From: Acidobacteriaceae bacterium
Lineage (GTDB): Bacteria; Acidobacteriota; Terriglobia; Terriglobales; Acidobacteriaceae
Length of the DNA stretch: 64,000 nt
Assembly: GCA_027452245.1 (NCBI GenBank)
Contig: DAIDGW010000094.1
Coordinates: 1 to 64,000, forward strand
Reading direction: 5' to 3'
The notes beneath the pieces are model-generated. The model was not told the DNA's origin and ran no database searches. It was given only the letters and a program-made list of their open reading frames with translations. The translations under genes and the position numbers were made by a program. Below are positions 1 through 64,000 of this stretch, in pieces; positions within the stretch are counted from its first letter, which is position 1, and each line of letters starts with the position of its first letter.

Positions 1-1032
1 TGGGATCGACGGATTCTGTTGATCGAGGTTTCGGCCAATGGGCTTCGCGGTTGGGGTGAGATTACTGCCGCCGAAGACCCCTTCTACAATGCCGAGACTA
101 CTGATACGGCCTGGCACATCACCAAAGATTTCATTGTTCCATCCCTCATTGGCAAGGACGTTGGGAGTCCATCGGAGATGCCTGACCTTCTGGCTGCCAT
201 TCGCGGGCACGAAATGGCCAAGGCGGGCGTGGAAAACGCGCTTTGGGATATCGAAGCCCAGCAAAAGAGATTGCCGTTGGCGAAATTGCTGGGAGGCAGC
301 AGGCAGGAGATCGCCTGCGGCGTTTCGATTGGAATTCAGTCCTCTATCGATGACCTTCTTTCAAAAATCGGCCAAGAGTTGCAGGCGGGATATCAGAGAA
401 TCAAACTCAAAATCAAACCTGGAAAAGATATTGATGTCGTCTCGGCGGTTCGGCGCGAATTCCCGAAGATCACTCTCACGGTTGACGCAAATTCCGCTTA
501 TCGCTTGGAAGATTTGCCCGTCCTCAAGCGGTTTGATCAATACCAACTCCTCATGATCGAGCAACCGCTGGCCTGGGATGACATTTTCCACCATTCGTTG
601 CTGCAAGCTCAGTTGCAGACCCCCATCTGTCTTGATGAATGTATTCACAACCATTCCCATGCAGACGCTGCGATCAAACTTGAAGCATGCCGCATCATCA
701 ACATCAAACTCGGCCGTGTGGGAGGACATACGAGTGCCAAGAGGGTGCATGATGTTTGCCTGCAGCACTCCATCCCAGTCTGGTGTGGCGGGATGTTGGA
801 ATCCGGCATCGGACGTGCCCACAACGTTGCGATGTCAGCACTTCCGGGATTTGTATTGCCGGGGGATGTTTCCGCGAGCCAGCGGTATTGGGATGAAGAC
901 ATCATTGAACCTGAGGTTGAAGTAGGTCCTGCTGGCACAATACGTGTTCCCGATACGCCAGGCCTCGGATACCGCGTCCGCACAGACAGGGTGAAGTCTC
1001 TGACTGTTCGTCAGGAATATTGGCATGCATGA
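1..1032 (+). CDS. Enolase-superfamily enzyme, o-succinylbenzoate synthase / N-acylamino acid racemase group (5' partial)
   Basis: The reading frame is open to base 1, so the N-terminus lies outside the window; TTG at 19 is only the first possible start inside it. Counting from that TTG, the superfamily residues are all present: KLK with catalytic Lys131, metal ligands Asp156 (TVDAN), Glu181 (MIEQPL) and Asp206 (CLDEC), and the second catalytic Lys230 (INIKLG). The spacing of 25, 25 and 24 residues from Asp156 to Lys230 is that of the MenC/N-acylamino acid racemase subgroup. These enzymes either dehydrate SHCHC to o-succinylbenzoate in menaquinone synthesis or racemise N-acyl amino acids. No other men gene is nearby. 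It precedes an amino-acid-type permease, an aminotransferase and a kinase on the same strand, so a catabolic racemase or epimerase is at least as likely. Family call is firm; substrate is not. Confidence 0.85.
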   Translation, partial: WDRRILLIEVSANGLRGWGEITAAEDPFYNAETTDTAWHITKDFIVPSLIGKDVGSPSEMPDLLAAIRGHEMAKAGVENALWDIEAQQKRLPLAKLLGGSRQEIACGVSIGIQSSIDDLLSKIGQELQAGYQRIKLKIKPGKDIDVVSAVRREFPKITLTVDANSAYRLEDLPVLKRFDQYQLLMIEQPLAWDDIFHHSLLQAQLQTPICLDECIHNHSHADAAIKLEACRIINIKLGRVGGHTSAKRVHDVCLQHSIPVWCGGMLESGIGRAHNVAMSALPGFVLPGDVSASQRYWDEDIIEPEVEVGPAGTIRVPDTPGLGYRVRTDRVKSLTVRQEYWHA

Positions 1033-1092
1033 TGGAAAATTAAGCGCTCATTGACTAAGCAAGGATAAAGACTGACAAAGCGATACCAGAGC

Positions 1093-2532
1093 ATGCCGAC
1101 TTCCACGCCCAATGTGACTTCCTCCTCCAGCCATCTGAAAGCCAACGTGCTTTCTCTGAGCGATGCCATCATTTTGGGATTGGCGAGTTCCGCTCCGGCT
1201 CAAACAATGGCGGTCGCTTTGCCCGCGCTGGTCGTGGCTTCGAACTATGCCGGTCTGCTTCCCATCGCTTGCGCGTTTGTGCCAATGCTGGGAATTGCGC
1301 TGGGTTATCAGCGGCTCAACCGTTGGGACCAGAGTTCCGGAGCGACCTACACATGGGTCTCAAAAGCATTGCATCCGTATCTTGGTTTCGTTGCCGGTTG
1401 GATGATCATTATGTATTACACACTTGGCACCACCAGCATGACTGTGCCTGCGGGCACGTACACGCTTCAGCTGCTGGCGCCGAGCCTGGTAGGCCGTAAA
1501 CTGGCTGTCATTGCCGTAGGCGCTATGTGGAATGTCCTTGTTACTCTTCTCTTGCTTTCTGGCATCGAGATCGCCGCCCGCTTTCAGAAGGTGCTTGCAA
1601 TCTTTGAATATCTCGTTCTTGCCTTCTTTGTTCTTCTGGGAATCAGAGGACTGATCTCGGGCGGGGTTGCGTCGCCCGTGACCGGGGCATGGTTCACTCT
1701 TTCTGGCGCCGGGGGAGCAAAAGGATTTTTCGCGGGAACCCTGGTTGCCGTATTCATGTATTCAGGTTGGGATGCCGCGATTTATGTCAACGAAGAGACC
1801 AAGGAAAAGGAAACCAATCCCGGACGCGCTGCCGTAGCAAGCGTCGTGATTCTTCTTTTCGTCTATTGCATCATCACGTTCGCGTACCAGGGAGCGGTGA
1901 GTCGGTCGGCTCTGGAAAGCTCCGCTGGAAATTCGTTGGCCGTCATTGCCGCTCGCCTCTTGCCTGGACCAGGTTCCCTCGTCCTGAGTCTTGTCGTATT
2001 GCTGGGAACCATCGCATGTCTGCAAGTTGCGGTTCTATCTTCTTCGCGGCTTGGTTTTGCCATGGCCGAGGACCGCGTTATGCCTGCGTTCTTCAAAGTC
2101 GTTCATCCCAGAACGGGCAGCCCTTGGGCAGTCACCCTATTCATGGGAGGAGTGAATCTGGTTTTTCTTTTTCTGACTGTATTTGAAGCTGGCGGAACCC
2201 GTGATGTCCTTTCGGATATTGCGGGTGCTTTGGGTATCATCTCTTCCTTGTTTTATGCCCTGACGGCGATTGCTGCCGTCTGGCAGTATCGAAAGGTATT
2301 ACTGAAAAATGTAGCGAACTTGATTCTGGGCGGCCTGTTTCCCGCATTGGGAGCAGTCTTCCTGCTTACCGTGGTTGCTGAATCCGTGATCACGCAGGCA
2401 GTTTCGCACGCCGTTTTGTGGGCAGGCCTGGGCGCCTGCGCAATGGGACTCTTGCTCGCCCTCGGCATCCATTACATCGGTAAGGTTCCCTTGCTGGGTG
2501 CCTCCCGTGAACAGCAGGCAGAAAATTTCTAA
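1093..2532 (+). CDS. APC-superfamily amino acid permease
   Basis: 479-residue integral membrane protein with about 12 hydrophobic segments. The N-terminus (LSLSDAIILGLASSAPAQTMAVALPALV) is the typical first helix of amino acid/polyamine/organocation transporters, and residues around 215-240 (FSGWDAAIYVNEETK-like) match the conserved helix 6 region with its acidic pair. It should import an amino acid or amine by proton or ion symport across the inner membrane. ATG at 1093 lies 60 bases after the upstream enolase-superfamily gene; no strong Shine-Dalgarno is visible. It is followed 21 bases later by a class III aminotransferase, consistent with uptake and breakdown of one amino compound. Substrate cannot be read from the sequence. 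Confidence 0.88.
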   Translation: MPTSTPNVTSSSSHLKANVLSLSDAIILGLASSAPAQTMAVALPALVVASNYAGLLPIACAFVPMLGIALGYQRLNRWDQSSGATYTWVSKALHPYLGFVAGWMIIMYYTLGTTSMTVPAGTYTLQLLAPSLVGRKLAVIAVGAMWNVLVTLLLLSGIEIAARFQKVLAIFEYLVLAFFVLLGIRGLISGGVASPVTGAWFTLSGAGGAKGFFAGTLVAVFMYSGWDAAIYVNEETKEKETNPGRAAVASVVILLFVYCIITFAYQGAVSRSALESSAGNSLAVIAARLLPGPGSLVLSLVVLLGTIACLQVAVLSSSRLGFAMAEDRVMPAFFKVVHPRTGSPWAVTLFMGGVNLVFLFLTVFEAGGTRDVLSDIAGALGIISSLFYALTAIAAVWQYRKVLLKNVANLILGGLFPALGAVFLLTVVAESVITQAVSHAVLWAGLGACAMGLLLALGIHYIGKVPLLGASREQQAENF

Positions 2533-2553
2533 GACGTCCGTAGACGACGAAAT

Positions 2554-3909
2554 ATGAATGTAGAGAACCAACTGGCTGGACTAAAGAACACAAGTCAATC
2601 GGCGCTTCTATTCGAGCAGGCACTCGAGGTCATCGCCAGCGGAGTGAACAGCACCGCGCGCACACCGCGTTCCGGTTGGTCGCCCTATCCGCTATTTGTG
2701 CATCACGGGACGGGATCACGCATCTTTGACGTCGATGGCAATGAGTTCATCGATTACCTGCTGGGACTTGGTCCTATGTTGCTGGGTCATCGGCATGAGC
2801 AGGCGACTAATGCGGTGATCAGGTTCATTCGCGAACGCGGAACCGTATTCGCGTTGCCCGTAGCTGACGAGATTGAACTGGCGCGAAAGTTGATTTCGGC
2901 TGTTCCCAGCGTGGAGCAAATGCACCTGACGAACTCTGGCACAGAGGCGGTTCTCTACGCGCTGCGCCTGGCGCGTGCCTACACCCGGCGAAAGAAGATC
3001 ATCCGCTTTGAAGGTATGTATCACGGATTTTCTGATTCTGTGTATTGGAGTAAGCACCCCCCGCTTGAAACCGCCGGGCCGGACTCAAACCCTGTTCCTG
3101 TTCCGCAGGGCCCCGGAATGCCCTCCGGGATAGAGAACTCGCTCATCATCCTGCCATGGAATGACTGTGAAGCCCTGGATCGCACAATTCGTGAGCGCGG
3201 GGATGAGATCGCCGCTGTCTTGACCGAACCGATGATGTGCAATACGGGCTGCATTCTGCCCGAACCGGGCTATCTCGAATTGATGCGCAAATTGACTCAG
3301 CAATCTGAGATCGTCTTGATCTTCGACGAAGTCATCACCGGATTCCGCATCGCGCTGGGAGGAGCACAGCAGTATTACGGCGTCACTCCCGACCTGACTG
3401 TCATGGCCAAAGGCTTTGGTGGGGGATTCCCGGTGGCCGCAGTTGGTGGCAAGAAAGCGATCATGCAACTGGTCGCCGAGGGGACCGTCTCCATGGCGGG
3501 CACCTATAGCGGAAACGGCATCGCGGTCAGCGCCGCCAATGCCACGCTCGACTTTCTGATGACACCAGGCATTTACCAAAAACTATTTGCCACCAGCGGG
3601 AGGTTGATGCGAGGCATCGCCGAACAGCTGGATTCGGTTGGGCTGCATGCAAGAGTTGTGGGAGTCGGACCTCTTTTCCAGGTGTGGTTCACCAATTCCG
3701 CGATTCGTAATTACCGTGATGCTGCTCGTTACGCGAGAAAGGACTTGTTCCGTATCTGGTGGGAACAAATGATGAAACGCGGAGTGCTTTTTCACCCAGA
3801 CGCATTTGAGAACTTGTTCGTCTCTTTTGCTCACACGGAGGAAGACGTCGAGCGCACCTTGGATGCCGTAAAGAATGCGCTACCGGAAGTAAAGCGCAGG
3901 ATGGGGTAG
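2554..3909 (+). CDS. Class III PLP aminotransferase, glutamate-1-semialdehyde aminomutase-like
   Basis: 451-residue class III pyridoxal-phosphate enzyme. Visible signatures: NSGTEAVLYALRLARAYT (cofactor phosphate site), GMYHGFSD, IFDEVITGFR with the PLP-binding Asp, and the Schiff-base lysine in TVMAKGFGGGFPVAAVGG. The whole-length pattern resembles HemL (glutamate-1-semialdehyde aminomutase), but biosynthetic HemL usually reads GKIIGGGLPVGA at the lysine site, and this gene sits in an apparent catabolic operon rather than with hem genes (hemB is 34 kb away and unlinked). I infer a transaminase or aminomutase acting on the compound brought in by the preceding permease. ATG at 2554; 21-base gap upstream, 26-base gap to the FGGY kinase downstream. 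Confidence 0.8.
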   Translation: MNVENQLAGLKNTSQSALLFEQALEVIASGVNSTARTPRSGWSPYPLFVHHGTGSRIFDVDGNEFIDYLLGLGPMLLGHRHEQATNAVIRFIRERGTVFALPVADEIELARKLISAVPSVEQMHLTNSGTEAVLYALRLARAYTRRKKIIRFEGMYHGFSDSVYWSKHPPLETAGPDSNPVPVPQGPGMPSGIENSLIILPWNDCEALDRTIRERGDEIAAVLTEPMMCNTGCILPEPGYLELMRKLTQQSEIVLIFDEVITGFRIALGGAQQYYGVTPDLTVMAKGFGGGFPVAAVGGKKAIMQLVAEGTVSMAGTYSGNGIAVSAANATLDFLMTPGIYQKLFATSGRLMRGIAEQLDSVGLHARVVGVGPLFQVWFTNSAIRNYRDAARYARKDLFRIWWEQMMKRGVLFHPDAFENLFVSFAHTEEDVERTLDAVKNALPEVKRRMG

Positions 3910-3935
3910 TTCTTCGAAGGATCTCGCCGCGTGCA

Positions 3936-5384
3936 ATGAATAGTAAGAAGAGAAAAAGTAGCGTCCAAAAGCCGGATTCCTGCGTGCTGGGAATCGATCT
4001 GGGGACCTCTGCTCTTAAAATTGTCGCCATTTCTTGCCAGGGACGACTGCTGGCTACAGCACGCGAAACTTATCCCACACTTTCTCGCTTCGAAGGACAG
4101 GCAGAACAGGATCCACGGGACTGGCTGCGAGCTTTAGGTTCGGCGGCCGCACAGGTTCGAACTCAACTTAAATCTGTTCAGGTTGAGGCGGTCGCACTCA
4201 CCGGACAAATACCTACTCTCGTTGTGCTGAACGAAGGCAAGCCGGTCGGCAATGCAATCACGTGGCAGGATAGTCGGGCAGATACTTGGGCGAGCGAGAG
4301 GGTAGACGAGAATGTTCGTCGCGATGTGTACCACAAAACCGGCGTCCGCATTGATGGACGCTACCTGGCGCCGATGTTTCGCTTCCATCATCGAGCCAAG
4401 GGAGTCCTAATCCTTTCTGCGAAGGACTTCCTCTTCTACGTTCTGACTGGCTGTGCAATCACTGATCCATCGACAGCATCGGGGTACGCCCTATACGACT
4501 TGCGTACCAGTACCTGGGATACCGAATTATGCAAGTTTTGGGAAATACGCACTGAACAACTCCCCGGCGTGAACAGCTCTTCGTTCAGCGCGCCTCTTGC
4601 TTCTCAAGCCAGCAGATTGTTGGGGTGCAGGGCCGGTACTCCGATCGTGCTCGGTTGTGCCGATTCAGTTGCTGGCGCATACGGGATTGGCAGACTCCAG
4701 AATCAATCCGTAACTCTGCTTACCGGATCAAGTACCGTAATTTTGAAGTGCGACTCGGCGCCCAACTGGGACCCGCAACAGAGATTCCTTGTCACGCCGC
4801 TGGCGGTCAAGGGCATGTATGGCCGCGAGGCTGATTTGCTGGCCAGCGGTACGGCACTAGAGTGGGTGCAGAACATTCTGGCGTCTGGCGAAATAAATTC
4901 CAAACGCTCGCTTCAGAAACTCGCCTATGGCGTGCCGCCGGGGGCGAATGGTCTTCTTTTCTCTCCCTATCTTGCGGGCGGCGAACAGGGAGTTCTCTGG
5001 AACTCAAGCTTGAGGGGAACCATTACAGGATTAACGCTTTCCCATCGAGCGCCCCAAATTGTGCGCGCTCTGCTGGAGGGCATGTGTTTCGAGATTCGCC
5101 GTTGTCTCTATGCGCTGGAGGGGGGATCAAACTCATCGGCAGTCCGGGTTGCTGGCTGGATGGCAGACATCCCCGAGCAGGGCCAGTTGCTGGCAGATAT
5201 CTTGGGGCGCCCCGTTTGTGCTTTTCGAACCACTTCGGCCTCCGCACTCGGAGCAGCGCTTATTACAGGCCATGTCGATGCCAAAGGATATTCAAGGGCG
5301 CTCAGCCAAATCATGTGCCATCCAGGTGTTCGACTTGAAGTATACAACCGTATCTACGAAAAGTACGCGGCACGATTCCAGTAG
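3936..5384 (+). CDS. FGGY-family carbohydrate kinase (xylulokinase-like)
   Basis: 482 residues, normal length for the family. N-terminal actin-like ATPase motif VLGIDLGTSALKIVAIS (residues about 13-29), sugar-contacting segment AITWQDSRADTWA, then in the C-terminal half GCADSVAGAYGIG, LTGSSTVILK, ASGTALEWVQ and FSPYLAGGEQGVLW, which fit FGGY_N and FGGY_C. Members phosphorylate pentoses, pentuloses, glycerol and related polyols with ATP in the cytoplasm. It is the last gene of the plus-strand run with racemase, permease and aminotransferase. A kinase after an aminotransferase suggests an amino-sugar or amino-polyol route, but this is inference. The Shine-Dalgarno (GAAGGA) lies 12-13 bases from ATG 3936, a little far. 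Confidence 0.85.
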   Translation: MNSKKRKSSVQKPDSCVLGIDLGTSALKIVAISCQGRLLATARETYPTLSRFEGQAEQDPRDWLRALGSAAAQVRTQLKSVQVEAVALTGQIPTLVVLNEGKPVGNAITWQDSRADTWASERVDENVRRDVYHKTGVRIDGRYLAPMFRFHHRAKGVLILSAKDFLFYVLTGCAITDPSTASGYALYDLRTSTWDTELCKFWEIRTEQLPGVNSSSFSAPLASQASRLLGCRAGTPIVLGCADSVAGAYGIGRLQNQSVTLLTGSSTVILKCDSAPNWDPQQRFLVTPLAVKGMYGREADLLASGTALEWVQNILASGEINSKRSLQKLAYGVPPGANGLLFSPYLAGGEQGVLWNSSLRGTITGLTLSHRAPQIVRALLEGMCFEIRRCLYALEGGSNSSAVRVAGWMADIPEQGQLLADILGRPVCAFRTTSASALGAALITGHVDAKGYSRALSQIMCHPGVRLEVYNRIYEKYAARFQ

Positions 5385-5666
5385 GAGATCGATTTTCAAA
5401 GAAGCATGTTCCGAGTATGTCGCGTAGTGAAAGATTCAGGCGCGCAGCAATCAGAATCCGGACATTGGGGTAATTGCGGCGGCCACGCGGAACTAAAATC
5501 GGATCGGCTATTTGGTGTTCTGCCGCCATATTTTCGGGCGCGACTCGAGCTTCAATTAGCCGAATCAAAGAAACAATGAGCGGACAACTTATGTAGAAAA
5601 GACAGCCTTGATATCTGCGACTTCGATAATGTCACCGCCAACTGCGACTGGTGGTACGGCAGAGGC
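5385..5666. other. Non-coding stretch before the CRISPR repeats
   Basis: About 280 bases after the kinase stop. No reading frame here looks genuine: the short open frames cross the CRISPR repeats or lack family features. No transposase remnant, tRNA fold or clear terminator is visible. It lies where a CRISPR leader would be expected (5' of repeats ending ATTGAAAC), but it is not markedly AT-rich. Confidence 0.5.
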
Positions 5667-5831
5667 GTCACCCGCCGCACGCGGGCGTGGATTGAAACAA
5701 TTGTTTCGTAATCAGCCATGATTCGCCAGTGCGTCGCCCGCCGCACGCGGGCGTGGATTGAAACGAAGTCCAACCCCAGCGCCGTACTGCCCCGTACTGG
5801 TCGCCCGCCGCACGCGGGCGTGGATTGAAAC
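5667..5831 (+). CRISPR. Short orphan CRISPR array, type I-C-like repeat, 3 repeats and 2 spacers
   Basis: Three 32-base repeats at 5667-5698, 5733-5764 and 5800-5831. They begin GTCGCCCGCC and end GCGTGGATTGAAAC, the form typical of type I-C arrays. Copies 2 and 3 are identical; copy 1 has A instead of G at position 4, which removes one base pair. The repeat folds as a 7-bp stem (positions 3-9 with 15-21) and a 5-base loop. Spacers are 34 bases (5699-5732) and 35 bases (5765-5799) and unrelated to each other. The 34 bases after copy 3 (5832-5865) are the length of another spacer but are not closed by a repeat. No cas gene occurs in the window. It may be a decaying remnant or an array served by Cas proteins encoded elsewhere. 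Confidence 0.92.
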
Positions 5832-5865
5832 ACTTGATTCTCCGGCGCACCGACGAAATTAGAGG

Positions 5866-5893
5866 TTGACAACATGGAAAAGATCACTACAAT
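5866..5893 (+). promoter_or_regulatory. Near-consensus sigma-70-type promoter for the TonB receptor
   Basis: TTGACA (5866-5871), 16-base spacer, TACAAT (5888-5893). Transcription would start near 5900, giving a leader of about 17 bases that contains the AAGGGGGGG ribosome-binding stretch ahead of GTG 5917. The -35 box begins exactly one spacer length after the last CRISPR repeat. Read directly from sequence; promoter activity is inferred. Confidence 0.7.
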
Positions 5894-5916
5894 CTAGTTT
5901 TTTTAAGGGGGGGGCC

Positions 5917-8900
5917 GTGAGGAATTTCTGCGCCTTAGGAGTTCTGCTCAGTCTTCTTTCAACATTTTGTTTTGCTCAAACCGGAACGAGTTCAATCCGC
6001 GGTACCGTTTTTGACAAATCTGGAGCAGCCGTCGCCGGGGCCAAGGTCACGATCAGCAACCCTGCCCAAGCGGTGACACGTGAGACTCAAACTAATGGCT
6101 CCGGTGAATATAGCCTTCTATCTCTTCCCCCAGGAACCTACACCCTCTTAGTCGAAAAGTCCGGCTTCCGGCCGTTTCAGCAGACAAACGTGGAGTTACT
6201 GGTGAATGTCCCGGTAACCAGCAACGTGAGCCTGGAAATTGGGACAACATCGGAAAAGGTTGAAGTTTCGGCCGAAGCTGCTTCGGTAAATACTACAGAT
6301 GCCTCGCTCGGCAATGCATTCAGCGAGACCCAGGTGAAGGAGTTGCCGCTTGAAAGCAGAAATGTTCCTGACTTGCTTAGCCTCCAGGCGGGAGTGCTTT
6401 ATACAGGGAGCAGTCCCGATATTAACGCCAGTGTCGATACACGAAGCGGAGCTGTGAACGGTGCACGCAGCGACCAAAGCAATATCAGCGTCGACGGAAT
6501 TCCAGCCAACAACAAGGGCGCGAACGCATTTACGTCCGTTCTTCCAGTTACGCTTGATTCCGTGCAGGAATTTCGTGTTACAACGACGAATTATGGCGCA
6601 GACCAGGGAGTTTCATCGGCGGCACAGGTAACTCTCATTACCAAAAGCGGAACCAATAACTTTCACGGATCCGTCTACGAATACAACAGGAACTCTTTTT
6701 TCAGCGCTAACGATTTCTTTATCAAAGCTGCCCAGGTCGGAAGCGGTGAAGCCAATAAGCCACTGCAATTGAACCGAAATATCTTTGGTGCCTCGGTTGG
6801 CGGTCCGGTTTTGAAGAACCGTTTCTATTTTTTTCTGAATTATGAGGGATACCGTTCGGCCGAAGCGACCGATGAAGAGAGGATTGTCCCGACCGCTGCC
6901 TACAAGAACGGCGTAGTTCAATATCTGTGCTTGCAAGCGGCCCCCGGGCAACTGAATACCGCACAGTGCCCCGGAAACACAGTCACCGTGAATGGCGTGA
7001 ACTACTCAGCCAGACCGGGGTACGAAGCGGTTTCGCCAATCACTCTGACCCAATGGGATGCCAAGAGCCTGGGACCACATGGTCCGGATCCCGTCGTACA
7101 GAACTTCTACAGTTCCTATCCTCTCCCCAATGACTTCACTGCGGGGGATGGATTCAATACGGCGGGGTACCGTTTCCGTGGTTCGACCCATAATCAAAAG
7201 AATTGGTACATAGGCAAACTTGATTACAATTTGACGACTGACGGTCGGCATCGGCTCTCATTAAGCGGGGCGTTGGCCAACGAGAGTCTCGCTGGTGCTC
7301 CATTTCTTCCGGGTCAGGTTCCGGAAACAACTACGGTGAACTTCAACAAGGGCCTGATTGCCAGCTATACCGCTGTCCTCTCCCCCAACCTGCTGAATAA
7401 CTTTCATTATGGTTATATACGTGAGAGTGTCGGAATCGTGGGAAATTCGAATCTGCCATGGAACTATCTCTACGCTATTGATCAAGGTGTAACCCGTTCA
7501 TCGGGATTTCAACGTCCCATACATAACTTCACGGATGATTTCTCATGGGTTCGAGGAAAACACACTTGGCAATTCGGTATGCAGGTCGCAATTCTTCGTG
7601 ATCCAGAAAGTAATCTGAATAACTCGTTCAGTATTGGAGCCGCCAATCCCAACTGGTTTATCGATTCCGGCATATCCCAGACAAATAACCCCGACCCGTT
7701 GAATCCATTGAACCAGGGGCAAGCTGCAGTAGATTCTTCCTTCACAAGCAACTACGACAACGCAGTAACCAGTTTGCTGGGAATGATTCCGCTCGGCGAT
7801 GCTATTTATAACTATAATCGCCAAGGAAATACAATTGCACAAGGAACGCCCGTCACACGGCGTTTTGCCGAAGACTCGTACGAGATGTACGGTCAGGATA
7901 CCTGGAAGCTGAACCCAAATCTCACGCTTACTTTGGGGCTGCGTTACTCGCTGTTCTCTCCACCTTGGGAGACAAATGGGTTGCAAGTAGGCCCGAACGT
8001 AGATCTGGGGAATTGGTTTGCGGCACGGCAAGCCGGAATGTATCGAGGAATTCCGTCCAGTTCACAGCCCCTCATCTCCTATAACTGGGCCGGCCCAGCG
8101 AATGGCAAAGCTGGCTACTACGGATGGGATACAAAGAACTTCGGACCGCGAGTCGCTTTCGCCTGGTCTCCTGATTCTCAGGACGGACTTCTCGGTAAGA
8201 TTTTCGGAGGACCCGGACATAGCAGTATCCGCGGTGGGTTCGGCATCGTCTACGATCGCGTGGGCGAAAACCTTGTCGACACCTTCGATCAGAACGGTTC
8301 GTTTGGATTAGCCACGCAATTGAACAATCCGTCAGCGGTGGAAAATTCGAAGATCGCTCCGCGCCTGACCAGCATGAATGCAATTCCAAAGGCCGATTAT
8401 GCGGGGAATGCGATTCTGGAACCTGCCCCGCCCGGAGGATTTCCGCAACAGTACCCGGTTGGATTAGGTGCAATCACATGGGGACTTGATCCAAACCTGA
8501 AAACGCCCTATTCCTACACAGTTGATTTTGCAGTGAGCCGCGAACTGAAGTCGAATTTCACGCTGGACGTGGCTTACGTTGGCCGGTTCTCGCACCGCCT
8601 GTTGGCGCAGGATGATCTGGCGATGCCGCTCGACATTTACGATGCGAAATCGGGACTCGATTACTTTTCTGCCGAAAAGGCCTTGGCGAAGGTATTCCGT
8701 CCGCAACTGGTTGCAGGAGTCTCGGGGATCACACAATCGTTTAATCCCAACCAGGTTTCAAAGAACGTCCAGCAGTTCTGGACTGACCAGATACAACCGC
8801 TGGCTGCAGGGGGAGCTTATACATTGAGTGGCTGTACGGGGGGAGCCACCCTGCCTACCAAGAGCCCGGTGGTCTTTGCCTTCGACCAGTTCTGTAGTAC

Positions 8901-9849
8901 TGCGTTCAATGATTCACTGGCGCTTTACCTGCTTGATTATTACGGCAGTCCTGATTACTACAATTCGAACCAGACTTATTATTTTGCCGGAGGGCAATAT
9001 TCGTACTATTCGCCACAGTTCAGCTCCCTCTATGCCTGGCGCTCCATTGCGTGGTCGAACTATAACGCGGCACAGTTCACGCTGCGGCACCGTATGTCTC
9101 ACGGCCTGCAGTTCGATTTCAACTATACCTTCTCTAAGGCTCTTGATATTTCTTCTGACGCCGAGCGCGTGGGGCCGGCCAGCAATGGCAGTTTCCTCGG
9201 TTTAAACAACAACATTATCAACGCCTGGAACCCGCGGGCCCAGTACGGTCCTGCGTCGTTCGATGCCACGCATCAGATCAACTCAAACTGGATTTACGAG
9301 CTGCCGTTCGGCCGCGGCAAAGCTTTTGCCCCCAATTCTGGATCTCTCACGGACGCATTCATCGGAGGTTGGCAGTTGTCAGGCCTGTTCCGCTGGACCA
9401 GTGGTTTCCCGGTAACAGTGGATAATGGGGTTACGAACTTTCCCACCAACTTTGAGATGGAAGGAAACGCAGACCAGATCGCCCCCGTGAAAACTGGAAA
9501 GTTCATTGTGAATGGTATTCCCAATATTTTTGCCAAAGGGCCAGCCGCAATAAGCGCATTTGCACCTGCTTACGCGGGCGAATCCGGGCAACGCAACGAA
9601 ATTCGCGGCCAGGGATATTTTGGAGTCGACATGGGGCTGGCCAAGCGCTGGCAGATGCCCTGGCAGGAGAGCCAAAGTCTGCAATTCCGATGGGAAGTTT
9701 TTAACATCACGAACACACCCATCTTCGATGTACAGTCGGCGTTGATCAAGCAAACCTTGGGACTTACCAGCGGTGGGACCTTCGGGAATTACACCGCGCT
9801 CTTGAATAACCCGCGCATCATGCAGTTTGCATTGAGATATGAGTTTTAA
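5917..9849 (+). CDS. Oar-like TonB-dependent receptor with N-terminal carboxypeptidase-regulatory-like domain
   Basis: 1310 residues from GTG 5917, chosen because a purine-rich AAGGGGGGG lies just upstream and a signal peptide follows directly (VRNFCALGVLLSLLSTFCFAQ). An earlier in-frame TTG at 5866 coincides with the -35 box of the promoter and is unlikely. Order: signal peptide (1-21), carboxypeptidase-regulatory/CNA-B-like beta domain (about 25-110; SIRGTVFDKSGAAVAGAKVTI), plug (about 135-260; ESRNVPDLLSLQAGV, NGARSDQSNISVDGIP), then a large outer-membrane barrel ending ALRYEF with a terminal aromatic. These proteins, expanded in Acidobacteriota, are thought to import large or oligomeric substrates using TonB energy. 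No substrate enzyme flanks it; the downstream gene is convergent. Confidence 0.9.
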   Translation: MRNFCALGVLLSLLSTFCFAQTGTSSIRGTVFDKSGAAVAGAKVTISNPAQAVTRETQTNGSGEYSLLSLPPGTYTLLVEKSGFRPFQQTNVELLVNVPVTSNVSLEIGTTSEKVEVSAEAASVNTTDASLGNAFSETQVKELPLESRNVPDLLSLQAGVLYTGSSPDINASVDTRSGAVNGARSDQSNISVDGIPANNKGANAFTSVLPVTLDSVQEFRVTTTNYGADQGVSSAAQVTLITKSGTNNFHGSVYEYNRNSFFSANDFFIKAAQVGSGEANKPLQLNRNIFGASVGGPVLKNRFYFFLNYEGYRSAEATDEERIVPTAAYKNGVVQYLCLQAAPGQLNTAQCPGNTVTVNGVNYSARPGYEAVSPITLTQWDAKSLGPHGPDPVVQNFYSSYPLPNDFTAGDGFNTAGYRFRGSTHNQKNWYIGKLDYNLTTDGRHRLSLSGALANESLAGAPFLPGQVPETTTVNFNKGLIASYTAVLSPNLLNNFHYGYIRESVGIVGNSNLPWNYLYAIDQGVTRSSGFQRPIHNFTDDFSWVRGKHTWQFGMQVAILRDPESNLNNSFSIGAANPNWFIDSGISQTNNPDPLNPLNQGQAAVDSSFTSNYDNAVTSLLGMIPLGDAIYNYNRQGNTIAQGTPVTRRFAEDSYEMYGQDTWKLNPNLTLTLGLRYSLFSPPWETNGLQVGPNVDLGNWFAARQAGMYRGIPSSSQPLISYNWAGPANGKAGYYGWDTKNFGPRVAFAWSPDSQDGLLGKIFGGPGHSSIRGGFGIVYDRVGENLVDTFDQNGSFGLATQLNNPSAVENSKIAPRLTSMNAIPKADYAGNAILEPAPPGGFPQQYPVGLGAITWGLDPNLKTPYSYTVDFAVSRELKSNFTLDVAYVGRFSHRLLAQDDLAMPLDIYDAKSGLDYFSAEKALAKVFRPQLVAGVSGITQSFNPNQVSKNVQQFWTDQIQPLAAGGAYTLSGCTGGATLPTKSPVVFAFDQFCSTAFNDSLALYLLDYYGSPDYYNSNQTYYFAGGQYSYYSPQFSSLYAWRSIAWSNYNAAQFTLRHRMSHGLQFDFNYTFSKALDISSDAERVGPASNGSFLGLNNNIINAWNPRAQYGPASFDATHQINSNWIYELPFGRGKAFAPNSGSLTDAFIGGWQLSGLFRWTSGFPVTVDNGVTNFPTNFEMEGNADQIAPVKTGKFIVNGIPNIFAKGPAAISAFAPAYAGESGQRNEIRGQGYFGVDMGLAKRWQMPWQESQSLQFRWEVFNITNTPIFDVQSALIKQTLGLTSGGTFGNYTALLNNPRIMQFALRYEF

Positions 9850-9959
9850 TTGAAGACTCCGATACTTCTCGATCCCTCATAATTATGGCGCGAGATTGAT
9901 ATAGAGTCTGTCTCGATACACCAATATGGCGGATAGGAGACGCCTCCACCCAAATTTGG

Positions 9960-11723
9960 CTAATACAGGGTACGTACTTCCAAGTCCAGTTTGCTGAGAC
10001 GATCCAGTTCTGCATTGACCGCCGTTTCTCCTTCTTTCTTCAACTGGCGGGCGCGGATCAAGGCCTGCTCGGCAACGCGGCTCACTTCGTGGAGCAACTT
10101 ACGTATCTCGACTTCCAGACGTCCACGACTTTCTTGAACTCGATTGAGTATGTCACTCTGTACACGCGTACTATTCGTTTCAAGCAGATGATCGAGGAAC
10201 TCAAAACCGTCGCTTTCAATTAATTTGCTGGCGCCCGCAAGTGCCAACAACAAGTCGGCGATCCAGCGCAAGGGGGAAGCTGGTTGCGCCACTTCGATGA
10301 AGTCCATGAAGCTGAATTTCGATCGGACGCAAAATCCTATTTCTGCATCAAGTGCGTGAGGCATACGGCCCAATTCTGGAATGCGGGCCTGCGAAAGTTT
10401 TCCCAGGAACTCATTGCCCATTTCTACGAATCTTCCAGCGACTTGACGATACTCCCGTTCTGCCTCTTCTTGCTCTGCATGCAGCCACGGATCAATATGC
10501 AGACGAGCAATTTCCTGAGCCTGGTGCATGATACGGCTCCGATAGGATGGCCCGAATCCAGATGGAATCGATCGCAGAGACTCCCGAAATTCGTGCCGGC
10601 TTGCGGGCAAGGCCATAGAGATGAATCTCTTATGCCGATCGACAAAAAAGTCCGAGAGCCTTTGCTGCTCCCCCGTAAATAGGAAATCAAGCTCCCGTAA
10701 CGAGCACTCTGCTTCGGCGATCGTCTGTTTCATCAGAGTTATCCGGCGTTCAGACTCCTCGATAGGTCGACGAAGTGCGTCTCGACTCTCGCTAACGACG
10801 GCCAGCAGTTGTTCGCTTAGTCGTCGTAATCCCCGGTGACAAGCAGAATGCACAAGGTGGCGTCCGGAGCCATCAACCAGTCCCTGCAGCGTGCCTGAAA
10901 GTTTGTTCCAATCACGTAATGGGCCGCGCTTCTCGGATCGTTCCTGTGCACTCACCTCGAAGATCGTGCCGACGTCGCGCTTCAAGCGTTTTTGTAGTGT
11001 CTGACGAGTAAAGGCTGCGGCTGCAGTCCGTTCTGCATCCGTTGTGCGATCGGCTTTGTTTAGCACCAGGATGAGGTCATGGACCTGCCGACCCACCGCT
11101 TCTAGCAATGTCAACTCTTCGCCGGCGAGCGGGGGATCGGCCCCAACGACAACCAAGGCAGCATCAATGTGCGGAATGAAGGCTTGCGTTGCAGCCGAAT
11201 TGCTAGCTGTAACGGAACCTAACCCTGGCGTATCGACAATACACATTCCCGAGGAAAGCAGTGAACTGGGCACAAAGACTTCTGCACCGTCCACGCATTT
11301 TCTGTTCTCCGGATTGAGTTCCTCTGTGACGTATTGTTTTAGCTCAGAAATTGGGATATCTACCCAGGATTGCTTGTTGGTGCGAATGCGCGCGTGCATA
11401 TACTCATCAAACCGGATCACGGTGGGCACGGCAGTTACGGGAATGAATCCGGTCGGTAAAACGGGTTCGCCGATGAGGGCATTGATGAGAGTGGATTTGC
11501 CTCGTTTGAACTGGCCGACGCACGCGACATAGAAGCGTCCTTCCGCGATTCGCCCTGCCAACTCTCGCGCCTCCTCAGCAACGGGCCCAGTTCCTAGAGC
11601 TTCGGCCAAAGCGGCGAGATGCAGTAATCGACTTGCCCCGTCATCCCCTTTTTCGATCACATGCGCCACAACTTGATCTTCTAGAGCGTTTGCACCCGAC
11701 GATTCATTCTCGTTGGCTTGCAC
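9960..11723 (-). CDS. Dynamin-like large GTPase
   Basis: 587 residues with a complete dynamin-type G domain: P-loop GQFKRGKS (70-77), switch Thr in PVTAVPT (95-101), DTPG (164-167) and NKAD (222-225). A long helical region follows (about 290-587) with amphipathic and coiled stretches (ALRRPIEESERRITLMK; RVQESRGRLEVEIRKLL), as expected for the stalk; one hydrophobic patch (SPLRWIADLLLALAGASKL) near residue 490 may be a membrane paddle. Bacterial dynamin-like proteins bind and remodel membranes and help with membrane stress. GTG 11723 directly follows the TAA of the DUF190 gene, so it is the last gene of the fluoride-channel operon. Its role with a fluoride exporter is unknown. Confidence 0.88.
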   Translation of the reverse strand: MQANENESSGANALEDQVVAHVIEKGDDGASRLLHLAALAEALGTGPVAEEARELAGRIAEGRFYVACVGQFKRGKSTLINALIGEPVLPTGFIPVTAVPTVIRFDEYMHARIRTNKQSWVDIPISELKQYVTEELNPENRKCVDGAEVFVPSSLLSSGMCIVDTPGLGSVTASNSAATQAFIPHIDAALVVVGADPPLAGEELTLLEAVGRQVHDLILVLNKADRTTDAERTAAAAFTRQTLQKRLKRDVGTIFEVSAQERSEKRGPLRDWNKLSGTLQGLVDGSGRHLVHSACHRGLRRLSEQLLAVVSESRDALRRPIEESERRITLMKQTIAEAECSLRELDFLFTGEQQRLSDFFVDRHKRFISMALPASRHEFRESLRSIPSGFGPSYRSRIMHQAQEIARLHIDPWLHAEQEEAEREYRQVAGRFVEMGNEFLGKLSQARIPELGRMPHALDAEIGFCVRSKFSFMDFIEVAQPASPLRWIADLLLALAGASKLIESDGFEFLDHLLETNSTRVQSDILNRVQESRGRLEVEIRKLLHEVSRVAEQALIRARQLKKEGETAVNAELDRLSKLDLEVRTLY

Positions 11724-12086
11724 TTACGGCTGAGACCTCACGCCTTCCTGATGAACGTAGCGAATCACTTCCACATCCGACATTGCGATCAGTCCTTCAT
11801 TAACCATCTGGTCCAAGGCAGGTATCAGCATTCGGATCTTCTCTTCCGTATCGATGACGCTCACCATAATGGGACGGTCCGACGAGAACAGCAGATGTCT
11901 CTTACGGATGAGCGTGCTCGCCCCGTAACCCTCAATCCCGCGAAAGACGCTGGCGCCGGCTATATCGAGTTCGCGGCACTTCATCAAAATCGCTTCGTAG
12001 AGCGGCTTGTTCTGCCATTTGTCATCCTCCCCGAAGTGAATACGCAACATCTTGGCTTTCCCTTGCAGTTTCACCTTTGCGCCCAT
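11724..12086 (-). CDS. DUF190 family protein (single domain)
   Basis: 120 residues, almost entirely one DUF190 domain: KAKMLRIHFGEDDKW, PLYEAILMKCRELDIAGASVFRGIEGYGAS, then MVSVIDTEEKIRMLIPALDQM. The fold is ferredoxin-like, related to PII/CutA-type trimeric sensors; members commonly sit beside crcB. A regulatory or sensing role is inferred; no activity is established for the family. ATG 12086 is one base after the stop of the double-DUF190 gene, and its TAA abuts the GTG of the dynamin-like gene, so the three are probably translationally coupled. Confidence 0.9.
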   Translation of the reverse strand: MGAKVKLQGKAKMLRIHFGEDDKWQNKPLYEAILMKCRELDIAGASVFRGIEGYGASTLIRKRHLLFSSDRPIMVSVIDTEEKIRMLIPALDQMVNEGLIAMSDVEVIRYVHQEGVRSQP

Positions 12087-12087
12087 T

Positions 12088-12819
12088 TCATTGCTGTGCC
12101 TCCTGGCGACGCTCCGATTGTTGATAATTGTGGGTGTACTTGATCACATCGGCATCGGAAAGCACGACCAAGCCTTGTTGCACCATCTCGTCAAGAATGG
12201 GCATGAACTTTTGTAGCTTTTCTTCGGTATCAATCACCGACAGAAGAATGGGACGATCATGAGAAAGGCTGAGTTTGGCGTCCTTGTGGATTCGCCGGTT
12301 CGCACCATATCCAAGAATGCCTCGATATACGGTCACACCTGCAATGTCGTGTGCTCTCAATCCGTTAACAATTCCTTCGTGAAGCGGTTTCCCGTTCCAT
12401 TTGTCATTCTCGCCAATGTAGATGCGCATCATTTTGGCCTTGCCTTCTCGCTTCAGCGGGGGACCTTCCCGGTTCGCTCGAGATTGTTTCTTCTCGGCTG
12501 GCTTGACGATCGTCGTGTCCTGCATTTCGATCAGGCCCGTTCCAACCATCTCGTGCAGTTTCGGCAAGAGTTCCTCGGCTTTGGCAGCCGTTTCGATAAA
12601 TTCCACTTTGACTGGGAGACGAACCGCTAGATCAACCAGTCGCGTGGTATGAAGGTGATGGTCTGCTCCGAACCCGGCTATGCCCCGGGTTACGGTTGCG
12701 CCCGATACTCCATGAAAAAATAGGAAATCCAGAATGGCTGCATAGGCAGCATTTCCGTGGTACTGCTGATCCTCAGCCACGTACGCCGCGACTTTCTTAC
12801 CTGGCCCTGGTGTAAGCAC
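12088..12819 (-). CDS. Tandem DUF190 protein (two domains)
   Basis: 243 residues from GTG 12819, chosen because GGGAGG lies 5 bases upstream; a longer frame from TTG 12876 would add 19 residues. First DUF190-like unit spans about 5-90 (AAYVAEDQQYHGNAAYAAILDFLFFHGVSGATVTRG), the second about 118-210 (KAKMMRIYIGENDKWNGKPLHEGIVNGL; GVTVYRGILGYGA). The second unit is closer to the separate single-domain protein downstream than to the first, pointing to duplication. A lysine-rich linker (PAEKKQSRANREG) joins the halves. With the next gene the operon encodes three DUF190 domains, which could build one hetero-trimer-like assembly; that is speculation. Confidence 0.88.
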   Translation of the reverse strand: MLTPGPGKKVAAYVAEDQQYHGNAAYAAILDFLFFHGVSGATVTRGIAGFGADHHLHTTRLVDLAVRLPVKVEFIETAAKAEELLPKLHEMVGTGLIEMQDTTIVKPAEKKQSRANREGPPLKREGKAKMMRIYIGENDKWNGKPLHEGIVNGLRAHDIAGVTVYRGILGYGANRRIHKDAKLSLSHDRPILLSVIDTEEKLQKFMPILDEMVQQGLVVLSDADVIKYTHNYQQSERRQEAQQ

Positions 12820-12882
12820 GTTTTCCTCCCGGTACCATCTCAACTTGCGCAGGAGAACACCTGCAGCTTCGCACAACCATCT

Positions 12883-13260
12883 TCATGGAATCGCTCTCCC
12901 GGTAACCACTCCTCCCCAGACTGCAGCGAATCCGAGTACAACGCTTGCCCCTACGTATAGGATCCCCAGACCGATCTGACCGTCCTGTACCGTCCGTAGC
13001 GTTTCGAATTCAAAGCTCGAGAAAGTCGTGTAACCCCCTATAAATCCGATTGGGATCAGATATCGCCAGTTTGCGCTCCACTGGGTCTTTGCTGTCAGCA
13101 ATGCGTAAACCAAGCCAATTAAGAACGAACCGGTCACATTGATCACAAAAGTCCCGTACGGAAAGCGGGTTCCCATCTTGCTCCCGATATAACTTCCCAA
13201 CCAGAAGCGCAGAAGGGAGCCCAAACCGCCTCCCACCCCGACCATAACGTATTTCAGCAA
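12883..13260 (-). CDS. crcB: CrcB/Fluc fluoride channel
   Basis: 125 residues, four predicted membrane helices. Family signatures: VGVGGGLGSLLRF at the N-terminus, YGTFVINVTGSFLIG (pore Asn and GT motif) and GGYTTFSSFEFET (the TTFSSF motif with the phenylalanine-lined pore). CrcB dimers pass fluoride passively out of the cytoplasm and protect enolase and pyrophosphatase. Start TTG 13260 gives the usual LLKYVMVGVGGG N-terminus and has AGAGAGGGA about 10 bases upstream; an ATG five codons in would cut the first helix. It follows a helical protein gene by 58 bases and precedes the DUF190 genes. No fluoride riboswitch is evident in that gap. Confidence 0.95.
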   Translation of the reverse strand: MLKYVMVGVGGGLGSLLRFWLGSYIGSKMGTRFPYGTFVINVTGSFLIGLVYALLTAKTQWSANWRYLIPIGFIGGYTTFSSFEFETLRTVQDGQIGLGILYVGASVVLGFAAVWGGVVTGRAIP

Positions 13261-13318
13261 GCGGATCTTTTCCCTCTCTTATCTTATTCAAACCGGGCGC
13301 TATGCCAACGCACCACGA

Positions 13319-13828
13319 TCACGAAGCCATTTCGTTTTTCGAGTCTCCCCCGGCTTTCATCTTATCGAGGTGGTCCTGCAGTTTTTCCCTTGATTGGATC
13401 AAGTAACGATCGAGTTGCCGCACCAGCCCTTGCAATTCGGCGGCAATGCCGTTCAGTTCCTCCGCGGCGGTCCTTGGCAGTTCGCCATAACCTCGCATGT
13501 GTTCGGGCTTGAGTTCTTCGGCCGCGATATCGATAAAAGTCAAATTTGCATGCAATAGCCGCGAAACCGGAATGTCAGCAGGACGGCGCTCGATATACTG
13601 GCCATCGAGAGTTCGGAGCAATTGGGTGCGTATCCGGAATATGTACTCTTCAATCACTCGTGTTTGTGCCGGCAATATGTCCAAAGCGTAGTGTGGGAAG
13701 GCGCGCTTTGAACTCGAAATGTTCAGGGATGCCTCGATGTCGGCGAGCAGCTTATCGATATAACGGCAGGTGGTGCTGAGTCGCCGTTCGTGATTCGAAT
13801 TTAACGGATTGTTTTTTTCTTCTATCAA
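13319..13828 (-). CDS. Uncharacterised helical protein in the fluoride operon
   Basis: 169 residues, no family recognised. It is strongly helical and soluble: RRLSTTCRYIDKLLADIEASL, then ILPAQTRVIEEYIFRIRTQLLRTL, RLLHANLTFIDIAAEELK and a C-terminal amphipathic helix (ELQGLVRQLDRYLIQSREKLQDHLDKM). The layout suggests a four-helix bundle or adaptor. Start TTG 13828 is 11 bases after the stop of the AAA ATPase gene and has no good Shine-Dalgarno, so coupling to the upstream gene is likely. Position between an ATPase and the fluoride channel suggests it links the two, but nothing in the sequence shows this. Confidence 0.7.
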   Translation of the reverse strand: MIEEKNNPLNSNHERRLSTTCRYIDKLLADIEASLNISSSKRAFPHYALDILPAQTRVIEEYIFRIRTQLLRTLDGQYIERRPADIPVSRLLHANLTFIDIAAEELKPEHMRGYGELPRTAAEELNGIAAELQGLVRQLDRYLIQSREKLQDHLDKMKAGGDSKNEMAS

Positions 13829-13839
13829 GGCGCTATTCG

Positions 13840-14595
13840 CTACCTGTGGGCGTTCCCGCTCATACGGAAGTCGATATATAGCGGGGTGATCTTGATGTTT
13901 TCCTGCGAGCGATACTTCGGGTATCGAGCCATGTCGATTAATGCAATCATGGTTCTAGGATTTCCAGCACTGAACTCTAAAATCCTCTCTAGGAATTCGC
14001 CGACATTCGTGCCTGAAAGCTCGCGGCGCCGGATCATTTCGCGAGCAAATTGCGCCGCAGCGGCATCCTCGAAATTGTGGATCTCGCATTTCTGCGACCG
14101 GCCTGCGTAGAGCGGCTGCAGAAATCCCGTATCCTCCATGTGGGCAGAGCGCGCGACTGCGCTCACCGGTGTTGATCCCCATCCCATGATCTCGCGCATC
14201 GCTGAGGCAAAGGTGTATGAAGGACGCTTGAGATGATCCAGAATGATGGAATACTCGCCTTCACGGAGTGCATCTATAACAATGCCTTTCAAAGAAACTG
14301 CGGACTTGCTGGCGATCGCCGCCTCATCGCGAAACGCTTTGCCGGCGCGTGCATTCTTCATCCTCAACAAGTTAACTGCCAGGCTGCGCAAAACTGCATT
14401 CGTCGTCGACGAATCTGCGCAATATAGAACTGACTGAAATGGACGAAGCGCACTGCGGACGAGCAGAGTTTTCCCTACTCCAGCCGGACCACAGAGCAGA
14501 AACGGGTGCCTTTTGCAAAGAAACTGGTCGATTCGCTGCCGCTCCTGTTCGCGATCGAATATAGGCTCATCAGATATTGAGGCTCCTTTTTTCAA
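13840..14595 (-). CDS. AAA-type ATPase (Orc/STAND-like) at the head of the fluoride operon
   Basis: 251 residues. Walker A GPAGVGKT (36-43) after the entry motif IFDREQERQRIDQFL, which is typical of Orc1/STAND-type ATPases; Walker B-like hydrophobic run SIILDH (116-121) has His instead of the usual acidic residue after the Asp; VSAVARSAHMED could be sensor 1. The C-terminal part (FAREMIRRRELSG, ILEFSAGNPRTMIALIDMA) matches the lid helices of that group. It has no transmembrane segment or DNA-binding domain. Start TTG 14595 is weak; no in-frame ATG exists near the N-terminus. It is the first gene of the run leading to CrcB, DUF190 proteins and the dynamin-like GTPase. Confidence 0.75.
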   Translation of the reverse strand: MKKGASISDEPIFDREQERQRIDQFLCKRHPFLLCGPAGVGKTLLVRSALRPFQSVLYCADSSTTNAVLRSLAVNLLRMKNARAGKAFRDEAAIASKSAVSLKGIVIDALREGEYSIILDHLKRPSYTFASAMREIMGWGSTPVSAVARSAHMEDTGFLQPLYAGRSQKCEIHNFEDAAAAQFAREMIRRRELSGTNVGEFLERILEFSAGNPRTMIALIDMARYPKYRSQENIKITPLYIDFRMSGNAHR

Positions 14596-14862
14596 TTCAG
14601 CCAGTTCCCTTTACCACTGCCGGACTTCAAACAGGCATCCGCGACTAAAGTTGCGCATGCGCAAGTTAGACGTTTTCTTCTGGCGGATTTTGCCGGGAAC
14701 AGACTCCCAGACAAGTCCCGCTTGTCAGGAGTCATCAGCTGTGCCCGGCTAAAGGAAGGGACAGCGGTTTCGGTGAACTCCTTCACCGTCGATCACGATT
14801 CCAGTACAGCAAAGGCCAACGCCAATGTCAACGAATTTTGCGTTTTGCCACGATTCGGCGCT
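14596..14862. promoter_or_regulatory. Upstream region of the fluoride/dynamin operon with a 14-bp palindrome
   Basis: The region between the truncated peptidase stop and the AAA ATPase start should carry the operon promoter on the minus strand. It holds a perfect palindrome TTGCGCATGCGCAA at 14651-14664, about 55 bases upstream of the ATPase start, well placed for an operator. I see no clear -35/-10 pair and no gene; a 64-codon open frame here has no coding character. Confidence 0.4.
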
Positions 14863-15609
14863 TCATGGCTTATTCACGTCTACGTAGTACAGATCGGTTG
14901 CCACTTGAAACTTGTCTTTTGCCAGAGAACTCTGCATCCACTGCCATTTCTGGGTGGGGTGGATAACCTGCCAATGATCAGGCGAAGCCACGCTCACCGG
15001 CGTGGAGAAGCTCTTCTCATCGGCGCTCCACTTATACATCACCATCCCTGGCGCCTCACTGAACAAAAGCTCCAAACGCGGAATCTGCGCGTGCCGCAAG
15101 TATTGGTTGAAGACCGGTGTCAGATTCATCCCGGTGTGCTGGTTGAAGTACAGAACCACATCTTCTGTCGTAATGTTCTGATATTTGAAGCGCTGGTAGA
15201 AGTTGTAGAGCAGTCTCCACCACTTCGCATCATTGTGCACAACACTGCGCAGAGTGTTCAGCATCAACGCGCCCTTGAAGTATTGGTCTTCTGTCGGTTC
15301 TGCATTCACGCCCGTCTCTGCAATGATCGGGCGTAGGTTATATATCTTCGGTCTATAGCCGCTGAGATATTTGATTGCATCCGCTTTGCCCCAACGATAT
15401 TCCACATAGAGGCTCTCCAGGTAAGTCGCCCACCCCTCGTGAATCCACATGTCTGCAGGATCGGCCGCCGTGACGCTGTTGCCAAACCATTCGTGCGCGC
15501 TCTCATGAATGATGATGAAATCGAATCGCGGGCTGATGCCTACACCGACGTAGATTCTGTCAGAGGAGTTGGTTCGCGCGATGAATGCTATCGGGTCAAG
15601 TATGGACAT
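14863..15609 (-). pseudogene. M1-family metallopeptidase, N-terminal domain missing
   Basis: 248 codons with the catalytic half of an M1 peptidase: zinc motif HESAH at FIIIHESAHEWFGNS and the third ligand Glu in WIHEGWATYLE, both intact, followed by the helical region (DQYFKGALMLNTLRSVV, NQHTGMNLTPVFNQYLRHAQIP) and a C-terminal beta part. M1 enzymes normally carry about 200-300 residues of N-terminal beta domain before this point, including the GAMEN substrate motif; here homology stops about 30 residues before HESAH and the TonB receptor ends just 39 bases upstream. No N-terminal fragment is found nearby. Probably a remnant after deletion or recombination; a functional short protease is possible but unlikely. 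Confidence 0.75.
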
Positions 15610-15648
15610 TTGTCGCTCTCACACCGAAAAAATGAATTGAAGCGGCAA

Positions 15649-18546
15649 CTAGAAAATGAACTTCACTTGAAATTCCATGCGGCGATTGTTGGCCGACTCC
15701 AGAAAGCCGGTTCCGCCCAGGCTTGCCGCGCCGGCACTCTGATTGGCGCGTCCAAAAAACGGCGACGTGATATCGCCGATAATGGGCCCCGGATTATCGT
15801 GGTTGATGATGTTGCGGATCGAGGCATTGAGCGAGATCGTGTAGCGATGTTCCTCCGAGCCACTTCTCTTTGACCCTCCCGACTGCGCGACTTCTGAGGC
15901 CGGAGCTCGTCCGAACTCGAATAGCTTCGTCAGACCAAGGTTGACCATCACATAGCCGGGCCCTCGCCCCGAATTTCGTGGAAGCGTGGGTTCATTGGCG
16001 GCCGGATTCGGATCCAGCAAACCATACTGGGTCTGAATTAATCCCGCCTTATTGGGATTCGAAGGAATCCCGGGCCGGGCATTGAATAGCGTGTCGCCAT
16101 AGATGTCACTGCCGGCCGTAATGTCAAAGGGTGGGCCGGAATAGATTCTCACCATCGGTGCGATCCGAAGATTCCATCGTTCGAAACTTCCTCCAAATAC
16201 GAACGAGTTTCGTATATCTGTAATTGCGGGTCCATACTCCCCGGCGAAGTTATAAGGATTCGCCGGGACGGTAATCAGTCCATCCGTATTGCTTAGCGCC
16301 CGGTTCAACGTGTAGTTGGAGAAAAAAGAAATCTCCGAGGTGACCTTCGAATTCACGTTCAGAATCAGCTGGTTCTGGTTGTACAGCCCATCGGAGGCCA
16401 TCTGGAAGACGGGCGCATTAAAGCCCAGCGGGAAGACACCGCTGCCCGGAATCGCCGGATCGAAAGTTCCGGGCAAGGGCGCATTCACATCCAATGTACG
16501 CAGTTGGTGCAGTCCGTGAGAATTGGTGTAAGTGACCGCCAGCGTCGTATGGGGCGCCAGTTCCCGCTCGATTGTTATAGCTGATTGCAGGATCGAAGGC
16601 GCCCGCAGCGAAGGACTGATCTCCTGAACTGCGGATGGCACGGTAATGCTAGGGGCACTGGGAAACGAATTCGGGTTGTCGACAACGTACTGCTGTTGAA
16701 TCGTGCCATTGAACCTTCTCGCAGCAATCACGTTCGCCAGTGCGAAGCGATCATAGAAGATCCCAAAGCCAGCTCGGATCACAAACTTCGATTTTCCACC
16801 GGGCTGCCACGCCAGGCCTAAACGCGGTGCAAAATCCGCCAGATCACCGATGTTCGTCTGCCATTCATACCGAAAACCCGGACTCAGGACCAGCCGCGGA
16901 GTAATGTGCCATTCGTCTCCAAAGAATGCCCCAATATCCGTCTGGTTCCCGTATATGTCAGGGAATCCAGCATAAGCCGAATACTGGGTTGCTCCTCCTC
17001 CTAACGCTTGAATCTGGGCGGGAGTGTCGCCCAGGTCTTGGAAGAGCAGCGTTCGACGGTAGACCTCGATGGACTGCAGAGGGATAAGAACAGGATTGCC
17101 GGAACCATTCAAAACCGGCTGGTTGTTCGGACCCAATTCCGGACCAATCCGGCCACCGAAGGTGAATGTCCCCCCAAAATTTGCCCGTGAACTGTTGTTA
17201 TCCCCGGCTTGTCGAACTCTAACCCCAAAATGAAATGTGTGCGTGTTATGAATGATCGTGGTGTAATTCTGGATCTCGTAATTGTTCTGCGCGTCGTATA
17301 CAGGCCCGAGTTGCGATCCGCCTCCATTGAACGCTCCCAGAACTTGGATCTGAGAACCGGGCGTGTTCGGCACCGTTGAGTTCACCATGCGAAAAAATTG
17401 GAATCGGGCTTCGTTCACCATGTTGCTGCCGATCGTGGCTGTCTCACTCGCCTGGAAAGTACTGCTGAAGTAATGCACATAATTCGAGAGCGACACGAGA
17501 TTGAGGCTGCCTATGCCGGAGTCGCTAATGTTCGCGTCTTCCACCCGATAACGGAAAGAGAGCGCATGATTTGCATTCACCTGATAGTCAAGGCGCGGTG
17601 AAACAATGATGCGCCTCTGCGGAACGCTAAACACATCAGTGAAAGGCATTATCGCAAGTGTCTGCGGATCGAGGGTCACAGTGTCAATATTCGCGCCGTT
17701 ATCAATCGCAGCGCCGCCTATATTCACAAAGAAGGATAGTTTTCGATTGATTGGCCCGCTCAAACTTCCACCGTATTCGCGAAGCAAGAATGGGGCCTTC
17801 TGTTGCGTGTACGGATCACGGGAATTCCAGACACTATCCCCGACATTGAAATATGTCAGACCGTGATATTGATCAGTGCCGGCCTTTGTCGTGACCTCGA
17901 TCCGTCCATAACCTAGTTTGTCGTACTCGGGAGAAAAAGGGTTCTGGTTGATCTTCACCTGCGCGATTGACTCTTTTGTGGGGAGATCACCGGTACTGAA
18001 CCCATCCACGTAGAGCGCGCCGCCGCTTGGTCCCGCCGACGGTCCGGCCAGCGCCTCCAGATCAGTTGCCAGATCTTCCTGGCTGTTCCCCAGAGATTCC
18101 AGATCGTTTCCTTGCAGCACAATGGAACTGGCATTGCTGCTGCTCTCCGGACTCAGTGCGGGGCCCTCTTGACCCTCCACGTTAACATTCTGGTTTTCTG
18201 CCTGGACCCTGAGCTTCAGATCGACTTTCTCAAACCCTCCCGGCACGTTTACTGCTACGCCTTGCGGAAGAGCCAAATCTGGCGCGAATGCCTGCAGCGT
18301 GTAGGTTCCGGAGGGAATCCGAGTGAATGAATATGTCCCGTTCTTGTCAGACAGCGTTGTGCGCGCGGTGCCCGAGGCACTGGTCAACGTGACAGTTGCT
18401 TTCGGCACAACCGCCCCGCTGGGATCCGTGACCGTGCCGTGAATGGAACCGGTCTGCGCGAGTCCCGCGCCTGCGCCAATAGCGGACAGCACAACCAGAA
18501 TGACCATCGAACGAGAGAGGGAGGGCTTCACAGGGCTCGAACCCAC
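15649..18546 (-). CDS. Oar-like TonB-dependent receptor with carboxypeptidase-regulatory-like domain
   Basis: 965 residues. Signal peptide (about 14-31; MVILVVLSAIGAGAGLAQ), carboxypeptidase-regulatory-like beta domain (about 33-110; GSIHGTVTDPSGAVVPKATVTL), shortened plug region (about 135-220; GGALYVDGFSTGDLPTKESIAQV), then a beta-barrel (EFQVKFIF terminus ending in Phe). It is some 350 residues shorter than the receptor at 5.9 kb and not closely alike. GTG 18546 is the longest start; ATG 18507, at the signal peptide, is an alternative. It is divergent from the arsenic operon and followed by the truncated peptidase on the same strand, perhaps once a receptor-protease pair for peptides. Confidence 0.87.
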   Translation of the reverse strand: MGSSPVKPSLSRSMVILVVLSAIGAGAGLAQTGSIHGTVTDPSGAVVPKATVTLTSASGTARTTLSDKNGTYSFTRIPSGTYTLQAFAPDLALPQGVAVNVPGGFEKVDLKLRVQAENQNVNVEGQEGPALSPESSSNASSIVLQGNDLESLGNSQEDLATDLEALAGPSAGPSGGALYVDGFSTGDLPTKESIAQVKINQNPFSPEYDKLGYGRIEVTTKAGTDQYHGLTYFNVGDSVWNSRDPYTQQKAPFLLREYGGSLSGPINRKLSFFVNIGGAAIDNGANIDTVTLDPQTLAIMPFTDVFSVPQRRIIVSPRLDYQVNANHALSFRYRVEDANISDSGIGSLNLVSLSNYVHYFSSTFQASETATIGSNMVNEARFQFFRMVNSTVPNTPGSQIQVLGAFNGGGSQLGPVYDAQNNYEIQNYTTIIHNTHTFHFGVRVRQAGDNNSSRANFGGTFTFGGRIGPELGPNNQPVLNGSGNPVLIPLQSIEVYRRTLLFQDLGDTPAQIQALGGGATQYSAYAGFPDIYGNQTDIGAFFGDEWHITPRLVLSPGFRYEWQTNIGDLADFAPRLGLAWQPGGKSKFVIRAGFGIFYDRFALANVIAARRFNGTIQQQYVVDNPNSFPSAPSITVPSAVQEISPSLRAPSILQSAITIERELAPHTTLAVTYTNSHGLHQLRTLDVNAPLPGTFDPAIPGSGVFPLGFNAPVFQMASDGLYNQNQLILNVNSKVTSEISFFSNYTLNRALSNTDGLITVPANPYNFAGEYGPAITDIRNSFVFGGSFERWNLRIAPMVRIYSGPPFDITAGSDIYGDTLFNARPGIPSNPNKAGLIQTQYGLLDPNPAANEPTLPRNSGRGPGYVMVNLGLTKLFEFGRAPASEVAQSGGSKRSGSEEHRYTISLNASIRNIINHDNPGPIIGDITSPFFGRANQSAGAASLGGTGFLESANNRRMEFQVKFIF

Positions 18547-18692
18547 TTGGTGCCGGAGTAATTATCCCATTTGAAACTGAAGGCAAGCTGAAAGCTCATC
18601 GTGGGGAGGCTCTTCTAAACAGCGGCAGCCTACGTATTTGAACCATAGGGAGTTGTGCATTCAGCAGTGATGGTCAGTGCTTGACGGGCATC

Positions 18693-18718
18693 CATATTTC
18701 TGCAAACATCGAAATATG
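18693..18718 (+). promoter_or_regulatory. Inverted repeat, probable ArsR operator
   Basis: Perfect 8-bp arms CATATTTC (18693-18700) and GAAATATG (18711-18718) separated by 10 bases, spanning the region just before and including the ATG of arsR. A -35-like TTGACG lies at 18681-18686. Size and position suit binding of an ArsR dimer that releases on arsenite, giving autoregulation of the operon. The site is read from sequence; binding is inferred. Confidence 0.6.
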
Positions 18719-19072
18719 CCGTTAGCGCAATCCAAAAGCTCGGCCGCGCAGATCGCGAAGTATGCGGACATGTTCTCAGCCATAGGAACCGAAGCGCGAC
18801 TTCGTATCATGCAGCTCTTGCTCTCTGCACACCCCGAGGGCTTGGTCGTCGGCGAGATCCAGGAAGAACTGAATATCCCAAACTCGACCCTCTCGCACCA
18901 CCTCGACAAACTACGAAACGAAGGCCTCGTGGAGGTTCGACGCGAAAGCACCTTTCTTCGTTACACCGCCAATACAGATGCGTTGCAGGAAGTGCTGCAA
19001 TTCCTTTACGCAGAGTGCTGCACGCGGAACAAGGCACTCAAGCCGCAGGACATCGTTGAGATTTGTGAATAG
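18716..19072 (+). CDS. arsR: ArsR-family metalloregulator
   Basis: 118 residues from ATG 18716. Winged helix: ADMFSAIGTEARLRIMQLLL, recognition segment LNIPNSTLSHHLDKLRNEGLVEVRRE, wing FLRYTANTDAL. A CysCys pair near the C-terminus (YAECCTRNK) could bind As(III); the classical CxC in the DNA-binding helix is absent, so the sensing site is of another type. GTG 18677 would lengthen the protein by 13 residues, but that start precedes the operator-like repeat and has no ribosome-binding site. It heads the operon arsR-arsM-arsC-acr3 and probably represses it. Next gene starts 8 bases after its stop with AGGAG in the gap. Confidence 0.88.
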   Translation: MPLAQSKSSAAQIAKYADMFSAIGTEARLRIMQLLLSAHPEGLVVGEIQEELNIPNSTLSHHLDKLRNEGLVEVRRESTFLRYTANTDALQEVLQFLYAECCTRNKALKPQDIVEICE

Positions 19073-19080
19073 GAGATCCC

Positions 19081-19938
19081 ATGAGTACAACGGACATTAA
19101 GCAAGTTGTGAAAGAAAAATATAGCCAGGCGGCCCTTCAGGTAAAAAGCGGAGGAAGTTGCTGCGGAGGATCGAAAGGCATCGGGCGCGGCTGCGACCCC
19201 ATCACCATCAATCTCTACGATGCTTCCCAGAGTCAACAAGTTCCAGAGGAGGCCTTGCTCGCCTCTCTCGGTTGCGGCAACCCGACTGCTTTGGCAGAGC
19301 TGAAATCCGGCGAGACAGTACTCGATTTGGGTTCGGGCGGTGGCATTGATGTACTGCTGTCCGCGAAACGTGTCGGTCCCACAGGCAAAGCCTACGGTCT
19401 CGATATGACCGATGAAATGTTAGCTCTTGCCAATGAGAACACACGCAAATCAGGACTGGAAAATGTCGAGTTCCTGAAGGGCGAAATCGAGCACATCCCA
19501 TTGCCAGACAACTCCGTCGACGTGATCATTTCAAATTGCGTCATCAATCTGTCGGCCGACAAAAGCAAAGTCCTGCATGAGGCATTCCGTGTACTCCGGC
19601 CGGGAGGCAGATTCGCAGTTTCAGATGTCGTCACTCGGGGCAAAATCAGTCCCGTGATTCGCCAGAGCGTGCTCTTGTGGGCCGGATGCGTGGCAGGTGC
19701 GCTTGAAGATGTTGAATATCAAGATAAGCTGGCGGCCGCAGGTTTCGAGCAGATTTCGATCGAACCGACCCGCATCTATCGTGCGCAAGATGCCCGCGAA
19801 CTTCTCAAGGCCGATGGCTTCGATGTGGACTCCATTGCACCCCAAATCGACGGCAAGTTCATGAGCGCATTCGTCAGCGCCATGAAACCCGCGACTGCCA
19901 AGGCAAAGGCCTGCTGCAGCCCAACTTGCTGTGGTTAA
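19081..19938 (+). CDS. arsM: Arsenite S-adenosylmethionine methyltransferase
   Basis: 285 residues. Rossmann methyltransferase with SAM motif VLDLGSGGGIDVLLSAKRVG, then LDMTDEMLALA and the ArsM signature SNCVINLSADK. Cysteines expected for As(III) binding are present: the GGSCCGG pair near the N-terminus, Cys in SNCVI and Cys in WAGCVAGAL. An extra Cys-rich C-terminus (KACCSPTCCG) may be an added metal site. ArsM converts arsenite stepwise to methylated and volatile species. Well-placed AGGAG before ATG 19081; second gene of the ars operon, overlapping or touching arsC. Confidence 0.95.
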   Translation: MSTTDIKQVVKEKYSQAALQVKSGGSCCGGSKGIGRGCDPITINLYDASQSQQVPEEALLASLGCGNPTALAELKSGETVLDLGSGGGIDVLLSAKRVGPTGKAYGLDMTDEMLALANENTRKSGLENVEFLKGEIEHIPLPDNSVDVIISNCVINLSADKSKVLHEAFRVLRPGGRFAVSDVVTRGKISPVIRQSVLLWAGCVAGALEDVEYQDKLAAAGFEQISIEPTRIYRAQDARELLKADGFDVDSIAPQIDGKFMSAFVSAMKPATAKAKACCSPTCCG

Positions 19939-19958
19939 CCGTTCGCGTGGAGCGCTCA

Positions 19959-20477
19959 ATGAGAGAACACTACAACGTTCTATTTTTGTGTACTGGCAAT
20001 TCGGCGCGCTCGATTCTGGCCGAAGCCATCCTGAACTTCAAAGGCCGTTCCACATTTACTGCCTATAGCGCCGGAAGCCATCCCACTGGTGCGGTTCGAC
20101 CAGAAGCTTTACGGCAACTGGAGGATGCACGTCTTCCCATCGCTGGCCTTCGAAGCAAGAGCTGGCAGGAGTTTTCCAAGCCCGGTGCGCCGAAGCTGGA
20201 TTTCGTTTTCACGGTATGCGACAACGCGGCGAATGAAGTCTGCCCCGTTTGGCCGGGACAGCCCTTGACCGCACATTGGGGCATTCCTGATCCGGCAGCA
20301 GTTCGCGGCAGTGAATCGGAAATTCAGCGAGCTTTCCGCGAGGCTTACTTCCTGCTCGATCGCAGAATCAGTTTATTTCTCGCACTTCCTTTTAAGGCTC
20401 TCGATAACCTTGCCTTAAAGAGAGAACTCGACAACATCGGCCACAAAACATCGCCATCGTTCACAACCGGGGAATAG
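19959..20477 (+). CDS. arsC: Arsenate reductase, thioredoxin-linked low-molecular-weight phosphatase type
   Basis: 172 residues from ATG 19959, which has GTGGAG 6 bases upstream; an earlier start at 19926 would overlap arsM. The phosphatase loop CTGNSARS holds nucleophile Cys11, and the resolving pair is Cys87 and Cys95 ([13 protein letters not shown]), the three-cysteine relay of thioredoxin-dependent arsenate reductases. The enzyme reduces As(V) to As(III), the form then exported by the adjacent Acr3 or methylated by ArsM. The C-terminus is about 30 residues longer than the Staphylococcus enzyme. Gap to acr3 is 8 bases with AGAGGA. Confidence 0.92.
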
Positions 20478-20485
20478 AGGACTCG

Positions 20486-21571
20486 ATGAACACAACCAGC
20501 CGTCTCAAATTCCTCGATCGTTATCTCACCGGATGGATCTTCCTGGCGATGGCAACAGGCGTCGCACTCGGCTGGCTGATTCCTGGAGTGGTGCCGTTTT
20601 TGAATCGCTTTAGTGTGGGCACCACTTCGATTCCCATCGCAGTCGGCCTGATCGTCATGATGTACCCGCCATTCACCAAGGTGCGATATGAGGAACTTCC
20701 GGAAGTCTTCAGAAACAAAAAGGTGCTGGCTCTCTCTCTCCTGCAGAACTGGGTCGTAGGTCCAATCCTGATGTTCGCGCTGGCGATTATCTTTCTGCGA
20801 GGTTATCCCCAGTACATGGCAGGATTGATCATGATCGGTCTGGCCCGGTGCATCGCCATGGTCATCGTATGGAATGAACTGGCTAAAGGTGACACCGAAT
20901 ACGCCGCCGGACTGGTGGCTTTCAATTCGCTATTCCAGGTCTTTTTCTATTCCGTGTATGCGTGGGTGTTCATCACGGTCCTTCCAGCGAAATTGGGACT
21001 GCGAGGCGCGGTGGTCGACATTTCCATTGGCGACATCGCCAAAAGCGTCTTCATTTACCTCGGTATTCCGTGTCTCGCTGGATTCCTGACTCGCGCAACA
21101 TTCGTCCGCGCCAAAGGACGTGAATGGTATGAGCGCAACTTCGTTCCCCGCATCGGGCCTCTGACCCTGATTGCCCTACTGTTCACAATAGTCGTCATGT
21201 TTTCCTTAAAAGGCGAATACATCGTTCGCCTCCCGTTAGATGTTCTGCGGATCGCCATTCCGCTCTTGCTCTACTTCATTCTTATGTTCCTGGCATCCTT
21301 CTATATGGGAAAGAAACTGGGGGCGGACTACTCCAAGACAACTACTCTTTCCTTCACCGCTGCTTCGAACAATTTTGAATTGGCCATCGCGGTGGCAGTG
21401 TCAGTCTTCGGAATCAACTCTGGAGCCGCCTTTGCAGCCGTGATCGGTCCCTTGGTGGAAGTCCCCGTCATGATTCTCCTGGTAAACGTAGCGTTCTATT
21501 TCCAGCACCGCTACTTCCCAGAAGACGAGCAGACTCTTGCGAAACCGGCTTATGCTCCCGTGACGGAGTGA
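20486..21571 (+). CDS. acr3: Acr3-type arsenite efflux permease
   Basis: 361 residues, ten predicted helices, BASS/Acr3 fold. Diagnostic segments: [57 protein letters not shown] with the essential Cys, and [40 protein letters not shown] with the conserved Glu. It extrudes As(OH)3 using proton motive force. Last gene of the ars operon; the next gene is convergent 89 bases on. Confidence 0.95.
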
Positions 21572-21660
21572 CGGAACGTTACTGCCAGGCATTGCGCGCA
21601 GGCTTAAAATATCGATTGCCCCATCAGTCCAGTGGAAATCCGAGTTCGCTCCTCACTCGT

Positions 21661-23082
21661 CTAAGCACGCGAGTATTCATGGCACTCCTGCCGGAGCAGC
21701 GCAAACAGATCATCCATGTGTCCTTGGCGTGTGCGGAAATTCACCGGGTTGATCCGGAAATATGCTTTCCCCTTCAGTTCCGTCGTTGAAATCCAGAATT
21801 GCCCGCTCTGTTCTACCCGCTGTGCCACCGCGGCATGCAAAGCCATCGAGTCCGCTTCTCCAAGCCCCGTCCCCGTAAAGCGGATGCAGATAGCGGACAT
21901 CGGCGGCACGCTGGCGGATTCAAACTCAGGATCATGCGCAACCAGGCTATACAGGTGTTTCGCCTGGCGCACGTTGTGATCGATCCACTGGCCAATCTGG
22001 TCTGCGCCGTAACGCGTGAAGCTCATCCACACCTTCAGACTGCGAAAGCGCCGCGATTGCTCGAATCCATGAACGTAATATTGGTAGCGCTCATTTTCGA
22101 TATCGAACTCATCGGTCAGATATGAGGGCTTCATTCCGAACGACGCGGTCAGACGCCGTTCGTCTCTCACCAGCACCGCTCCTGCATCGAGCGGCGCGTA
22201 AAACCATTTATGGGGATCGATCGTGATTGAGTCGGCCAACTCCAATCCACGGTCGTGTACCGGCCATTCATGGGAAAGCAGCATCCCGCCCCCGTAGGCC
22301 GCGTCCACGTGCAGCCACATGCCTTCACGATCGGCGATTCGCCGCAATGCGTGAAGATCGTCCATCGCTCCCGTGTTCGTGGTCCCGAAAACTCCCACGA
22401 TACACACCGGGCGAATACCATTCTTCTTATCTTGCGCAATTGCGTCTTCCAAGGCATCCAGACGAACTTGGAACCTATCATTTGTCGGCAGCGCGCGCAG
22501 CGCATTGCGTCCTAATCCAATGCAATCGACCGCCTTATCGACGGACACGTGACGCTCCTCGGAAACATAGACAGCGCCGTGGCCCTGTACTCCTTCATAC
22601 TGTGCCTTGTTCTGCGAAGCCGCATCTCGCCCGACCTTGAGGCCGACAAAGTTCGCCATCATTCCGCCGCTGGTGAGATTGCCTCCCGCTTTCTGGTCGT
22701 ATCCGCACAAGTCCGTCAACCAGCGCACCACCTGCCGCTCCATGGCCACCGCTGACGGTCCGATCGAGTACACGCCGATGTTCTGATTGATCGCTGAGCA
22801 AATGAAATCGCCAATGACGCCCACAGGATTCGGCGAGGGAGTAATCAGCCCCATGTAGCCGGGATGCCCCACATTGGTGCAATAAGGCAGAAGTTTGGCT
22901 TCGAGTTCAGAGAGAACTTCATCCGGAGATGCCGGATCCCGCGGCAGAGGACCAGAAAACAGCGCGTTTACGGTTCGAGGTTCAACATCGGGGAAGACGC
23001 GTTTGTTCTCGATCCCTTCGAGGTAATCGGCGAGCAAGTCCACAACTTTGTGTCCCAGATTCCGGAATTCTTTGTCGTTCAT
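21661..23082 (-). CDS. Group II PLP-dependent amino acid decarboxylase
   Basis: 473 residues from ATG 23082 (AGGAAA about 8 bases upstream; the longer frame to 23166 adds an unlikely N-terminus). Signatures: NVGHPGYMGLI, LTSGGMMANFVGLKVGRD, HVDAAYGGG (Asp contacting the pyridine nitrogen) and PHKWFYAPLDAGAVLVRD with the Schiff-base lysine. Full-length member of the aromatic-L-amino-acid/glutamate decarboxylase-like family; it releases CO2 from an amino acid to give an amine. Substrate cannot be assigned; aromatic amino acids are the most common. It is 135 bases downstream of the sensor kinase on the same strand and may be transcribed with it. Confidence 0.88.
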   Translation of the reverse strand: MNDKEFRNLGHKVVDLLADYLEGIENKRVFPDVEPRTVNALFSGPLPRDPASPDEVLSELEAKLLPYCTNVGHPGYMGLITPSPNPVGVIGDFICSAINQNIGVYSIGPSAVAMERQVVRWLTDLCGYDQKAGGNLTSGGMMANFVGLKVGRDAASQNKAQYEGVQGHGAVYVSEERHVSVDKAVDCIGLGRNALRALPTNDRFQVRLDALEDAIAQDKKNGIRPVCIVGVFGTTNTGAMDDLHALRRIADREGMWLHVDAAYGGGMLLSHEWPVHDRGLELADSITIDPHKWFYAPLDAGAVLVRDERRLTASFGMKPSYLTDEFDIENERYQYYVHGFEQSRRFRSLKVWMSFTRYGADQIGQWIDHNVRQAKHLYSLVAHDPEFESASVPPMSAICIRFTGTGLGEADSMALHAAVAQRVEQSGQFWISTTELKGKAYFRINPVNFRTRQGHMDDLFALLRQECHEYSRA

Positions 23083-23217
23083 CGAGTATTTCCTGTCACT
23101 ACTGTAGCGTTGCCATGCAGCGCTCGGCACTCCCTTTCTTGCGCTCAAAATTGTAAGGGAACCCACGCCCGGGTGTCGGAACTTTCCGATTCTAAAGCAG
23201 AACGGTTGAGCAATGGG

Positions 23218-24687
23218 CTATACGTTCTTGTCGGGCAAATTCAGAGTGAAGTAAAACGTCGCGCCCTTCTCAATCTCGCCTTGGGCCCAAACTTCTCCGC
23301 CGTGCCGCTGGATGATTCTTCGCACGGTGGCCAAACCAATCCCGTTTCCGGGAAACTCGACGCTGGAATGCAGGCGCTGAAATGGATGAAACAGACGGTC
23401 GGCCCAGCGCGGATCAAACCCGCTGCCGTCGTCCTTCACAAAGAAGACTGTTTTACCTTCAGCTCGGGTATGTCCGAATTCAATGTGGGCCTCTTGATGA
23501 TGTGAAGTATATTTCCATGAATTCCGCAGCAGGTTTTCCATCACAATTTGTAGCAGGTGAGGATCTCCAAAAGCTTCTTCATTCTCACTCGTCGTGAACT
23601 GCACCTTGCGCTCGGGGGCAGTCCGGCAGAGCTCCTCCATAATCGAGCGCGCAATCGTACTCAGATCTACTTTTGCGGAATGCATTACGCTGCTCGTGAT
23701 TCGCGACAGATTCAGTAAGTCGTCGATCAGTTCTGTCATGCGCTTGCCCCCCGAACGAATCTGCTCAATCAAATTCCGTCCCTGTGGATCCAGGTTCGCG
23801 CTGTACTGCTTGAGCATCAGATAGGCAAATCCATTGATCGCATCGAGTGGTCCGCGGAGATCGTGGGATACGGAATAAGAAAAGGCCTCTAGCTCTTTAT
23901 TCGCCGAAACCAGTTCGCGCGTGCGATCGCTCACTCGTTGTTCTAGTTTGTCATGTGCTTGCTGTAATTCACTGTCGCGCTGCTGGATTTCCTGTAGCAT
24001 CTGGTTGAACGAAGTTACCAGTACCCTGACCTCCTCATTGTCAGCGATTGTGGACGCGCGCACGCTGTAGTCCTTCTCCCGCGAGACTTCCTGTGCGGTA
24101 TTTGCCAGCTGTACGATGGGTTGCGCCACAGACTTGCGGAAGGCACCCGAAACCAGCAACGCGGCCAGCAGGGAAATCAAAAGGACCGAAATTGTAATTG
24201 TGGCGTATCGTTTGAGCCTTTGATTGATCTCGTGCAGATCGGCTCGCAGATAGACCAGGCCGATTGATTTCCCTTGGGAAACGATCTGCCGAATCAGCAA
24301 TAGATGCTTGGTCCCGAACCAGTGGGCCTCCCCCCCGCCCTTCGGCAGTTGAGGGAGCGTAACCAGCGGCTTCTGGCCAGCTGCGGAGTATTGCGCCAGC
24401 GGCTTCCCATCCGACCGCAGAATCCCGGCCGATGAAATGTTGCTGAAACTCTTCAGCGCGGAAAGCGTCGTAGTAGCTGCCTGCGGATCATTAAACAGAA
24501 TGGCCGATACGCTGTTCGAAGCAATGATCTGCGCCTGCGCCGAGAGCGTTCTCACAAGGGATTGGCGAAACGTAATCTGATCGTAGGTGAAGAACCCAGC
24601 GCAGGCCAGCAGCAACGCAATTCCGCTCACGAGGATGTTCATCATCATGAGCCGGCCCGAAATCGATCTGGTACGCTTTTCTGCCAT
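23218..24687 (-). CDS. Sensor histidine kinase with periplasmic domain and HAMP
   Basis: 489 residues from ATG 24687, two bases after the YfiR-like gene. Order: membrane helix (about 15-37), periplasmic CHASE8-like sensor (about 38-155), second helix (about 160-180), HAMP (about 183-235), coiled coil, HisKA with phosphoacceptor SVSHDLRGPLDAI, and HATPase with NSWKYT, DDGSGFD and GNGIGLATVRR. It should sense an envelope signal and phosphorylate a receiver, plausibly the double receiver at the head of this operon, since no other regulator gene is linked. Domain set resembles CHASE8-HAMP phytochrome-like kinases. Operon order is receiver, TonB receptor, YfiR-like, kinase. Confidence 0.9.
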   Translation of the reverse strand: MAEKRTRSISGRLMMMNILVSGIALLLACAGFFTYDQITFRQSLVRTLSAQAQIIASNSVSAILFNDPQAATTTLSALKSFSNISSAGILRSDGKPLAQYSAAGQKPLVTLPQLPKGGGEAHWFGTKHLLLIRQIVSQGKSIGLVYLRADLHEINQRLKRYATITISVLLISLLAALLVSGAFRKSVAQPIVQLANTAQEVSREKDYSVRASTIADNEEVRVLVTSFNQMLQEIQQRDSELQQAHDKLEQRVSDRTRELVSANKELEAFSYSVSHDLRGPLDAINGFAYLMLKQYSANLDPQGRNLIEQIRSGGKRMTELIDDLLNLSRITSSVMHSAKVDLSTIARSIMEELCRTAPERKVQFTTSENEEAFGDPHLLQIVMENLLRNSWKYTSHHQEAHIEFGHTRAEGKTVFFVKDDGSGFDPRWADRLFHPFQRLHSSVEFPGNGIGLATVRRIIQRHGGEVWAQGEIEKGATFYFTLNLPDKNV

Positions 24688-24689
24688 GA

Positions 24690-25292
24690 CTATGATCCGG
24701 GAACCGTTCCGATCACGCGAACCGCCACTTTCAGTAATTCCGAACTGAGCGTGAGATGGCACCGTCCCGCAGCATTGAGATTTACCTCAAAGCGAATCCT
24801 GTCCCCCTCCGAAACGAGGCCGATGACTCCACCACGATCGGCAAAGTCGTGGATGTCGCTCACAGTCAGCAGGTTCATGTGCTGGGCCGCGGCCAAAATT
24901 GCATCCAGACGGCGTTCTTCCGAAGAGCTTATGAAGAGAACACTGCAGGAAGCCGCCGCCTCCTGCACGTTTGAGATTTTCTTTACGGCGATTTTCTTGC
25001 CACCCATGCTTTCGCCCGCCACTGTCGACTCAAGCACATTCCCGAATGGATTCTTGCCAAGAACACAGATGCCAAATGAGTCGGAGTTCGCCCGGACGGC
25101 AGGCCAGGTGACGAACTTGCCAAAGTTGTAGAGGTAAGCTGCTTTAACCTGCGACTCGGTGGCGGGGCCTTGTGCAGAAGCAACAAGAGAGCTGAGGAAC
25201 AACAAGAACACGAAGCCGCCTCGGAGCGACGCCCCCTCTATCGCGCGCCGTCCTGACTTGAATAAAGATTTCGCGATCTCTACCGTTCCCAC
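24690..25292 (-). CDS. YfiR/DUF4154 family periplasmic protein
   Basis: 200 residues if started at GTG 25292, overlapping the receptor stop by 13 bases; the frame stays open further but enters the receptor gene. Signal-like core GGFVFLLFLSSLVASAQG, then the family pattern ESQVKAAYLYNFGKFVTWP, FGICVLGKNPFG, CSVLFISSSEERR, LLTVSDIHDFADRGGVIGLV and RFEVNLNAAGRCHLTLSSELLKVA. In Pseudomonas YfiR is a periplasmic repressor of a diguanylate cyclase. Here it lies between a TonB receptor and a kinase with a periplasmic domain, so it may act as a periplasmic relay to that kinase. Start uncertain; family call good. Confidence 0.85.
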   Translation of the reverse strand: MGTVEIAKSLFKSGRRAIEGASLRGGFVFLLFLSSLVASAQGPATESQVKAAYLYNFGKFVTWPAVRANSDSFGICVLGKNPFGNVLESTVAGESMGGKKIAVKKISNVQEAAASCSVLFISSSEERRLDAILAAAQHMNLLTVSDIHDFADRGGVIGLVSEGDRIRFEVNLNAAGRCHLTLSSELLKVAVRVIGTVPGS

Positions 25293-27367
25293 GTGATCTG
25301 CCCGTAAACGGCTCGCCTTATTCCGACGTTCGGCCCGGGATCGCTCGCGAATTCGTAGTGGTAAGGCTGCAGCAAGTTCCTGCCGACGACAGAGAGCCGA
25401 TAATGCGAGTTCAAGCGCCACACAAATTGCGCGTCCGCGGTGGAATAATCATCGATCTTTAGTGCGGAGAGCGCACTCACATATCTATAAGTCAGATCCA
25501 GATTGAATGCCTTGGTGAAATCGAACCATGAGTCAGCCGTAAGCTGATGCCGCGGACTCGATCCTTCCACGATGGGCGCGGTTCCCACATCCAGTGAGCC
25601 GGGCCGCTTTCGGATTTCCATCTGCAGGAAGGAATAGGAAGCTCCCAGTCTCCACATCTTGATGACTTGCACAGCCGGGGCAAACTCCACACCGCGTGTT
25701 GTGCCCTCTAGTCCGTTCCCGAACTCGGCCGGAAGCAGAAGATGTGGAGGCGGAGGACTCGGCTCCAAGAATGGTGGCCCGATGAGGTTTTCGCTGAACA
25801 GGTCTTTGTAATCGTTGTAGAACGCCGCGAGATCGAAATACACTCGTTCGCCCAGCATCCGCCTGTATCCGAGTTCATAGCCGTTCAGCCGTTCTGATTT
25901 GAAATTTGGGTTAGGATCAAATCTCGCGAAAAATGGGGTGCCGTTTGGTTCAATCCCAACCAATCCCAGAAGGTGAAACGCTCTTTCGGCATCTGACGGA
26001 GTCCGCAAGGCTCGGGTGAACGCTGCCCAGACCGTCTGTTTTTGCGTTGGCGTCCACAGTACCCGCACCGTGGGTTCGAATTCCAGGCCGGTGTAGTTGG
26101 TCTTTAGCAGTTTCGTTCCCAGCGTTAGATCCAGTCGATCCGGAACGATTTGTACATCGTCCTGAACGAATCCCGTGAACAGTTCATCCGTCCGCGTTTT
26201 GGGAGTGAAATACAAACCTGAGACAATCGTCGGGTTCGTGCCCGTGCTCGCCCGTGCTCCCAATCCCCATTCGATCTCCTGTCGAGGCAATGGGAAGCGG
26301 TCCAGGAAATCTACATCGACCGTGTTCCGGTAATCCGCGAAGTTCGGTTCGCGGCGGTCCGTACGATCGTAAAAAGCCTGAAGCTGAAAATCTTTCGCTT
26401 CGCCCTGCACTCTCTCCCAGCGCGCGAGAATATTGCCTCCGGAAAGTAATTCTGTACCCCGGAAAATTTGGGAATATGGCGGTGCGTAAGTCGTTGCGGT
26501 TACGGTCTCGCCGGCTCCCTCGTCGTAAATGTCGCCCTCGACCGTGAAGCTGTTCTGCGCATCCATCGCGAAGTCGGTTCGAAAACCGCCTTGGATATTT
26601 CTCCAGCTGTCATAGTTGTTGCCGTCGGAATGGTACTCAGGCCCGCGATCAAAGGCTAATCCGTACACGCGATAGTGAAAGTTGTTTCCCCTGCTGCCGC
26701 CATAGCGGACGTTGAGAAATCCTTCATCCACATTCCCGCCCCCCGCGTTGGCGATCCAGCCCTGCGTATCTTTGCTGCTCTTGGTGATGATGTTGATCAC
26801 GCCATTCAGGGCATTGGGTCCCCAAATCGTCGCTCCCGGTCCGCGGATGACCTCGATCCGGTCCACGTCTTGCAGCATCACATTTTGCACTTCCCAATAC
26901 GTGCCGGCGAGCAGCGTGTTGTAAACGGTCCGGCCATCAATCAAAACCAGCACATCGCGCGAAAGCCGGCTGCCAAATCCCCGAATGCCAATCGACCATT
27001 TATTTGAATCGATCCGGGCAACTTCTACGCCCGGCGCCAGCCGCAGCGCCTCCGGAATGCTGGTCACTCCCGAGCGCGCAATCTGCTCGTTGGTGATGAC
27101 ATAGACAGCAGAAGAGGTCTTCCAGACTTCTTCCGGCTCTTTGGAAACCGTTGTCACCTCTACGTTTCCTAATTGCTCAAGGGTAAGTTGCTTCAGGGGA
27201 TTGTTGGAAGTCTGAGGGCTATTGCTGGCTTCTGCATTCGCCTTGCCGAGGGGCAAAAACGCAAAACTGAATGCGAGAAGCGCGCACACTAATGCGGGGC
27301 CTGCCAAAGCTTTCTGAGGCCGGCCATTCGAAGTTGTTGGAGAGTGTACGACACGCGTCGTTCTCAT
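25280..27367 (-). CDS. TonB-dependent receptor of the small-ligand (BtuB/CirA-like) type
   Basis: 695 residues. Signal peptide (about 20-45), TonB-box-like segment (LKQLTLEQLGNVEVTTVSKEP), plug domain (about 75-190; VITNEQIARSGVTSIPEALRLAPGVEVARI, IRGFGSRLSRDVLVLIDGRTVYN, IEVIRGPGATIWGPNALNGVINIITK) and a 22-strand-type barrel ending in RRAVYGQITWER. It lacks the carboxypeptidase-like domain of the two Oar-type receptors here, so it is a classical siderophore, cobalamin or small-molecule type. ATG 27367 overlaps the stop of the double-receiver gene as ATGA; its own end overlaps the YfiR-like gene, so the four genes are tightly coupled. Confidence 0.92.
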   Translation of the reverse strand: MRTTRVVHSPTTSNGRPQKALAGPALVCALLAFSFAFLPLGKANAEASNSPQTSNNPLKQLTLEQLGNVEVTTVSKEPEEVWKTSSAVYVITNEQIARSGVTSIPEALRLAPGVEVARIDSNKWSIGIRGFGSRLSRDVLVLIDGRTVYNTLLAGTYWEVQNVMLQDVDRIEVIRGPGATIWGPNALNGVINIITKSSKDTQGWIANAGGGNVDEGFLNVRYGGSRGNNFHYRVYGLAFDRGPEYHSDGNNYDSWRNIQGGFRTDFAMDAQNSFTVEGDIYDEGAGETVTATTYAPPYSQIFRGTELLSGGNILARWERVQGEAKDFQLQAFYDRTDRREPNFADYRNTVDVDFLDRFPLPRQEIEWGLGARASTGTNPTIVSGLYFTPKTRTDELFTGFVQDDVQIVPDRLDLTLGTKLLKTNYTGLEFEPTVRVLWTPTQKQTVWAAFTRALRTPSDAERAFHLLGLVGIEPNGTPFFARFDPNPNFKSERLNGYELGYRRMLGERVYFDLAAFYNDYKDLFSENLIGPPFLEPSPPPPHLLLPAEFGNGLEGTTRGVEFAPAVQVIKMWRLGASYSFLQMEIRKRPGSLDVGTAPIVEGSSPRHQLTADSWFDFTKAFNLDLTYRYVSALSALKIDDYSTADAQFVWRLNSHYRLSVVGRNLLQPYHYEFASDPGPNVGIRRAVYGQITWER

Positions 27368-28137
27368 TCAGGTTTGTCGGACTGAGCCATTGAAGTGCGA
27401 AGATCAATCAGCCGTTGAACTTCGTTCAACAGTTTCTCCGGTTCCATCTCAGCCTTGCGAATCCACGAATCCACTACAGCCCCTTCTCCGGGCAGCGGCG
27501 AAAAACCCGAAAGCATCACCACCGGAACCTTCGGTCGAACGCGCTTCATCTCTTCCGCTAGTGCAGTCCCGTTTTCACCCTGTCCCGAGAGCCAGTAGTC
27601 CATCACTACCGCATCCACGTGGGCACCACTAAAGGCCTGCATGGCGATTTTCGGAGATCGTGCTTCCAGCACGTGATAGCCGGCCGACTCGAATAGCGCG
27701 CGCCGCATCTTGAGCTGTAATTCCTCATCTTCCACACAAAGAATCGTCTGCTTCACTTTGTGCGGATTCTCTGCCCCAGCTCGATCCAGGACCTTCCCGA
27801 TGGTTGATAGCAAGAGTTCCGGGTCCTGCCCTTTTTGGATGGTCGCATCCACAGTCTCCACCAGCCCCTGCGGGAGTTGCCCGATCGCCGAAACCACGAT
27901 CAATGGCAGCTGGGGGTAAAGCTGCCGCAGCTTTTGAGCCAGGTCATCTCCGCTCATTCCCGGCATGAGGTAGTCCAGTAAAACAAGATCTACCGCCGTT
28001 CCCTGGGCGAGCAGAGTCAGCGCATTTTCCGCCGATATCGCCGTTACTATTGAGTAACCACTCGATTCCAGCAAATGCCGCCGTACGCTCAAAGTATCGG
28101 CATCGTCATCGACACACAAAAGACATTTATTGGGCAC
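27364..28137 (-). CDS. Double receiver-domain response regulator without output domain
   Basis: 257 residues from GTG 28137; upstream sequence in frame codes for no recognisable domain. Two receiver domains: the first (about 5-120) has CVDDDAD, phospho-Asp in LVLLDYLMPGMSG and Lys in TIQKGQD; the second (about 133-250) has CVEDEEL, phospho-Asp in AVVMDYWLSGQ and Lys in WIRKAEM. There is no DNA-binding or enzymatic output, so it is probably a phosphorelay element for the kinase encoded at the other end of the operon. Four-base overlap with the TonB receptor gene. Confidence 0.88.
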   Translation of the reverse strand: MPNKCLLCVDDDADTLSVRRHLLESSGYSIVTAISAENALTLLAQGTAVDLVLLDYLMPGMSGDDLAQKLRQLYPQLPLIVVSAIGQLPQGLVETVDATIQKGQDPELLLSTIGKVLDRAGAENPHKVKQTILCVEDEELQLKMRRALFESAGYHVLEARSPKIAMQAFSGAHVDAVVMDYWLSGQGENGTALAEEMKRVRPKVPVVMLSGFSPLPGEGAVVDSWIRKAEMEPEKLLNEVQRLIDLRTSMAQSDKPE

Positions 28138-28259
28138 GATAAACCCTGGAGGGCAAAAGCATCCTATCGTTTCAGGTCTGGCCCACTTCCGGAATACAGT
28201 CTTTTCCGGATAGCCTCCAAGGTGCTCCGAAGAACTATTTGCAGCTTTTGAGCAGAGAA

Positions 28260-30110
28260 CTACTGAGAAACATCGTTTCCAATCGATGCCGCCAGCAGAT
28301 ACCACGCCGCATGCGGCAGCCACTGTTCGCCCCAGCGCCAGTCATTGTCGGCTCCGGTCTGGTGATAAGTCAGCAGATAATCAATGTCATTCTCGTCGTG
28401 AAATCCAGAGGTAATTCCGTTTGAGATTCCTCCCGGGGCATTGGTGAATTCCCATGAATCGAAATACATATATCGGGGATTATTTCGCCCGACTCCGTTC
28501 AACATGCATGAGTCAAACGGATTCAACCCGAGTATCCAATTCAACTGGCTCTCCGCAAACGAACCCAGTTCCTTGCGGAACGGGTCGCCTTGGGGCAATG
28601 CAAGTTCCGCCAGCCGTGCCGCTGCGGCCATTGACGCCAACCGTGCATTTTCTCCTTGCCACCATGGCGCCGCATCGCTGTTATGTGGAAAGAAGAAGCT
28701 TGTGCGGCGTGCGCCCGTTTTGTCCTGCACATACTCCCGGCTGTAGTCAAAGGGATTGTTGACTTCGCCTGTAATCGCCAACTCGAAACGAAGCGATTTC
28801 TTCACGGTTTCGAGCACATGCTGTTTCGTCGCGGGATCGGATATTTCCGAGTAGTAGAGAAGACTGACCACCGGAAAACCTCCGTCAGATGCGTGAAAGA
28901 ACGGACGCGATTCATCATCAGCCCGCCAATAATTGTGATACCTGCCAGCACTGATCTGCCGGGCCATCAGACTTCGCGCCCGGCGATCAGCCGCCACTTT
29001 GTACTTCTGCTCGTGGGTTGCCCGATAGAGCTCCGTCGCGGCGGCTAAGGCACAGTAATCGTCAACAATATTTTCTTTGCCATCATTCGTCAGCTTGGCA
29101 TTGTTCTTTTCCAGATAGTCGAACGACGCCTCCGCGGCTTTTAGGTAATCCACACTGCTGAATTCACCTGACACGGGATAGTCACTGGCCATCGCCAAAG
29201 CTGCAATGGCGATGCCGCCACCGGAACGATAGCTCACTTCATACTCGAGATCGGTGTTCGCTCTCTCCACCATCGCGGAGGCGCCTTTGCCGGGCGTACT
29301 CTCGATGCCGAAGCTTTTCATATCACCGGCGATCCGGCGATTTTCAGGAACTTGGTCGACATTGCCGGTCGTGACAGAACGGTAGAACGATCCCTCCTTC
29401 ACTTTCATCCGTACCAGGTAGTCGGCGCCAAACATCGCCTCATCCAGCAATCGCGTCTTGTACCGCGCAAAGCCTTGTAAACCTCTGCGGTTCTCCTGCT
29501 CAGAGCTCTTCAAAAGGCTGTAAACCACCAGCGGAATTTGCTGCGGATTGAAGTACGTTGAAAACGATAGATGAGAGAAGTGCTTGCCGTAGTCGCCAGT
29601 GGCATCCCACCATCCACCGTGCGCGTCGACCGTACCCGGCTTGTTTCCGTCGAACTTCAGATGACGATCGGCTTTATCGTACTGCCCGGAACTCCGTTCA
29701 TCTTTAAAGTAGTAAATGACGTCCGATACGGTGTTGCGCTCCAGGAGGTCCGTTTCCACGCGGAACGGACGGGATCGCGCAGTCCCGGAATTCACCGCGC
29801 ATTCCAGATAGTAAGTTCCTTTCTGGGTGAAGGAATCAAACTCAAGCGTCCAGAAATACCAATCTCTCCATTTTTGCACCGGACCGGTTGCCTTCGGTTC
29901 AATTTCCAGCGCCTTGCGTCCGGTCGGACTCTCGTTCAGCGAGCAACTTGACACCTTGTCACTCGCTGTTCCGAGCACAACCGCATGTTTTGGCCCTTTT
30001 GTTTCATATCCCAGATGATTTGTCAGAACCTTGATTTCACCGGCGGACGACGACCTCGGAAGCAGAAACGATAAGAAGAAAATTGCAGATAGCGCAGGTA
30101 GGGATTTCAT
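28260..30110 (-). CDS. Secreted glycoside hydrolase family 9 enzyme
   Basis: 616 residues from ATG 30110, with GAGGTG upstream and an immediate signal peptide ([24 protein letters not shown]). An Ig-like cellulase N-terminal domain (about 25-115; [20 protein letters not shown]) precedes the (alpha/alpha)6 catalytic domain: [14 protein letters not shown] with the catalytic-base Asp pair, and [28 protein letters not shown] near the end. The proton donor is expected in the last 50 residues, where Glu and Asp residues occur ([18 protein letters not shown]). GH9 enzymes cleave beta-1,4-glucans; some are exo-acting glucosaminidases. Overlaps no neighbour; possibly monocistronic. Confidence 0.85.
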
Positions 30111-30293
30111 GACAACCGTTGCACCTCGCAGGTTCAAAACCTGAAACGCATCAAGTTAGCACACTCAAGTTGTTACGGCGAATGGAATCCCACTGTCATT
30201 GATATGATGGAATACTTGCCTCGACCCGGCGCATCGGGTTGTACAAACGTCGAACTGGGGCTTCTTTTCAACTCTGATGAGAGGCGGTTACGA

Positions 30294-31091
30294 ATGAGAT
30301 ATTGCCGGTTCCTATTTGAAGGTCAACCTCAGTATGGACTTGTTGAATCGATTGCAGGAACAGACCACGTCACTCGACTGCTGACGAATTTCGACAATCT
30401 GTCCGGGACTCTCGAAGACGTCTCCACTAAGCGCATCAACCAGATTCCATTCTCTGAAGCTCCGCTCCTTGCTCCAGTTCTTCCGCCCAAAATCGTATGC
30501 GTTGGCCGTAATTATCGCGAACATGCCGCTGAACTTGGCAACGAAGTTCCCAAAGAGCCCCTTATCTTCTTAAAGCCTCCCTCATCACTGCTCAATCCCG
30601 GCGAGAACATTGTTCGCCCCAAAATCTCCGAGCGCACAGATTACGAAGGAGAGCTTGGAGTGATCATCGGTCGAAAATGCCGCAAGCTTCGCCCCGACGA
30701 AGACGTTCGTCCGTACATTCTCGGATACACCGCGGTAAACGACTTCACGGCTCGCGATCTGCAGAAGAAAGATCCGCAATGGACGCGCGCGAAAGGCTGC
30801 GACACGTTCTGTCCCGTCGGTCCCCTGGTCACCGACGAAATCGATCCCTGGACCGGAGTTTCCGTCGAAACCCGCGTCGATGGCCAGGTCCGTCAGCGGG
30901 GAAGTACTCGCGATTTCATCTTCGCTCTCGACGTTGTCTTGCGCTACATCACTGAATTTATGACCCTGCTGCCCGGCGACCTCATTGCAACTGGCACTCC
31001 CAGCGGAATCGGTCCCGTTGTGGCTGGCAATGTTGTAGAAGTCACTGTTGAGGGCGTCGGTACATTGCGCAATCCAATCGTCAACGAATGA
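30294..31091 (+). CDS. Fumarylacetoacetate hydrolase family protein
   Basis: 265 residues from ATG 30294 with GAGG upstream; the frame extends to 30204 without support. FAH fold signatures: [51 protein letters not shown] (metal-binding Glu pair), [25 protein letters not shown] and [11 protein letters not shown]. Members are divalent-metal enzymes that hydrolyse acylpyruvates or decarboxylate/hydrate ring-cleavage products, often acylpyruvase or 2-hydroxyhepta-2,4-dienedioate isomerase. Exact substrate unknown. Followed 81 bases later by cutC on the same strand. Confidence 0.88.
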
Positions 31092-31172
31092 TGTGGCCCG
31101 CGGCGATTCGTTCTGCATCGGCAGACCTGATGGCGGAAGATGCGGTACCCCTGCCGTCGGCTTTTTCGTTTC

Positions 31173-31907
31173 ATGCAAAACACCGTCATCGAAATTTGTG
31201 TTGACTCCGTCGAACTCGCCCAGGCCGCTGAGCGTGGTGGGGCGGACCGCGTCGAACTTTGCCACGATCTCACCTGTGGAGGCATCACTCCTTCCGAACA
31301 GGTAATGCGGGACACGCGCCGTCATCTGCAGTTGCCCATCCATGTGCTGATCCGCCCGCGCGCGGGAGACTTTTGCTATTCCTGGGAAGAATTCGAGTTG
31401 ATGAAGCACCAGATCAGCATGGCCAAATGTGTCGGAATGGACGCCATCGTCCTCGGCATCCTCGACCACGAGCAAGTTGACCTGTCGAGGACTGCTCAAC
31501 TGGTCGAACTTTCCCGGCCTCTGCCGGTTACTTTTCATCGGGCATTCGATCTGTGCCGCAATTTGAGATCGTCTCTCGAAGCGGTCGTGCAAACCGGGGC
31601 CAAGAGAATTCTGACTTCTGGCGGGAAGGACCACGTCATTGATGCGCTCCCCATGCTTGCCGATCTTGTCAGCCTCGCTCGCGATCGGATCACTGTCATG
31701 CCTGGGGGTGGCATTCGCTTAAATAACCTGGAGAAAATCTTGCTCGCAACTGGCGCCCGCGAACTTCATAGCTCGCTCGGAAGATCATCCGGCCTGGATG
31801 CGGTTTCCCGATTCGAAGCACAGGTCGAGGATTTCAAGAGCAAGGTCGTCGCGGCCGGCAGCAGACTTGCAAGCATTAAAAATGGGCCGGCAACCAAGAA
31901 GCGGTGA
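31173..31907 (+). CDS. cutC: CutC family protein
   Basis: 244 residues from ATG 31173. TIM-barrel with the family patterns VIEICVDSVELAQAAERGGADRVELCHDLTCGGITPS, HVLIRPRAGDFCYSWEEF, VLGILD, PVTFHRAFDLC and RILTSGGKD, MPGGGIRLNN. CutC has been linked to copper tolerance, and Cys residues are present (ELCHDL, FHRAFDLC), but its biochemical function is unsettled and many members have no copper phenotype. The name records family membership only. A short hairpin (CGATCC 31931-31936 with GGATCG 31943-31948) follows its stop by about 24 bases. Confidence 0.9.
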   Translation: MQNTVIEICVDSVELAQAAERGGADRVELCHDLTCGGITPSEQVMRDTRRHLQLPIHVLIRPRAGDFCYSWEEFELMKHQISMAKCVGMDAIVLGILDHEQVDLSRTAQLVELSRPLPVTFHRAFDLCRNLRSSLEAVVQTGAKRILTSGGKDHVIDALPMLADLVSLARDRITVMPGGGIRLNNLEKILLATGARELHSSLGRSSGLDAVSRFEAQVEDFKSKVVAAGSRLASIKNGPATKKR

Positions 31908-32102
31908 CTTTCCTTGGCTATCGGCCCATTCGATCCTGAATTGGATCGGAGGTGATACTTATATGCTAGCCCCGTTTCCCCAGAAGTCAAGGGAATATGT
32001 GCAGCTTTCTGCGCAGGGCCCTGGGGGATTCCGCTAACCCCTATCCGCGATTGTACTTAGGGACTTTCCATCTGGACTCGCTCGCCTTCGTGAAAGCATT
32101 CC

Positions 32103-32125
32103 GGAGGGAGTCATCCACTCCCTCC
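32103..32125 (-). terminator. Hairpin after the small secreted protein gene
   Basis: GGAGGGAGT (32103-32111) and ACTCCCTCC (32117-32125) form a perfect 9-bp stem with a 5-base loop, 15 bases beyond the stop of the minus-strand gene. There is no strong U-tract on either strand, so factor-independent termination is only possible. Confidence 0.4.
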
Positions 32126-32140
32126 AAAATGAATTCTGCC

Positions 32141-32521
32141 CTACTCGCTGGCTGGCGATCCCATATTGTTGCTATCCAATTCCAGGGCAAACTTCTTGCC
32201 GTGGAACCGCACTCCCGACAGCGTGGACGATCCATCCTCGTTCTTCTTCAGAACGGCACTGTCGTTCACCGCGGCGGTTTGCAGATCGACGACGTGCGCT
32301 GGTACCTTAGCAACCACCTTCTTGCCCTGTAAGACGCTGACCTCAACGCTCGGTCCGGTGCCATCCCACTGCACTTTGTAATCGCCCGCTTTGAGAGTTG
32401 TTCCATTCACAGTGGCCGGAGTCGTCAGCGCCAGATTACCCTTTGTTACGGCAAAGGCACTCGCTGCGGTTGCCATAGCCAAACCCAGTACCAACAGTTT
32501 CATAACTGATGCGAACTTCAT
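32141..32521 (-). CDS. Small secreted protein, uncharacterised
   Basis: 126 residues from ATG 32521, which has GAGGAG 8 bases upstream. Signal peptide MKFASVMKLLVLGLAMATAASAFA, then a compact beta-rich domain (VTKGNLALTTPATVNGTTLKAGDYKVQWDGTGPSVEVSVLQGKKVVAKVPAHVV). The pattern of alternating polar and hydrophobic residues with short turns suggests a periplasmic beta-sandwich. I do not recognise a named family; similar small LxAGxYKVxWxG proteins occur in multiple copies in Acidobacteriota, as I recall. Monocistronic, followed by a hairpin. Confidence 0.8.
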   Translation of the reverse strand: MKFASVMKLLVLGLAMATAASAFAVTKGNLALTTPATVNGTTLKAGDYKVQWDGTGPSVEVSVLQGKKVVAKVPAHVVDLQTAAVNDSAVLKKNEDGSSTLSGVRFHGKKFALELDSNNMGSPASE

Positions 32522-33079
32522 AAGCGTGCTCCTCTTTTGCCCGAACTCGTGTCGGGAGTCGGTTAGGGCGGCCCGATTGAGACGACACAAGAAAATAGTT
32601 GTATTTCCCTGTGAATCGCCTAGAATGCAGCCGCTGGGTCGCAGAAAAACGCGCAAGCGTACTTCTGCTCCGAGGGGAGCTTCTCAACTGGGCCGCCAAA
32701 CCGAGTCTGAGAAGTTCCCTTGACCCTGCGAAGTTCAAAAGAATCCTCGGTCAGCCTGAACCCCGGCTGGCCGTTCCCCACATCAACTCAGTACGTATTC
32801 GGTTTCAGAATTGTTCCGTCCTGAACTGATCTCGTTTATCTCTCCATTGGACGAACACGAAAAACTTCCGATAGCAGACTCGAATGTGAAGTTTTGTAAT
32901 TACACTCGACGAGTGTCTTGTTAAACCTGCTATTAAAAACTGCTTCGGCGGTCAGTTCAAGAAACGAAGCGACGAGGATTCTTCCGTTATCTTTGCATCT
33001 GCGTTCGGGGCATCTGCGTTCGGGACCGCATCATCTCACCGTTCACCTGCGGTTGTGAGAGCGCCCCGATCTCCTGCGT
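32522..33079. other. Non-coding region between the small secreted gene and mutS2
   Basis: 558 bases without a convincing gene; short frames (for example 32599-32829) lack coding character. It holds the upstream region of the small secreted gene, an AT-richer core (about 32830-32950), a short palindrome ACACTCG-A-CGAGTGT at 32902-32916 and an exact 15-base tandem duplication near the right end. No tRNA or known riboswitch seen. Confidence 0.5.
32995..33024. repeat. 15-base tandem duplication
   Basis: GCATCTGCGTTCGGG occurs twice head to tail (32995-33009 and 33010-33024) in non-coding DNA downstream of mutS2. Probably a slippage product. Confidence 0.85.
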
Positions 33080-35509
33080 TCAAATCCTCAATTCCACCAC
33101 GGTTGCGCCCGCTCCGCCCTCATTCTGTGGAGGCTCGCTCACCGACTCCACATGCGGATGTTGCCGCAGCGCCTGCCGCAGCGCCTTGCGCAGAATTCCC
33201 ATCCCGCTGCCGTGCACCACGCGCACCCGCGGCATTCCCGCCAGAAAAGCTCGGTCTACAAATTTTTCGACTTCGCGCGTGGCGTCATCGACCGTACGTC
33301 CGATCACGTTGATCTCGCTGGGAACACTCTGACTCTCGTTCCCTAGCGAGATGGAAATCCCCCTCGCCCGCGCCGCTTTTACGGGAGATTCGGCCGCGCT
33401 TGCCAAAACCTCTGCAACGTCATCGCGGCCCACCCGCATTTTCATCGCGCCGACTTCAACCTCAAAATGCTGCTCGTCGATCTTGCGCACCACGCGTGCC
33501 GGACGTCGGGTGGATTTCAGCTTGACCGTGTCCCCTTCGGAGACGTGCTTGACCACTGTTGGCTGCGCATTCGGATCGCCCACGTCCGCGCCCGTGGCGT
33601 GCGCCACCACCGTCGAATCGAATTGCTCGCGGAATTCTCGCCGCAATCTGGCCACCCGGCGCTCTGCATCTTTCGAGAGTTTTTGAGCTGCCGCCCGATC
33701 CTGAACCGCATTGACGGCTTCCCGTGCGTGATATTCGAAGTCGCGCAGCAAAGTTTCCAGCTTCTTTTCCATCTCCCGAACTTTGACCTGCTGCTCTCGC
33801 TTGCCCTCTGCCGCCAGTCGGGCCCTCTCTCGCTCAAGTTCCTGCTCGCGTTCTTTCATACGCAGGCGCTCGCCTTCGGCCTGCCGAAGTTCAGCATGCA
33901 GTCGATCGAGGAATTCACCCACATCCCGCGCTTGTGTCCCAAGCTTTGTTCGTGCGCTCTCCACAATCGAGGGATTCAATCCCAACCGCTTCGCGATATT
34001 GATCCCCGCCGACGCGCCGGGCACTCCAACTCGCAACTCATAAGTCGGCTGCAGAGTTTTTTCGTCGAACCCTACCGCCGCATTCAACACTCCAGATGTG
34101 TTTGCCGCATAAACTTTCAACGACGTGTGATGGGTCGAGATCACCGTCATGCAGCTCACATCCTTGAAGTGTTGGGCAATCGCCACCGCCAGCGCCGCTC
34201 CTTCTTCCGGATCTGTGGCGGATCCCAGTTCATCCAGCAGCACCAGCGAATCGCGAGTCGCCGTCCGCGAAATAAAATCGATGTTGGTCACGTGCGCCGA
34301 AAACGTAGACAGATTCTGTTCAATGGATTGATAGTCGCCGATGTCGGCGAGCACCCCATCGAACACCGGCATCTCGGCACGATCGGCCGGAACCGGAATC
34401 CCGGATTGCGCCATCAGCGCCAGCAGTCCCGCGGTTTTCAGCGTCAACGTTTTCCCGCCAGTATTCGGGCCGCTAATGATGAGCTGTCGCCGTTCGTCGT
34501 CGAGCTCCAAGCTCACCGGAACGACATCAGCGCCCTTCAATCGGAGATTCCGCTGCAATAACGGATGCCGGGCATCTCTCAACACCAGAATGCTTGCCGG
34601 ACTACTCAGCTGAACCGCAACGCAGTTGTAATCTTCCGCAAATCGCGCCTTGGCGAATTGCAACTCCAGCTCCCCCAGCACATCCAGCGCAGCGGCAATC
34701 TCTTCCGCCTGTTCGCCGAGCCGCCTCGTCATCTCCAGCAGGATGCGGTGAATTTCAGCCTGTTCTTCTTCCAGCAGTCTCACCAGTTCATTGTTCTGTT
34801 CGATTGTCTCCAGCGGTTCTACGTACACGGTTTGTCCGCTCGAACTGGCTCCATGCACTACGCCTTGCACGCGGCGCTTTTGTTCTGCCTTCACCGGAAT
34901 TACAAAACGCTCACCGCGGATCGTGATCAACTCGTCTTGCACAGTTCCGCCTTCGGCCAGGCGCCGCAGGTAACCGCGCAACGACTCCTGGATCGTGCGC
35001 CGTTGTTTCTCCATCTCGCGGCGCACGCGTCCCAGTTCCGCAGATGCGTGATCTTCCAGCGTTCCATCCGGCTGAATTTTGTTGCGGAAAAAGCGCAGCA
35101 ACTCCGAGAAATCCACGATGCGATTCGACATCCCCCGGACGGCACTCCACTCTTCCCGCATGTTTGCCGGAGGCTGCATGGCGATGGCCCGCCACTCAGC
35201 AGCGCGGTCTACCAGCAGAACCACATCTCGAATCTCGGCAGTCTCCAGCGCCGCTCCGGCAATGCGCGATTTTTCAATCAGGCCCTGAACGTCCTCCAGA
35301 GCGGAGAACTCAAACCGCCCACCCACTCGTCGGAACTCCCGAATCTCGCTCACAAGCCTTTGCTGGTTTTCAATCCAGCCATGATCGGTTGACGGCTCCA
35401 GCTTTACGATCCGCCCTTTCCCCAATGGAGAAACGGCGTAGCCGCCCAACAATTCGCGAAGCGCGTCGAATTCCAGCACCCGCGCTGAACTATGTAGCAG
35501 GGAAGACAT
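33080..35509 (-). CDS. mutS2: MutS2 family ATPase/nuclease
   Basis: 809 residues, full length. Core and lever domains, then ATPase with Walker A ISGPNTGGKTLTLKT (about 335-350), DELGSATDPEEGAALAVAIAQHF (Walker B region) and STHHTSLK, a long charged coiled coil (about 510-620; RLRMKEREQELERERARLAAEGKREQQ), a KOW-like segment (EGDTVKLKSTRRPARVV) and a C-terminal Smr domain (VRVVHGSGMGILRKALRQAL). MutS2 lacks the mismatch-recognition domain; it is associated with suppression of recombination, and in Bacillus with splitting collided ribosomes. ATG 35509. Separated by 109 bases from the upstream kinase gene on the same strand. Confidence 0.95.
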   Translation of the reverse strand: MSSLLHSSARVLEFDALRELLGGYAVSPLGKGRIVKLEPSTDHGWIENQQRLVSEIREFRRVGGRFEFSALEDVQGLIEKSRIAGAALETAEIRDVVLLVDRAAEWRAIAMQPPANMREEWSAVRGMSNRIVDFSELLRFFRNKIQPDGTLEDHASAELGRVRREMEKQRRTIQESLRGYLRRLAEGGTVQDELITIRGERFVIPVKAEQKRRVQGVVHGASSSGQTVYVEPLETIEQNNELVRLLEEEQAEIHRILLEMTRRLGEQAEEIAAALDVLGELELQFAKARFAEDYNCVAVQLSSPASILVLRDARHPLLQRNLRLKGADVVPVSLELDDERRQLIISGPNTGGKTLTLKTAGLLALMAQSGIPVPADRAEMPVFDGVLADIGDYQSIEQNLSTFSAHVTNIDFISRTATRDSLVLLDELGSATDPEEGAALAVAIAQHFKDVSCMTVISTHHTSLKVYAANTSGVLNAAVGFDEKTLQPTYELRVGVPGASAGINIAKRLGLNPSIVESARTKLGTQARDVGEFLDRLHAELRQAEGERLRMKEREQELERERARLAAEGKREQQVKVREMEKKLETLLRDFEYHAREAVNAVQDRAAAQKLSKDAERRVARLRREFREQFDSTVVAHATGADVGDPNAQPTVVKHVSEGDTVKLKSTRRPARVVRKIDEQHFEVEVGAMKMRVGRDDVAEVLASAAESPVKAARARGISISLGNESQSVPSEINVIGRTVDDATREVEKFVDRAFLAGMPRVRVVHGSGMGILRKALRQALRQHPHVESVSEPPQNEGGAGATVVELRI

Positions 35510-35618
35510 CAGTGCTTATGTTAGCAAGAGCTGGAGTCGGGAAAGCAGCCAGGGAACCATAACTGGCTCATTCGAGCGGCCAAACCATAAGAAATTCTGA
35601 GTGGGGATTGAACAATGT

Positions 35619-37367
35619 CTAGCTCATTCCGGAAGCCGCCGCTTGCGCTGCAACTTCTGCCGCGACCGGAAATCTCAGGGTGAACACCGCTCCGCCTGCT
35701 GGATTGTTATGGCAGCTGATCTGGCCTCCGTGGTCTTGGATAATGCCATAGACCACGCTCAACCCCAGCCCTGTGCCTTTGCCGATCGGCTTCGTCGTGT
35801 AGAATGGATCGAACACCCGCTGCGGTTCCTTGATCCCGGGCCCATCGTCTGAAAAGTGAACCACCACCTCCTGGGCATTCGACTTTGCACTGATCTGCAA
35901 TGTTCCGCCGCCCTTTTCTTCCAGTGCTTCTTTAGCGTTCTCGATGATCTCCATGAACGCCTGCAGCAACTGCTGGGCGTTTCCCTGGATCCGCGGCAGT
36001 TCCTTGAGACTAACCTCGATGCGCACCTTAGCGTCGCGTTGCGGCCCTGCAATCATGTGCGTGCTCCGGTACAGAATTGGTCCGAGATCCAGGATTACCT
36101 TCTCTCCGGGCGTTTGCTGGGCAAAACTCAGCAGGTCTGAAACCAGGTCGCGCGTGCGGGTCGCCTGCGCCGAAATCTTGCGCACAAGGCCGTCCTGTTG
36201 TTGATTCAGAGAAGCGCCCTTGTGCAATTCGTCAGAACACAGTGCTATGGCAGAAAGCGGCTCGCGGATTTCTCGTGCAGCTCCGGCTACAAGATTTCCC
36301 AAAGAGGCCAGTTTCTCCTTCTGCACCAAATGAGATTGCAGCCGCAGCTGTGTTTCATAGCTGCTTCGCGATTCCTGGAGAAGTGTTAGCAGCGCCTGGT
36401 CCTGCAGATACTGGCGCAGGAACGCAAACGCTCCCAGGACCAGCATCGCGCTAAGCACCGCAAATAAACGGAAAGTTTTGCATGGCCGCGGCGACTGATC
36501 TTCAAACAAAGTCCATGCAGCGAGGGGCGGCATGCTCAGAATGGCTGCCATTGCCAATTGCGGCATGATCCGTTTCCCTCTCCAGCCTTCACTGGCTCGT
36601 GTGCGCGGCAACTCCCAATCGCGCGCAGTCCACGCCGCAGCGCCCATCCAGAGGACGCCCCCTACCGGGAGAACATCGTAGATGCTCCCGGAGTAGTACG
36701 TTCTTGCAGTCACTGCACGCTCCAGCAGCATCATCCCGCAAATCTGTATGCCAACGCCCCCCAGTAAATGTCCATATAGCCGCCTCCAGCCGCCGCTGCT
36801 TGTCCATACTCCGAAGCCAAGGATGGCCAGCAGCAGGAAGTTCTCCGTTTCATACAGCCGCAGATACAAAAAGTTGTATATGTCCAGATCGACGGTTACA
36901 TATTGGTACGGGAAAACCAGAAACGCATACAGGAAGATCCACCACACCAGAAGCATGAGAAAGTGCAGCGTCCTCATCGTCGTTGGCGTTGTCTCTCGAT
37001 CTTTATCCGGGCGCGACGCTACCGCGGCGATCAATGGCACCACGTGCAAAAACAAAACGATGTCCACGAAATACGGCGTCGGCATGCTGCCCTGCAGAAC
37101 TACTTCCCGATAGGCCCACACCCCTTGGTTGAACGACCACATCAGGAATCCCAGGGACATCAGTGCCCAGAACGAGCATTCTTCCCTGGAACGTCGTAAC
37201 GCGTTTAGGCCAAAGGCCACGGCAGTGGCTAAGACAATGACAATCCAGAACCCGTCGGCGAATACGGTCAGGCCAAGGCTGTGCCGCGCTTGCACCGACA
37301 CAATGGCGTAGAGCAGGGTGATCCCTGCCGCGGCAGCGAACCAGCGGTAGCGTCCCATCACACGCAT
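35619..37367 (-). CDS. Membrane histidine-kinase-like protein lacking the phosphoacceptor histidine
   Basis: 582 residues from ATG 37367 (TTG 37376 and ATG 37358 are alternatives). N-terminal half has about eight membrane helices (1-310), resembling the membrane part of the diguanylate cyclase at 47.5 kb. Then a helix ([29 protein letters not shown]) in which the conserved His of the HisKA motif is Arg365 (codon 36273-36275), and an intact ATPase domain: [13 protein letters not shown] (N box), SDDGPGI (G1), [13 protein letters not shown] (G2). It could be a pseudokinase that binds ATP and modulates a partner, or an inactivated gene. It is divergent from hemB with a 168-177 base gap. Confidence 0.87.
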
Positions 37368-37544
37368 CCGACTCAATTCTACGGAACCTCAAACCCCAAC
37401 CAGTCAAACGTTCGGCACCGGCCTGGTTACTTTAGTGACCTGCTCCTCTCTGGGATTAGTTCGGTCGCCCGCCCTCACAGCGCTCCAAAGGGCAAATGGT
37501 CTAGAATCAGCGCTTGGAAGGTATCTCCTTCCGGGGGTATTCCT

Positions 37545-38570
37545 ATGGCCTTCCCCATAACCCGGCTTCGCCGCCTTCGCCGCACTGAGCATATACGCAA
37601 CCTCGTGCGCGAGACTCGCCTGACTCCCGACGCTTTCGTTTATCCCATGTTTGTCTGCTCCGGAGAAGGTGTCCGCAAAGAAGTCCGCTCCATGCCGGGT
37701 GTATTCAATCTATCTGTCGAAGAAGCTGTCAAGGAATGCCGCGAAGTCCACTCGCTCGGAATTCCATCCGTCATCCTGTTCGGCTTGCCTGATAAGAAAG
37801 ATGACATCGCAACCGGAGCCTGGGAAGAGAATGGCATCGTCCAGCAAGCAGCGCGCGCCATCAAGCGCACGGTGCCGGGACTCCTGCTCATGGGTGACGT
37901 CTGCCTCTGCGAGTACATGTCTCACGGCCACTGCGGAATCGTTAAAGCCCCACCCCAATCCCTCGGTGCCGCGGTTGCCACTCCACCCGTCGCCGCTGCG
38001 GATTACGAAATCCTCAACGATCCCTCGCTTGAGTTGCTGGCTCGCACCTCGGTTTCGCTTGCCAATGCCGGCATCGACATCATCGCCCCTTCCGACATGA
38101 TGGATGGTCGCGTCGCCGCCATCCGCAATGCCCTCGACCACGCCGGACATCTCAACACGCCGATCCTTTCTTATGCGGCGAAGTTTGCATCGGGATTTTA
38201 TGGGCCGTTCCGCGAAGCCGCCGATTCTACTCCACAATTTGGGGACCGTCGCTCCTACCAGATGGATTCCGCCAACCTGCGCGAGGCTATGCGCGAAATC
38301 GCAGCCGATATTGAGGAAGGCGCTGACATGATCATGGTCAAACCGGCGATGCCCTACCTCGACGTCATCGCTGCCGCTCGCAATCGTTTCGATCTTCCGC
38401 TCGCCGCCTATCAGGTATCCGGCGAATACGCCATGATCGAGGCCGCCGCCCGCAATGGATGGATCGACCGGGATCGCGTCATGATGGAATCCCTCCTCAG
38501 CATCCGCCGCGCTGGCGCCAGCATCATCCTGACGTATTACGCGAAAGATGCTGCCAGGCTGCTTGCCTGA
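37545..38570 (+). CDS. hemB: Delta-aminolevulinic acid dehydratase (porphobilinogen synthase)
   Basis: 341 residues from ATG 37545; longer frames upstream are non-coding. Active-site lysines in [19 protein letters not shown] and [12 protein letters not shown], and the zinc-type cysteines in [16 protein letters not shown]. It condenses two 5-aminolevulinate molecules to porphobilinogen in haem synthesis. The leader holds a small hairpin (GGAAGG 37516-37521 with CCTTCC 37527-37532) immediately before GGGGG and the start, and a TAGAAT -10-like box at 37503. Convergent with the aldo/keto reductase 20 bases on. Confidence 0.96.
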
Positions 38571-38590
38571 AACACAACCGCCTCCATCGC

Positions 38591-39625
38591 TTACACAATC
38601 AGCCGTTCCCTTGTCCCGCCGTACCGCAGCGATCGCACCATCTCTTTCTTATACATGCTTTGCGGAAATCCCAGGTCGATCGCGCTGGCTTCTTCCAGCA
38701 CTTTCAACTGCTTCGGCGACAATTCCAGATCCAGGCTCGCCAGGTTGTCCTGCAATTGCGTCATCTTGCGTGCCCCAACGATCGGAATCACGGGCACTGC
38801 GCGGTAGCGCAGCCATGCCAACGCAACCTGCGCCATGCTGCGCCCAACATGTTCGGAAACCGCCTTCACCGCCGCGATCACCCGCTCGGTTCGCTGCTGC
38901 CCGGGCAAAAACTGCTGCATGCCTTCCTGCAACATGCGGTCGGTGCTGCTTGCGCCTCCTCCCGCGTATTTGCCGGTCAACACCCCTCCCGCCAGCGGAG
39001 ACCATGCCGTCACGCCTATGTTGAGCGCCTTCGCCACCGGAATCAGTTCCCTTTCCACCGTCCGCTCCGCCAGGCTGTATTCGATCTGCATGCCTACGAA
39101 TGGCGACCAGCCGCGCAACTCAGCCAATGTATTGGCTTGTGCCACCCACCAGGCCGGAGCATCGGAGATCCCGATATAAAGAGCTTTTCCTTCCCGGATC
39201 ACGTCGTCTAGCGCCCGCATGATTTCTTCCACCGGAGTAATCCCGTCCCAAATGTGGACCCAATACAGATCGACATAGTCGGTGCGCAGCCGTTGCAAGC
39301 TCGCTTCCAGCGCTTGCCTCAAACTCTTGCGATGATTCCCCCCTGCATTGGGATCGTTCCCCGGCGCAGCATTCGAGTATTTCGTGGCCAGCACTACGCT
39401 CTCGCGATGCCCTTTCATAAAATCGCCCAGAAACCTCTCGCTCGATCCATTGGTATAGACGTTGGCAGTGTCGATAAAATTTCCCCCCGCCTCGCGGTAT
39501 GCGTCGTAAATTTTCTTCGATTCTTCCTTAGGAGATCCCCACCCCCAATCTTCGCCAAAGGTCATGGTTCCCAGAGATATTTCCGCAACGCGAAGCCCGC
39601 TCTTACCCAGCAGCCTGTATTTCAT
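38591..39625 (-). CDS. Aldo/keto reductase
   Basis: 344 residues from ATG 39625 (GAGAG upstream); the longer frame to 39775 adds a non-conserved arginine-rich N-terminus. (beta/alpha)8 reductase with MKYRLLGKSGLRVAEISLGTMTFG, catalytic Asp/Tyr in FIDTANVYTNGSSE, Lys in VLATKY and His in YWVHIWD, and the NADPH-binding end IPIVGARKMTQLQDNLASLDLEL. Resembles the YajO/Gfo-like AKR subgroup acting on small aldehydes or sugars. The rpe gene is divergent 204 bases away. Substrate unknown. Confidence 0.9.
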   Translation of the reverse strand: MKYRLLGKSGLRVAEISLGTMTFGEDWGWGSPKEESKKIYDAYREAGGNFIDTANVYTNGSSERFLGDFMKGHRESVVLATKYSNAAPGNDPNAGGNHRKSLRQALEASLQRLRTDYVDLYWVHIWDGITPVEEIMRALDDVIREGKALYIGISDAPAWWVAQANTLAELRGWSPFVGMQIEYSLAERTVERELIPVAKALNIGVTAWSPLAGGVLTGKYAGGGASSTDRMLQEGMQQFLPGQQRTERVIAAVKAVSEHVGRSMAQVALAWLRYRAVPVIPIVGARKMTQLQDNLASLDLELSPKQLKVLEEASAIDLGFPQSMYKKEMVRSLRYGGTRERLIV

Positions 39626-39829
39626 AAATTCCGCTCTCTCACTTTCGTTCGGGAACGACGTCCCAAGGTTCCTGCGCACTGTCTCGCCCTTAGATGAGGA
39701 TGAAAGGCGCCAAGCTTCAGCCCGTCTCTCAGTACGGTTTTCCCCTGAAACTCGCCTCGATTTCCGCTCCTGCATGCTAAAATTTCTTCAGTCATCTCCT
39801 TGCGTCGTAGCAGGTTCTGAGGCCCAGGT

Positions 39830-40504
<675 letters not shown>

Positions 40505-40516
40505 ATTTTTCTGCTC

Positions 40517-40554
40517 CCGGATTGGAGCAATACGCGTTACCATCTCCAATCCGG
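40517..40554 (+). promoter_or_regulatory. 11-bp stem-loop in the leader of the BamD-like gene
   Basis: CCGGATTGGAG (40517-40527) pairs perfectly with CTCCAATCCGG (40544-40554) around a 16-base loop. It begins 12 bases after the rpe stop and ends 26 bases before the BamD-like ATG. After the stem comes AAAAGC, not a U-tract, so it is not a standard terminator for rpe on the plus strand; an RNA-stability or regulatory hairpin is possible. Confidence 0.55.
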
Positions 40555-40580
40555 AAAAGCTGAATTTCTCCCGAGGTGTT

Positions 40581-42053
40581 ATGTCTCGTCGATTCCTGGT
40601 CATCGCGTTCGCAGGCACCCTGATGTTCACGGCCGCCTGCTCCAACAAAAAGGCGGTCAACCCGCTGGCCAATCTCGGCTCCAAGCAGCCCGATAAGGTC
40701 CTGTTCGACAAGGCCATGGACGCGATGAAGCACAACCGCTTCGACGTGGCCCGCATGACGTTGCAAACCCTCATCAATACCTATCCCGACTCGGAATATA
40801 TTGCCCGCGCCAAGCTGGCCGTGGGTGACTCCTGGTACGCCGAAGGTGGCGCCGCCTCCCTCGCTCAGGCCGAGCAGGAATATCGCGACTTCATCACCTT
40901 CTTCCCCAATATGCCGGAAGCGGCCGAAGCCCAGCTGAAAATCGCCAACATTCAGTACCAGCAGATGGAGCAGCCCGATCGCGATCCATCTCATGCTCGC
41001 CGTGCCGAAGAGGAATACCGCAACCTCATTATGCAGTTCCCCGACAGCAAGCTCGTGCCCGAGGCCAAGCAGCGCTTGCTTGAAGTCCAGGAGGTGCTGG
41101 CCCAGCGCGAGTTCGATATCGGACGCTTTTACTATCTCCGCATGTCTTATCCTGCTTCCATCGCCCGTCTGCAATCGCTGGTCGATCGATATCCGCTCTA
41201 CAGTCAGGCCGATGAAGCGCTGTATCTCTTGGGGCAAGACTATGAGGGGATGATCACCCGCATCCGCGCCGTTCCCGATTGCGATGCCAATGGCTTGCCG
41301 CGTGGCTGCTCAACCGAAGCCATCAAGGGCAGAATGATCGCGGAATTTACTAAGGACGCTTCCGCAGCTTATGACCGCATCCTTACTCGCTATCCCATCA
41401 TGGACCGCGCAGACGATGCCAAGAAGCGCCTTGCCGACCTGCATCAGCCGATTCCGCGTCCCACCAAAGCCGCTGTGCAGTTGAACGCGAAAGAAGACGA
41501 GAGCCGCCGCGACGTGGGCACCTTCGGCCGATTGAGCGGAATGTTCATGAAGCATCCTGACGTTGCCCAGGCTACAAAGGTCGGCGATCCCACGCTCGTT
41601 GATCCCACTCCCGTGGACGCGCGCGATGTGAATCGCGCCGCCCTCGTCGCTGGTATGGGGCCGGCGACAGCTAGCAAAACCCTCGCCGTCGAAACCGTAA
41701 AGCAGGGTGAGGACACCCCGGGGGCCAACCAGGCCGTTCCCCGTTCCGATACTTCTGCTGCGCAGGGCAATTCTTTGTTCCCGCAGCCTTCCGGCACGCC
41801 TGACCCCAATGAACTGACTCCCAACGCCAACGCAGCGAATGCCACCTCAAACGATCCCAATGCACTGACCCCCAACGCCGATGCAACCGACCAGAGCCTG
41901 CCTCCTCCGCCCCAGGTGAACGAACTTCAGGAAGGTGCCAACAATCCCGCTGCGACGGCCACCGATCCTGGCGCCGCCCTCGCCACCGATAAGGATATTT
42001 CCAGCAGCAAGAAAAAGAAAAAGAAGGGCTTGAAGAAGATCATTCCCCTCTGA
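40581..42053 (+). CDS. bamD: BamD-like outer-membrane lipoprotein with long C-terminal tail
   Basis: 490 residues; GAGG 6-8 bases before ATG. Lipobox at MSRRFLVIAFAGTLMFTAAC (lipidated Cys20), then tetratricopeptide repeats typical of BamD (about 35-300; DKAMDAMKHNRFDVARMTLQTLINTYPDSEYIARAKLAVGDSWY). BamD usually ends near residue 245; here some 190 extra residues follow, disordered, rich in Pro, Ala, Asn and Asp, with a repeated DPNxLTPNAxA unit, and ending in a lysine run (SSSKKKKKKGLKKIIPL). BamD anchors in the inner leaflet of the outer membrane and helps insert beta-barrels, fitting the many TonB receptors here. The tail is of unknown function. A strong terminator follows. Confidence 0.85.
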   Translation: MSRRFLVIAFAGTLMFTAACSNKKAVNPLANLGSKQPDKVLFDKAMDAMKHNRFDVARMTLQTLINTYPDSEYIARAKLAVGDSWYAEGGAASLAQAEQEYRDFITFFPNMPEAAEAQLKIANIQYQQMEQPDRDPSHARRAEEEYRNLIMQFPDSKLVPEAKQRLLEVQEVLAQREFDIGRFYYLRMSYPASIARLQSLVDRYPLYSQADEALYLLGQDYEGMITRIRAVPDCDANGLPRGCSTEAIKGRMIAEFTKDASAAYDRILTRYPIMDRADDAKKRLADLHQPIPRPTKAAVQLNAKEDESRRDVGTFGRLSGMFMKHPDVAQATKVGDPTLVDPTPVDARDVNRAALVAGMGPATASKTLAVETVKQGEDTPGANQAVPRSDTSAAQGNSLFPQPSGTPDPNELTPNANAANATSNDPNALTPNADATDQSLPPPPQVNELQEGANNPAATATDPGAALATDKDISSSKKKKKKGLKKIIPL

Positions 42054-42075
42054 TCATTTCGTAAACAGCCATCAG

Positions 42076-42105
42076 GCGCGGGCGCTTTTGCCCGCGCTTT
42101 CTTTT
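42076..42105 (+). terminator. Rho-independent terminator after the BamD-like gene
   Basis: GCGCGGGC (42076-42083), 6-base loop, GCCCGCGC (42090-42097), then TTTCTTTT (42098-42105). Perfect 8-bp GC-rich stem with a U-tract, 23 bases after the stop codon. Confidence 0.88.
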
Positions 42106-42382
42106 GTTCCCCTGCCCGCGGCTTCGGCCTGTTTTACCCAATCCCCTGGTCCGGCCACGTACTCTGAAGCCCACGACCTCAATTCCGGCATCCCGCTCAT
42201 AAGAAGTTGAATAATGCCTCCGATTTAGGTCTTAGAATGAAGTGCTTTAGACTCTCTTGTTGTTGAAAAATAAACCAGATAGCAACTAAAGCGTCGGGAA
42301 TTGCATCTTCATATTCTGTTGATAGTTGGCAAAGAAATTGGCGTAAGATTATCACCCAAACCTCACTTCGGAGTGTCTAGCC
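42106..42382. other. Upstream region of the HTH protein gene
   Basis: With the terminator this makes a 329-base gap. The left half is GC-rich; the right half is AT-rich. A weak promoter-like pair TTGATA (42319-42324) and TAAGAT (42344-42349) has a long 19-base spacing. No gene or RNA seen. Confidence 0.4.
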
Positions 42383-43063
42383 GTGCGTACCATCGAGTCG
42401 TCTGGACAGTCAAAAGTACTCAATTCCTGGAAAGAGATCGCTGCCTATCTTGATCGCGGTGTGCGCACCGTTCAGCGTTGGCATATGAGCTACGGCTTGC
42501 CCGTGCGCAGGATCGGCAACTCGCTGCGCAGTCCGGTGTTTGCTTTTTCTGGGGAAGTCGATGACTGGTTGCGTCAGTGCGCTTCCGATCCCGGCCGTAA
42601 TCTTGAGCGAATCCCATGCGTACCGCTAGCCGAATCAGGCACCGAACTCGATCTGCCCCTGAAAAAGACATCCATTGTGTCGGCGGTTGCTCGAAAGCGA
42701 ACCGCCGATCTCAAAGTCCTCACCTCTCAGGTAATGTTTCGGTTCCTGATCGGGCAACTGGACTTAGGGCTGAAATTTGCGCGCTACGCTGGCCTGCCAT
42801 ACATGCCGATCGAGAAGAGAGCAGGTTATGAATTGCTCGCCAGGCGTGCATACGAAGCCGCTTGCGCTTTTCAGCGCCAAACCGAACTGGACCCCTCTCA
42901 ATGGAAGCAGGTCCAGGAAGAGATCGAGCAGCTTCGCTCTATCTTGCAGCAGCTTGGAATTGAGGAGCATCGTAATTCTCAGAGGTCTCTTGGTGTCGCA
43001 AACGTTCCGCAGAACGTGATCGAGTTCCCGGCCGCCACGCGTCATATACTCGCGCCTCAGTAA
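42383..43063 (+). CDS. Helix-turn-helix DNA-binding protein, MerR/excisionase-like
   Basis: 226 residues from GTG 42383, with GGAG about 10 bases upstream. N-terminal HTH unit: LNSWKEIAAYLDRGVRTVQRWHMSYGLPVRRIG, with FSGEVDDWL closing it; this form is common in Acidobacteriota, usually fused to TPR or signalling domains. The rest (about 75-226) is helical without a recognised family (VMFRFLIGQLDLGLKFARYAG, WKQVQEEIEQLRSILQQL). Probably a small transcription regulator. The AT-rich upstream region contrasts with its surroundings. A small coiled-coil gene and a response regulator follow on the same strand. Confidence 0.75.
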   Translation: MRTIESSGQSKVLNSWKEIAAYLDRGVRTVQRWHMSYGLPVRRIGNSLRSPVFAFSGEVDDWLRQCASDPGRNLERIPCVPLAESGTELDLPLKKTSIVSAVARKRTADLKVLTSQVMFRFLIGQLDLGLKFARYAGLPYMPIEKRAGYELLARRAYEAACAFQRQTELDPSQWKQVQEEIEQLRSILQQLGIEEHRNSQRSLGVANVPQNVIEFPAATRHILAPQ

Positions 43064-43138
43064 CTGCAGCGAGCGCTTACCGTTTTTCAACAACACCTAT
43101 CGATCTGCGGTATGCTCGAGGCGAGGGAGGGCCGTTCC

Positions 43139-43468
43139 ATGCACTCTGGAGGTCGGCAACATCAGACCATCGATGTAGGTTTGGCATCGGTTCGGAAGAA
43201 GCGTCGCCACGAGTTGGAATATGTGAAAAGACGATCGGAGCAGATTCGGCGGGAAGCGCAGCAACTCCGCAGATTAGCCGACCGACTCAATCAAGAGGCA
43301 GCTATTCTGGCTCAGCGGTCTATGGAACTGGAACGCCAGGTTGCATTGTTGATCCACGAGAGAAAGAGGTACGAGTCTCAAATACCTATCCTGCCCGGAT
43401 TACAGACTCGTTCCTCCCGAACGAGCTCCCTTCCTTGCAATCGCAGCAATTATTCAAACGTTCAATAG
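43139..43468 (+). CDS. Small coiled-coil protein, uncharacterised
   Basis: 109 residues from ATG 43139, preceded by GGGAGGG at a good distance; ATG 43112 is a longer option. Central region is one long charged coiled coil (KKRRHELEYVKRRSEQIRREAQQLRRLADRLNQEAAILAQRSMELERQVALL), net basic. No family recognised. Located between the HTH gene and the response regulator on the same strand. Whether it is expressed is uncertain; the ribosome-binding site and coiled-coil periodicity support it. Confidence 0.55.
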   Translation: MHSGGRQHQTIDVGLASVRKKRRHELEYVKRRSEQIRREAQQLRRLADRLNQEAAILAQRSMELERQVALLIHERKRYESQIPILPGLQTRSSRTSSLPCNRSNYSNVQ

Positions 43469-43567
43469 GTGTTGTCCGGTAGTAACTGTTACTTCCCTTC
43501 AGAATCATTGACTTGCTTTGCCCAACGGGTTACCTTCGCGATATCTACCCTCTTCAGAGGAAACCTC

Positions 43568-45505
43568 TTGGCCCGGAAGATTTTGCTCGCCGACGATAGC
43601 GTTACCGCCCAGAATATGGGGCGAAAGATCCTGGCTGATGCTGGATACGAAGTTATTACCGTCAATAATGGTTCAGCAGCCCTCAAAAAGATCACCGAGC
43701 AGCACCCCGATCTCATCGTTCTCGATGTGTACATGCCCGGCTACAGTGGTCTCGAGGTCTGCCAGCGCCTCAAAGAATCCAGTGAAAGTGCCCGCATTCC
43801 CATCCTTCTGACGGTGGGTAAGCTCGAGCCCTTCAAACCGGACGAGGCCAAACGCGTTCGCGCCGATGCTTTCATTGTCAAACCTTTTGAAGCCAGTGAG
43901 TTACTCAGCGCCCTTTCGAAACTTGAGGACCGTATCGTTCCCCGCGCCGATTCCGCCAAACCCGGGCGTTTCGCCCGCACCATCGCCGCCGTTGAAGAAA
44001 TTGACCGTGGCAGGAACGAATCTCCCGCAGACGACGATAACGGATGGAAGAATCGCATTGCCTTCCCCTCGAAAAAGAAGAAGCAGGAAGAAGAGCCGCT
44101 TGCCGACGATGCCGCGACCTACAACGCCAAGAACGATGATCTTCGCACCATTGTCGATCATTCGGCACCCGTTCCTGTGCAACCTTCGGCGGAATTCGCC
44201 GTGCATCCACTGCCTCCCCAATCCCAGTCTGATGATGCCCGCGTCGATGTAGCCGCGCTCGCCACTCCGGGGCTTCCCAGCGATGTCACTGCCGAAGAAC
44301 TCGCCGCCATTGCCGCGGCTGCGGCAAAAGTTCAGCAAGCCGTGGCTTCGGTCAAAGATTCTGCTGAACCTATTTCTGACTCCAAGCCTGTTCCGGAGCC
44401 GCCGCCAACATCGGCGTCGCCTTCCCAACCGCTTGCCACTTCGGCTCAACCATCGGCCGCATCCACCGATTCTGATTCCTCCAACGGCGCTGGCCGTGCC
44501 GCGGACGAAGACGCCGCTCCGGTGACCATGGCGGTGGCTTCACCGGTCGAACTGGCCTCCGGGCCTCGCTGGACCGCTGTAGCAGTTGCCCTTGATGCCA
44601 GCGAATCCACGCTTTCACTTGAGCAGGAAATGCAGCGATCGTTGGTCGCTGCCATCATGGAGTCTCCTCAAACCGAATCCACAAGCGTCGATGCCAGTTT
44701 CGCGCCGCCGGCTGCCATCGAGCCAGAATCTGACCCGAATGAACTCGAGAAGTCCGGACCGGCGGAATCGGCACTCTCTGCACCCGAGCTTCACACTGAG
44801 AACGCCGCTCCGGCTCCGGAGCCCACAGAATTGGCGCAATCCGCTCCGCCGTTCGAATCTGAAGCCGGGGCTCTCAATACCGCCGTATCCGATCCGCCGG
44901 CCGAGACTCAACCTGCAAACTCAGTCACCCAGCCGGATGCGCCAGCGGAAACGATTGCTTCCCAAACGGCAGCCGTCGCGAATGATGTTGCAGCCGACGA
45001 AACGCCCAAGATTGAAGCGCAAGCTTCAGTCCAGGTCTCACCCGAAATTCCACCCGTACAAGAGAAGAAAGCCGAGCACTTGACTGATGGCGACGCCGAG
45101 TCCGCGGCGATCTCCTCATCCGATTCATCCACGGACGTTCCCATGGTTCAGCCGGAGACTCCGGTCGTGGCAGGCGAAGCAAGCGCAGTACCCAATGAAT
45201 CTGCGATTGAGGGGGCCGAAGACATGGCGGAGAAAAAGGAATCGGAATTGGCAGCGAAAACAGCAGCGGCTTGGGCCACTTGGCGGCAAATCCGCGATAC
45301 CAAAGATTCGTCTAAATCTGCCGACGTCAACAAAGAGAACTTCACAGATCAGGCTGCCATGGCGGTCGCCGCCGGGGCTGAAAAGAGCCCGGAAGCCTCC
45401 ACGGAGGAATCTCCTGAGATCGCCAGCATCGTTGACAGCGTTCTGGCTGACCTGCGTCCCAAGATCGTCGAAGAGATCTCCCGCAAGATGGGAAAAAAGA
45501 AGTAA
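43568..45505 (+). CDS. Response regulator with a very long low-complexity tail
   Basis: 645 residues from TTG 43568, preceded by AGAGGAAA at ideal distance; sequence upstream to 43469 adds no conserved residues. Receiver domain (1-125): ARKILLADDSVTAQNMGRKI, phospho-Asp in LIVLDVYMPGYSG, switch Thr in ILLTVGKLEP, Lys in FIVKPFEASEL. Then about 450 residues rich in Ala, Pro, Ser, Glu and Thr with no fold visible, containing DVTAEELAAIAAAAAKVQQAV, and a conserved-looking C-terminal helix IASIVDSVLADLRPKIVEEISRKMGKKK. No DNA-binding or catalytic output. Possibly a scaffold whose ends are the functional parts, like Acidobacteriota receiver proteins with PilZ-less tails; role unknown. Confidence 0.8.
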   Translation: MARKILLADDSVTAQNMGRKILADAGYEVITVNNGSAALKKITEQHPDLIVLDVYMPGYSGLEVCQRLKESSESARIPILLTVGKLEPFKPDEAKRVRADAFIVKPFEASELLSALSKLEDRIVPRADSAKPGRFARTIAAVEEIDRGRNESPADDDNGWKNRIAFPSKKKKQEEEPLADDAATYNAKNDDLRTIVDHSAPVPVQPSAEFAVHPLPPQSQSDDARVDVAALATPGLPSDVTAEELAAIAAAAAKVQQAVASVKDSAEPISDSKPVPEPPPTSASPSQPLATSAQPSAASTDSDSSNGAGRAADEDAAPVTMAVASPVELASGPRWTAVAVALDASESTLSLEQEMQRSLVAAIMESPQTESTSVDASFAPPAAIEPESDPNELEKSGPAESALSAPELHTENAAPAPEPTELAQSAPPFESEAGALNTAVSDPPAETQPANSVTQPDAPAETIASQTAAVANDVAADETPKIEAQASVQVSPEIPPVQEKKAEHLTDGDAESAAISSSDSSTDVPMVQPETPVVAGEASAVPNESAIEGAEDMAEKKESELAAKTAAAWATWRQIRDTKDSSKSADVNKENFTDQAAMAVAAGAEKSPEASTEESPEIASIVDSVLADLRPKIVEEISRKMGKKK

Positions 45506-45588
45506 CGCCAGTCTTTTCCACCTATCTGCTCAACCCCTGCCATGCGACACGGTAACGTGCGTTATTTCCAACAGCTGAATCTGTCCGT

Positions 45589-46065
45589 CTAGACCGCCAC
45601 AAGTTCCGCCTTACGCTCCCGTGTTCGCCATAGTCGCGCCAGCACCCAGATAGCGGCCCCGAACAGTAACGGAGACGAATAGAATCCCGGTGCCGGGCGC
45701 GGGAATGTTACCCTCGCCACCGTGTGTCCGGTGATCGTGCCCAAAGTATGTCCCAGCGCATTCAAAATCTGAATGACGGCCACGACTCCAGCCAGAATTC
45801 GCATCCAATGCTTCCCCTGCACCGCGAACACAGTGAAAGCGAAACAGAGCAGGACCGCGACCGTTAGGGCCACCAGGAACTCCCGCGATCCCAAGGTGGG
45901 CATCGGAAGCCATGGCCATCGCTGACGCAACGCGATCACCGTCGGATTGTAAACACCCAGAAATCCCGTGACCGCCTCATCCAGGGTATGCACCGCAAAG
46001 GCAGCACTGAGAAAAATCCATGGACCCGCAAATCCGGTGCCCTGCTTCGAAACCGCACGCTTCAT
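45589..46065 (-). CDS. HXXEE-type integral membrane protein
   Basis: 158 residues, four predicted helices. HTLDEAVTGFLGVY and NALGHTLGTITGHTVARVTFP resemble the conserved His/Glu pattern of the HXXEE family (function unknown, possibly an intramembrane metal or lipid enzyme). ATG 46065 has GGAGAA 6 bases upstream. Downstream of the TPR gene on the same strand with a 23-base gap, so the two may be co-transcribed. Confidence 0.7.
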   Translation of the reverse strand: MKRAVSKQGTGFAGPWIFLSAAFAVHTLDEAVTGFLGVYNPTVIALRQRWPWLPMPTLGSREFLVALTVAVLLCFAFTVFAVQGKHWMRILAGVVAVIQILNALGHTLGTITGHTVARVTFPRPAPGFYSSPLLFGAAIWVLARLWRTRERKAELVAV

Positions 46066-46088
46066 CGAGGTTCTCCCCGGGACGATTC

Positions 46089-46802
46089 CTATTTTGCCGA
46101 CCTCACATTTTGCGCAAAGACGCTTCTTGGATTTCTTTGCAAAGCTTCATCGATCGCCTTCTTCGCATCTGCTTCATCGCCTTTTTTCCGGTAAGCCAGC
46201 GCCAGCCAGACATAAGTCTCGTCCATCTGCGGATCAGCTTTGATCGCCTCGCGGAAATCGTCAATTGCCTTGTCGACATCCCCGCCGAACATTACTGGTG
46301 TCTCCAGATACTGCCGTCCTATACTTGCCAGTACTCGCGGGTTCCCCGGACCCAGTTCCATTGCCCGTTTGTTCTCCGATTGCACCTTCGGACCGTAGTG
46401 CGCTCCAGCCATGAATCCAGATCCCAGTGCAATCCGTTTTCCATACAAATCTGCCAGCAGACTATGCGCATCAGCCGACTTCTCATTCAGTTGTACAGCC
46501 TGCTTCACCTCGCCGATCGCCTCGTCCAAATCTGCAATCGCAGCTTTCCTCTCCTTCCTTAGGTCGGCTCCATCGCATCGATATAAGTCCACTTGCGCCA
46601 GATGGTAACGTGCCTCCGCGTCTGACGGATTTCGTCCCACCTTCCCTTGGTAGTACTGATATGCGGCATCTAATTCTTTCTGTGCCAGAGTCGTTCGCGC
46701 CTGGAACAGCAATTTGAGACCTTCCGAATCGGCCTCCTGCCCGAACCCCATTCCCACCCACAGTACGACCAGACCTGCACATCCCAGCCGCTTCATGTTC
46801 AT
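46089..46802 (-). CDS. Secreted TPR-repeat protein
   Basis: 237 residues from ATG 46802 (GGAG upstream; TTG 46817 also open). Signal peptide MNMKRLGCAGLVVLWVGMGFG; the cysteine context LGCAG is not a good lipobox. Tetratricopeptide repeats span most of the mature protein, the clearest being AAYQYYQGKVGRNPSDAEARYHLAQVDL, AVQLNEKSADAHSLLADLYGKRI and DKAIDDFREAIKADPQMDETYVWLALAYRKKGD. Likely a periplasmic scaffold; no partner is evident. Confidence 0.8.
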   Translation of the reverse strand: MNMKRLGCAGLVVLWVGMGFGQEADSEGLKLLFQARTTLAQKELDAAYQYYQGKVGRNPSDAEARYHLAQVDLYRCDGADLRKERKAAIADLDEAIGEVKQAVQLNEKSADAHSLLADLYGKRIALGSGFMAGAHYGPKVQSENKRAMELGPGNPRVLASIGRQYLETPVMFGGDVDKAIDDFREAIKADPQMDETYVWLALAYRKKGDEADAKKAIDEALQRNPRSVFAQNVRSAK

Positions 46803-46856
46803 GCCTGAGTTCTCCAAAAGGTCTCCAGATCTGTCCTCGTTTTGATCTCCAGTGAC

Positions 46857-47246
46857 TTACCTCTTTACCTCGCTCGTCAGTGCCAGCACGTTGTCCTCGG
46901 AATCGCGAAAGAACGTCATCCACAAATCGTGGTCCGGCATGCGCGCAATCATGTGCGGTTCGTCTTCCAACCGCACCCCGCTCTCCTTTAGCCGTGCAAA
47001 TGACGCATGGATGTCGTCAACCGCAAAATACAGCACCGATCCCGGATGGTCGAACTCCGGCTTTTCCGGTTTATCGATCATCACCCGCACACCGCCGCAA
47101 TCGAAGAATGCCAGATTCGGAGGTGCCTTGAACAGCAACTTCAATCCCAGCACGTTTTCATAAAAACCAGCGGCTCGCTCCACGTCCTGCGCCCGCATCT
47201 GAACCTGTCCCAGTCGCCTTATTCCCACGCTTTCAGACTTTTTCAT
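46857..47246 (-). CDS. VOC (glyoxalase/bleomycin resistance) family protein
   Basis: 129 residues, two beta-alpha-beta-beta-beta units. Starts RRLGQVQMRAQDVERAAGFYENVLGLKLLFKAPPNLAFFDCGGVRVMI, then HPGSVLYFAVDDIHASFARLKESGVR and DHDLWMTFFRDSEDNVLALTSEV, giving the usual metal-ligand positions (Gln, Glu-like, His, Glu). Such proteins are lyases, dioxygenases or resistance proteins; function cannot be assigned. ATG 47246; divergent from the diguanylate cyclase. Confidence 0.85.
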   Translation of the reverse strand: MKKSESVGIRRLGQVQMRAQDVERAAGFYENVLGLKLLFKAPPNLAFFDCGGVRVMIDKPEKPEFDHPGSVLYFAVDDIHASFARLKESGVRLEDEPHMIARMPDHDLWMTFFRDSEDNVLALTSEVKR

Positions 47247-47464
47247 CGTGTGATCCCCCGTCTCGAATGATGACCGCGGTTCCCTGCGCCCGTGTTACAA
47301 ACGTCACATGAAAAGGCCTGTCGATTTGCTCATACTGTTACTTGTCTTCCCCAGCACGCTCGCTGTAAAAGAATGAGGCTTCGTCCCAGCCGGCCTCGAT
47401 CCTAAGGTACAGTGCCGGTTCCCCCAAGGCCAGCCAACTTTTATGCATTTTTGAGGAGCTTTAG

Positions 47465-48937
47465 TTGTCAAACGGGCGCTCTACCACGATAGCTGCATCC
47501 GCGCTCTTCCTCGCCCATATTGCAACCGTGGCGACTTGGGGAACCATCCCCCCGGGACCATTGTTCTCGGATCTCATCCAGCTATCCCTCGGAACTCTCG
47601 TTGTAGTCGCTTCCGTCATGGCGGCGCGTCGCTCCGAAGGTCTCGCTCGTTCTTTCTGGCGCCTGGTCGCCACTGCCTATGTTCTCTGGTTCATCGGCCA
47701 GTCAACCAGCATTGCCATGGACTTGATTCCCCCCGCCAGTGCATTGGTTGGTTTCAGCAATCTGCTGTTTTCGTTCTGGTTCGTCCCCTTGGCAATGGCG
47801 ATCTTTCTCGATTCAGAAAGGGAAGCGGCCGGACTCGACAACCTCGTCATCCTCGATTTTGTTCAGGGAGTCTTATTCTGTCTCGCAGCTTATCTCTACT
47901 TCTTCTACCTGCCGAAATCTGAATCCCCAGGCGAACTGGCGCATTCCGTCTGGGCTCCCTATTTCGTTGGATACGGAGCGGTTGTTGCCGCCTTTTTGTT
48001 GCGTGCCTTCTTTAGCCGTCATCTTTCTGCGCGCTTGTTGTTCGGACGCTTCGGGAGTTTGCTCGCTGTCTCTGGAGTGATCGACGCTCTCTACTATTAC
48101 GGGCCCGGTTTTAATCTTCAGACCGGTGCCTGGTTCGATATCCTGTGGAGCCTCATGCTGCTGGTTCCATTTGCAATTGCCATTACCTGGAAGCAGCCAA
48201 AAGAGCCGGAAAGGGACCTTGCTGAATCCACGGCCGTGAAGCGAACCGGGACCGAGGTCTTCTATCTGTTCTATCCCGTGCTGGTCTTGCTCATGTCTCT
48301 GAAGATCGCCCGTGAACGTCTCGCCCTCGCTGCGGTTGTGGTTTTTCTCTCTTTTGTTTGCTCCAGCGCGCGGCTGCTTATCACTCAAAGTCGCCTGGTA
48401 CGGGTGCAGGAAGCGCTTCGCCGCGAAGCATCTCGAGACTCCCTGACGGGCTTGTGGAATCGCAAAGCGATCCTCGAGATACTGGATCGGGAACTTTTGC
48501 GGGCTGAGCGCGACGGTCAGGAGGTCGGCGTCATCATGGCCGATGTCGATCATTTCAAGTCCGTCAACGACAGCCGAGGGCATGCTGCCGGCGACATCGT
48601 CCTGCGCGTCATTTCCACCGAGATTTCCGCGGTCGTTCGTCCCTATGATTCGGTTGGACGCTATGGCGGGGAGGAATTTCTGGCGATTGCACCCGGTTGC
48701 AGCCTCGAGGAAACTCTCGATTTGGCGGAACGCATTCGCGACCGCGTCGAGCACTGTAGCGTCACCGCACACGGACACAGCCTCGGAGTCACTCTCAGTC
48801 TCGGTGTGGCTGTCGGCAACTCACTCGACCAGATGGAGAACTTGCTTCGTCATGCCGACGCCGCGTTATATCAGGCGAAAGCAAGCGGTCGCAACCGCGT
48901 GGAAGCGGGCGGCCCGCAGCCCTCGGTTCATTCGTAG
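47465..48937 (+). CDS. Diguanylate cyclase with eight-helix membrane sensor
   Basis: 490 residues from TTG 47465 (GAGGAG upstream). About eight membrane helices (10-300) with the pattern RRSEGLARSFWRLVATAYVLWF, similar to the membrane part of the degenerate kinase at 35.6-37.4 kb. A coiled linker leads into the GGDEF domain (about 320-485): DSLTGLWNRKAI, IMADVDHFKSVNDSRGHAAGD, catalytic GGEEF in RYGGEEFLAI, and an RPYD inhibitory site five residues before it. It should make c-di-GMP at the membrane with product inhibition. No c-di-GMP effector is adjacent; cytochrome c gene is convergent. Confidence 0.92.
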   Translation: MSNGRSTTIAASALFLAHIATVATWGTIPPGPLFSDLIQLSLGTLVVVASVMAARRSEGLARSFWRLVATAYVLWFIGQSTSIAMDLIPPASALVGFSNLLFSFWFVPLAMAIFLDSEREAAGLDNLVILDFVQGVLFCLAAYLYFFYLPKSESPGELAHSVWAPYFVGYGAVVAAFLLRAFFSRHLSARLLFGRFGSLLAVSGVIDALYYYGPGFNLQTGAWFDILWSLMLLVPFAIAITWKQPKEPERDLAESTAVKRTGTEVFYLFYPVLVLLMSLKIARERLALAAVVVFLSFVCSSARLLITQSRLVRVQEALRREASRDSLTGLWNRKAILEILDRELLRAERDGQEVGVIMADVDHFKSVNDSRGHAAGDIVLRVISTEISAVVRPYDSVGRYGGEEFLAIAPGCSLEETLDLAERIRDRVEHCSVTAHGHSLGVTLSLGVAVGNSLDQMENLLRHADAALYQAKASGRNRVEAGGPQPSVHS

Positions 48938-48953
48938 CCCCGACAATCTGCGG

Positions 48954-49514
48954 CTACTTCTGCCCGTCTTCCTTCACCGGTTCATTTTTCTCCGGCTCCG
49001 GCGCTGTCCCGAAGTTTGCTTTGTAGTAATCCTGCACCGCGGGTGGAAGCTTGTCGAAATGAGAAAGAAAGCTCGTGACCTTCCACATATCTTCTTCGCT
49101 GAGTACCTTGTCCCAGGCAGGCATCCCCGTATAGCGAACTCCTGTGCGGATCGTGTAGAAGATGTGCCACTCGGGATCGTCCGGCGGATCGGAAATGAAG
49201 TTTGGGGCTGGAGGAAAAAGCGAATTTTCCAATTGTGCCGGCTGTCGGTTCAGATTCCCGTGGCACAACGCGCAATTCATCGTGTACAGCTTCATCCCGT
49301 CTTCCAGATTCTGGTCTGTCGGGGGCAGAGGATTCGTCACCCGGGGCGCATGACGTTCCATCGAGGCGTCCACCGCGCCCATGGCGAGCCGACGTTCCAT
49401 GTGCGACGGTGCCACGTTGGCGGGCGTCGGGAAGAATCCCAGCATGGCCAGTCCCAGCACGGCCAGTACCAGCACAACAATCGTGAACGTCACCCCGAAG
49501 ATAAACTTGCCCAT
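48954..49514 (-). CDS. Membrane-anchored c-type cytochrome
   Basis: 186 residues. N-terminal hydrophobic anchor (GKFIFGVTFTIVVLVLAVLGLAMLGFF), a linker, then a class I cytochrome c domain: heme motif CALCH in MKLYTMNCALCHGN, and axial Met in RYTGMPAWDKVLSEEDMWKV. The anchor probably holds it to the outer face of the inner membrane as an electron carrier. Single heme; no oxidase genes nearby. A short inverted repeat (GTAGCC/GGCTAC) bridges the facing stop codons with the diguanylate cyclase. ATG 49514. Confidence 0.9.
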   Translation of the reverse strand: MGKFIFGVTFTIVVLVLAVLGLAMLGFFPTPANVAPSHMERRLAMGAVDASMERHAPRVTNPLPPTDQNLEDGMKLYTMNCALCHGNLNRQPAQLENSLFPPAPNFISDPPDDPEWHIFYTIRTGVRYTGMPAWDKVLSEEDMWKVTSFLSHFDKLPPAVQDYYKANFGTAPEPEKNEPVKEDGQK

Positions 49515-50169
49515 GCAGCCTCCGCGAACAAATCATTGTGGCAGATGCCTCAGATCTCTGCCAGCAGATCAGGTTCCGATGCACGTGCTGCGCATATTGC
49601 GGCGATTGTGACGCTGTTCTGAAAATATCTGGCAGACATTCGAAAATACACCCGCGCTCTAACTCAGTATCCCGTTCGGAAACGTCCTTGACCTGATGCC
49701 CCGAGGTACGCCCGAACCGGCCCTCGACTTTTCCACAGTTCCGATGTGACGTCTGTCCTTGCGCACGACGATGATCTTCAGAAATCATCGAATAAGGCCC
49801 AGGCCGCTCCCAAGTCTTGCCCGCTGGCGCCGAATGACCGGCAGCTGAAGTTCTTTGACATCAGGATTTTGCGAATGTTGTACTGCTCACGCGGCGAATT
49901 CGTCTTATTCAAATGAATAGTTTGCAAAAGCCGGAACTCCCCTGTACTTGTAGACTTGACTGCTAAGTGCTTGGGGCTCAGGATTTTACCTCTAAATCCC
50001 ACGCCCTCGATATTTTGCACGTACTCACGCCATCTCGCAGGTGAGTAACATGTTTGTTGTCATGGATTTGGGAGGTTTAATATCCCTTTTGCATAATCGG
50101 GATATCCTTGCGAAAACGGTGAACTGAATTCCGAAAGAAGTTCCGAGCCGGGGAGCCCCGGGCCCGGCT
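49515..50169. other. Non-coding region between cytochrome and pdh genes
   Basis: 655 bases, the largest gap in the window. An 80-codon minus-strand frame (49778-50020) has no recognised homology. Contains inverted repeat ATATCCC (50080-50086) with GGGATAT (50099-50105) separated by 12 bases in an AT-rich stretch, plus the hairpin near the pdhB end. No tRNA, riboswitch or transposon remnant recognised. Confidence 0.45.
50046..50169 (-). terminator. Possible terminator region after pdhB
   Basis: A GC-rich hairpin lies immediately after the pdhB stop: AGCCGGG (50146-50152) with CCCGGCT (50163-50169), 10-base loop. On the minus strand it runs on into CGGAACTTCTTTCGG, a weak pyrimidine tract. The AT-rich 50080-50105 inverted repeat lies further downstream. 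Confidence 0.4.
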
Positions 50170-51141
50170 TCAATAGGCTTTCAGTTTCCGGGCTTCGCGG
50201 ATCACGTCTTCCAGCTTCGGCAGATAATGCAGTTCTTGCGGAGGGGAAAAGGGAATTGCCGAATCCAGACCCGCGATGCGTACGATGGGCCCGTCCAGGT
50301 CATCGAAGGCTTCTTCGTTGATAATCGCGGCAATTTCTCCTGCCAATCCGCCCGTCCGCGAGTGCTCGTGCAAGATGATCACCTTGTTGGTCTTTTTCAC
50401 CGTCTGCGCGATGGCTTCGCGGTCCAGGGGAGACACCGTGCGCAGATCGAGGATTTCGAGATCGATTCCTTCCTTGGCCAGAAGGTCGGCTGCTTCGAGT
50501 GCGGTGTGTACCATGGCGGCATAAGTGATGACGCTCAGATCGCGGCCTTCGCGTGCAATGCGCGCTTTACCAATCGGGACGATGTAATCGTCGCTGGGCA
50601 CTTCTTCCTTGATCCGGCGATACAAGTATTTGTGCTCGAAGAAGACGCATGGATTGCTGTCGCGGATCGCCGCCTTGATCAGGCCTTTGGCGTCGTATGG
50701 CGTGGCAGGGCAGATGACTTTCAGTCCGGGATTGTGCACAAACCACATCTCCGGATTCTGCGAGTGAAACGGCCCGCCGTGCACGTATCCGCCGCTCGGT
50801 CCGCGCAGAACCAGCGGCGCCGGGGCGCCCCATAGATAATGCGTCTTGGCGACCATGTTGGAAATCTGGTTGAAGGCGCAGCCGATGAAATCCATAAACT
50901 GGAACTCCGCCACCGGACGCATGCCGGTCAGCGAGGCTCCAAACGCTGCGCCCACGATGGCCGACTCGGCAATCGGCGTGTCGATCACGCGCTCTGCGCC
51001 GAAGCGGTCGATAAATCCGTCGGTGACTTTGAATGCGCCACCGTAGATGCCGATGTCTTCACCCAGGCAGAAAACCGTCGGATCGTTTTCCATTTCTTCC
51101 CAGATTCCCTGGCGGATAGCTTCAAGATAGGTCAGTTGCAT
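50170..51141 (-). CDS. pdhB: 2-oxoacid (pyruvate-type) dehydrogenase E1 beta subunit
   Basis: 323 residues. MQLTYLEAIRQGIWEEMENDPTVFCLGEDIG, GAERVIDTPIAESAIVGAAFGASLTGMRPVAEFQFMDF, and VITYAAMVHTALEAADLLAKEGIDLEILDLRTVSPLD are diagnostic of the E1 beta transketolase-like half. With PdhA it decarboxylates a 2-oxo acid and acetylates the E2 lipoyl group. Pyruvate is most likely; branched-chain keto acids are an alternative because alpha2beta2 E1s of both kinds look alike. ATG 51141, 89 bases downstream of pdhA. The E2 gene is not in the window. Confidence 0.92.
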   Translation of the reverse strand: MQLTYLEAIRQGIWEEMENDPTVFCLGEDIGIYGGAFKVTDGFIDRFGAERVIDTPIAESAIVGAAFGASLTGMRPVAEFQFMDFIGCAFNQISNMVAKTHYLWGAPAPLVLRGPSGGYVHGGPFHSQNPEMWFVHNPGLKVICPATPYDAKGLIKAAIRDSNPCVFFEHKYLYRRIKEEVPSDDYIVPIGKARIAREGRDLSVITYAAMVHTALEAADLLAKEGIDLEILDLRTVSPLDREAIAQTVKKTNKVIILHEHSRTGGLAGEIAAIINEEAFDDLDGPIVRIAGLDSAIPFSPPQELHYLPKLEDVIREARKLKAY

Positions 51142-51230
51142 AAGAGTTCAATGAGCTTTGTCATTTCGATAAAGGATGCTCGTTCAAGTTAGTGAATGAG
51201 CACCGCAGTCGAGGGAACTGCTGGTGTTTT

Positions 51231-52625
51231 CTATTTGAAATGCGCAGCGGCTTCGGTTTCTTTGTACGCCGCGCTTCCTTTCTTAACCTTCGGCATGGCG
51301 TACTTCGGCTTGATCTCGTGGCATCCATCTTCGCAGAACACGCCGCCTTCCGCCGACTCCGGCGTCGGCATGGGCGAATTCACCGCGATCTCGCGCTCTT
51401 GCTCGATGATGCGGTCCACTTCCGCGATGAGCTTTTCGTTCTCTTTCGCCGAAAGCCATTTCTTGTCGCGCACCAAATAATTTTCGAGGCGCGCAATCGG
51501 ATCGCGCCGCTTCCAGAACTCAAACATCGGCTTGGGAACATAGGCGGCAGCGTCATGGATGGCATGACCCTTCATGCGCATCATCTTCGCTTCAATCATT
51601 GTCGGACCTTCTCCGCGGTGCGCCCGCTCCACGGCTTCGTGCGAGGCATCGTAGACCTGGCAGGCATCCGTGCCATCGACGATGACGCTCGGAATCCCGT
51701 ATCCAATCGCTCGTTCCGCCAGGTCCTTGCAGCGGTACTGCATCTCCGAAGGCGTCGAATACGCCCAGAGATTCGATTCGACCACCAGCACCAGTCCCAG
51801 ATTCTGCACGGCGGCGAAATTAATGCCCTCGTACGTCACCCCCGTTGATTGCCCGCCATCGCCGATGTAAGTCATCACCGCGAGATTCCGGCCTTGCAGC
51901 CGCGCGCCGAGCGCCACGCCCGCCATTACGGGGATTAGATCGCCGAGCATTGAAATCGGCGAAACCATATTTCGCTTCTCGATGTCGCCGAAATGCGACG
52001 TTCCGTCCCGGCCCTTCGTCGGAGAATCGGCTTTGGCCATGTACTGCATCATGGTGTCCGAGGCGCCAAATCCTCGGACGAGCAGCGATCCCTGGTTGCG
52101 GATCATCGGCGCAAACCAGTCGTCCTTGTCGAGCGCGTAGGCCGAAGCGCACGAGCAGGCTTCCTGCCCCAGACCGAAATAGACGCCACCCACCACCTTG
52201 CCCTGCTTGTAGAGATTTTCGAGCGCAATCTCCATTTTCCGGTTCAGCAGCATGTAGCGGTAAATTTCGATCGCTTGCCGTTTGTCGAGATACTTCGACT
52301 CGCGGATCGGCGGGACGGGCGCGTCAAGATCTCCGCTGACTTCGTAGCGGACGTGCTGGGTTCCGTCTTTATCTTTTTCGACCAGTTGGCGGACGGAATA
52401 ATCCGGATGCTCAAGCCGATAGTCCGGGATCGAATAAGTGCGGAGGCCGGACCCATTGGCAGATTCAGCTTTGGGGGCGCCATTCTTTCCCTGAGCGGAG
52501 CCGATAGCTCCCGCTTTGGGCGCCCCATTCCTGGCGGCTTTTGCCAGAATTGGAGCTTTGGGCCTCGAGTTCCCATTGCGCGAACGATTGCCGTTCGAAG
52601 TGTGCTTAATTTTTTTATTCCCCAT
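51231..52625 (-). CDS. pdhA: 2-oxoacid (pyruvate-type) dehydrogenase E1 alpha subunit
   Basis: 464 residues, about 100 longer than usual at the N-terminus: a disordered, Lys/Asn/Gly/Ala-rich stretch (residues 1-60, with repeated NGAPKA) precedes the fold. Thiamine diphosphate motif GDGGQSTGVTYEGINFAAVQNL, substrate-channel HFGDIEKRNM, and phosphorylation-loop-like region. Such N-terminal arms can bind E2 in some E1s. ATG 52625; lipB is 90 bases upstream on the same strand. Confidence 0.93.
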   Translation of the reverse strand: MGNKKIKHTSNGNRSRNGNSRPKAPILAKAARNGAPKAGAIGSAQGKNGAPKAESANGSGLRTYSIPDYRLEHPDYSVRQLVEKDKDGTQHVRYEVSGDLDAPVPPIRESKYLDKRQAIEIYRYMLLNRKMEIALENLYKQGKVVGGVYFGLGQEACSCASAYALDKDDWFAPMIRNQGSLLVRGFGASDTMMQYMAKADSPTKGRDGTSHFGDIEKRNMVSPISMLGDLIPVMAGVALGARLQGRNLAVMTYIGDGGQSTGVTYEGINFAAVQNLGLVLVVESNLWAYSTPSEMQYRCKDLAERAIGYGIPSVIVDGTDACQVYDASHEAVERAHRGEGPTMIEAKMMRMKGHAIHDAAAYVPKPMFEFWKRRDPIARLENYLVRDKKWLSAKENEKLIAEVDRIIEQEREIAVNSPMPTPESAEGGVFCEDGCHEIKPKYAMPKVKKGSAAYKETEAAAHFK

Positions 52626-52715
52626 GTAAGACCAGCGCGAAAGCGCGATGTATTGATGGTAACGCGAGCGAGGCTGGAACGGCTAGAGCATCTCGGGCGA
52701 ACTTCCAGGTTTGGG

Positions 52716-53576
52716 TCATGCCCAATGAGTTTCGTCTTCTCTGTGAATTTTTCGGAATTCCTCGGGCGGCTTCATGGGAACGCCGACCGTACGCCCCAGC
52801 AGCGCATCGAGTGTGTCGACGCACAGCATCTGGCTTTGGAAGACCAATCCGAGATTGCGCGAGATGGATTCGGCGACGGCGTTGATGTCGAGTTCGCGGC
52901 CGAGTTCGTTCTGCATGGACGTGACCGGCTTTGCCGTGATGCCGCAGGGGATGATCAGGTTGAAGTATCTGAGGTCCGTATTCACATTGAGCGCGAAGCC
53001 GTGGGAGGTGACAAAGCGGGAAACGTGAATGCCGATGGCGGCGAGTTTGGCCTCGGGCGCGCGGAACAGCAGGTCCTTCGACTGCGGCGAACGATTCTTC
53101 GAATCGTTCTCTTCCGCTCGGGATGACAGAGGATTGCCAGTCTCGGGGTCGGTCCACACTCCGGTCAGCCCCGCCACACGCTTGGTGGCAATGCCGAACT
53201 CGGCGCAGGAGCGCATCAGAACGTCTTCGAGGCGGCGGACAAATTCGACGACACCCAGCGTCTTACGTTTGCCGTCTGGACTGGCGAATCCGCGCAGATC
53301 GAAGATTGGGTAGCCGACGATCTGCCCCGGCCCATGAAAAGTCACATCTCCGCCGCGGTCGCATTCGAACAGTTCCACGCCGCGCTGGGTCAGCACCTCA
53401 GGCGATGCAATCACGTTGGCTGCTTTGGCGTTGCGTCCGAGCGTAATGACCGGCGAATGTTCGAGCAGGAGAAGAACATCGCCGATCTTTCCCTCTTTGC
53501 GCAGCGCGACCAGTTGTTCCTGCAGACGAAGACCGGTGGCGTAATCTACGGTGCCGAGTTGGACGACGGAGACCAT
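52716..53576 (-). CDS. lipB: Octanoyltransferase LipB, with an inserted segment
   Basis: 286 residues, longer than the common 210-250. RGGDVTFHGPGQIVGYPIFDL, catalytic Lys in AKLAAIGIHVSRFVTSHGFALNV and Cys in LIIPCGI are intact. It moves octanoate from acyl carrier protein to E2 and other lipoyl domains, matching its place between lpdA and pdhA. Between GVWTDPETGN and the catalytic-Lys segment, where family members run almost directly on, it has an extra stretch (PLSSRAEENDSKNRSPQSKDLLFRAPE) encoded by a repeat-like DNA element. The insertion keeps the frame. ATG 53576. Confidence 0.92.
   Translation of the reverse strand: MVSVVQLGTVDYATGLRLQEQLVALRKEGKIGDVLLLLEHSPVITLGRNAKAANVIASPEVLTQRGVELFECDRGGDVTFHGPGQIVGYPIFDLRGFASPDGKRKTLGVVEFVRRLEDVLMRSCAEFGIATKRVAGLTGVWTDPETGNPLSSRAEENDSKNRSPQSKDLLFRAPEAKLAAIGIHVSRFVTSHGFALNVNTDLRYFNLIIPCGITAKPVTSMQNELGRELDINAVAESISRNLGLVFQSQMLCVDTLDALLGRTVGVPMKPPEEFRKIHREDETHWA
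53062..53130 (-). repeat. Palindromic repeat element inserted in frame in lipB
   Basis: Read on the minus strand it opens TGTCATCCCGAGCGG and closes AGTCGAAGGACCTGCTGTTC, the layout of a dispersed TCATCC(C/T)GAGC...GAAGGACC element that I recall as frequent in Acidobacteriota intergenic DNA. Its centre is a perfect inverted repeat: GAACGATTC (53089-53097), 3 bases, GAATCGTTC (53101-53109). It codes for the extra LipB residues. Family identification is from memory and should be checked. Confidence 0.6.
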
Positions 53577-53670
53577 AAAATTGAGTGAGTGGAAGATTGC
53601 GTCATCGAGCGATTTACAAGTCTTGCTTCCGGTTCACTCAATCGCAGAATGGCTTAATCACCCGATCTCC

Positions 53671-55086
53671 TCAGGCGTTGATGGCGATCCCGTACACACT
53701 GTTGGATGCGTCGAGCATGGCTTCGGATAGAGTCGGGTGCGCGTGGATGGTCCACATCAAGTCCTCCACCGTCGCTTCCAGTTCCATCGCAGCCACAGCC
53801 TCGGCGATCAGTTCCGTCGCCTGCGGGCCGATAATGTGCACGCCCAGAATCTCGCCGTAATCCGCATCGGAGACGATCTTAATGAAGCCCTCATGCTGGC
53901 CAACGATCGACGCGCGCGAATTCGCGGTGAACGGGAACTTGCCCACTTTGACGTTGTATCCGGCTTCGCGGGCCTTGGCCTCGGTTAATCCCACGCTGCC
54001 GATTTCGGGGTGGCAGTAGGTGGCGCCGGGAATGTGCTCGGGGTTAATGGGTTTTCCGGGTTTGCCGGCAATTTTCGAAATCGCGCAGATCGCTTCCATT
54101 GCTCCCACGTGCGCCAGTTGCGGCGATCCGAGCACGATGTCTCCCACCGCGTAGATACCGGGTTCGGCGGTCTGCATCCACGAATCGGTCTGGATGAACT
54201 CCCGCTCCGGCTTGATCCTGGTCTTTTCCAATCCAATATCCTGGGTGCGCGGCTTGCGCCCGATGGCGATCAGGATCTTCTCCGCTTCGATCTTCTGGTG
54301 CTTGCCATCGACGGTGATCGAAACCGCAACGCCGGTTTTGGTTTTCTCGACCTTGTCGACTTTCGCGCCGACGTGAAAAGCGATGCCACGCTTGCGATAA
54401 ACGCGGGCCAGTTCTTTCGAGACCTCTTCGTCTTCGACTGGAACCAGGCGCGGCAGCATTTCGACGATCGTCACTTCGCAGTCGAACGAACGGTAGATGG
54501 AGGCGAACTCGACGCCAACCGCGCCGGCACCAACAATCACCAGCGACTTCGGGATCTGCTTCAGGCTCAAAATCTCGATGTTGGTGAGAACCCGATCGCT
54601 GACTTCCATCCCCGGAATCATGCGCGCTTCCGATCCCGTGGCCAGCAAGATGTTCCTGGCTTTTACCTGGCTGGTCTTGCCGTCATTGTTGACCGCGACG
54701 GTGTGGACGCCGTTTTGCGCCGGTCCTGTAAGTTTCCCGTATCCCTTGATGGTCTCGACTTTGTTCTTCTTCATCAGGAATTCGAGACCTTTAGCGTGCT
54801 TGGCGACGATTTTGCCCTTGCGGTCCTGAATGGCCGCCCAATTCAGTTTGCGCGCGTCCACGCCCTCGATGCCGAATTCCTTGGCTTCCTTGAGGTGATC
54901 CCAAAGTTCGGCATTGAACAGCAAGGCTTTTGTCGGAATGCAGCCGACGTGCAGGCACGTGCCGCCGAGAAATCCGTCTTTTTCGAGGAGTGCAGTTTTC
55001 AGGCCCCATTGGCCCGCGCGGATGGCAGCGGTATATCCGGCCGGACCGCTGCCGATGATGACAACGTCATAAATTGTTTCTGGCAA
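53671..55086 (-). CDS. lpdA: Dihydrolipoyl dehydrogenase (E3)
   Basis: 471 residues from TTG 55086, chosen for GAGGA 8 bases upstream; a longer frame to 55128 adds 14 non-conserved residues. FAD motif YDVVIIGSGPAGYTAAIRAGQ, redox disulfide GGTCLHVGCIPTK, NAD motif LVIVGAGAVGVEFASIYRSF, and C-terminal active-site HAHPTLSEAMLDA (His-Glu pair). It reoxidises dihydrolipoamide for pyruvate, 2-oxoglutarate or glycine-cleavage complexes. First gene of the lpdA-lipB-pdhA-pdhB series, 94 bases before lipB. Confidence 0.95.
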   Translation of the reverse strand: MPETIYDVVIIGSGPAGYTAAIRAGQWGLKTALLEKDGFLGGTCLHVGCIPTKALLFNAELWDHLKEAKEFGIEGVDARKLNWAAIQDRKGKIVAKHAKGLEFLMKKNKVETIKGYGKLTGPAQNGVHTVAVNNDGKTSQVKARNILLATGSEARMIPGMEVSDRVLTNIEILSLKQIPKSLVIVGAGAVGVEFASIYRSFDCEVTIVEMLPRLVPVEDEEVSKELARVYRKRGIAFHVGAKVDKVEKTKTGVAVSITVDGKHQKIEAEKILIAIGRKPRTQDIGLEKTRIKPEREFIQTDSWMQTAEPGIYAVGDIVLGSPQLAHVGAMEAICAISKIAGKPGKPINPEHIPGATYCHPEIGSVGLTEAKAREAGYNVKVGKFPFTANSRASIVGQHEGFIKIVSDADYGEILGVHIIGPQATELIAEAVAAMELEATVEDLMWTIHAHPTLSEAMLDASNSVYGIAINA

Positions 55087-55215
55087 GTGATAATCCTCAG
55101 TACGAAGAGATGACAGAAGGCAAACCAACGATTCTAGAACACAGGCTGGCGCGGGACAAATCCGGATTCAGTGCCGCCGGAGTGGAACTTGCTCATTCCG
55201 TGCGATACTGAATTG

Positions 55216-55605
55216 ATGCAGTCTCCGCTTCAAACGCCAACCGCAGCTACTGATCCCAAGTCGGTCAAAGTCAACCTGACAACCGGCACGGGTGTTGACA
55301 TCGAATGGAAAGACGGCCATTCCTCTCATTACAACTTCATTTACCTGCGCGACGCTTGCCCTTGCGCGATGTGCAACGAGGAGCGGGAAAAAACGAAGCG
55401 GAAACCGGGCGAACCGGCGAAACTCGCGCCCGGCGCGCTGCCCATGTTCAAGCCCGCGGCCAAGCCGGAATCGGCTGAAGGCGTGGGAAAGTACGCCATC
55501 AAATTTTCCTGGAATGACGGCCACGACCTGGGGATTTATTCCTGGCAATATCTTCGGGAAGTGTGTCCCTGCGAAGAATGCAGGCAACTACGCGCTGGGC
55601 GATGA
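55216..55605 (+). CDS. DUF971 family protein with two CPCxxC motifs
   Basis: 129 residues from ATG 55216 (GTG 55171 is open but unsupported). The two GBBH-N-like halves read [25 protein letters not shown] and [26 protein letters not shown]. The cysteine motifs CPCAMC and CPCEEC suggest a metal site; DUF971 members are often encoded near Fe-S cluster carrier or metal-handling genes, though here the neighbour is obgE. Ends 18 bases inside the 3' end of the convergent obgE gene. Confidence 0.85.
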
Positions 55606-56652
55606 TTCTTTCTGCTCTTGGGCGCTCTGCCGCAACTCTGCCTTCCGCAACTGCTGTACTTCTTCCGCGATGCCGTACTTGAGGTCCTCGATCCCTTTGC
55701 CGGTCACGGCAGAAATTTCATAGAGCTTGAGTTTTTGTTTCTTGCAGTAGCGCTTCAGTTTGGCCAACTTGTCTTTATTGGCCACATCGATTTTCGACGC
55801 AACCATGATCATGGGCTTGTCTTCGAGATGAGCGCCGAAGCTGGCGAGTTCTCCCATGATGACGTCCACGTCTTTCACCACGTCCGGTCTTCCGCTCGCG
55901 TCCGATACATCCACCAGGTGCACCAGCAGGCGCGTGCGCTCGATGTGGCGCAGGAATTGGGTTCCCAATCCCGCCCCGGTATGTGCGCCTTCAATCAATC
56001 CCGGGATGTCGGCGACGACGAAGCTGATTTCCTCTTTCTCGTCGCCCACCGCGACCACGCCCAGATTCGGCTCAAGCGTGGTGAAGGGATAATCGGCAAT
56101 CTTGGGACGCGCCGCCGAGATGCGTGAGATCAAGGTGGATTTGCCGACGTTGGGATATCCGATGAGGCCGACGTCGGCGAGCAACTTCAGTTCCAGCCGG
56201 TAATTGCGCTCTTCGCCCGGACGCCCGGGCTCATGCTCGCGGGGCGCCTGATGGGTGGAAGTTGCAAAGCGGGCATTGCCGCGTCCGCCACGACCTCCGC
56301 GGGCGATCACAATGCGCTGGTCGGGGCCGGAGAAGTCAAAGACTTTTTCGCCACTCTCCTCGTCGTAGACGATCGTTCCCACTGGAACTTTGAGAACCAC
56401 ATCGCCACCATCCCGTCCGGTCTTGTTGGCGCCTTCGCCATGGCGTCCGCGATCGGCCTTGTATTCGGGATTGAAACGGAAGTGAACGAGCGTATTGTGG
56501 CGCTCGCTGGACTCCATGATGACGTCGCCGCCTTTGCCGCCGTCTCCGCCAGAAGGGCCGCCGCGGGGTACGAATTTTTCGCGGCGGAAAGCCATGCAGC
56601 CGTTCCCGCCGTCTCCGGCCTTGACCCGAATTTTGGCCTCGTCGATAAACAT
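55588..56652 (-). CDS. obgE: Obg GTPase (CgtA)
   Basis: 354 residues. Glycine-rich Obg domain (1-158; [45 protein letters not shown]), then G domain: GYPNVGKST, switch [30 protein letters not shown] and SAVTG. No third (OCT) domain; ends in a charged tail. Obg assists late assembly of the 50S ribosome and stress responses. Usual neighbours rplU and rpmA lie upstream, but two extra small membrane genes intervene. ATG 56652. Confidence 0.95.
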
Positions 56653-56720
56653 TGCTGCCCTTTAAATTCTCACCGACCAGGGAGCCGGCGAGGCACACCG
56701 AACTGATCTTCCCGCATTGT

Positions 56721-56948
56721 TCAACCTCTTCGTGTTCCGCTGGCCCTCATCCCCTTGCGATACAGCCATGAAATTCCATGAGCGATTGAGGCAATCGTCA
56801 GAACGATGAGAAAGAAACGTATGTCTTGAATATGTCGAAATCGCCTCAGCAGTGTCGCCGCAATCTCTGGGGCAGCGAGAGTCAGTAGTATCGCTCCGAA
56901 AACAATTGACCAGCAGGTGACGAGTACAAATCTGAACACCGTTCTCAT
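56721..56948 (-). CDS. Small membrane protein, uncharacterised
   Basis: 75 residues from ATG 56948; this ATG overlaps the TGA of the upstream gene as ATGA, which fixes the start and argues for translational coupling. Two hydrophobic stretches: FRFVLVTCWSIVFGAILLTLAA and FFLIVLTIASIAHGISWLY, with a basic C-terminus (RKGMRASGTRRG). No family recognised. Lies between rpmA and obgE. Confidence 0.6.
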   Translation of the reverse strand: MRTVFRFVLVTCWSIVFGAILLTLAAPEIAATLLRRFRHIQDIRFFLIVLTIASIAHGISWLYRKGMRASGTRRG

Positions 56949-57319
56949 ATCCGCACCCTGTTTCGTCGAATCACTTGCGGAAGGTACACAAAGTAGCAGT
57001 AAAAGCAGCTCCCGTACCAAAACCCGAACAGAAGAATCAGAAACCATACTCCCTTTAGGTACTTCTTCGAGTAGTCTAGCCGCACCCAATACCACCACAT
57101 GCCATAAAACAAGAACAACAGCGCAACCGCTCCTACAGTTCCGAAGATGGTCCACAAGATTCTCAACCACAGCGCCATCTTTGTTGCGGGCGCTATCCAG
57201 CCTTCGGACCATGCGAATAGAACAGGCACCAGAAATGTGGATGCAAAAAACAGTTTTGCTGCTCTGGGACTCCTTATCCAGTTATCGGCAGAACCTACAC
57301 AATCCGATATAAGTCCCAT
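56945..57319 (-). CDS. Small membrane protein, uncharacterised, coupled to the next gene
   Basis: 124 residues from ATG 57319, preceded by GGAGGG at 8 bases, a strong site. Three or four hydrophobic segments (AKLFFASTFLVPVLFAWSE, WLRILWTIFGTVGAVALLFLFYGMWWYWV, GVWFLILLFGFWYGSCFYCYFVYLP), rich in Trp, Tyr and Phe. No family recognised. Starts 69 bases after rpmA and shares an ATGA overlap with the following 75-residue gene; the pair may form a small membrane complex co-expressed with ribosomal genes. Confidence 0.65.
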   Translation of the reverse strand: MGLISDCVGSADNWIRSPRAAKLFFASTFLVPVLFAWSEGWIAPATKMALWLRILWTIFGTVGAVALLFLFYGMWWYWVRLDYSKKYLKGVWFLILLFGFWYGSCFYCYFVYLPQVIRRNRVRI

Positions 57320-57388
57320 ACGGTTCGTCCCTCCAAAAGAATAGCCCCTGCGAGAGGGGCTACGCATAGCTTCGAAAACCTCAAAAAG

Positions 57389-57661
57389 CTACTTGGCTTC
57401 GGCAACTTCGACGGGTTCGACCATGACGAACTTGCCCATCGAGCCCTTGTCCAGGAACTTGATGCGCCCGGTAATCTTGGCGAAAAGGGTGTCGTCTTTG
57501 CCGCGGCCGACATTGAGGCCGGGCTTCACGCGGGTGCCCCGCTGCCGCACGATGATCGTGCCGCCCGGAACCAGTTGTCCGCCGAAAGCCTTGAATCCGA
57601 GCCGCTGCGCGTTGGAGTCGCGGCCGTTTCGTGATGTGCCTTGTCCTTTTTTATGTGCCAT
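57389..57661 (-). CDS. rpmA: 50S ribosomal protein L27
   Basis: 90 residues, starting directly with the mature [22 protein letters not shown] end (no Firmicutes-type leader), then [36 protein letters not shown]. The N-terminal arm reaches towards the peptidyl-transferase centre. 59 bases after rplU on the same strand. GAGG precedes the start. Confidence 0.97.
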
Positions 57662-57720
57662 AAATCAACCTCGCTGCCCCAGCAGTGTCAGATTTCCTTG
57701 TGATTCTGAACGGCAAACGT

Positions 57721-58191
57721 TCAGTGCTTTTTCTTGGCGGCAGACTTTTTTGCAGTCTTTTTCGCCGATTTCTTCTTGGCAGAGCCCTTCGCGGACTTCG
57801 CTTCCACCGCGTCGCCGTCTTCGGACGCTTTTACTTTCTTCGGCTTAGCTTCCTTCTTCGGCAGTTCTGGCGCCTTAAAGCTCTGCCCGTCGTAGGCGAT
57901 CTCGGTAATGCGGACGGCGCTGTAGTTCTGGCGATGTCCACGGAGTTTTTTGTACTGCTTCTTGCGTTTGTAGTGAAATACGAGGATCTTGGGGCTGCGA
58001 CCTTCCTCGACGACCTCGCCGACGACGCGGGCTTCGGATTGCGGTTTGCCGATCTGCCCTTCCTGAGCTGAAACGGCCAGCACTTCGGGGAACTCGACGC
58101 GGCCGTCGGTGCCATTCATTCTTTCGACGCGAATCACGTCGCCGGGAGCTACCCGGTATTGTTTTCCACCTGCGCGGATCACCGCGTACAT
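57721..58191 (-). CDS. rplU: 50S ribosomal protein L21 with lysine-rich C-terminal extension
   Basis: 156 residues; the first about 105 are a normal L21 (MYAVIRAGGKQYRVAPGDVIRVERM, FHYKRKKQYKKLRGHRQNYSAVRITEI). The remaining 50 are a lysine/alanine/serine tail resembling histone H1 tails (SAKKKSAKKTAKKSAAKKKH). L21 binds 23S rRNA; the tail could add nonspecific RNA binding or be disordered. Heads rplU-rpmA on the minus strand. GGAGG about 7 bases upstream of ATG 58191. Confidence 0.95.
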   Translation of the reverse strand: MYAVIRAGGKQYRVAPGDVIRVERMNGTDGRVEFPEVLAVSAQEGQIGKPQSEARVVGEVVEEGRSPKILVFHYKRKKQYKKLRGHRQNYSAVRITEIAYDGQSFKAPELPKKEAKPKKVKASEDGDAVEAKSAKGSAKKKSAKKTAKKSAAKKKH

Positions 58192-58427
58192 ACGATTGCC
58201 TCCATCCTAGATGTCGTGATTATCAGCCCGCGATCAAGCTCTGGAAACGGGCCCCCGGCGCACACGGACGCATTCAAGGGATTATTGCAATGCTGCTTGC
58301 TGTGTTTTTCCGCCACGGCGCTTAAGCAGCCAAGGCAGGCGTTCCCAGAACGGGTCGGCGAGTACAGGCAAACTCAATCATTCTAACGTGCTTGCACGAG
58401 CACGGTCAATGTGAACGTGGGGTTAAG

Positions 58428-58453
58428 GCGCCCGCCTGTAATTTGGCGGGCGC
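58428..58453 (-). terminator. Stem-loop between the glycosidase gene and rplU
   Basis: GCGCCCGCC (58428-58436), 8-base loop, GGCGGGCGC (58445-58453). Perfect 9-bp stem starting 8 bases after the stop of the minus-strand glycosidase. The following U-tract is short (CCTTAA), so termination is likely but not certain. The remaining 235 bases up to rplU hold its promoter region; no gene seen. Confidence 0.6.
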
Positions 58454-58460
58454 TTTCCAG

Positions 58461-60950
58461 CTATGGATTCTCCGTGAACCGCTTCTTCTCATTGGGATGG
58501 AAGCGGGTTTCGACCCGGCCGTTGACCTTGAGCATCATCGTCTTGTCGAATGGTATGCCATCCAGGCCGTCCACGTGCAGCTTCACCGTGAAGTCTCCCG
58601 GATGCGTGTAGGCGTGCTCTACGCGTGGCTGGTCGGATTGCGTGCCATCCCCGAAATCCCAGCGATAGTGGACGGCGGGAACTCCGGCAGCATCTGCCTT
58701 GGCGAAAAACGGAACGCTCTTGCCCGCGTCGGCTTCGTCCTGCACCTCAAAGCTGATGGTGGGAGCCGCCGCCGGAATGGAGGTGTCTACGATCTTCAAG
58801 ACCTTGGCGGAGCGCGGAGAAAGAGAAACGGAAATCATTTCGAGATTGTCGCCTGCCGACTGGCCATCGAAAACGTCGGTGACCTGACTGTGTCCCTGGA
58901 GTTGCAAACCGAGGTCTTTGCCCAGAGAGAATTTGTGTTCGGTTGGTTTCTCGGTCCAGTTAAAGACGGTGAGCATCGATTGCCGCTTGCTTTCTTTTAG
59001 CAGGAAGATGCTCGGCATTTCATCCTCCGCGCTGTAGCTCATCAGATCAAGCGGAATGGACGAGTGGCCCAGGCGCGCCATATTCATCAGATCCTGATTT
59101 TTCACGAGAGCGACGCGGTCGGCATCTTCGCCCAAGGTAGGCAGATCGTCGCCGATTTCGTACATTCCACCAGCGATGGCGGCCAAGGCGATTGAAACTT
59201 TCGCTTCGTCGAGCGTCAGCGGACGTTTGCCACCATGCCACTCCTGCTCGTCGACGGTTTGGCGGGAAACCGTAAAGGCATCTGGGTCGGCGAGATAGTA
59301 GTTATGGTTCATGAAGAAGCGAGCGGCGACGCCGGGAGCAGCTTCCTTGCTGGATTCAAATGTGTGTCCGGTGTCGACCGAGATGCGGCCGGTGTCGACC
59401 AGTCCGACAGGGTTCAGCATGGGGCTGCCGTCTTTATCGAGCAGCACACGTTCTCCAACGGCCTCGCGGATTACTTTCAGGCCGATACGTTGGGCCTCGA
59501 GCGCCGTAGTGTTGGGTTTGTAGTAGAAGCCTTCTATGGCGCTGTCATCCATGAAGTCAAGCTTGATGTAGCGGATTCCCCAGACCTTGGCCATGTTGGA
59601 ATAGGTTTTGCGCAAGTAGTCCTGGGCGGCGGGATTGGTGCTATCGAGAACGTAGAGTGGATCGGTGTGGCTCTCTTCAAGGACAAAGCCGGCGTGAATC
59701 GGTTGTCCGGCAGCGTTGTGCACGAGCCAGTCTTTATGATTCTCGAAGACCCAGGAGCGCTCGGAAATTTCAAAGGGAGCGGTCCAGATGCCGGGCGTAA
59801 GTCCGAGATTGCGCACCTTGCTTTCAAGCACGCGCATGCCGCCGGGGAACAGATTCGCGTCGGGCGTAGTGTATTCGCCGCGGGCGTATTGATATCCCTC
59901 GTCGATGTGGAAGAATGTGTAACCCAGATCTTTCAGGTTCTGTGACAGCCACATGGCGTTGGTCAGGGCCGTGCCCTGATCCAGACCGAAGTAATAGGCA
60001 GTCCAACTCCACCATCCGGCGGGACTGAATCCCATTTCGCGCGGATGATGCAGTTGGCGGATCAACCTGCCGTAGTCTTCCATTTGCGCCTGATAATCGG
60101 TTCCCGTGCTGATCAGCAGGCGTTCCGAAGATAGCTCCTTGCCGGGTTCAACCGAAAGGCTTAATTCGACCTGATCCTCCGCCGGGGAATATTGCACTGA
60201 GTTTTCTTTTTCCAATTCGGTCGTGCCGGTGCATTCCACTTCGTAATTCGCAATGTGATCACCATTGATGTGCAGACGGAGGACGGTCACGAACTTGTCC
60301 GAGGATAGCGTGCCGAGAAACAGGTTTCGTTTGGTATCGCGGTTGTAAATCAGCTGACTCCCGACGGCGCGGTGCATTCCGTCGGTCGCATCGTTGAGAT
60401 CATGAATTTTGATTCCGGGACGGTCTTCGCTCCAACTGTCGGAAAGGACGCGATCGGAAGCATCGGGGGCGCCCAGATCGGCAATCGCGGGTCCAGAGGC
60501 TTCGAGGTTGCGCAAGGCCTGCACGTTGATTGAGCTCGAGCCGGTGTTGTTCACCTTTGCCGAAACCGTCACAAAATCGGGATCGGAGTGAAGTGCGATC
60601 GAGTAGGTGAGATCGGGCTTGCCGTTCAGGCCGGTATTGGTGACGGTAATTGAAGTTTGTGATCCAAGATCGTCGGGAGCGCTCGCCGGAGCTGACGAAT
60701 GTTGGGGATAGTCGGTCGATTCGATCCAATGATGATCGACTTCCGCGGCGACATGCGCGTGCAGGATGGGCTTTTTCGTGACGGGATCAAGGATGGAGTA
60801 GCTGCCATCCGGGGCAATGCTCACGGCAATCGTCTTGGCGCTGTAAACCTCGCCGGCTTTCTTATGCTTTGAAGATGGCTTGGCAAACGTTAGGCTCGAC
60901 AGCAGCAGGACGAGCAGAATGGACCAGTATGCCTTTCCATTGCGTTCCAT
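58461..60950 (-). CDS. Secreted clan GH-D glycoside hydrolase (GH27/GH36-like) with C-terminal PKD domain
   Basis: 829 residues. Signal peptide (AYWSILLVLLLSSLTFAKP), an N-terminal beta-sandwich (about 40-300), then a TIM-barrel with PAGWWSWTAYYFGLDQG, FFHIDEGYQYARGEYTTPDANLFPGGM, PGIWTAPFEIS and YIKLDFMDDSAIEGFYY, in which the Asp of KLDF is the expected nucleophile; a second acid is near DTGRISVD. A beta domain and a PKD domain (YRWDFGDGTQSDQPRVEHAYTHPGDFTVKL, about 745-815) follow. Clan GH-D enzymes release alpha-linked galactose or similar sugars. Upstream neighbours suggest further sugar oxidation. ATG 60950. Confidence 0.88.
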   Translation of the reverse strand: MERNGKAYWSILLVLLLSSLTFAKPSSKHKKAGEVYSAKTIAVSIAPDGSYSILDPVTKKPILHAHVAAEVDHHWIESTDYPQHSSAPASAPDDLGSQTSITVTNTGLNGKPDLTYSIALHSDPDFVTVSAKVNNTGSSSINVQALRNLEASGPAIADLGAPDASDRVLSDSWSEDRPGIKIHDLNDATDGMHRAVGSQLIYNRDTKRNLFLGTLSSDKFVTVLRLHINGDHIANYEVECTGTTELEKENSVQYSPAEDQVELSLSVEPGKELSSERLLISTGTDYQAQMEDYGRLIRQLHHPREMGFSPAGWWSWTAYYFGLDQGTALTNAMWLSQNLKDLGYTFFHIDEGYQYARGEYTTPDANLFPGGMRVLESKVRNLGLTPGIWTAPFEISERSWVFENHKDWLVHNAAGQPIHAGFVLEESHTDPLYVLDSTNPAAQDYLRKTYSNMAKVWGIRYIKLDFMDDSAIEGFYYKPNTTALEAQRIGLKVIREAVGERVLLDKDGSPMLNPVGLVDTGRISVDTGHTFESSKEAAPGVAARFFMNHNYYLADPDAFTVSRQTVDEQEWHGGKRPLTLDEAKVSIALAAIAGGMYEIGDDLPTLGEDADRVALVKNQDLMNMARLGHSSIPLDLMSYSAEDEMPSIFLLKESKRQSMLTVFNWTEKPTEHKFSLGKDLGLQLQGHSQVTDVFDGQSAGDNLEMISVSLSPRSAKVLKIVDTSIPAAAPTISFEVQDEADAGKSVPFFAKADAAGVPAVHYRWDFGDGTQSDQPRVEHAYTHPGDFTVKLHVDGLDGIPFDKTMMLKVNGRVETRFHPNEKKRFTENP

Positions 60951-61126
60951 AGATGGGAATCTCCTGGGCCGCCATAAGTTGTTTTCAACAGAGTCGCGGC
61001 GGATGCTTTAGCGCAGCAAATCGAAACGAAAAGTAATCGACCGTAATATACGCCAAAGGCGAGCGTCAGACCAGATGAGGCGGAGATTTTTCGCTGAAAC
61101 TAAGGTTGCGGTGCAGGGAAGCGAGA

Positions 61127-61164
61127 CACAAACAAAGCGGCCATAGACCGGAGCCTATGGCCGC
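61127..61164 (-). terminator. Rho-independent terminator after the Gfo/Idh/MocA gene
   Basis: GCGGCCATAG (61137-61146), 8-base loop, CTATGGCCGC (61155-61164): a perfect 10-bp stem. On the minus strand it is followed by TTTGTTTGTG. It starts 19 bases after the oxidoreductase stop. Confidence 0.8.
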
Positions 61165-61182
61165 GGGTTGATTCAAGAATGC

Positions 61183-62535
61183 TTAGCTTTTGATAGAGCG
61201 CGCAGCCTCGTCCCAAGTGACGGGTTTCTTGCGGAAGTAGGATTCGTTGGCCATGTGGCAGGCAATGGCCGCGTTGTTGCCGAAGACAGCGTCTTCCACG
61301 ACCGGTTTGCGCGACTTCACCGCCTGAAAGAAGACGTTCAGGTGGACGCGCACATCGTCCCAGTCGTGCCCGTGATAGATGGTGTCATCGCGGAACGGCT
61401 CTTTTCCCAACGGCGGATCGTGCTCGGCGTGCCACTGCTTGAAATATTCTTCCCGCATCTTCGCCGGGAATGACGAGGCATAGTAGCTGGGATCGAGATC
61501 CACGCCGGGTTGGGCGGAGTGATGGAGGTCGAATTCTCCGGCGTCCATCAGTCCCTTGGGGCCCATGAAGCGGGCCAGTTCCGGCGTTTCACAGCCGAGA
61601 TCGAGCCGCACATAGACCGGAATGCCGTGGTAATCGAAAAGCACGGTGTGGAAGTCCGGCATGTCGCGTCCATCGTTGAAGCGAAAGATTCCGCCCATGG
61701 CCGAAGCGGAGCGGGGAATCTCATTCCATCCCAGGGTGAACATCATGCCGCTGATCAGATGGACCATGAGATCGCCGGCGACTCCGGTGCCGTAATCGCG
61801 CCAGCAGCGCCATCTGGCGAAACGATATTTGTTGAAGGGAATCTTGGGGGCGTCGTTCAGCCATGTATCCCAGTCGAGAGTTTGCGGAGAAAGATCAAAT
61901 GGCGGCGGATATTCCCATGCGCCCGTGGGATCGTTGCGGCCGAGGGTAAGTTCGACCATCTCGATATCGCCAATAGCGCCGTCGTGGTACATTTCGCGCG
62001 CCTTGGCGCACAGATTTGAACTGACACGCTGCGAACCGATCTGCACGATGCGGTTATGCTTGTGGGCCGCTTCCACCATGGCGAACCCGTCGGCGACGGT
62101 GTGCGACATCGGCTTCTCGCAATAAATATCCTTGCCGGCATTGCAGGCGTCGACGACGACGCGTTTGTGCCAATGGTCAGGAACGGCGGCCACAATGCAG
62201 TCGATATCCTTGCGGTCGAGCAATTCCTGATAGTGCCGCGTGGTCGGCAGGCTGGGATTATTCGTGATCTCTTTGGCCAGTGTGTGGCGGCCGTCGTAGA
62301 GGTCTGCGGCCCCGACGCACTCCACGCCGGGAAGCGAAACGGCGCCGGCGAGCAGCCCGGAACCTTGCATGCCGATGCCGATGATCCCGAATCGCACGCG
62401 GTCGCTGGGAGCGACATTGTCCTGCCCAGCCATCAACGGTTGAGCATCGAGCCGGATCGATTTTGAAACCAGCACACCACCCGCGGCAGCGGCTGCTCCG
62501 CCCCGCAAGAACGTACGCCGGGAGACGCTTTTCAT
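61183..62535 (-). CDS. Tat-exported Gfo/Idh/MocA family oxidoreductase
   Basis: 450 residues from ATG 62535 (GGAGGG upstream; GTG 62550 also open). Twin-arginine signal SRRTFLRGGAAAAAGGVLV, so the folded protein, with its cofactor, would be exported. Rossmann motif FGIIGIGMQGSGLL, then the family ...YCEKPMSHTVADG (the EKP Lys-Pro) and a C-terminal beta-sheet dimer domain. Homologues oxidise sugars or sugar acids with NAD(P). With the DUF1080 protein 97 bases upstream and a secreted glycosidase downstream it fits the emerging keto-glycoside pathways of periplasmic sugar breakdown, which is inferred. Confidence 0.9.
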   Translation of the reverse strand: MKSVSRRTFLRGGAAAAAGGVLVSKSIRLDAQPLMAGQDNVAPSDRVRFGIIGIGMQGSGLLAGAVSLPGVECVGAADLYDGRHTLAKEITNNPSLPTTRHYQELLDRKDIDCIVAAVPDHWHKRVVVDACNAGKDIYCEKPMSHTVADGFAMVEAAHKHNRIVQIGSQRVSSNLCAKAREMYHDGAIGDIEMVELTLGRNDPTGAWEYPPPFDLSPQTLDWDTWLNDAPKIPFNKYRFARWRCWRDYGTGVAGDLMVHLISGMMFTLGWNEIPRSASAMGGIFRFNDGRDMPDFHTVLFDYHGIPVYVRLDLGCETPELARFMGPKGLMDAGEFDLHHSAQPGVDLDPSYYASSFPAKMREEYFKQWHAEHDPPLGKEPFRDDTIYHGHDWDDVRVHLNVFFQAVKSRKPVVEDAVFGNNAAIACHMANESYFRKKPVTWDEAARSIKS

Positions 62536-62632
62536 TATGAGGCCCTCCACTTCAAGTTGATTGCGGCATTTGGCCGCTGGTCGAACGGAACTCTGGTCTT
62601 AGTGCCGGTTTCGCCGTGTAGTTCGTGTACGC

Positions 62633-63331
62633 TCACGACTGTTTCAGCGGCTTGATGGCGACTTCCTTAAAGAACACGATGTCGTTGTCACTGTGGTTCT
62701 GGAGTCCAAACCAACCATAGATTGGACGAGGTCCGCGTTGCGGCTCGAAATCAAACTTTCGCGGAGGCACGGGATCGCCCTCTTTGAAATCGGTGACCTT
62801 GATTCCGTTCAGCACAACGATCGTGCGCGGACCATCGAGGGTGATGTCCATGGTGTTCCACTCCGGACCGGGTTTCCAGGCCTTGGCCAGGGGCTTGGTC
62901 AGCGAATAGAGCATTCCCGTGGAGTGATATTCATCTTCGCCGGAAGTCTCCGGGTGGTTATCGATCTGCACTTCGTAGCCGTAATGCACGGGCATCCACT
63001 CTTCCCGCGGTTCCAGGGGAATGCGGATGAAAACGCCGGAATTGTCGTTTACGTCGCGCATTTTGTAGACGACATGGATCTCGCAATTGCCGATTTTCCC
63101 GCCGGTCCAGTAAAGCAAGCCCATTCCGCCGTGGGTCCGAATCAGCCCGTTTTCAACCGTATCGCCACCGGGGCCGACGTGCTTCCAGCCGGTCAGATCC
63201 TTGCCATTGAAGAGCTGCCGCCATTGATTGGGATCGCCCTTGCACACGTTTTCTGAATCGTCTGCCGCCAGGGCGCACGTCACCATTCCGGTAATGAGCA
63301 AAAGGGAGATGAGAATGTTTCGGATCACCAC
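62633..63331 (-). CDS. DUF1080 (3-keto-disaccharide hydrolase-type) secreted protein
   Basis: 232 residues from GTG 63331, 6 bases after AGGAGG; GTG 63328 is equally possible. Signal peptide VVIRNILISLLLITGMVTCALA, then a jelly-roll LamG-like domain: WRQLFNGKDLTGWKHVGPGGDTVENGLIRTHGGMGLLYW, DNSGVFIRIP, YGYEVQIDNHPE, EYHSTGMLYSL and GLQNHSD. The family includes enzymes that hydrolyse 3-keto-glycosides. Encoded just upstream of the Tat-exported oxidoreductase; likely co-transcribed with it. Confidence 0.88.
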   Translation of the reverse strand: MVIRNILISLLLITGMVTCALAADDSENVCKGDPNQWRQLFNGKDLTGWKHVGPGGDTVENGLIRTHGGMGLLYWTGGKIGNCEIHVVYKMRDVNDNSGVFIRIPLEPREEWMPVHYGYEVQIDNHPETSGEDEYHSTGMLYSLTKPLAKAWKPGPEWNTMDITLDGPRTIVVLNGIKVTDFKEGDPVPPRKFDFEPQRGPRPIYGWFGLQNHSDNDIVFFKEVAIKPLKQS

Positions 63332-63613
63332 GGAGAACCTCCTGAAACGATTTAGTGCTTGCTGGAAACGTAACACTGTACTCGCTGAACTGGACGAATC
63401 GCAATGGCCAAATCGAGAAATTTCCCTAGGATTCCGACCACGGAGCGCTGCCGGGGAGATTTGAAATCCTGGCCGCGAAGAGTCTGGAAGAACACGCTGA
63501 AATCCGTGGCCGGCTGCCGCGGAACGTGCGGGGTATCCTTCATTTTCGTTTGCACGTCTTGCGGAAAACGATTAGATTTTCCGTGTTTAGAACAGCTCTG
63601 TGGGAGGACGAGT

Positions 63614-64000
63614 ATGAGGCAATGCGATCGCATTCTGCTGGTCTCGGTGATTGCAGTTCTTGCCGTCGCCGCATGGGGTCAGGCTGCTTCTCAGCACCTG
63701 CTTACTCGAGATGAGATCAAGAAAGTGATGCCATCCGAGTTCTTCTATGACGGGCAGAAGGCGCCCACTCAACTGCGAAACGCGGTGGGATTCCAATTGC
63801 AGAACGGCAAGTTGATCCTCGCGGCGCTGGTCGACGCCTCGGGATACTCTACAGCCGTGCAGCAGAAGTATCAGGGGATGCTGATCTGCGAGGCCAAGCT
63901 GAGAATCGGGGGCACCGAATTAAGCCCGGGGGAATACGGCTTCGGCTTTACTAAGGAAGGGAAGTTCGTGGTGATGAATGTAGCCAACGAAGACGCGCTC
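63614..64000 (+). CDS. Secreted protein, 3' end outside the window
   Basis: Open from ATG 63614 to the window end (129 codons, no stop). GGGAGGA lies 6 bases before the start, and a signal peptide follows (MRQCDRILLVSVIAVLAVAAWGQA). The visible mature part is TRDEIKKVMPSEFFYDGQKAPTQLRNAVGFQLQNGKLILAALVDASGYSTAVQQKYQGMLICEAKLRIGGTELSPGEYGFGF, beta-rich. No family is recognised; the GxxLxPGxYxxGF ending resembles the small secreted protein at 32.1 kb in style, not proven homologous. Confidence 0.7.
   Translation, partial: MRQCDRILLVSVIAVLAVAAWGQAASQHLLTRDEIKKVMPSEFFYDGQKAPTQLRNAVGFQLQNGKLILAALVDASGYSTAVQQKYQGMLICEAKLRIGGTELSPGEYGFGFTKEGKFVVMNVANEDAL

Follow-up and report, generated by a model that had tools for sequence, protein, structure and literature searches.

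An RNA switch for fluoride appears, judging from the motif and its position, to control a fluoride channel, a dynamin-type GTPase and partner proteins in one operon of acid-soil bacteria. The operon is described here as it occurs in the window, a 64-kb stretch of DNA from an Acidobacteriaceae bacterium, in which six minus-strand genes are very probably a single fluoride-induced operon, since a fluoride riboswitch (RF01734) lies just 5' of the first of them. The parts belong to known families; the fluoride-riboswitch-controlled dynamin module is without precedent in the literature searched, where (with few subscription journals covered) no report of a fluoride riboswitch or crcB together with a dynamin was found. 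Fluoride resistance has so far been described as export plus adjustment of pH, ions and metabolism (PMC11139923). Because the pairing of riboswitch and channel with a dynamin recurs across the phylum, our results suggest that membrane integrity is an unrecognised part of it.

The features of the operon and its leader are as follows:

14803..14831, minus strand: sigma-70-like promoter, TTGACA-17-TGTACT (read off the sequence)
14719..14796, minus strand: fluoride riboswitch aptamer, RF01734 (cmscan 41.7 bits, gathering threshold 34, E 3.6e-8 in the window)
14702..14733, minus strand: anti-aptamer hairpin GACTCCTGACAAG-CGGGA-CTTGTCTGGGAGTC, predicted expression platform (fold prediction)
13840..14595, minus strand: AAA/STAND-like P-loop ATPase, 251 aa (ORF list, Pfam; orthologue motifs)
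13319..13828, minus strand: helical protein, 169 aa, the N-terminal domain of a dynamin-like protein, DLP1 (relatives, tree, alignment)
12883..13260, minus strand: CrcB/Fluc fluoride channel, 125 aa (PF02537 99 bits; TIGR00494 98.1 bits)
12088..12876, minus strand: double DUF190 protein, P-II-like, likely start 12819 (PF02641 209.5 bits)
11724..12086, minus strand: single DUF190 protein, 120 aa (PF02641 111 bits)
9960..11723, minus strand: dynamin-like GTPase DLP2, 587 aa (PF00350, Dynamin_N, 96 bits)

All six open reading frames lie in the window where the original prediction had placed them, and the ORF coordinates bear out the gaps it gave: 0, 1, 63, 58 and 11 bases, in coordinate order from DLP2 to the ATPase. 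The 63-base gap presumes that the double DUF190 protein starts at 12819; the longest ORF would leave a gap of 6, and the later start gives a protein of 243 aa, the same length as in relatives. The domains named for four of the products (Dynamin_N, single and double DUF190, CrcB) are likewise recovered with Pfam. The channel is a member of its family, with residues 6-118 in a TIGR00494 match above the cut-off of 80.45, and both DUF190 proteins exceed the PF02641 cut-off of 23.4. The double DUF190 protein contains two PF02641 stretches plus a P-II match, and has PH1503 and TM0021 as solved relatives. The orthologues of the ATPase keep Walker A (GPxGVGKT), LDHL (with D120 invariant) and HMED; the match to AAA_16 (30.7 bits) falls just below the Pfam cut-off of 32.6.

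The original prediction proposed DUF190 as the sensor in control of the channel and the membrane GTPase. The demonstrable sensor of this operon is, on the evidence of the Rfam match, an RNA: RF01734 shares the strand of the genes, with 123 nt separating it from the start codon of the ATPase. The riboswitch was absent from the original prediction. From the putative promoter, transcription would set in at or near the first aptamer base; the promoter scan, which accepts a -10 hexamer only with A as its second base, does not have this site in its list. The predicted fold offers the aptamer's 3' strand (GACTCC) an alternative partner, GGGAGTC, with which it would form a strong hairpin that is exclusive with the aptamer. 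GGAGT follows ACTCC in 39 of 71 related riboswitch leaders, where 5.4 would be expected from shuffles. An intrinsic terminator was considered as the expression platform, and a U-run (TTTT) follows the anti-aptamer hairpin in only 2 of these 39. A pseudoknot between the loop and downstream bases of the leader is suggestive only, the sequences compared being related (mean complement 4.46 versus 4.02 when permuted; maximum of 500 permutations 4.41). In the leader of the operon in the window the aptamer hairpin is enlarged and the riboswitch score is middling; both points, like the scarcity of U-runs, count against our best explanation.

According to the original prediction, the notion of one system would fail if the gene order were confined to this genome; the layout is in fact conserved and recurs across the phylum. 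Of 61 near relatives, 21 have the helical protein, and it occurs in 24 genomes of a phylum-wide sample of 396. It was found in 41 loci, in genomes that are all metagenome-assembled and all assigned to Acidobacteria or subgroups (Sulfotelmatobacter, Acidobacteriaceae, Silvibacterium and others). The recurring plan begins with the riboswitch, followed by a Na+/H+ antiporter, UspA and sometimes enolase (all three optional), the AAA ATPase and a dynamin with the helical domain, and continues with CrcB, the double and single DUF190 proteins and a second dynamin, sometimes with a MutS-like pair nearby. Among homologous loci that are informative for the feature in question, a same-strand fluoride riboswitch lies within 6 kb upstream in 34 of 38, CrcB is present in 25 of 36, DUF190 in 29 of 34, and the second dynamin downstream in 23 of 30. 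The ATPase is directly upstream in only 17 of 39 loci and downstream in several others. Deep lineages have the same parts together in different orders, with a riboswitch in the fetched stretch for 17 of 20 helical-domain loci.

The link between riboswitch and dynamin can also be approached from the dynamin side. A DLP2 profile was searched in the 396 Acidobacteriota genomes, and RF01734 in the same 396. Among the riboswitch matches listed, 34 of 42 close DLP2 relatives have a same-strand riboswitch no more than 6 kb to their 5' side, and 21 of the 42 have one within 300 nt. Among the same listed matches, none of the 22 weaker dynamin matches in the 396 genomes is behind a riboswitch (34/42 versus 0/22, Fisher 7e-11, where a close relative has E 1e-40 or better, a threshold chosen after the list had been seen and falling in a gap between 1e-42 and 1e-32, and where some rows of the profile were drawn from riboswitch loci). 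Nevertheless, the contrast in linkage is very large. Both the riboswitch link and the conservation are thus well supported, and the original claim of a single fluoride-linked unit gains strong support from the riboswitch at the operon head, the conserved gene set and its recurrence in the phylum. Any match to the DLP2 profile was found in 57 of the 396 genomes, versus at least 133 with the riboswitch; since most fluoride-riboswitch genomes of the phylum are without the dynamin, it is not generally required.

DLP2 has the features of the dynamin superfamily: a Dynamin_N domain, the motifs G1 (GQFKRGKS), G3 (DTPG) and G4 (NKAD) and, in the model, a helical stalk. The model (pLDDT 80) consists of a GTPase domain and a long helical stalk, and the nearest solved folds are IniA, BDLP and Cj-DLP2. 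BDLP1, IniA and mitofusin/Fzo1 share this architecture and are top structural matches, but identities are low (16-24%) and their regulation and partners are different. The paired Campylobacter proteins Cj-DLP1 and Cj-DLP2 (5OWV, PMC6104087) are among the best PDB sequence matches, and the relatives also have paired dynamin-like genes, one of them with an N-terminal helical extension before the GTPase domain. The window differs in that the genes are under predicted fluoride control and the GTPase domain of the extended partner is gone. A side-by-side pair of GTPase-bearing dynamins occurs in relatives and not in this genome, which has one clear Dynamin_N gene.

The loss of this GTPase domain explains the helical protein, for which Pfam, NCBIfam and PADLOC gave no family match at a meaningful level. 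Most near relatives have it as the N-terminal part of a dynamin-like protein of ~690 aa, DLP1, and in a tree the protein in the window is sister to one such fused DLP1 (support 90/86). The end of the gene in the window, with its last codons, the stop and the bases after it (ATGGCTTCGTGA...), can be aligned to the end of the fused gene of L098, one of the relatives, with a score of 66 (shuffled maximum 32). Because the two gene ends align, the gene in the window is the product of an in-frame internal deletion of the GTPase domain and stalk. An independent new gene is thereby ruled out here: the element that had been called a helical protein is present, with 169 aa, but it is the leftover domain of a second dynamin-like protein. 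The tree requires at least six changes between fused and solo states, and stand-alone helical proteins are common in deep lineages. Survival of the domain after loss of the GTPase, together with its solo occurrence in these lineages, speaks for an independent task, the simplest being that of a partner of DLP2 or of the ATPase. The N-terminal domain of Cj-DLP1 binds Cj-DLP2 (PMC6104087); the helical domain has no sequence match to this assembly domain, and structural alignments hardly covered residues 1-160. From residue 160 onward, the DLP1 model (L098, pLDDT 77) matches mitofusin 1 and Fzo1 best, with Z about 25.

We consider it rather likely that the genes form a fluoride/HF resistance operon under riboswitch control, in which CrcB exports fluoride while a dynamin-like protein, with its helical partner, maintains the membrane. 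At low external pH, HF would enter the cell and dissociate. Fluoride with Mg would bind the aptamer and prevent the anti-aptamer hairpin, and the six-gene transcript would be made; induction by fluoride is what the leader sequence leads us to infer. CrcB is a passive channel driven by the membrane potential (PMC11139923), and export thus depends on the inner membrane being tight. Fluoride would leave passively through CrcB with the potential as driver, and the P-II-like DUF190 proteins would probably tune the channel. DLP2 may assemble on the inner membrane, with the helical domain and ATPase as putative assembly or regulatory partners, and may tether, seal or remodel it, keeping the potential up and the leak low during fluoride expulsion. 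Membrane tethering and protection under stress have been described for bacterial dynamins (PMC6104087, PMC8844932). Fluoride-induced export combined with membrane maintenance is the most economical explanation, because CrcB needs the potential and bacterial dynamins protect membranes. Membrane maintenance as the task of the GTPase would have to be squared with the lack of a transmembrane segment in DLP2 and a poor model at its tip, both of which count against it.

A more specific form of this explanation, which we offer tentatively, is that DLP2 belongs to an old clade of dedicated fluoride dynamins that seal or repair the membrane or organise the channel when the cell is under fluoride/HF stress, and whose so far unnamed helical partner domain can persist after its own GTPase domain is lost. 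Jointly with this, and equally tentatively, the clade would stand behind fluoride riboswitches across the Acidobacteriota, and at least one alphaproteobacterium would have a member beside crcB. The alphaproteobacterium is Lichenicola cladoniae, in which a plasmid carries the sole plasmid match outside the phylum, a dynamin; its gene is oriented divergently to riboswitch-crcB-Usp, and another Usp gene and a Na+/H+ antiporter are close by. If true, a membrane-remodelling GTPase under a riboswitch would add a membrane arm to fluoride resistance, and bacterial dynamins, whose physiological triggers are mostly obscure, would gain a defined inducer, supplied simply through the medium. The helical and ATPase families would be marked as fluoride-response proteins, which may help research on organofluorine-degrading strains.

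Fluoride, as AlFx or MgFx, blocks phosphoryl-transfer enzymes, and the GTPase and ATPase might be overmade simply to replace inhibited molecules, with the dynamin serving a general envelope task. The same idea has been held for enolase and pyrophosphatase, fluoride-sensitive enzymes are known riboswitch targets, enolase occurs in the same operons, and dynamin-like proteins bind GDP-AlF4 in crystals. We regard this as unlikely: the genome has no second clear Dynamin_N gene that could be the normal enzyme (other matches are weak and split), and the linked dynamins are a separate clade, not copies of a housekeeping dynamin. The GDP-AlF4 complexes known for bacterial dynamins could also be taken to mean that DLP2 is itself a fluoride-responsive machine, a second, protein-level sensor in which fluoroaluminate from acid soil traps the GDP state, triggers or locks assembly, and so acts on the membrane or clusters CrcB. 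Direct riboswitch control in an operon common to crcB would fit, but many GTPases bind AlFx, and we think such a mechanism improbable.

Phage defence by ion leakage, which the original prediction had offered as an alternative, finds no support. The Leo/Eleos systems do include GTPases of the dynamin family, with paired genes as in the relatives, and Bacillus DynA limits phage spread (PMC8844932). PADLOC, however, gave only weak, generic and partial matches (LeoA 49 bits, LeoBC 21 bits), and a defence system was rejected as the main reading on that account; this genome has a single Dynamin_N protein, and the control element and partner genes are throughout those of a fluoride regulon. No relatives of the helical domain were found in viral contigs, and the distribution is vertical and phylum-wide in a conserved context, unlike the scatter of defence islands, so that a phage-defence module related to Leo/Eleos dynamins is highly improbable. 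That a crcB operon and an unrelated dynamin gene are adjacent in this genome by chance is scarcely credible: the 58-63-base gaps flanking crcB leave space for separate promoters and there is one weak promoter-like site at 13281-13308, but both the repetition of the layout in many genomes and the association of riboswitch and dynamin across 15 family codes contradict it.

The preferred explanation, a fluoride resistance operon with a membrane component, can be set beside other fluoride riboswitch (crcB motif) regulons. The genes known to go with fluoride riboswitches include those for antiporters, enolase, MutS and formate hydrogenlyase (PMC2864571, PMC11139923), and the upstream RF01734, CrcB and the relatives' Na+/H+ antiporter, UspA, enolase and MutS-like genes conform to this pattern (PMC11139923, PMC2864571). 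What sets the operon in the window apart is that it includes a GTPase of the dynamin type, a helical partner domain and an AAA ATPase, none of them mentioned for such regulons in the papers searched. Some relatives have 10 to 21 fluoride riboswitches. Behind or beside these are a third dynamin, MutS-like pairs, a DnaB-like ATPase, Hsp70, a UvrD-type helicase, SAM synthetase, enolase, an MFS transporter and NADH dehydrogenase/Mrp-type subunits, as well as a cyclopropane fatty-acid synthase on the riboswitch-rich contig of one relative; this synthase and the dynamins would both point to the membrane.

Four related genomes (G005, G006, G009 and G033) have very large fluoride regulons, with 10 to 21 fluoride riboswitches (RF01734) per genome, frequently arranged as divergent pairs. 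The loci behind this observation are L078-L081 and L029 for G005, L082-L084 for G006, L085 and L086 for G009, and L087-L089 for G033; the regulon genes include MutS-like, Hsp70, UvrD-type, SAM synthetase and cyclopropane synthase genes and a third dynamin.

Riboswitch leaders were compared for loop complementarity in the window (14690-14733) and in homologous loci L028-L047 and L078-L133. A downstream stretch, 20-30 nt away, often complements the loop of the expression-platform hairpin (pairs GCGGAT/ATCCGC and GAGGG/CCCTC), and a pseudoknot is possible on the basis of these sequences.

The operon's parts are rearranged in some relatives. In L042 (genome G014), at about 9300-10700, the coding region of the helical domain's first ~60 residues is joined to the rear half of DLP2, the dynamin-like GTPase; this deletion took out the GTPase domain, CrcB and DUF190. 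A further rearrangement of the same parts is the 770 aa fusion at L111 9239-11551, where the helical domain is joined to DLP2, not to the DLP1 GTPase. At locus L046 (10350-11150, minus strand), a 266 aa ORF whose end matches DUF190 is overlapped by a CrcB match (10721-11092); a fluoride riboswitch lies immediately 5', and a helical-domain relative comes next.

The window operon has these neighbors, the two large proteins being assigned by sequence judgement only:

5866-9849, plus strand, putative large outer-membrane-type protein, N-terminal carboxypeptidase-regulatory-like repeats
14863-15609, minus strand, M1-peptidase-like fragment, 248 aa, matching the Pfam domain end only
15649-18546, minus strand, putative large outer-membrane-type protein, N-terminal carboxypeptidase-regulatory-like repeats

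The two large proteins bracket the operon. The M1-peptidase-like fragment, immediately upstream of the fluoride riboswitch, looks like a truncated gene.
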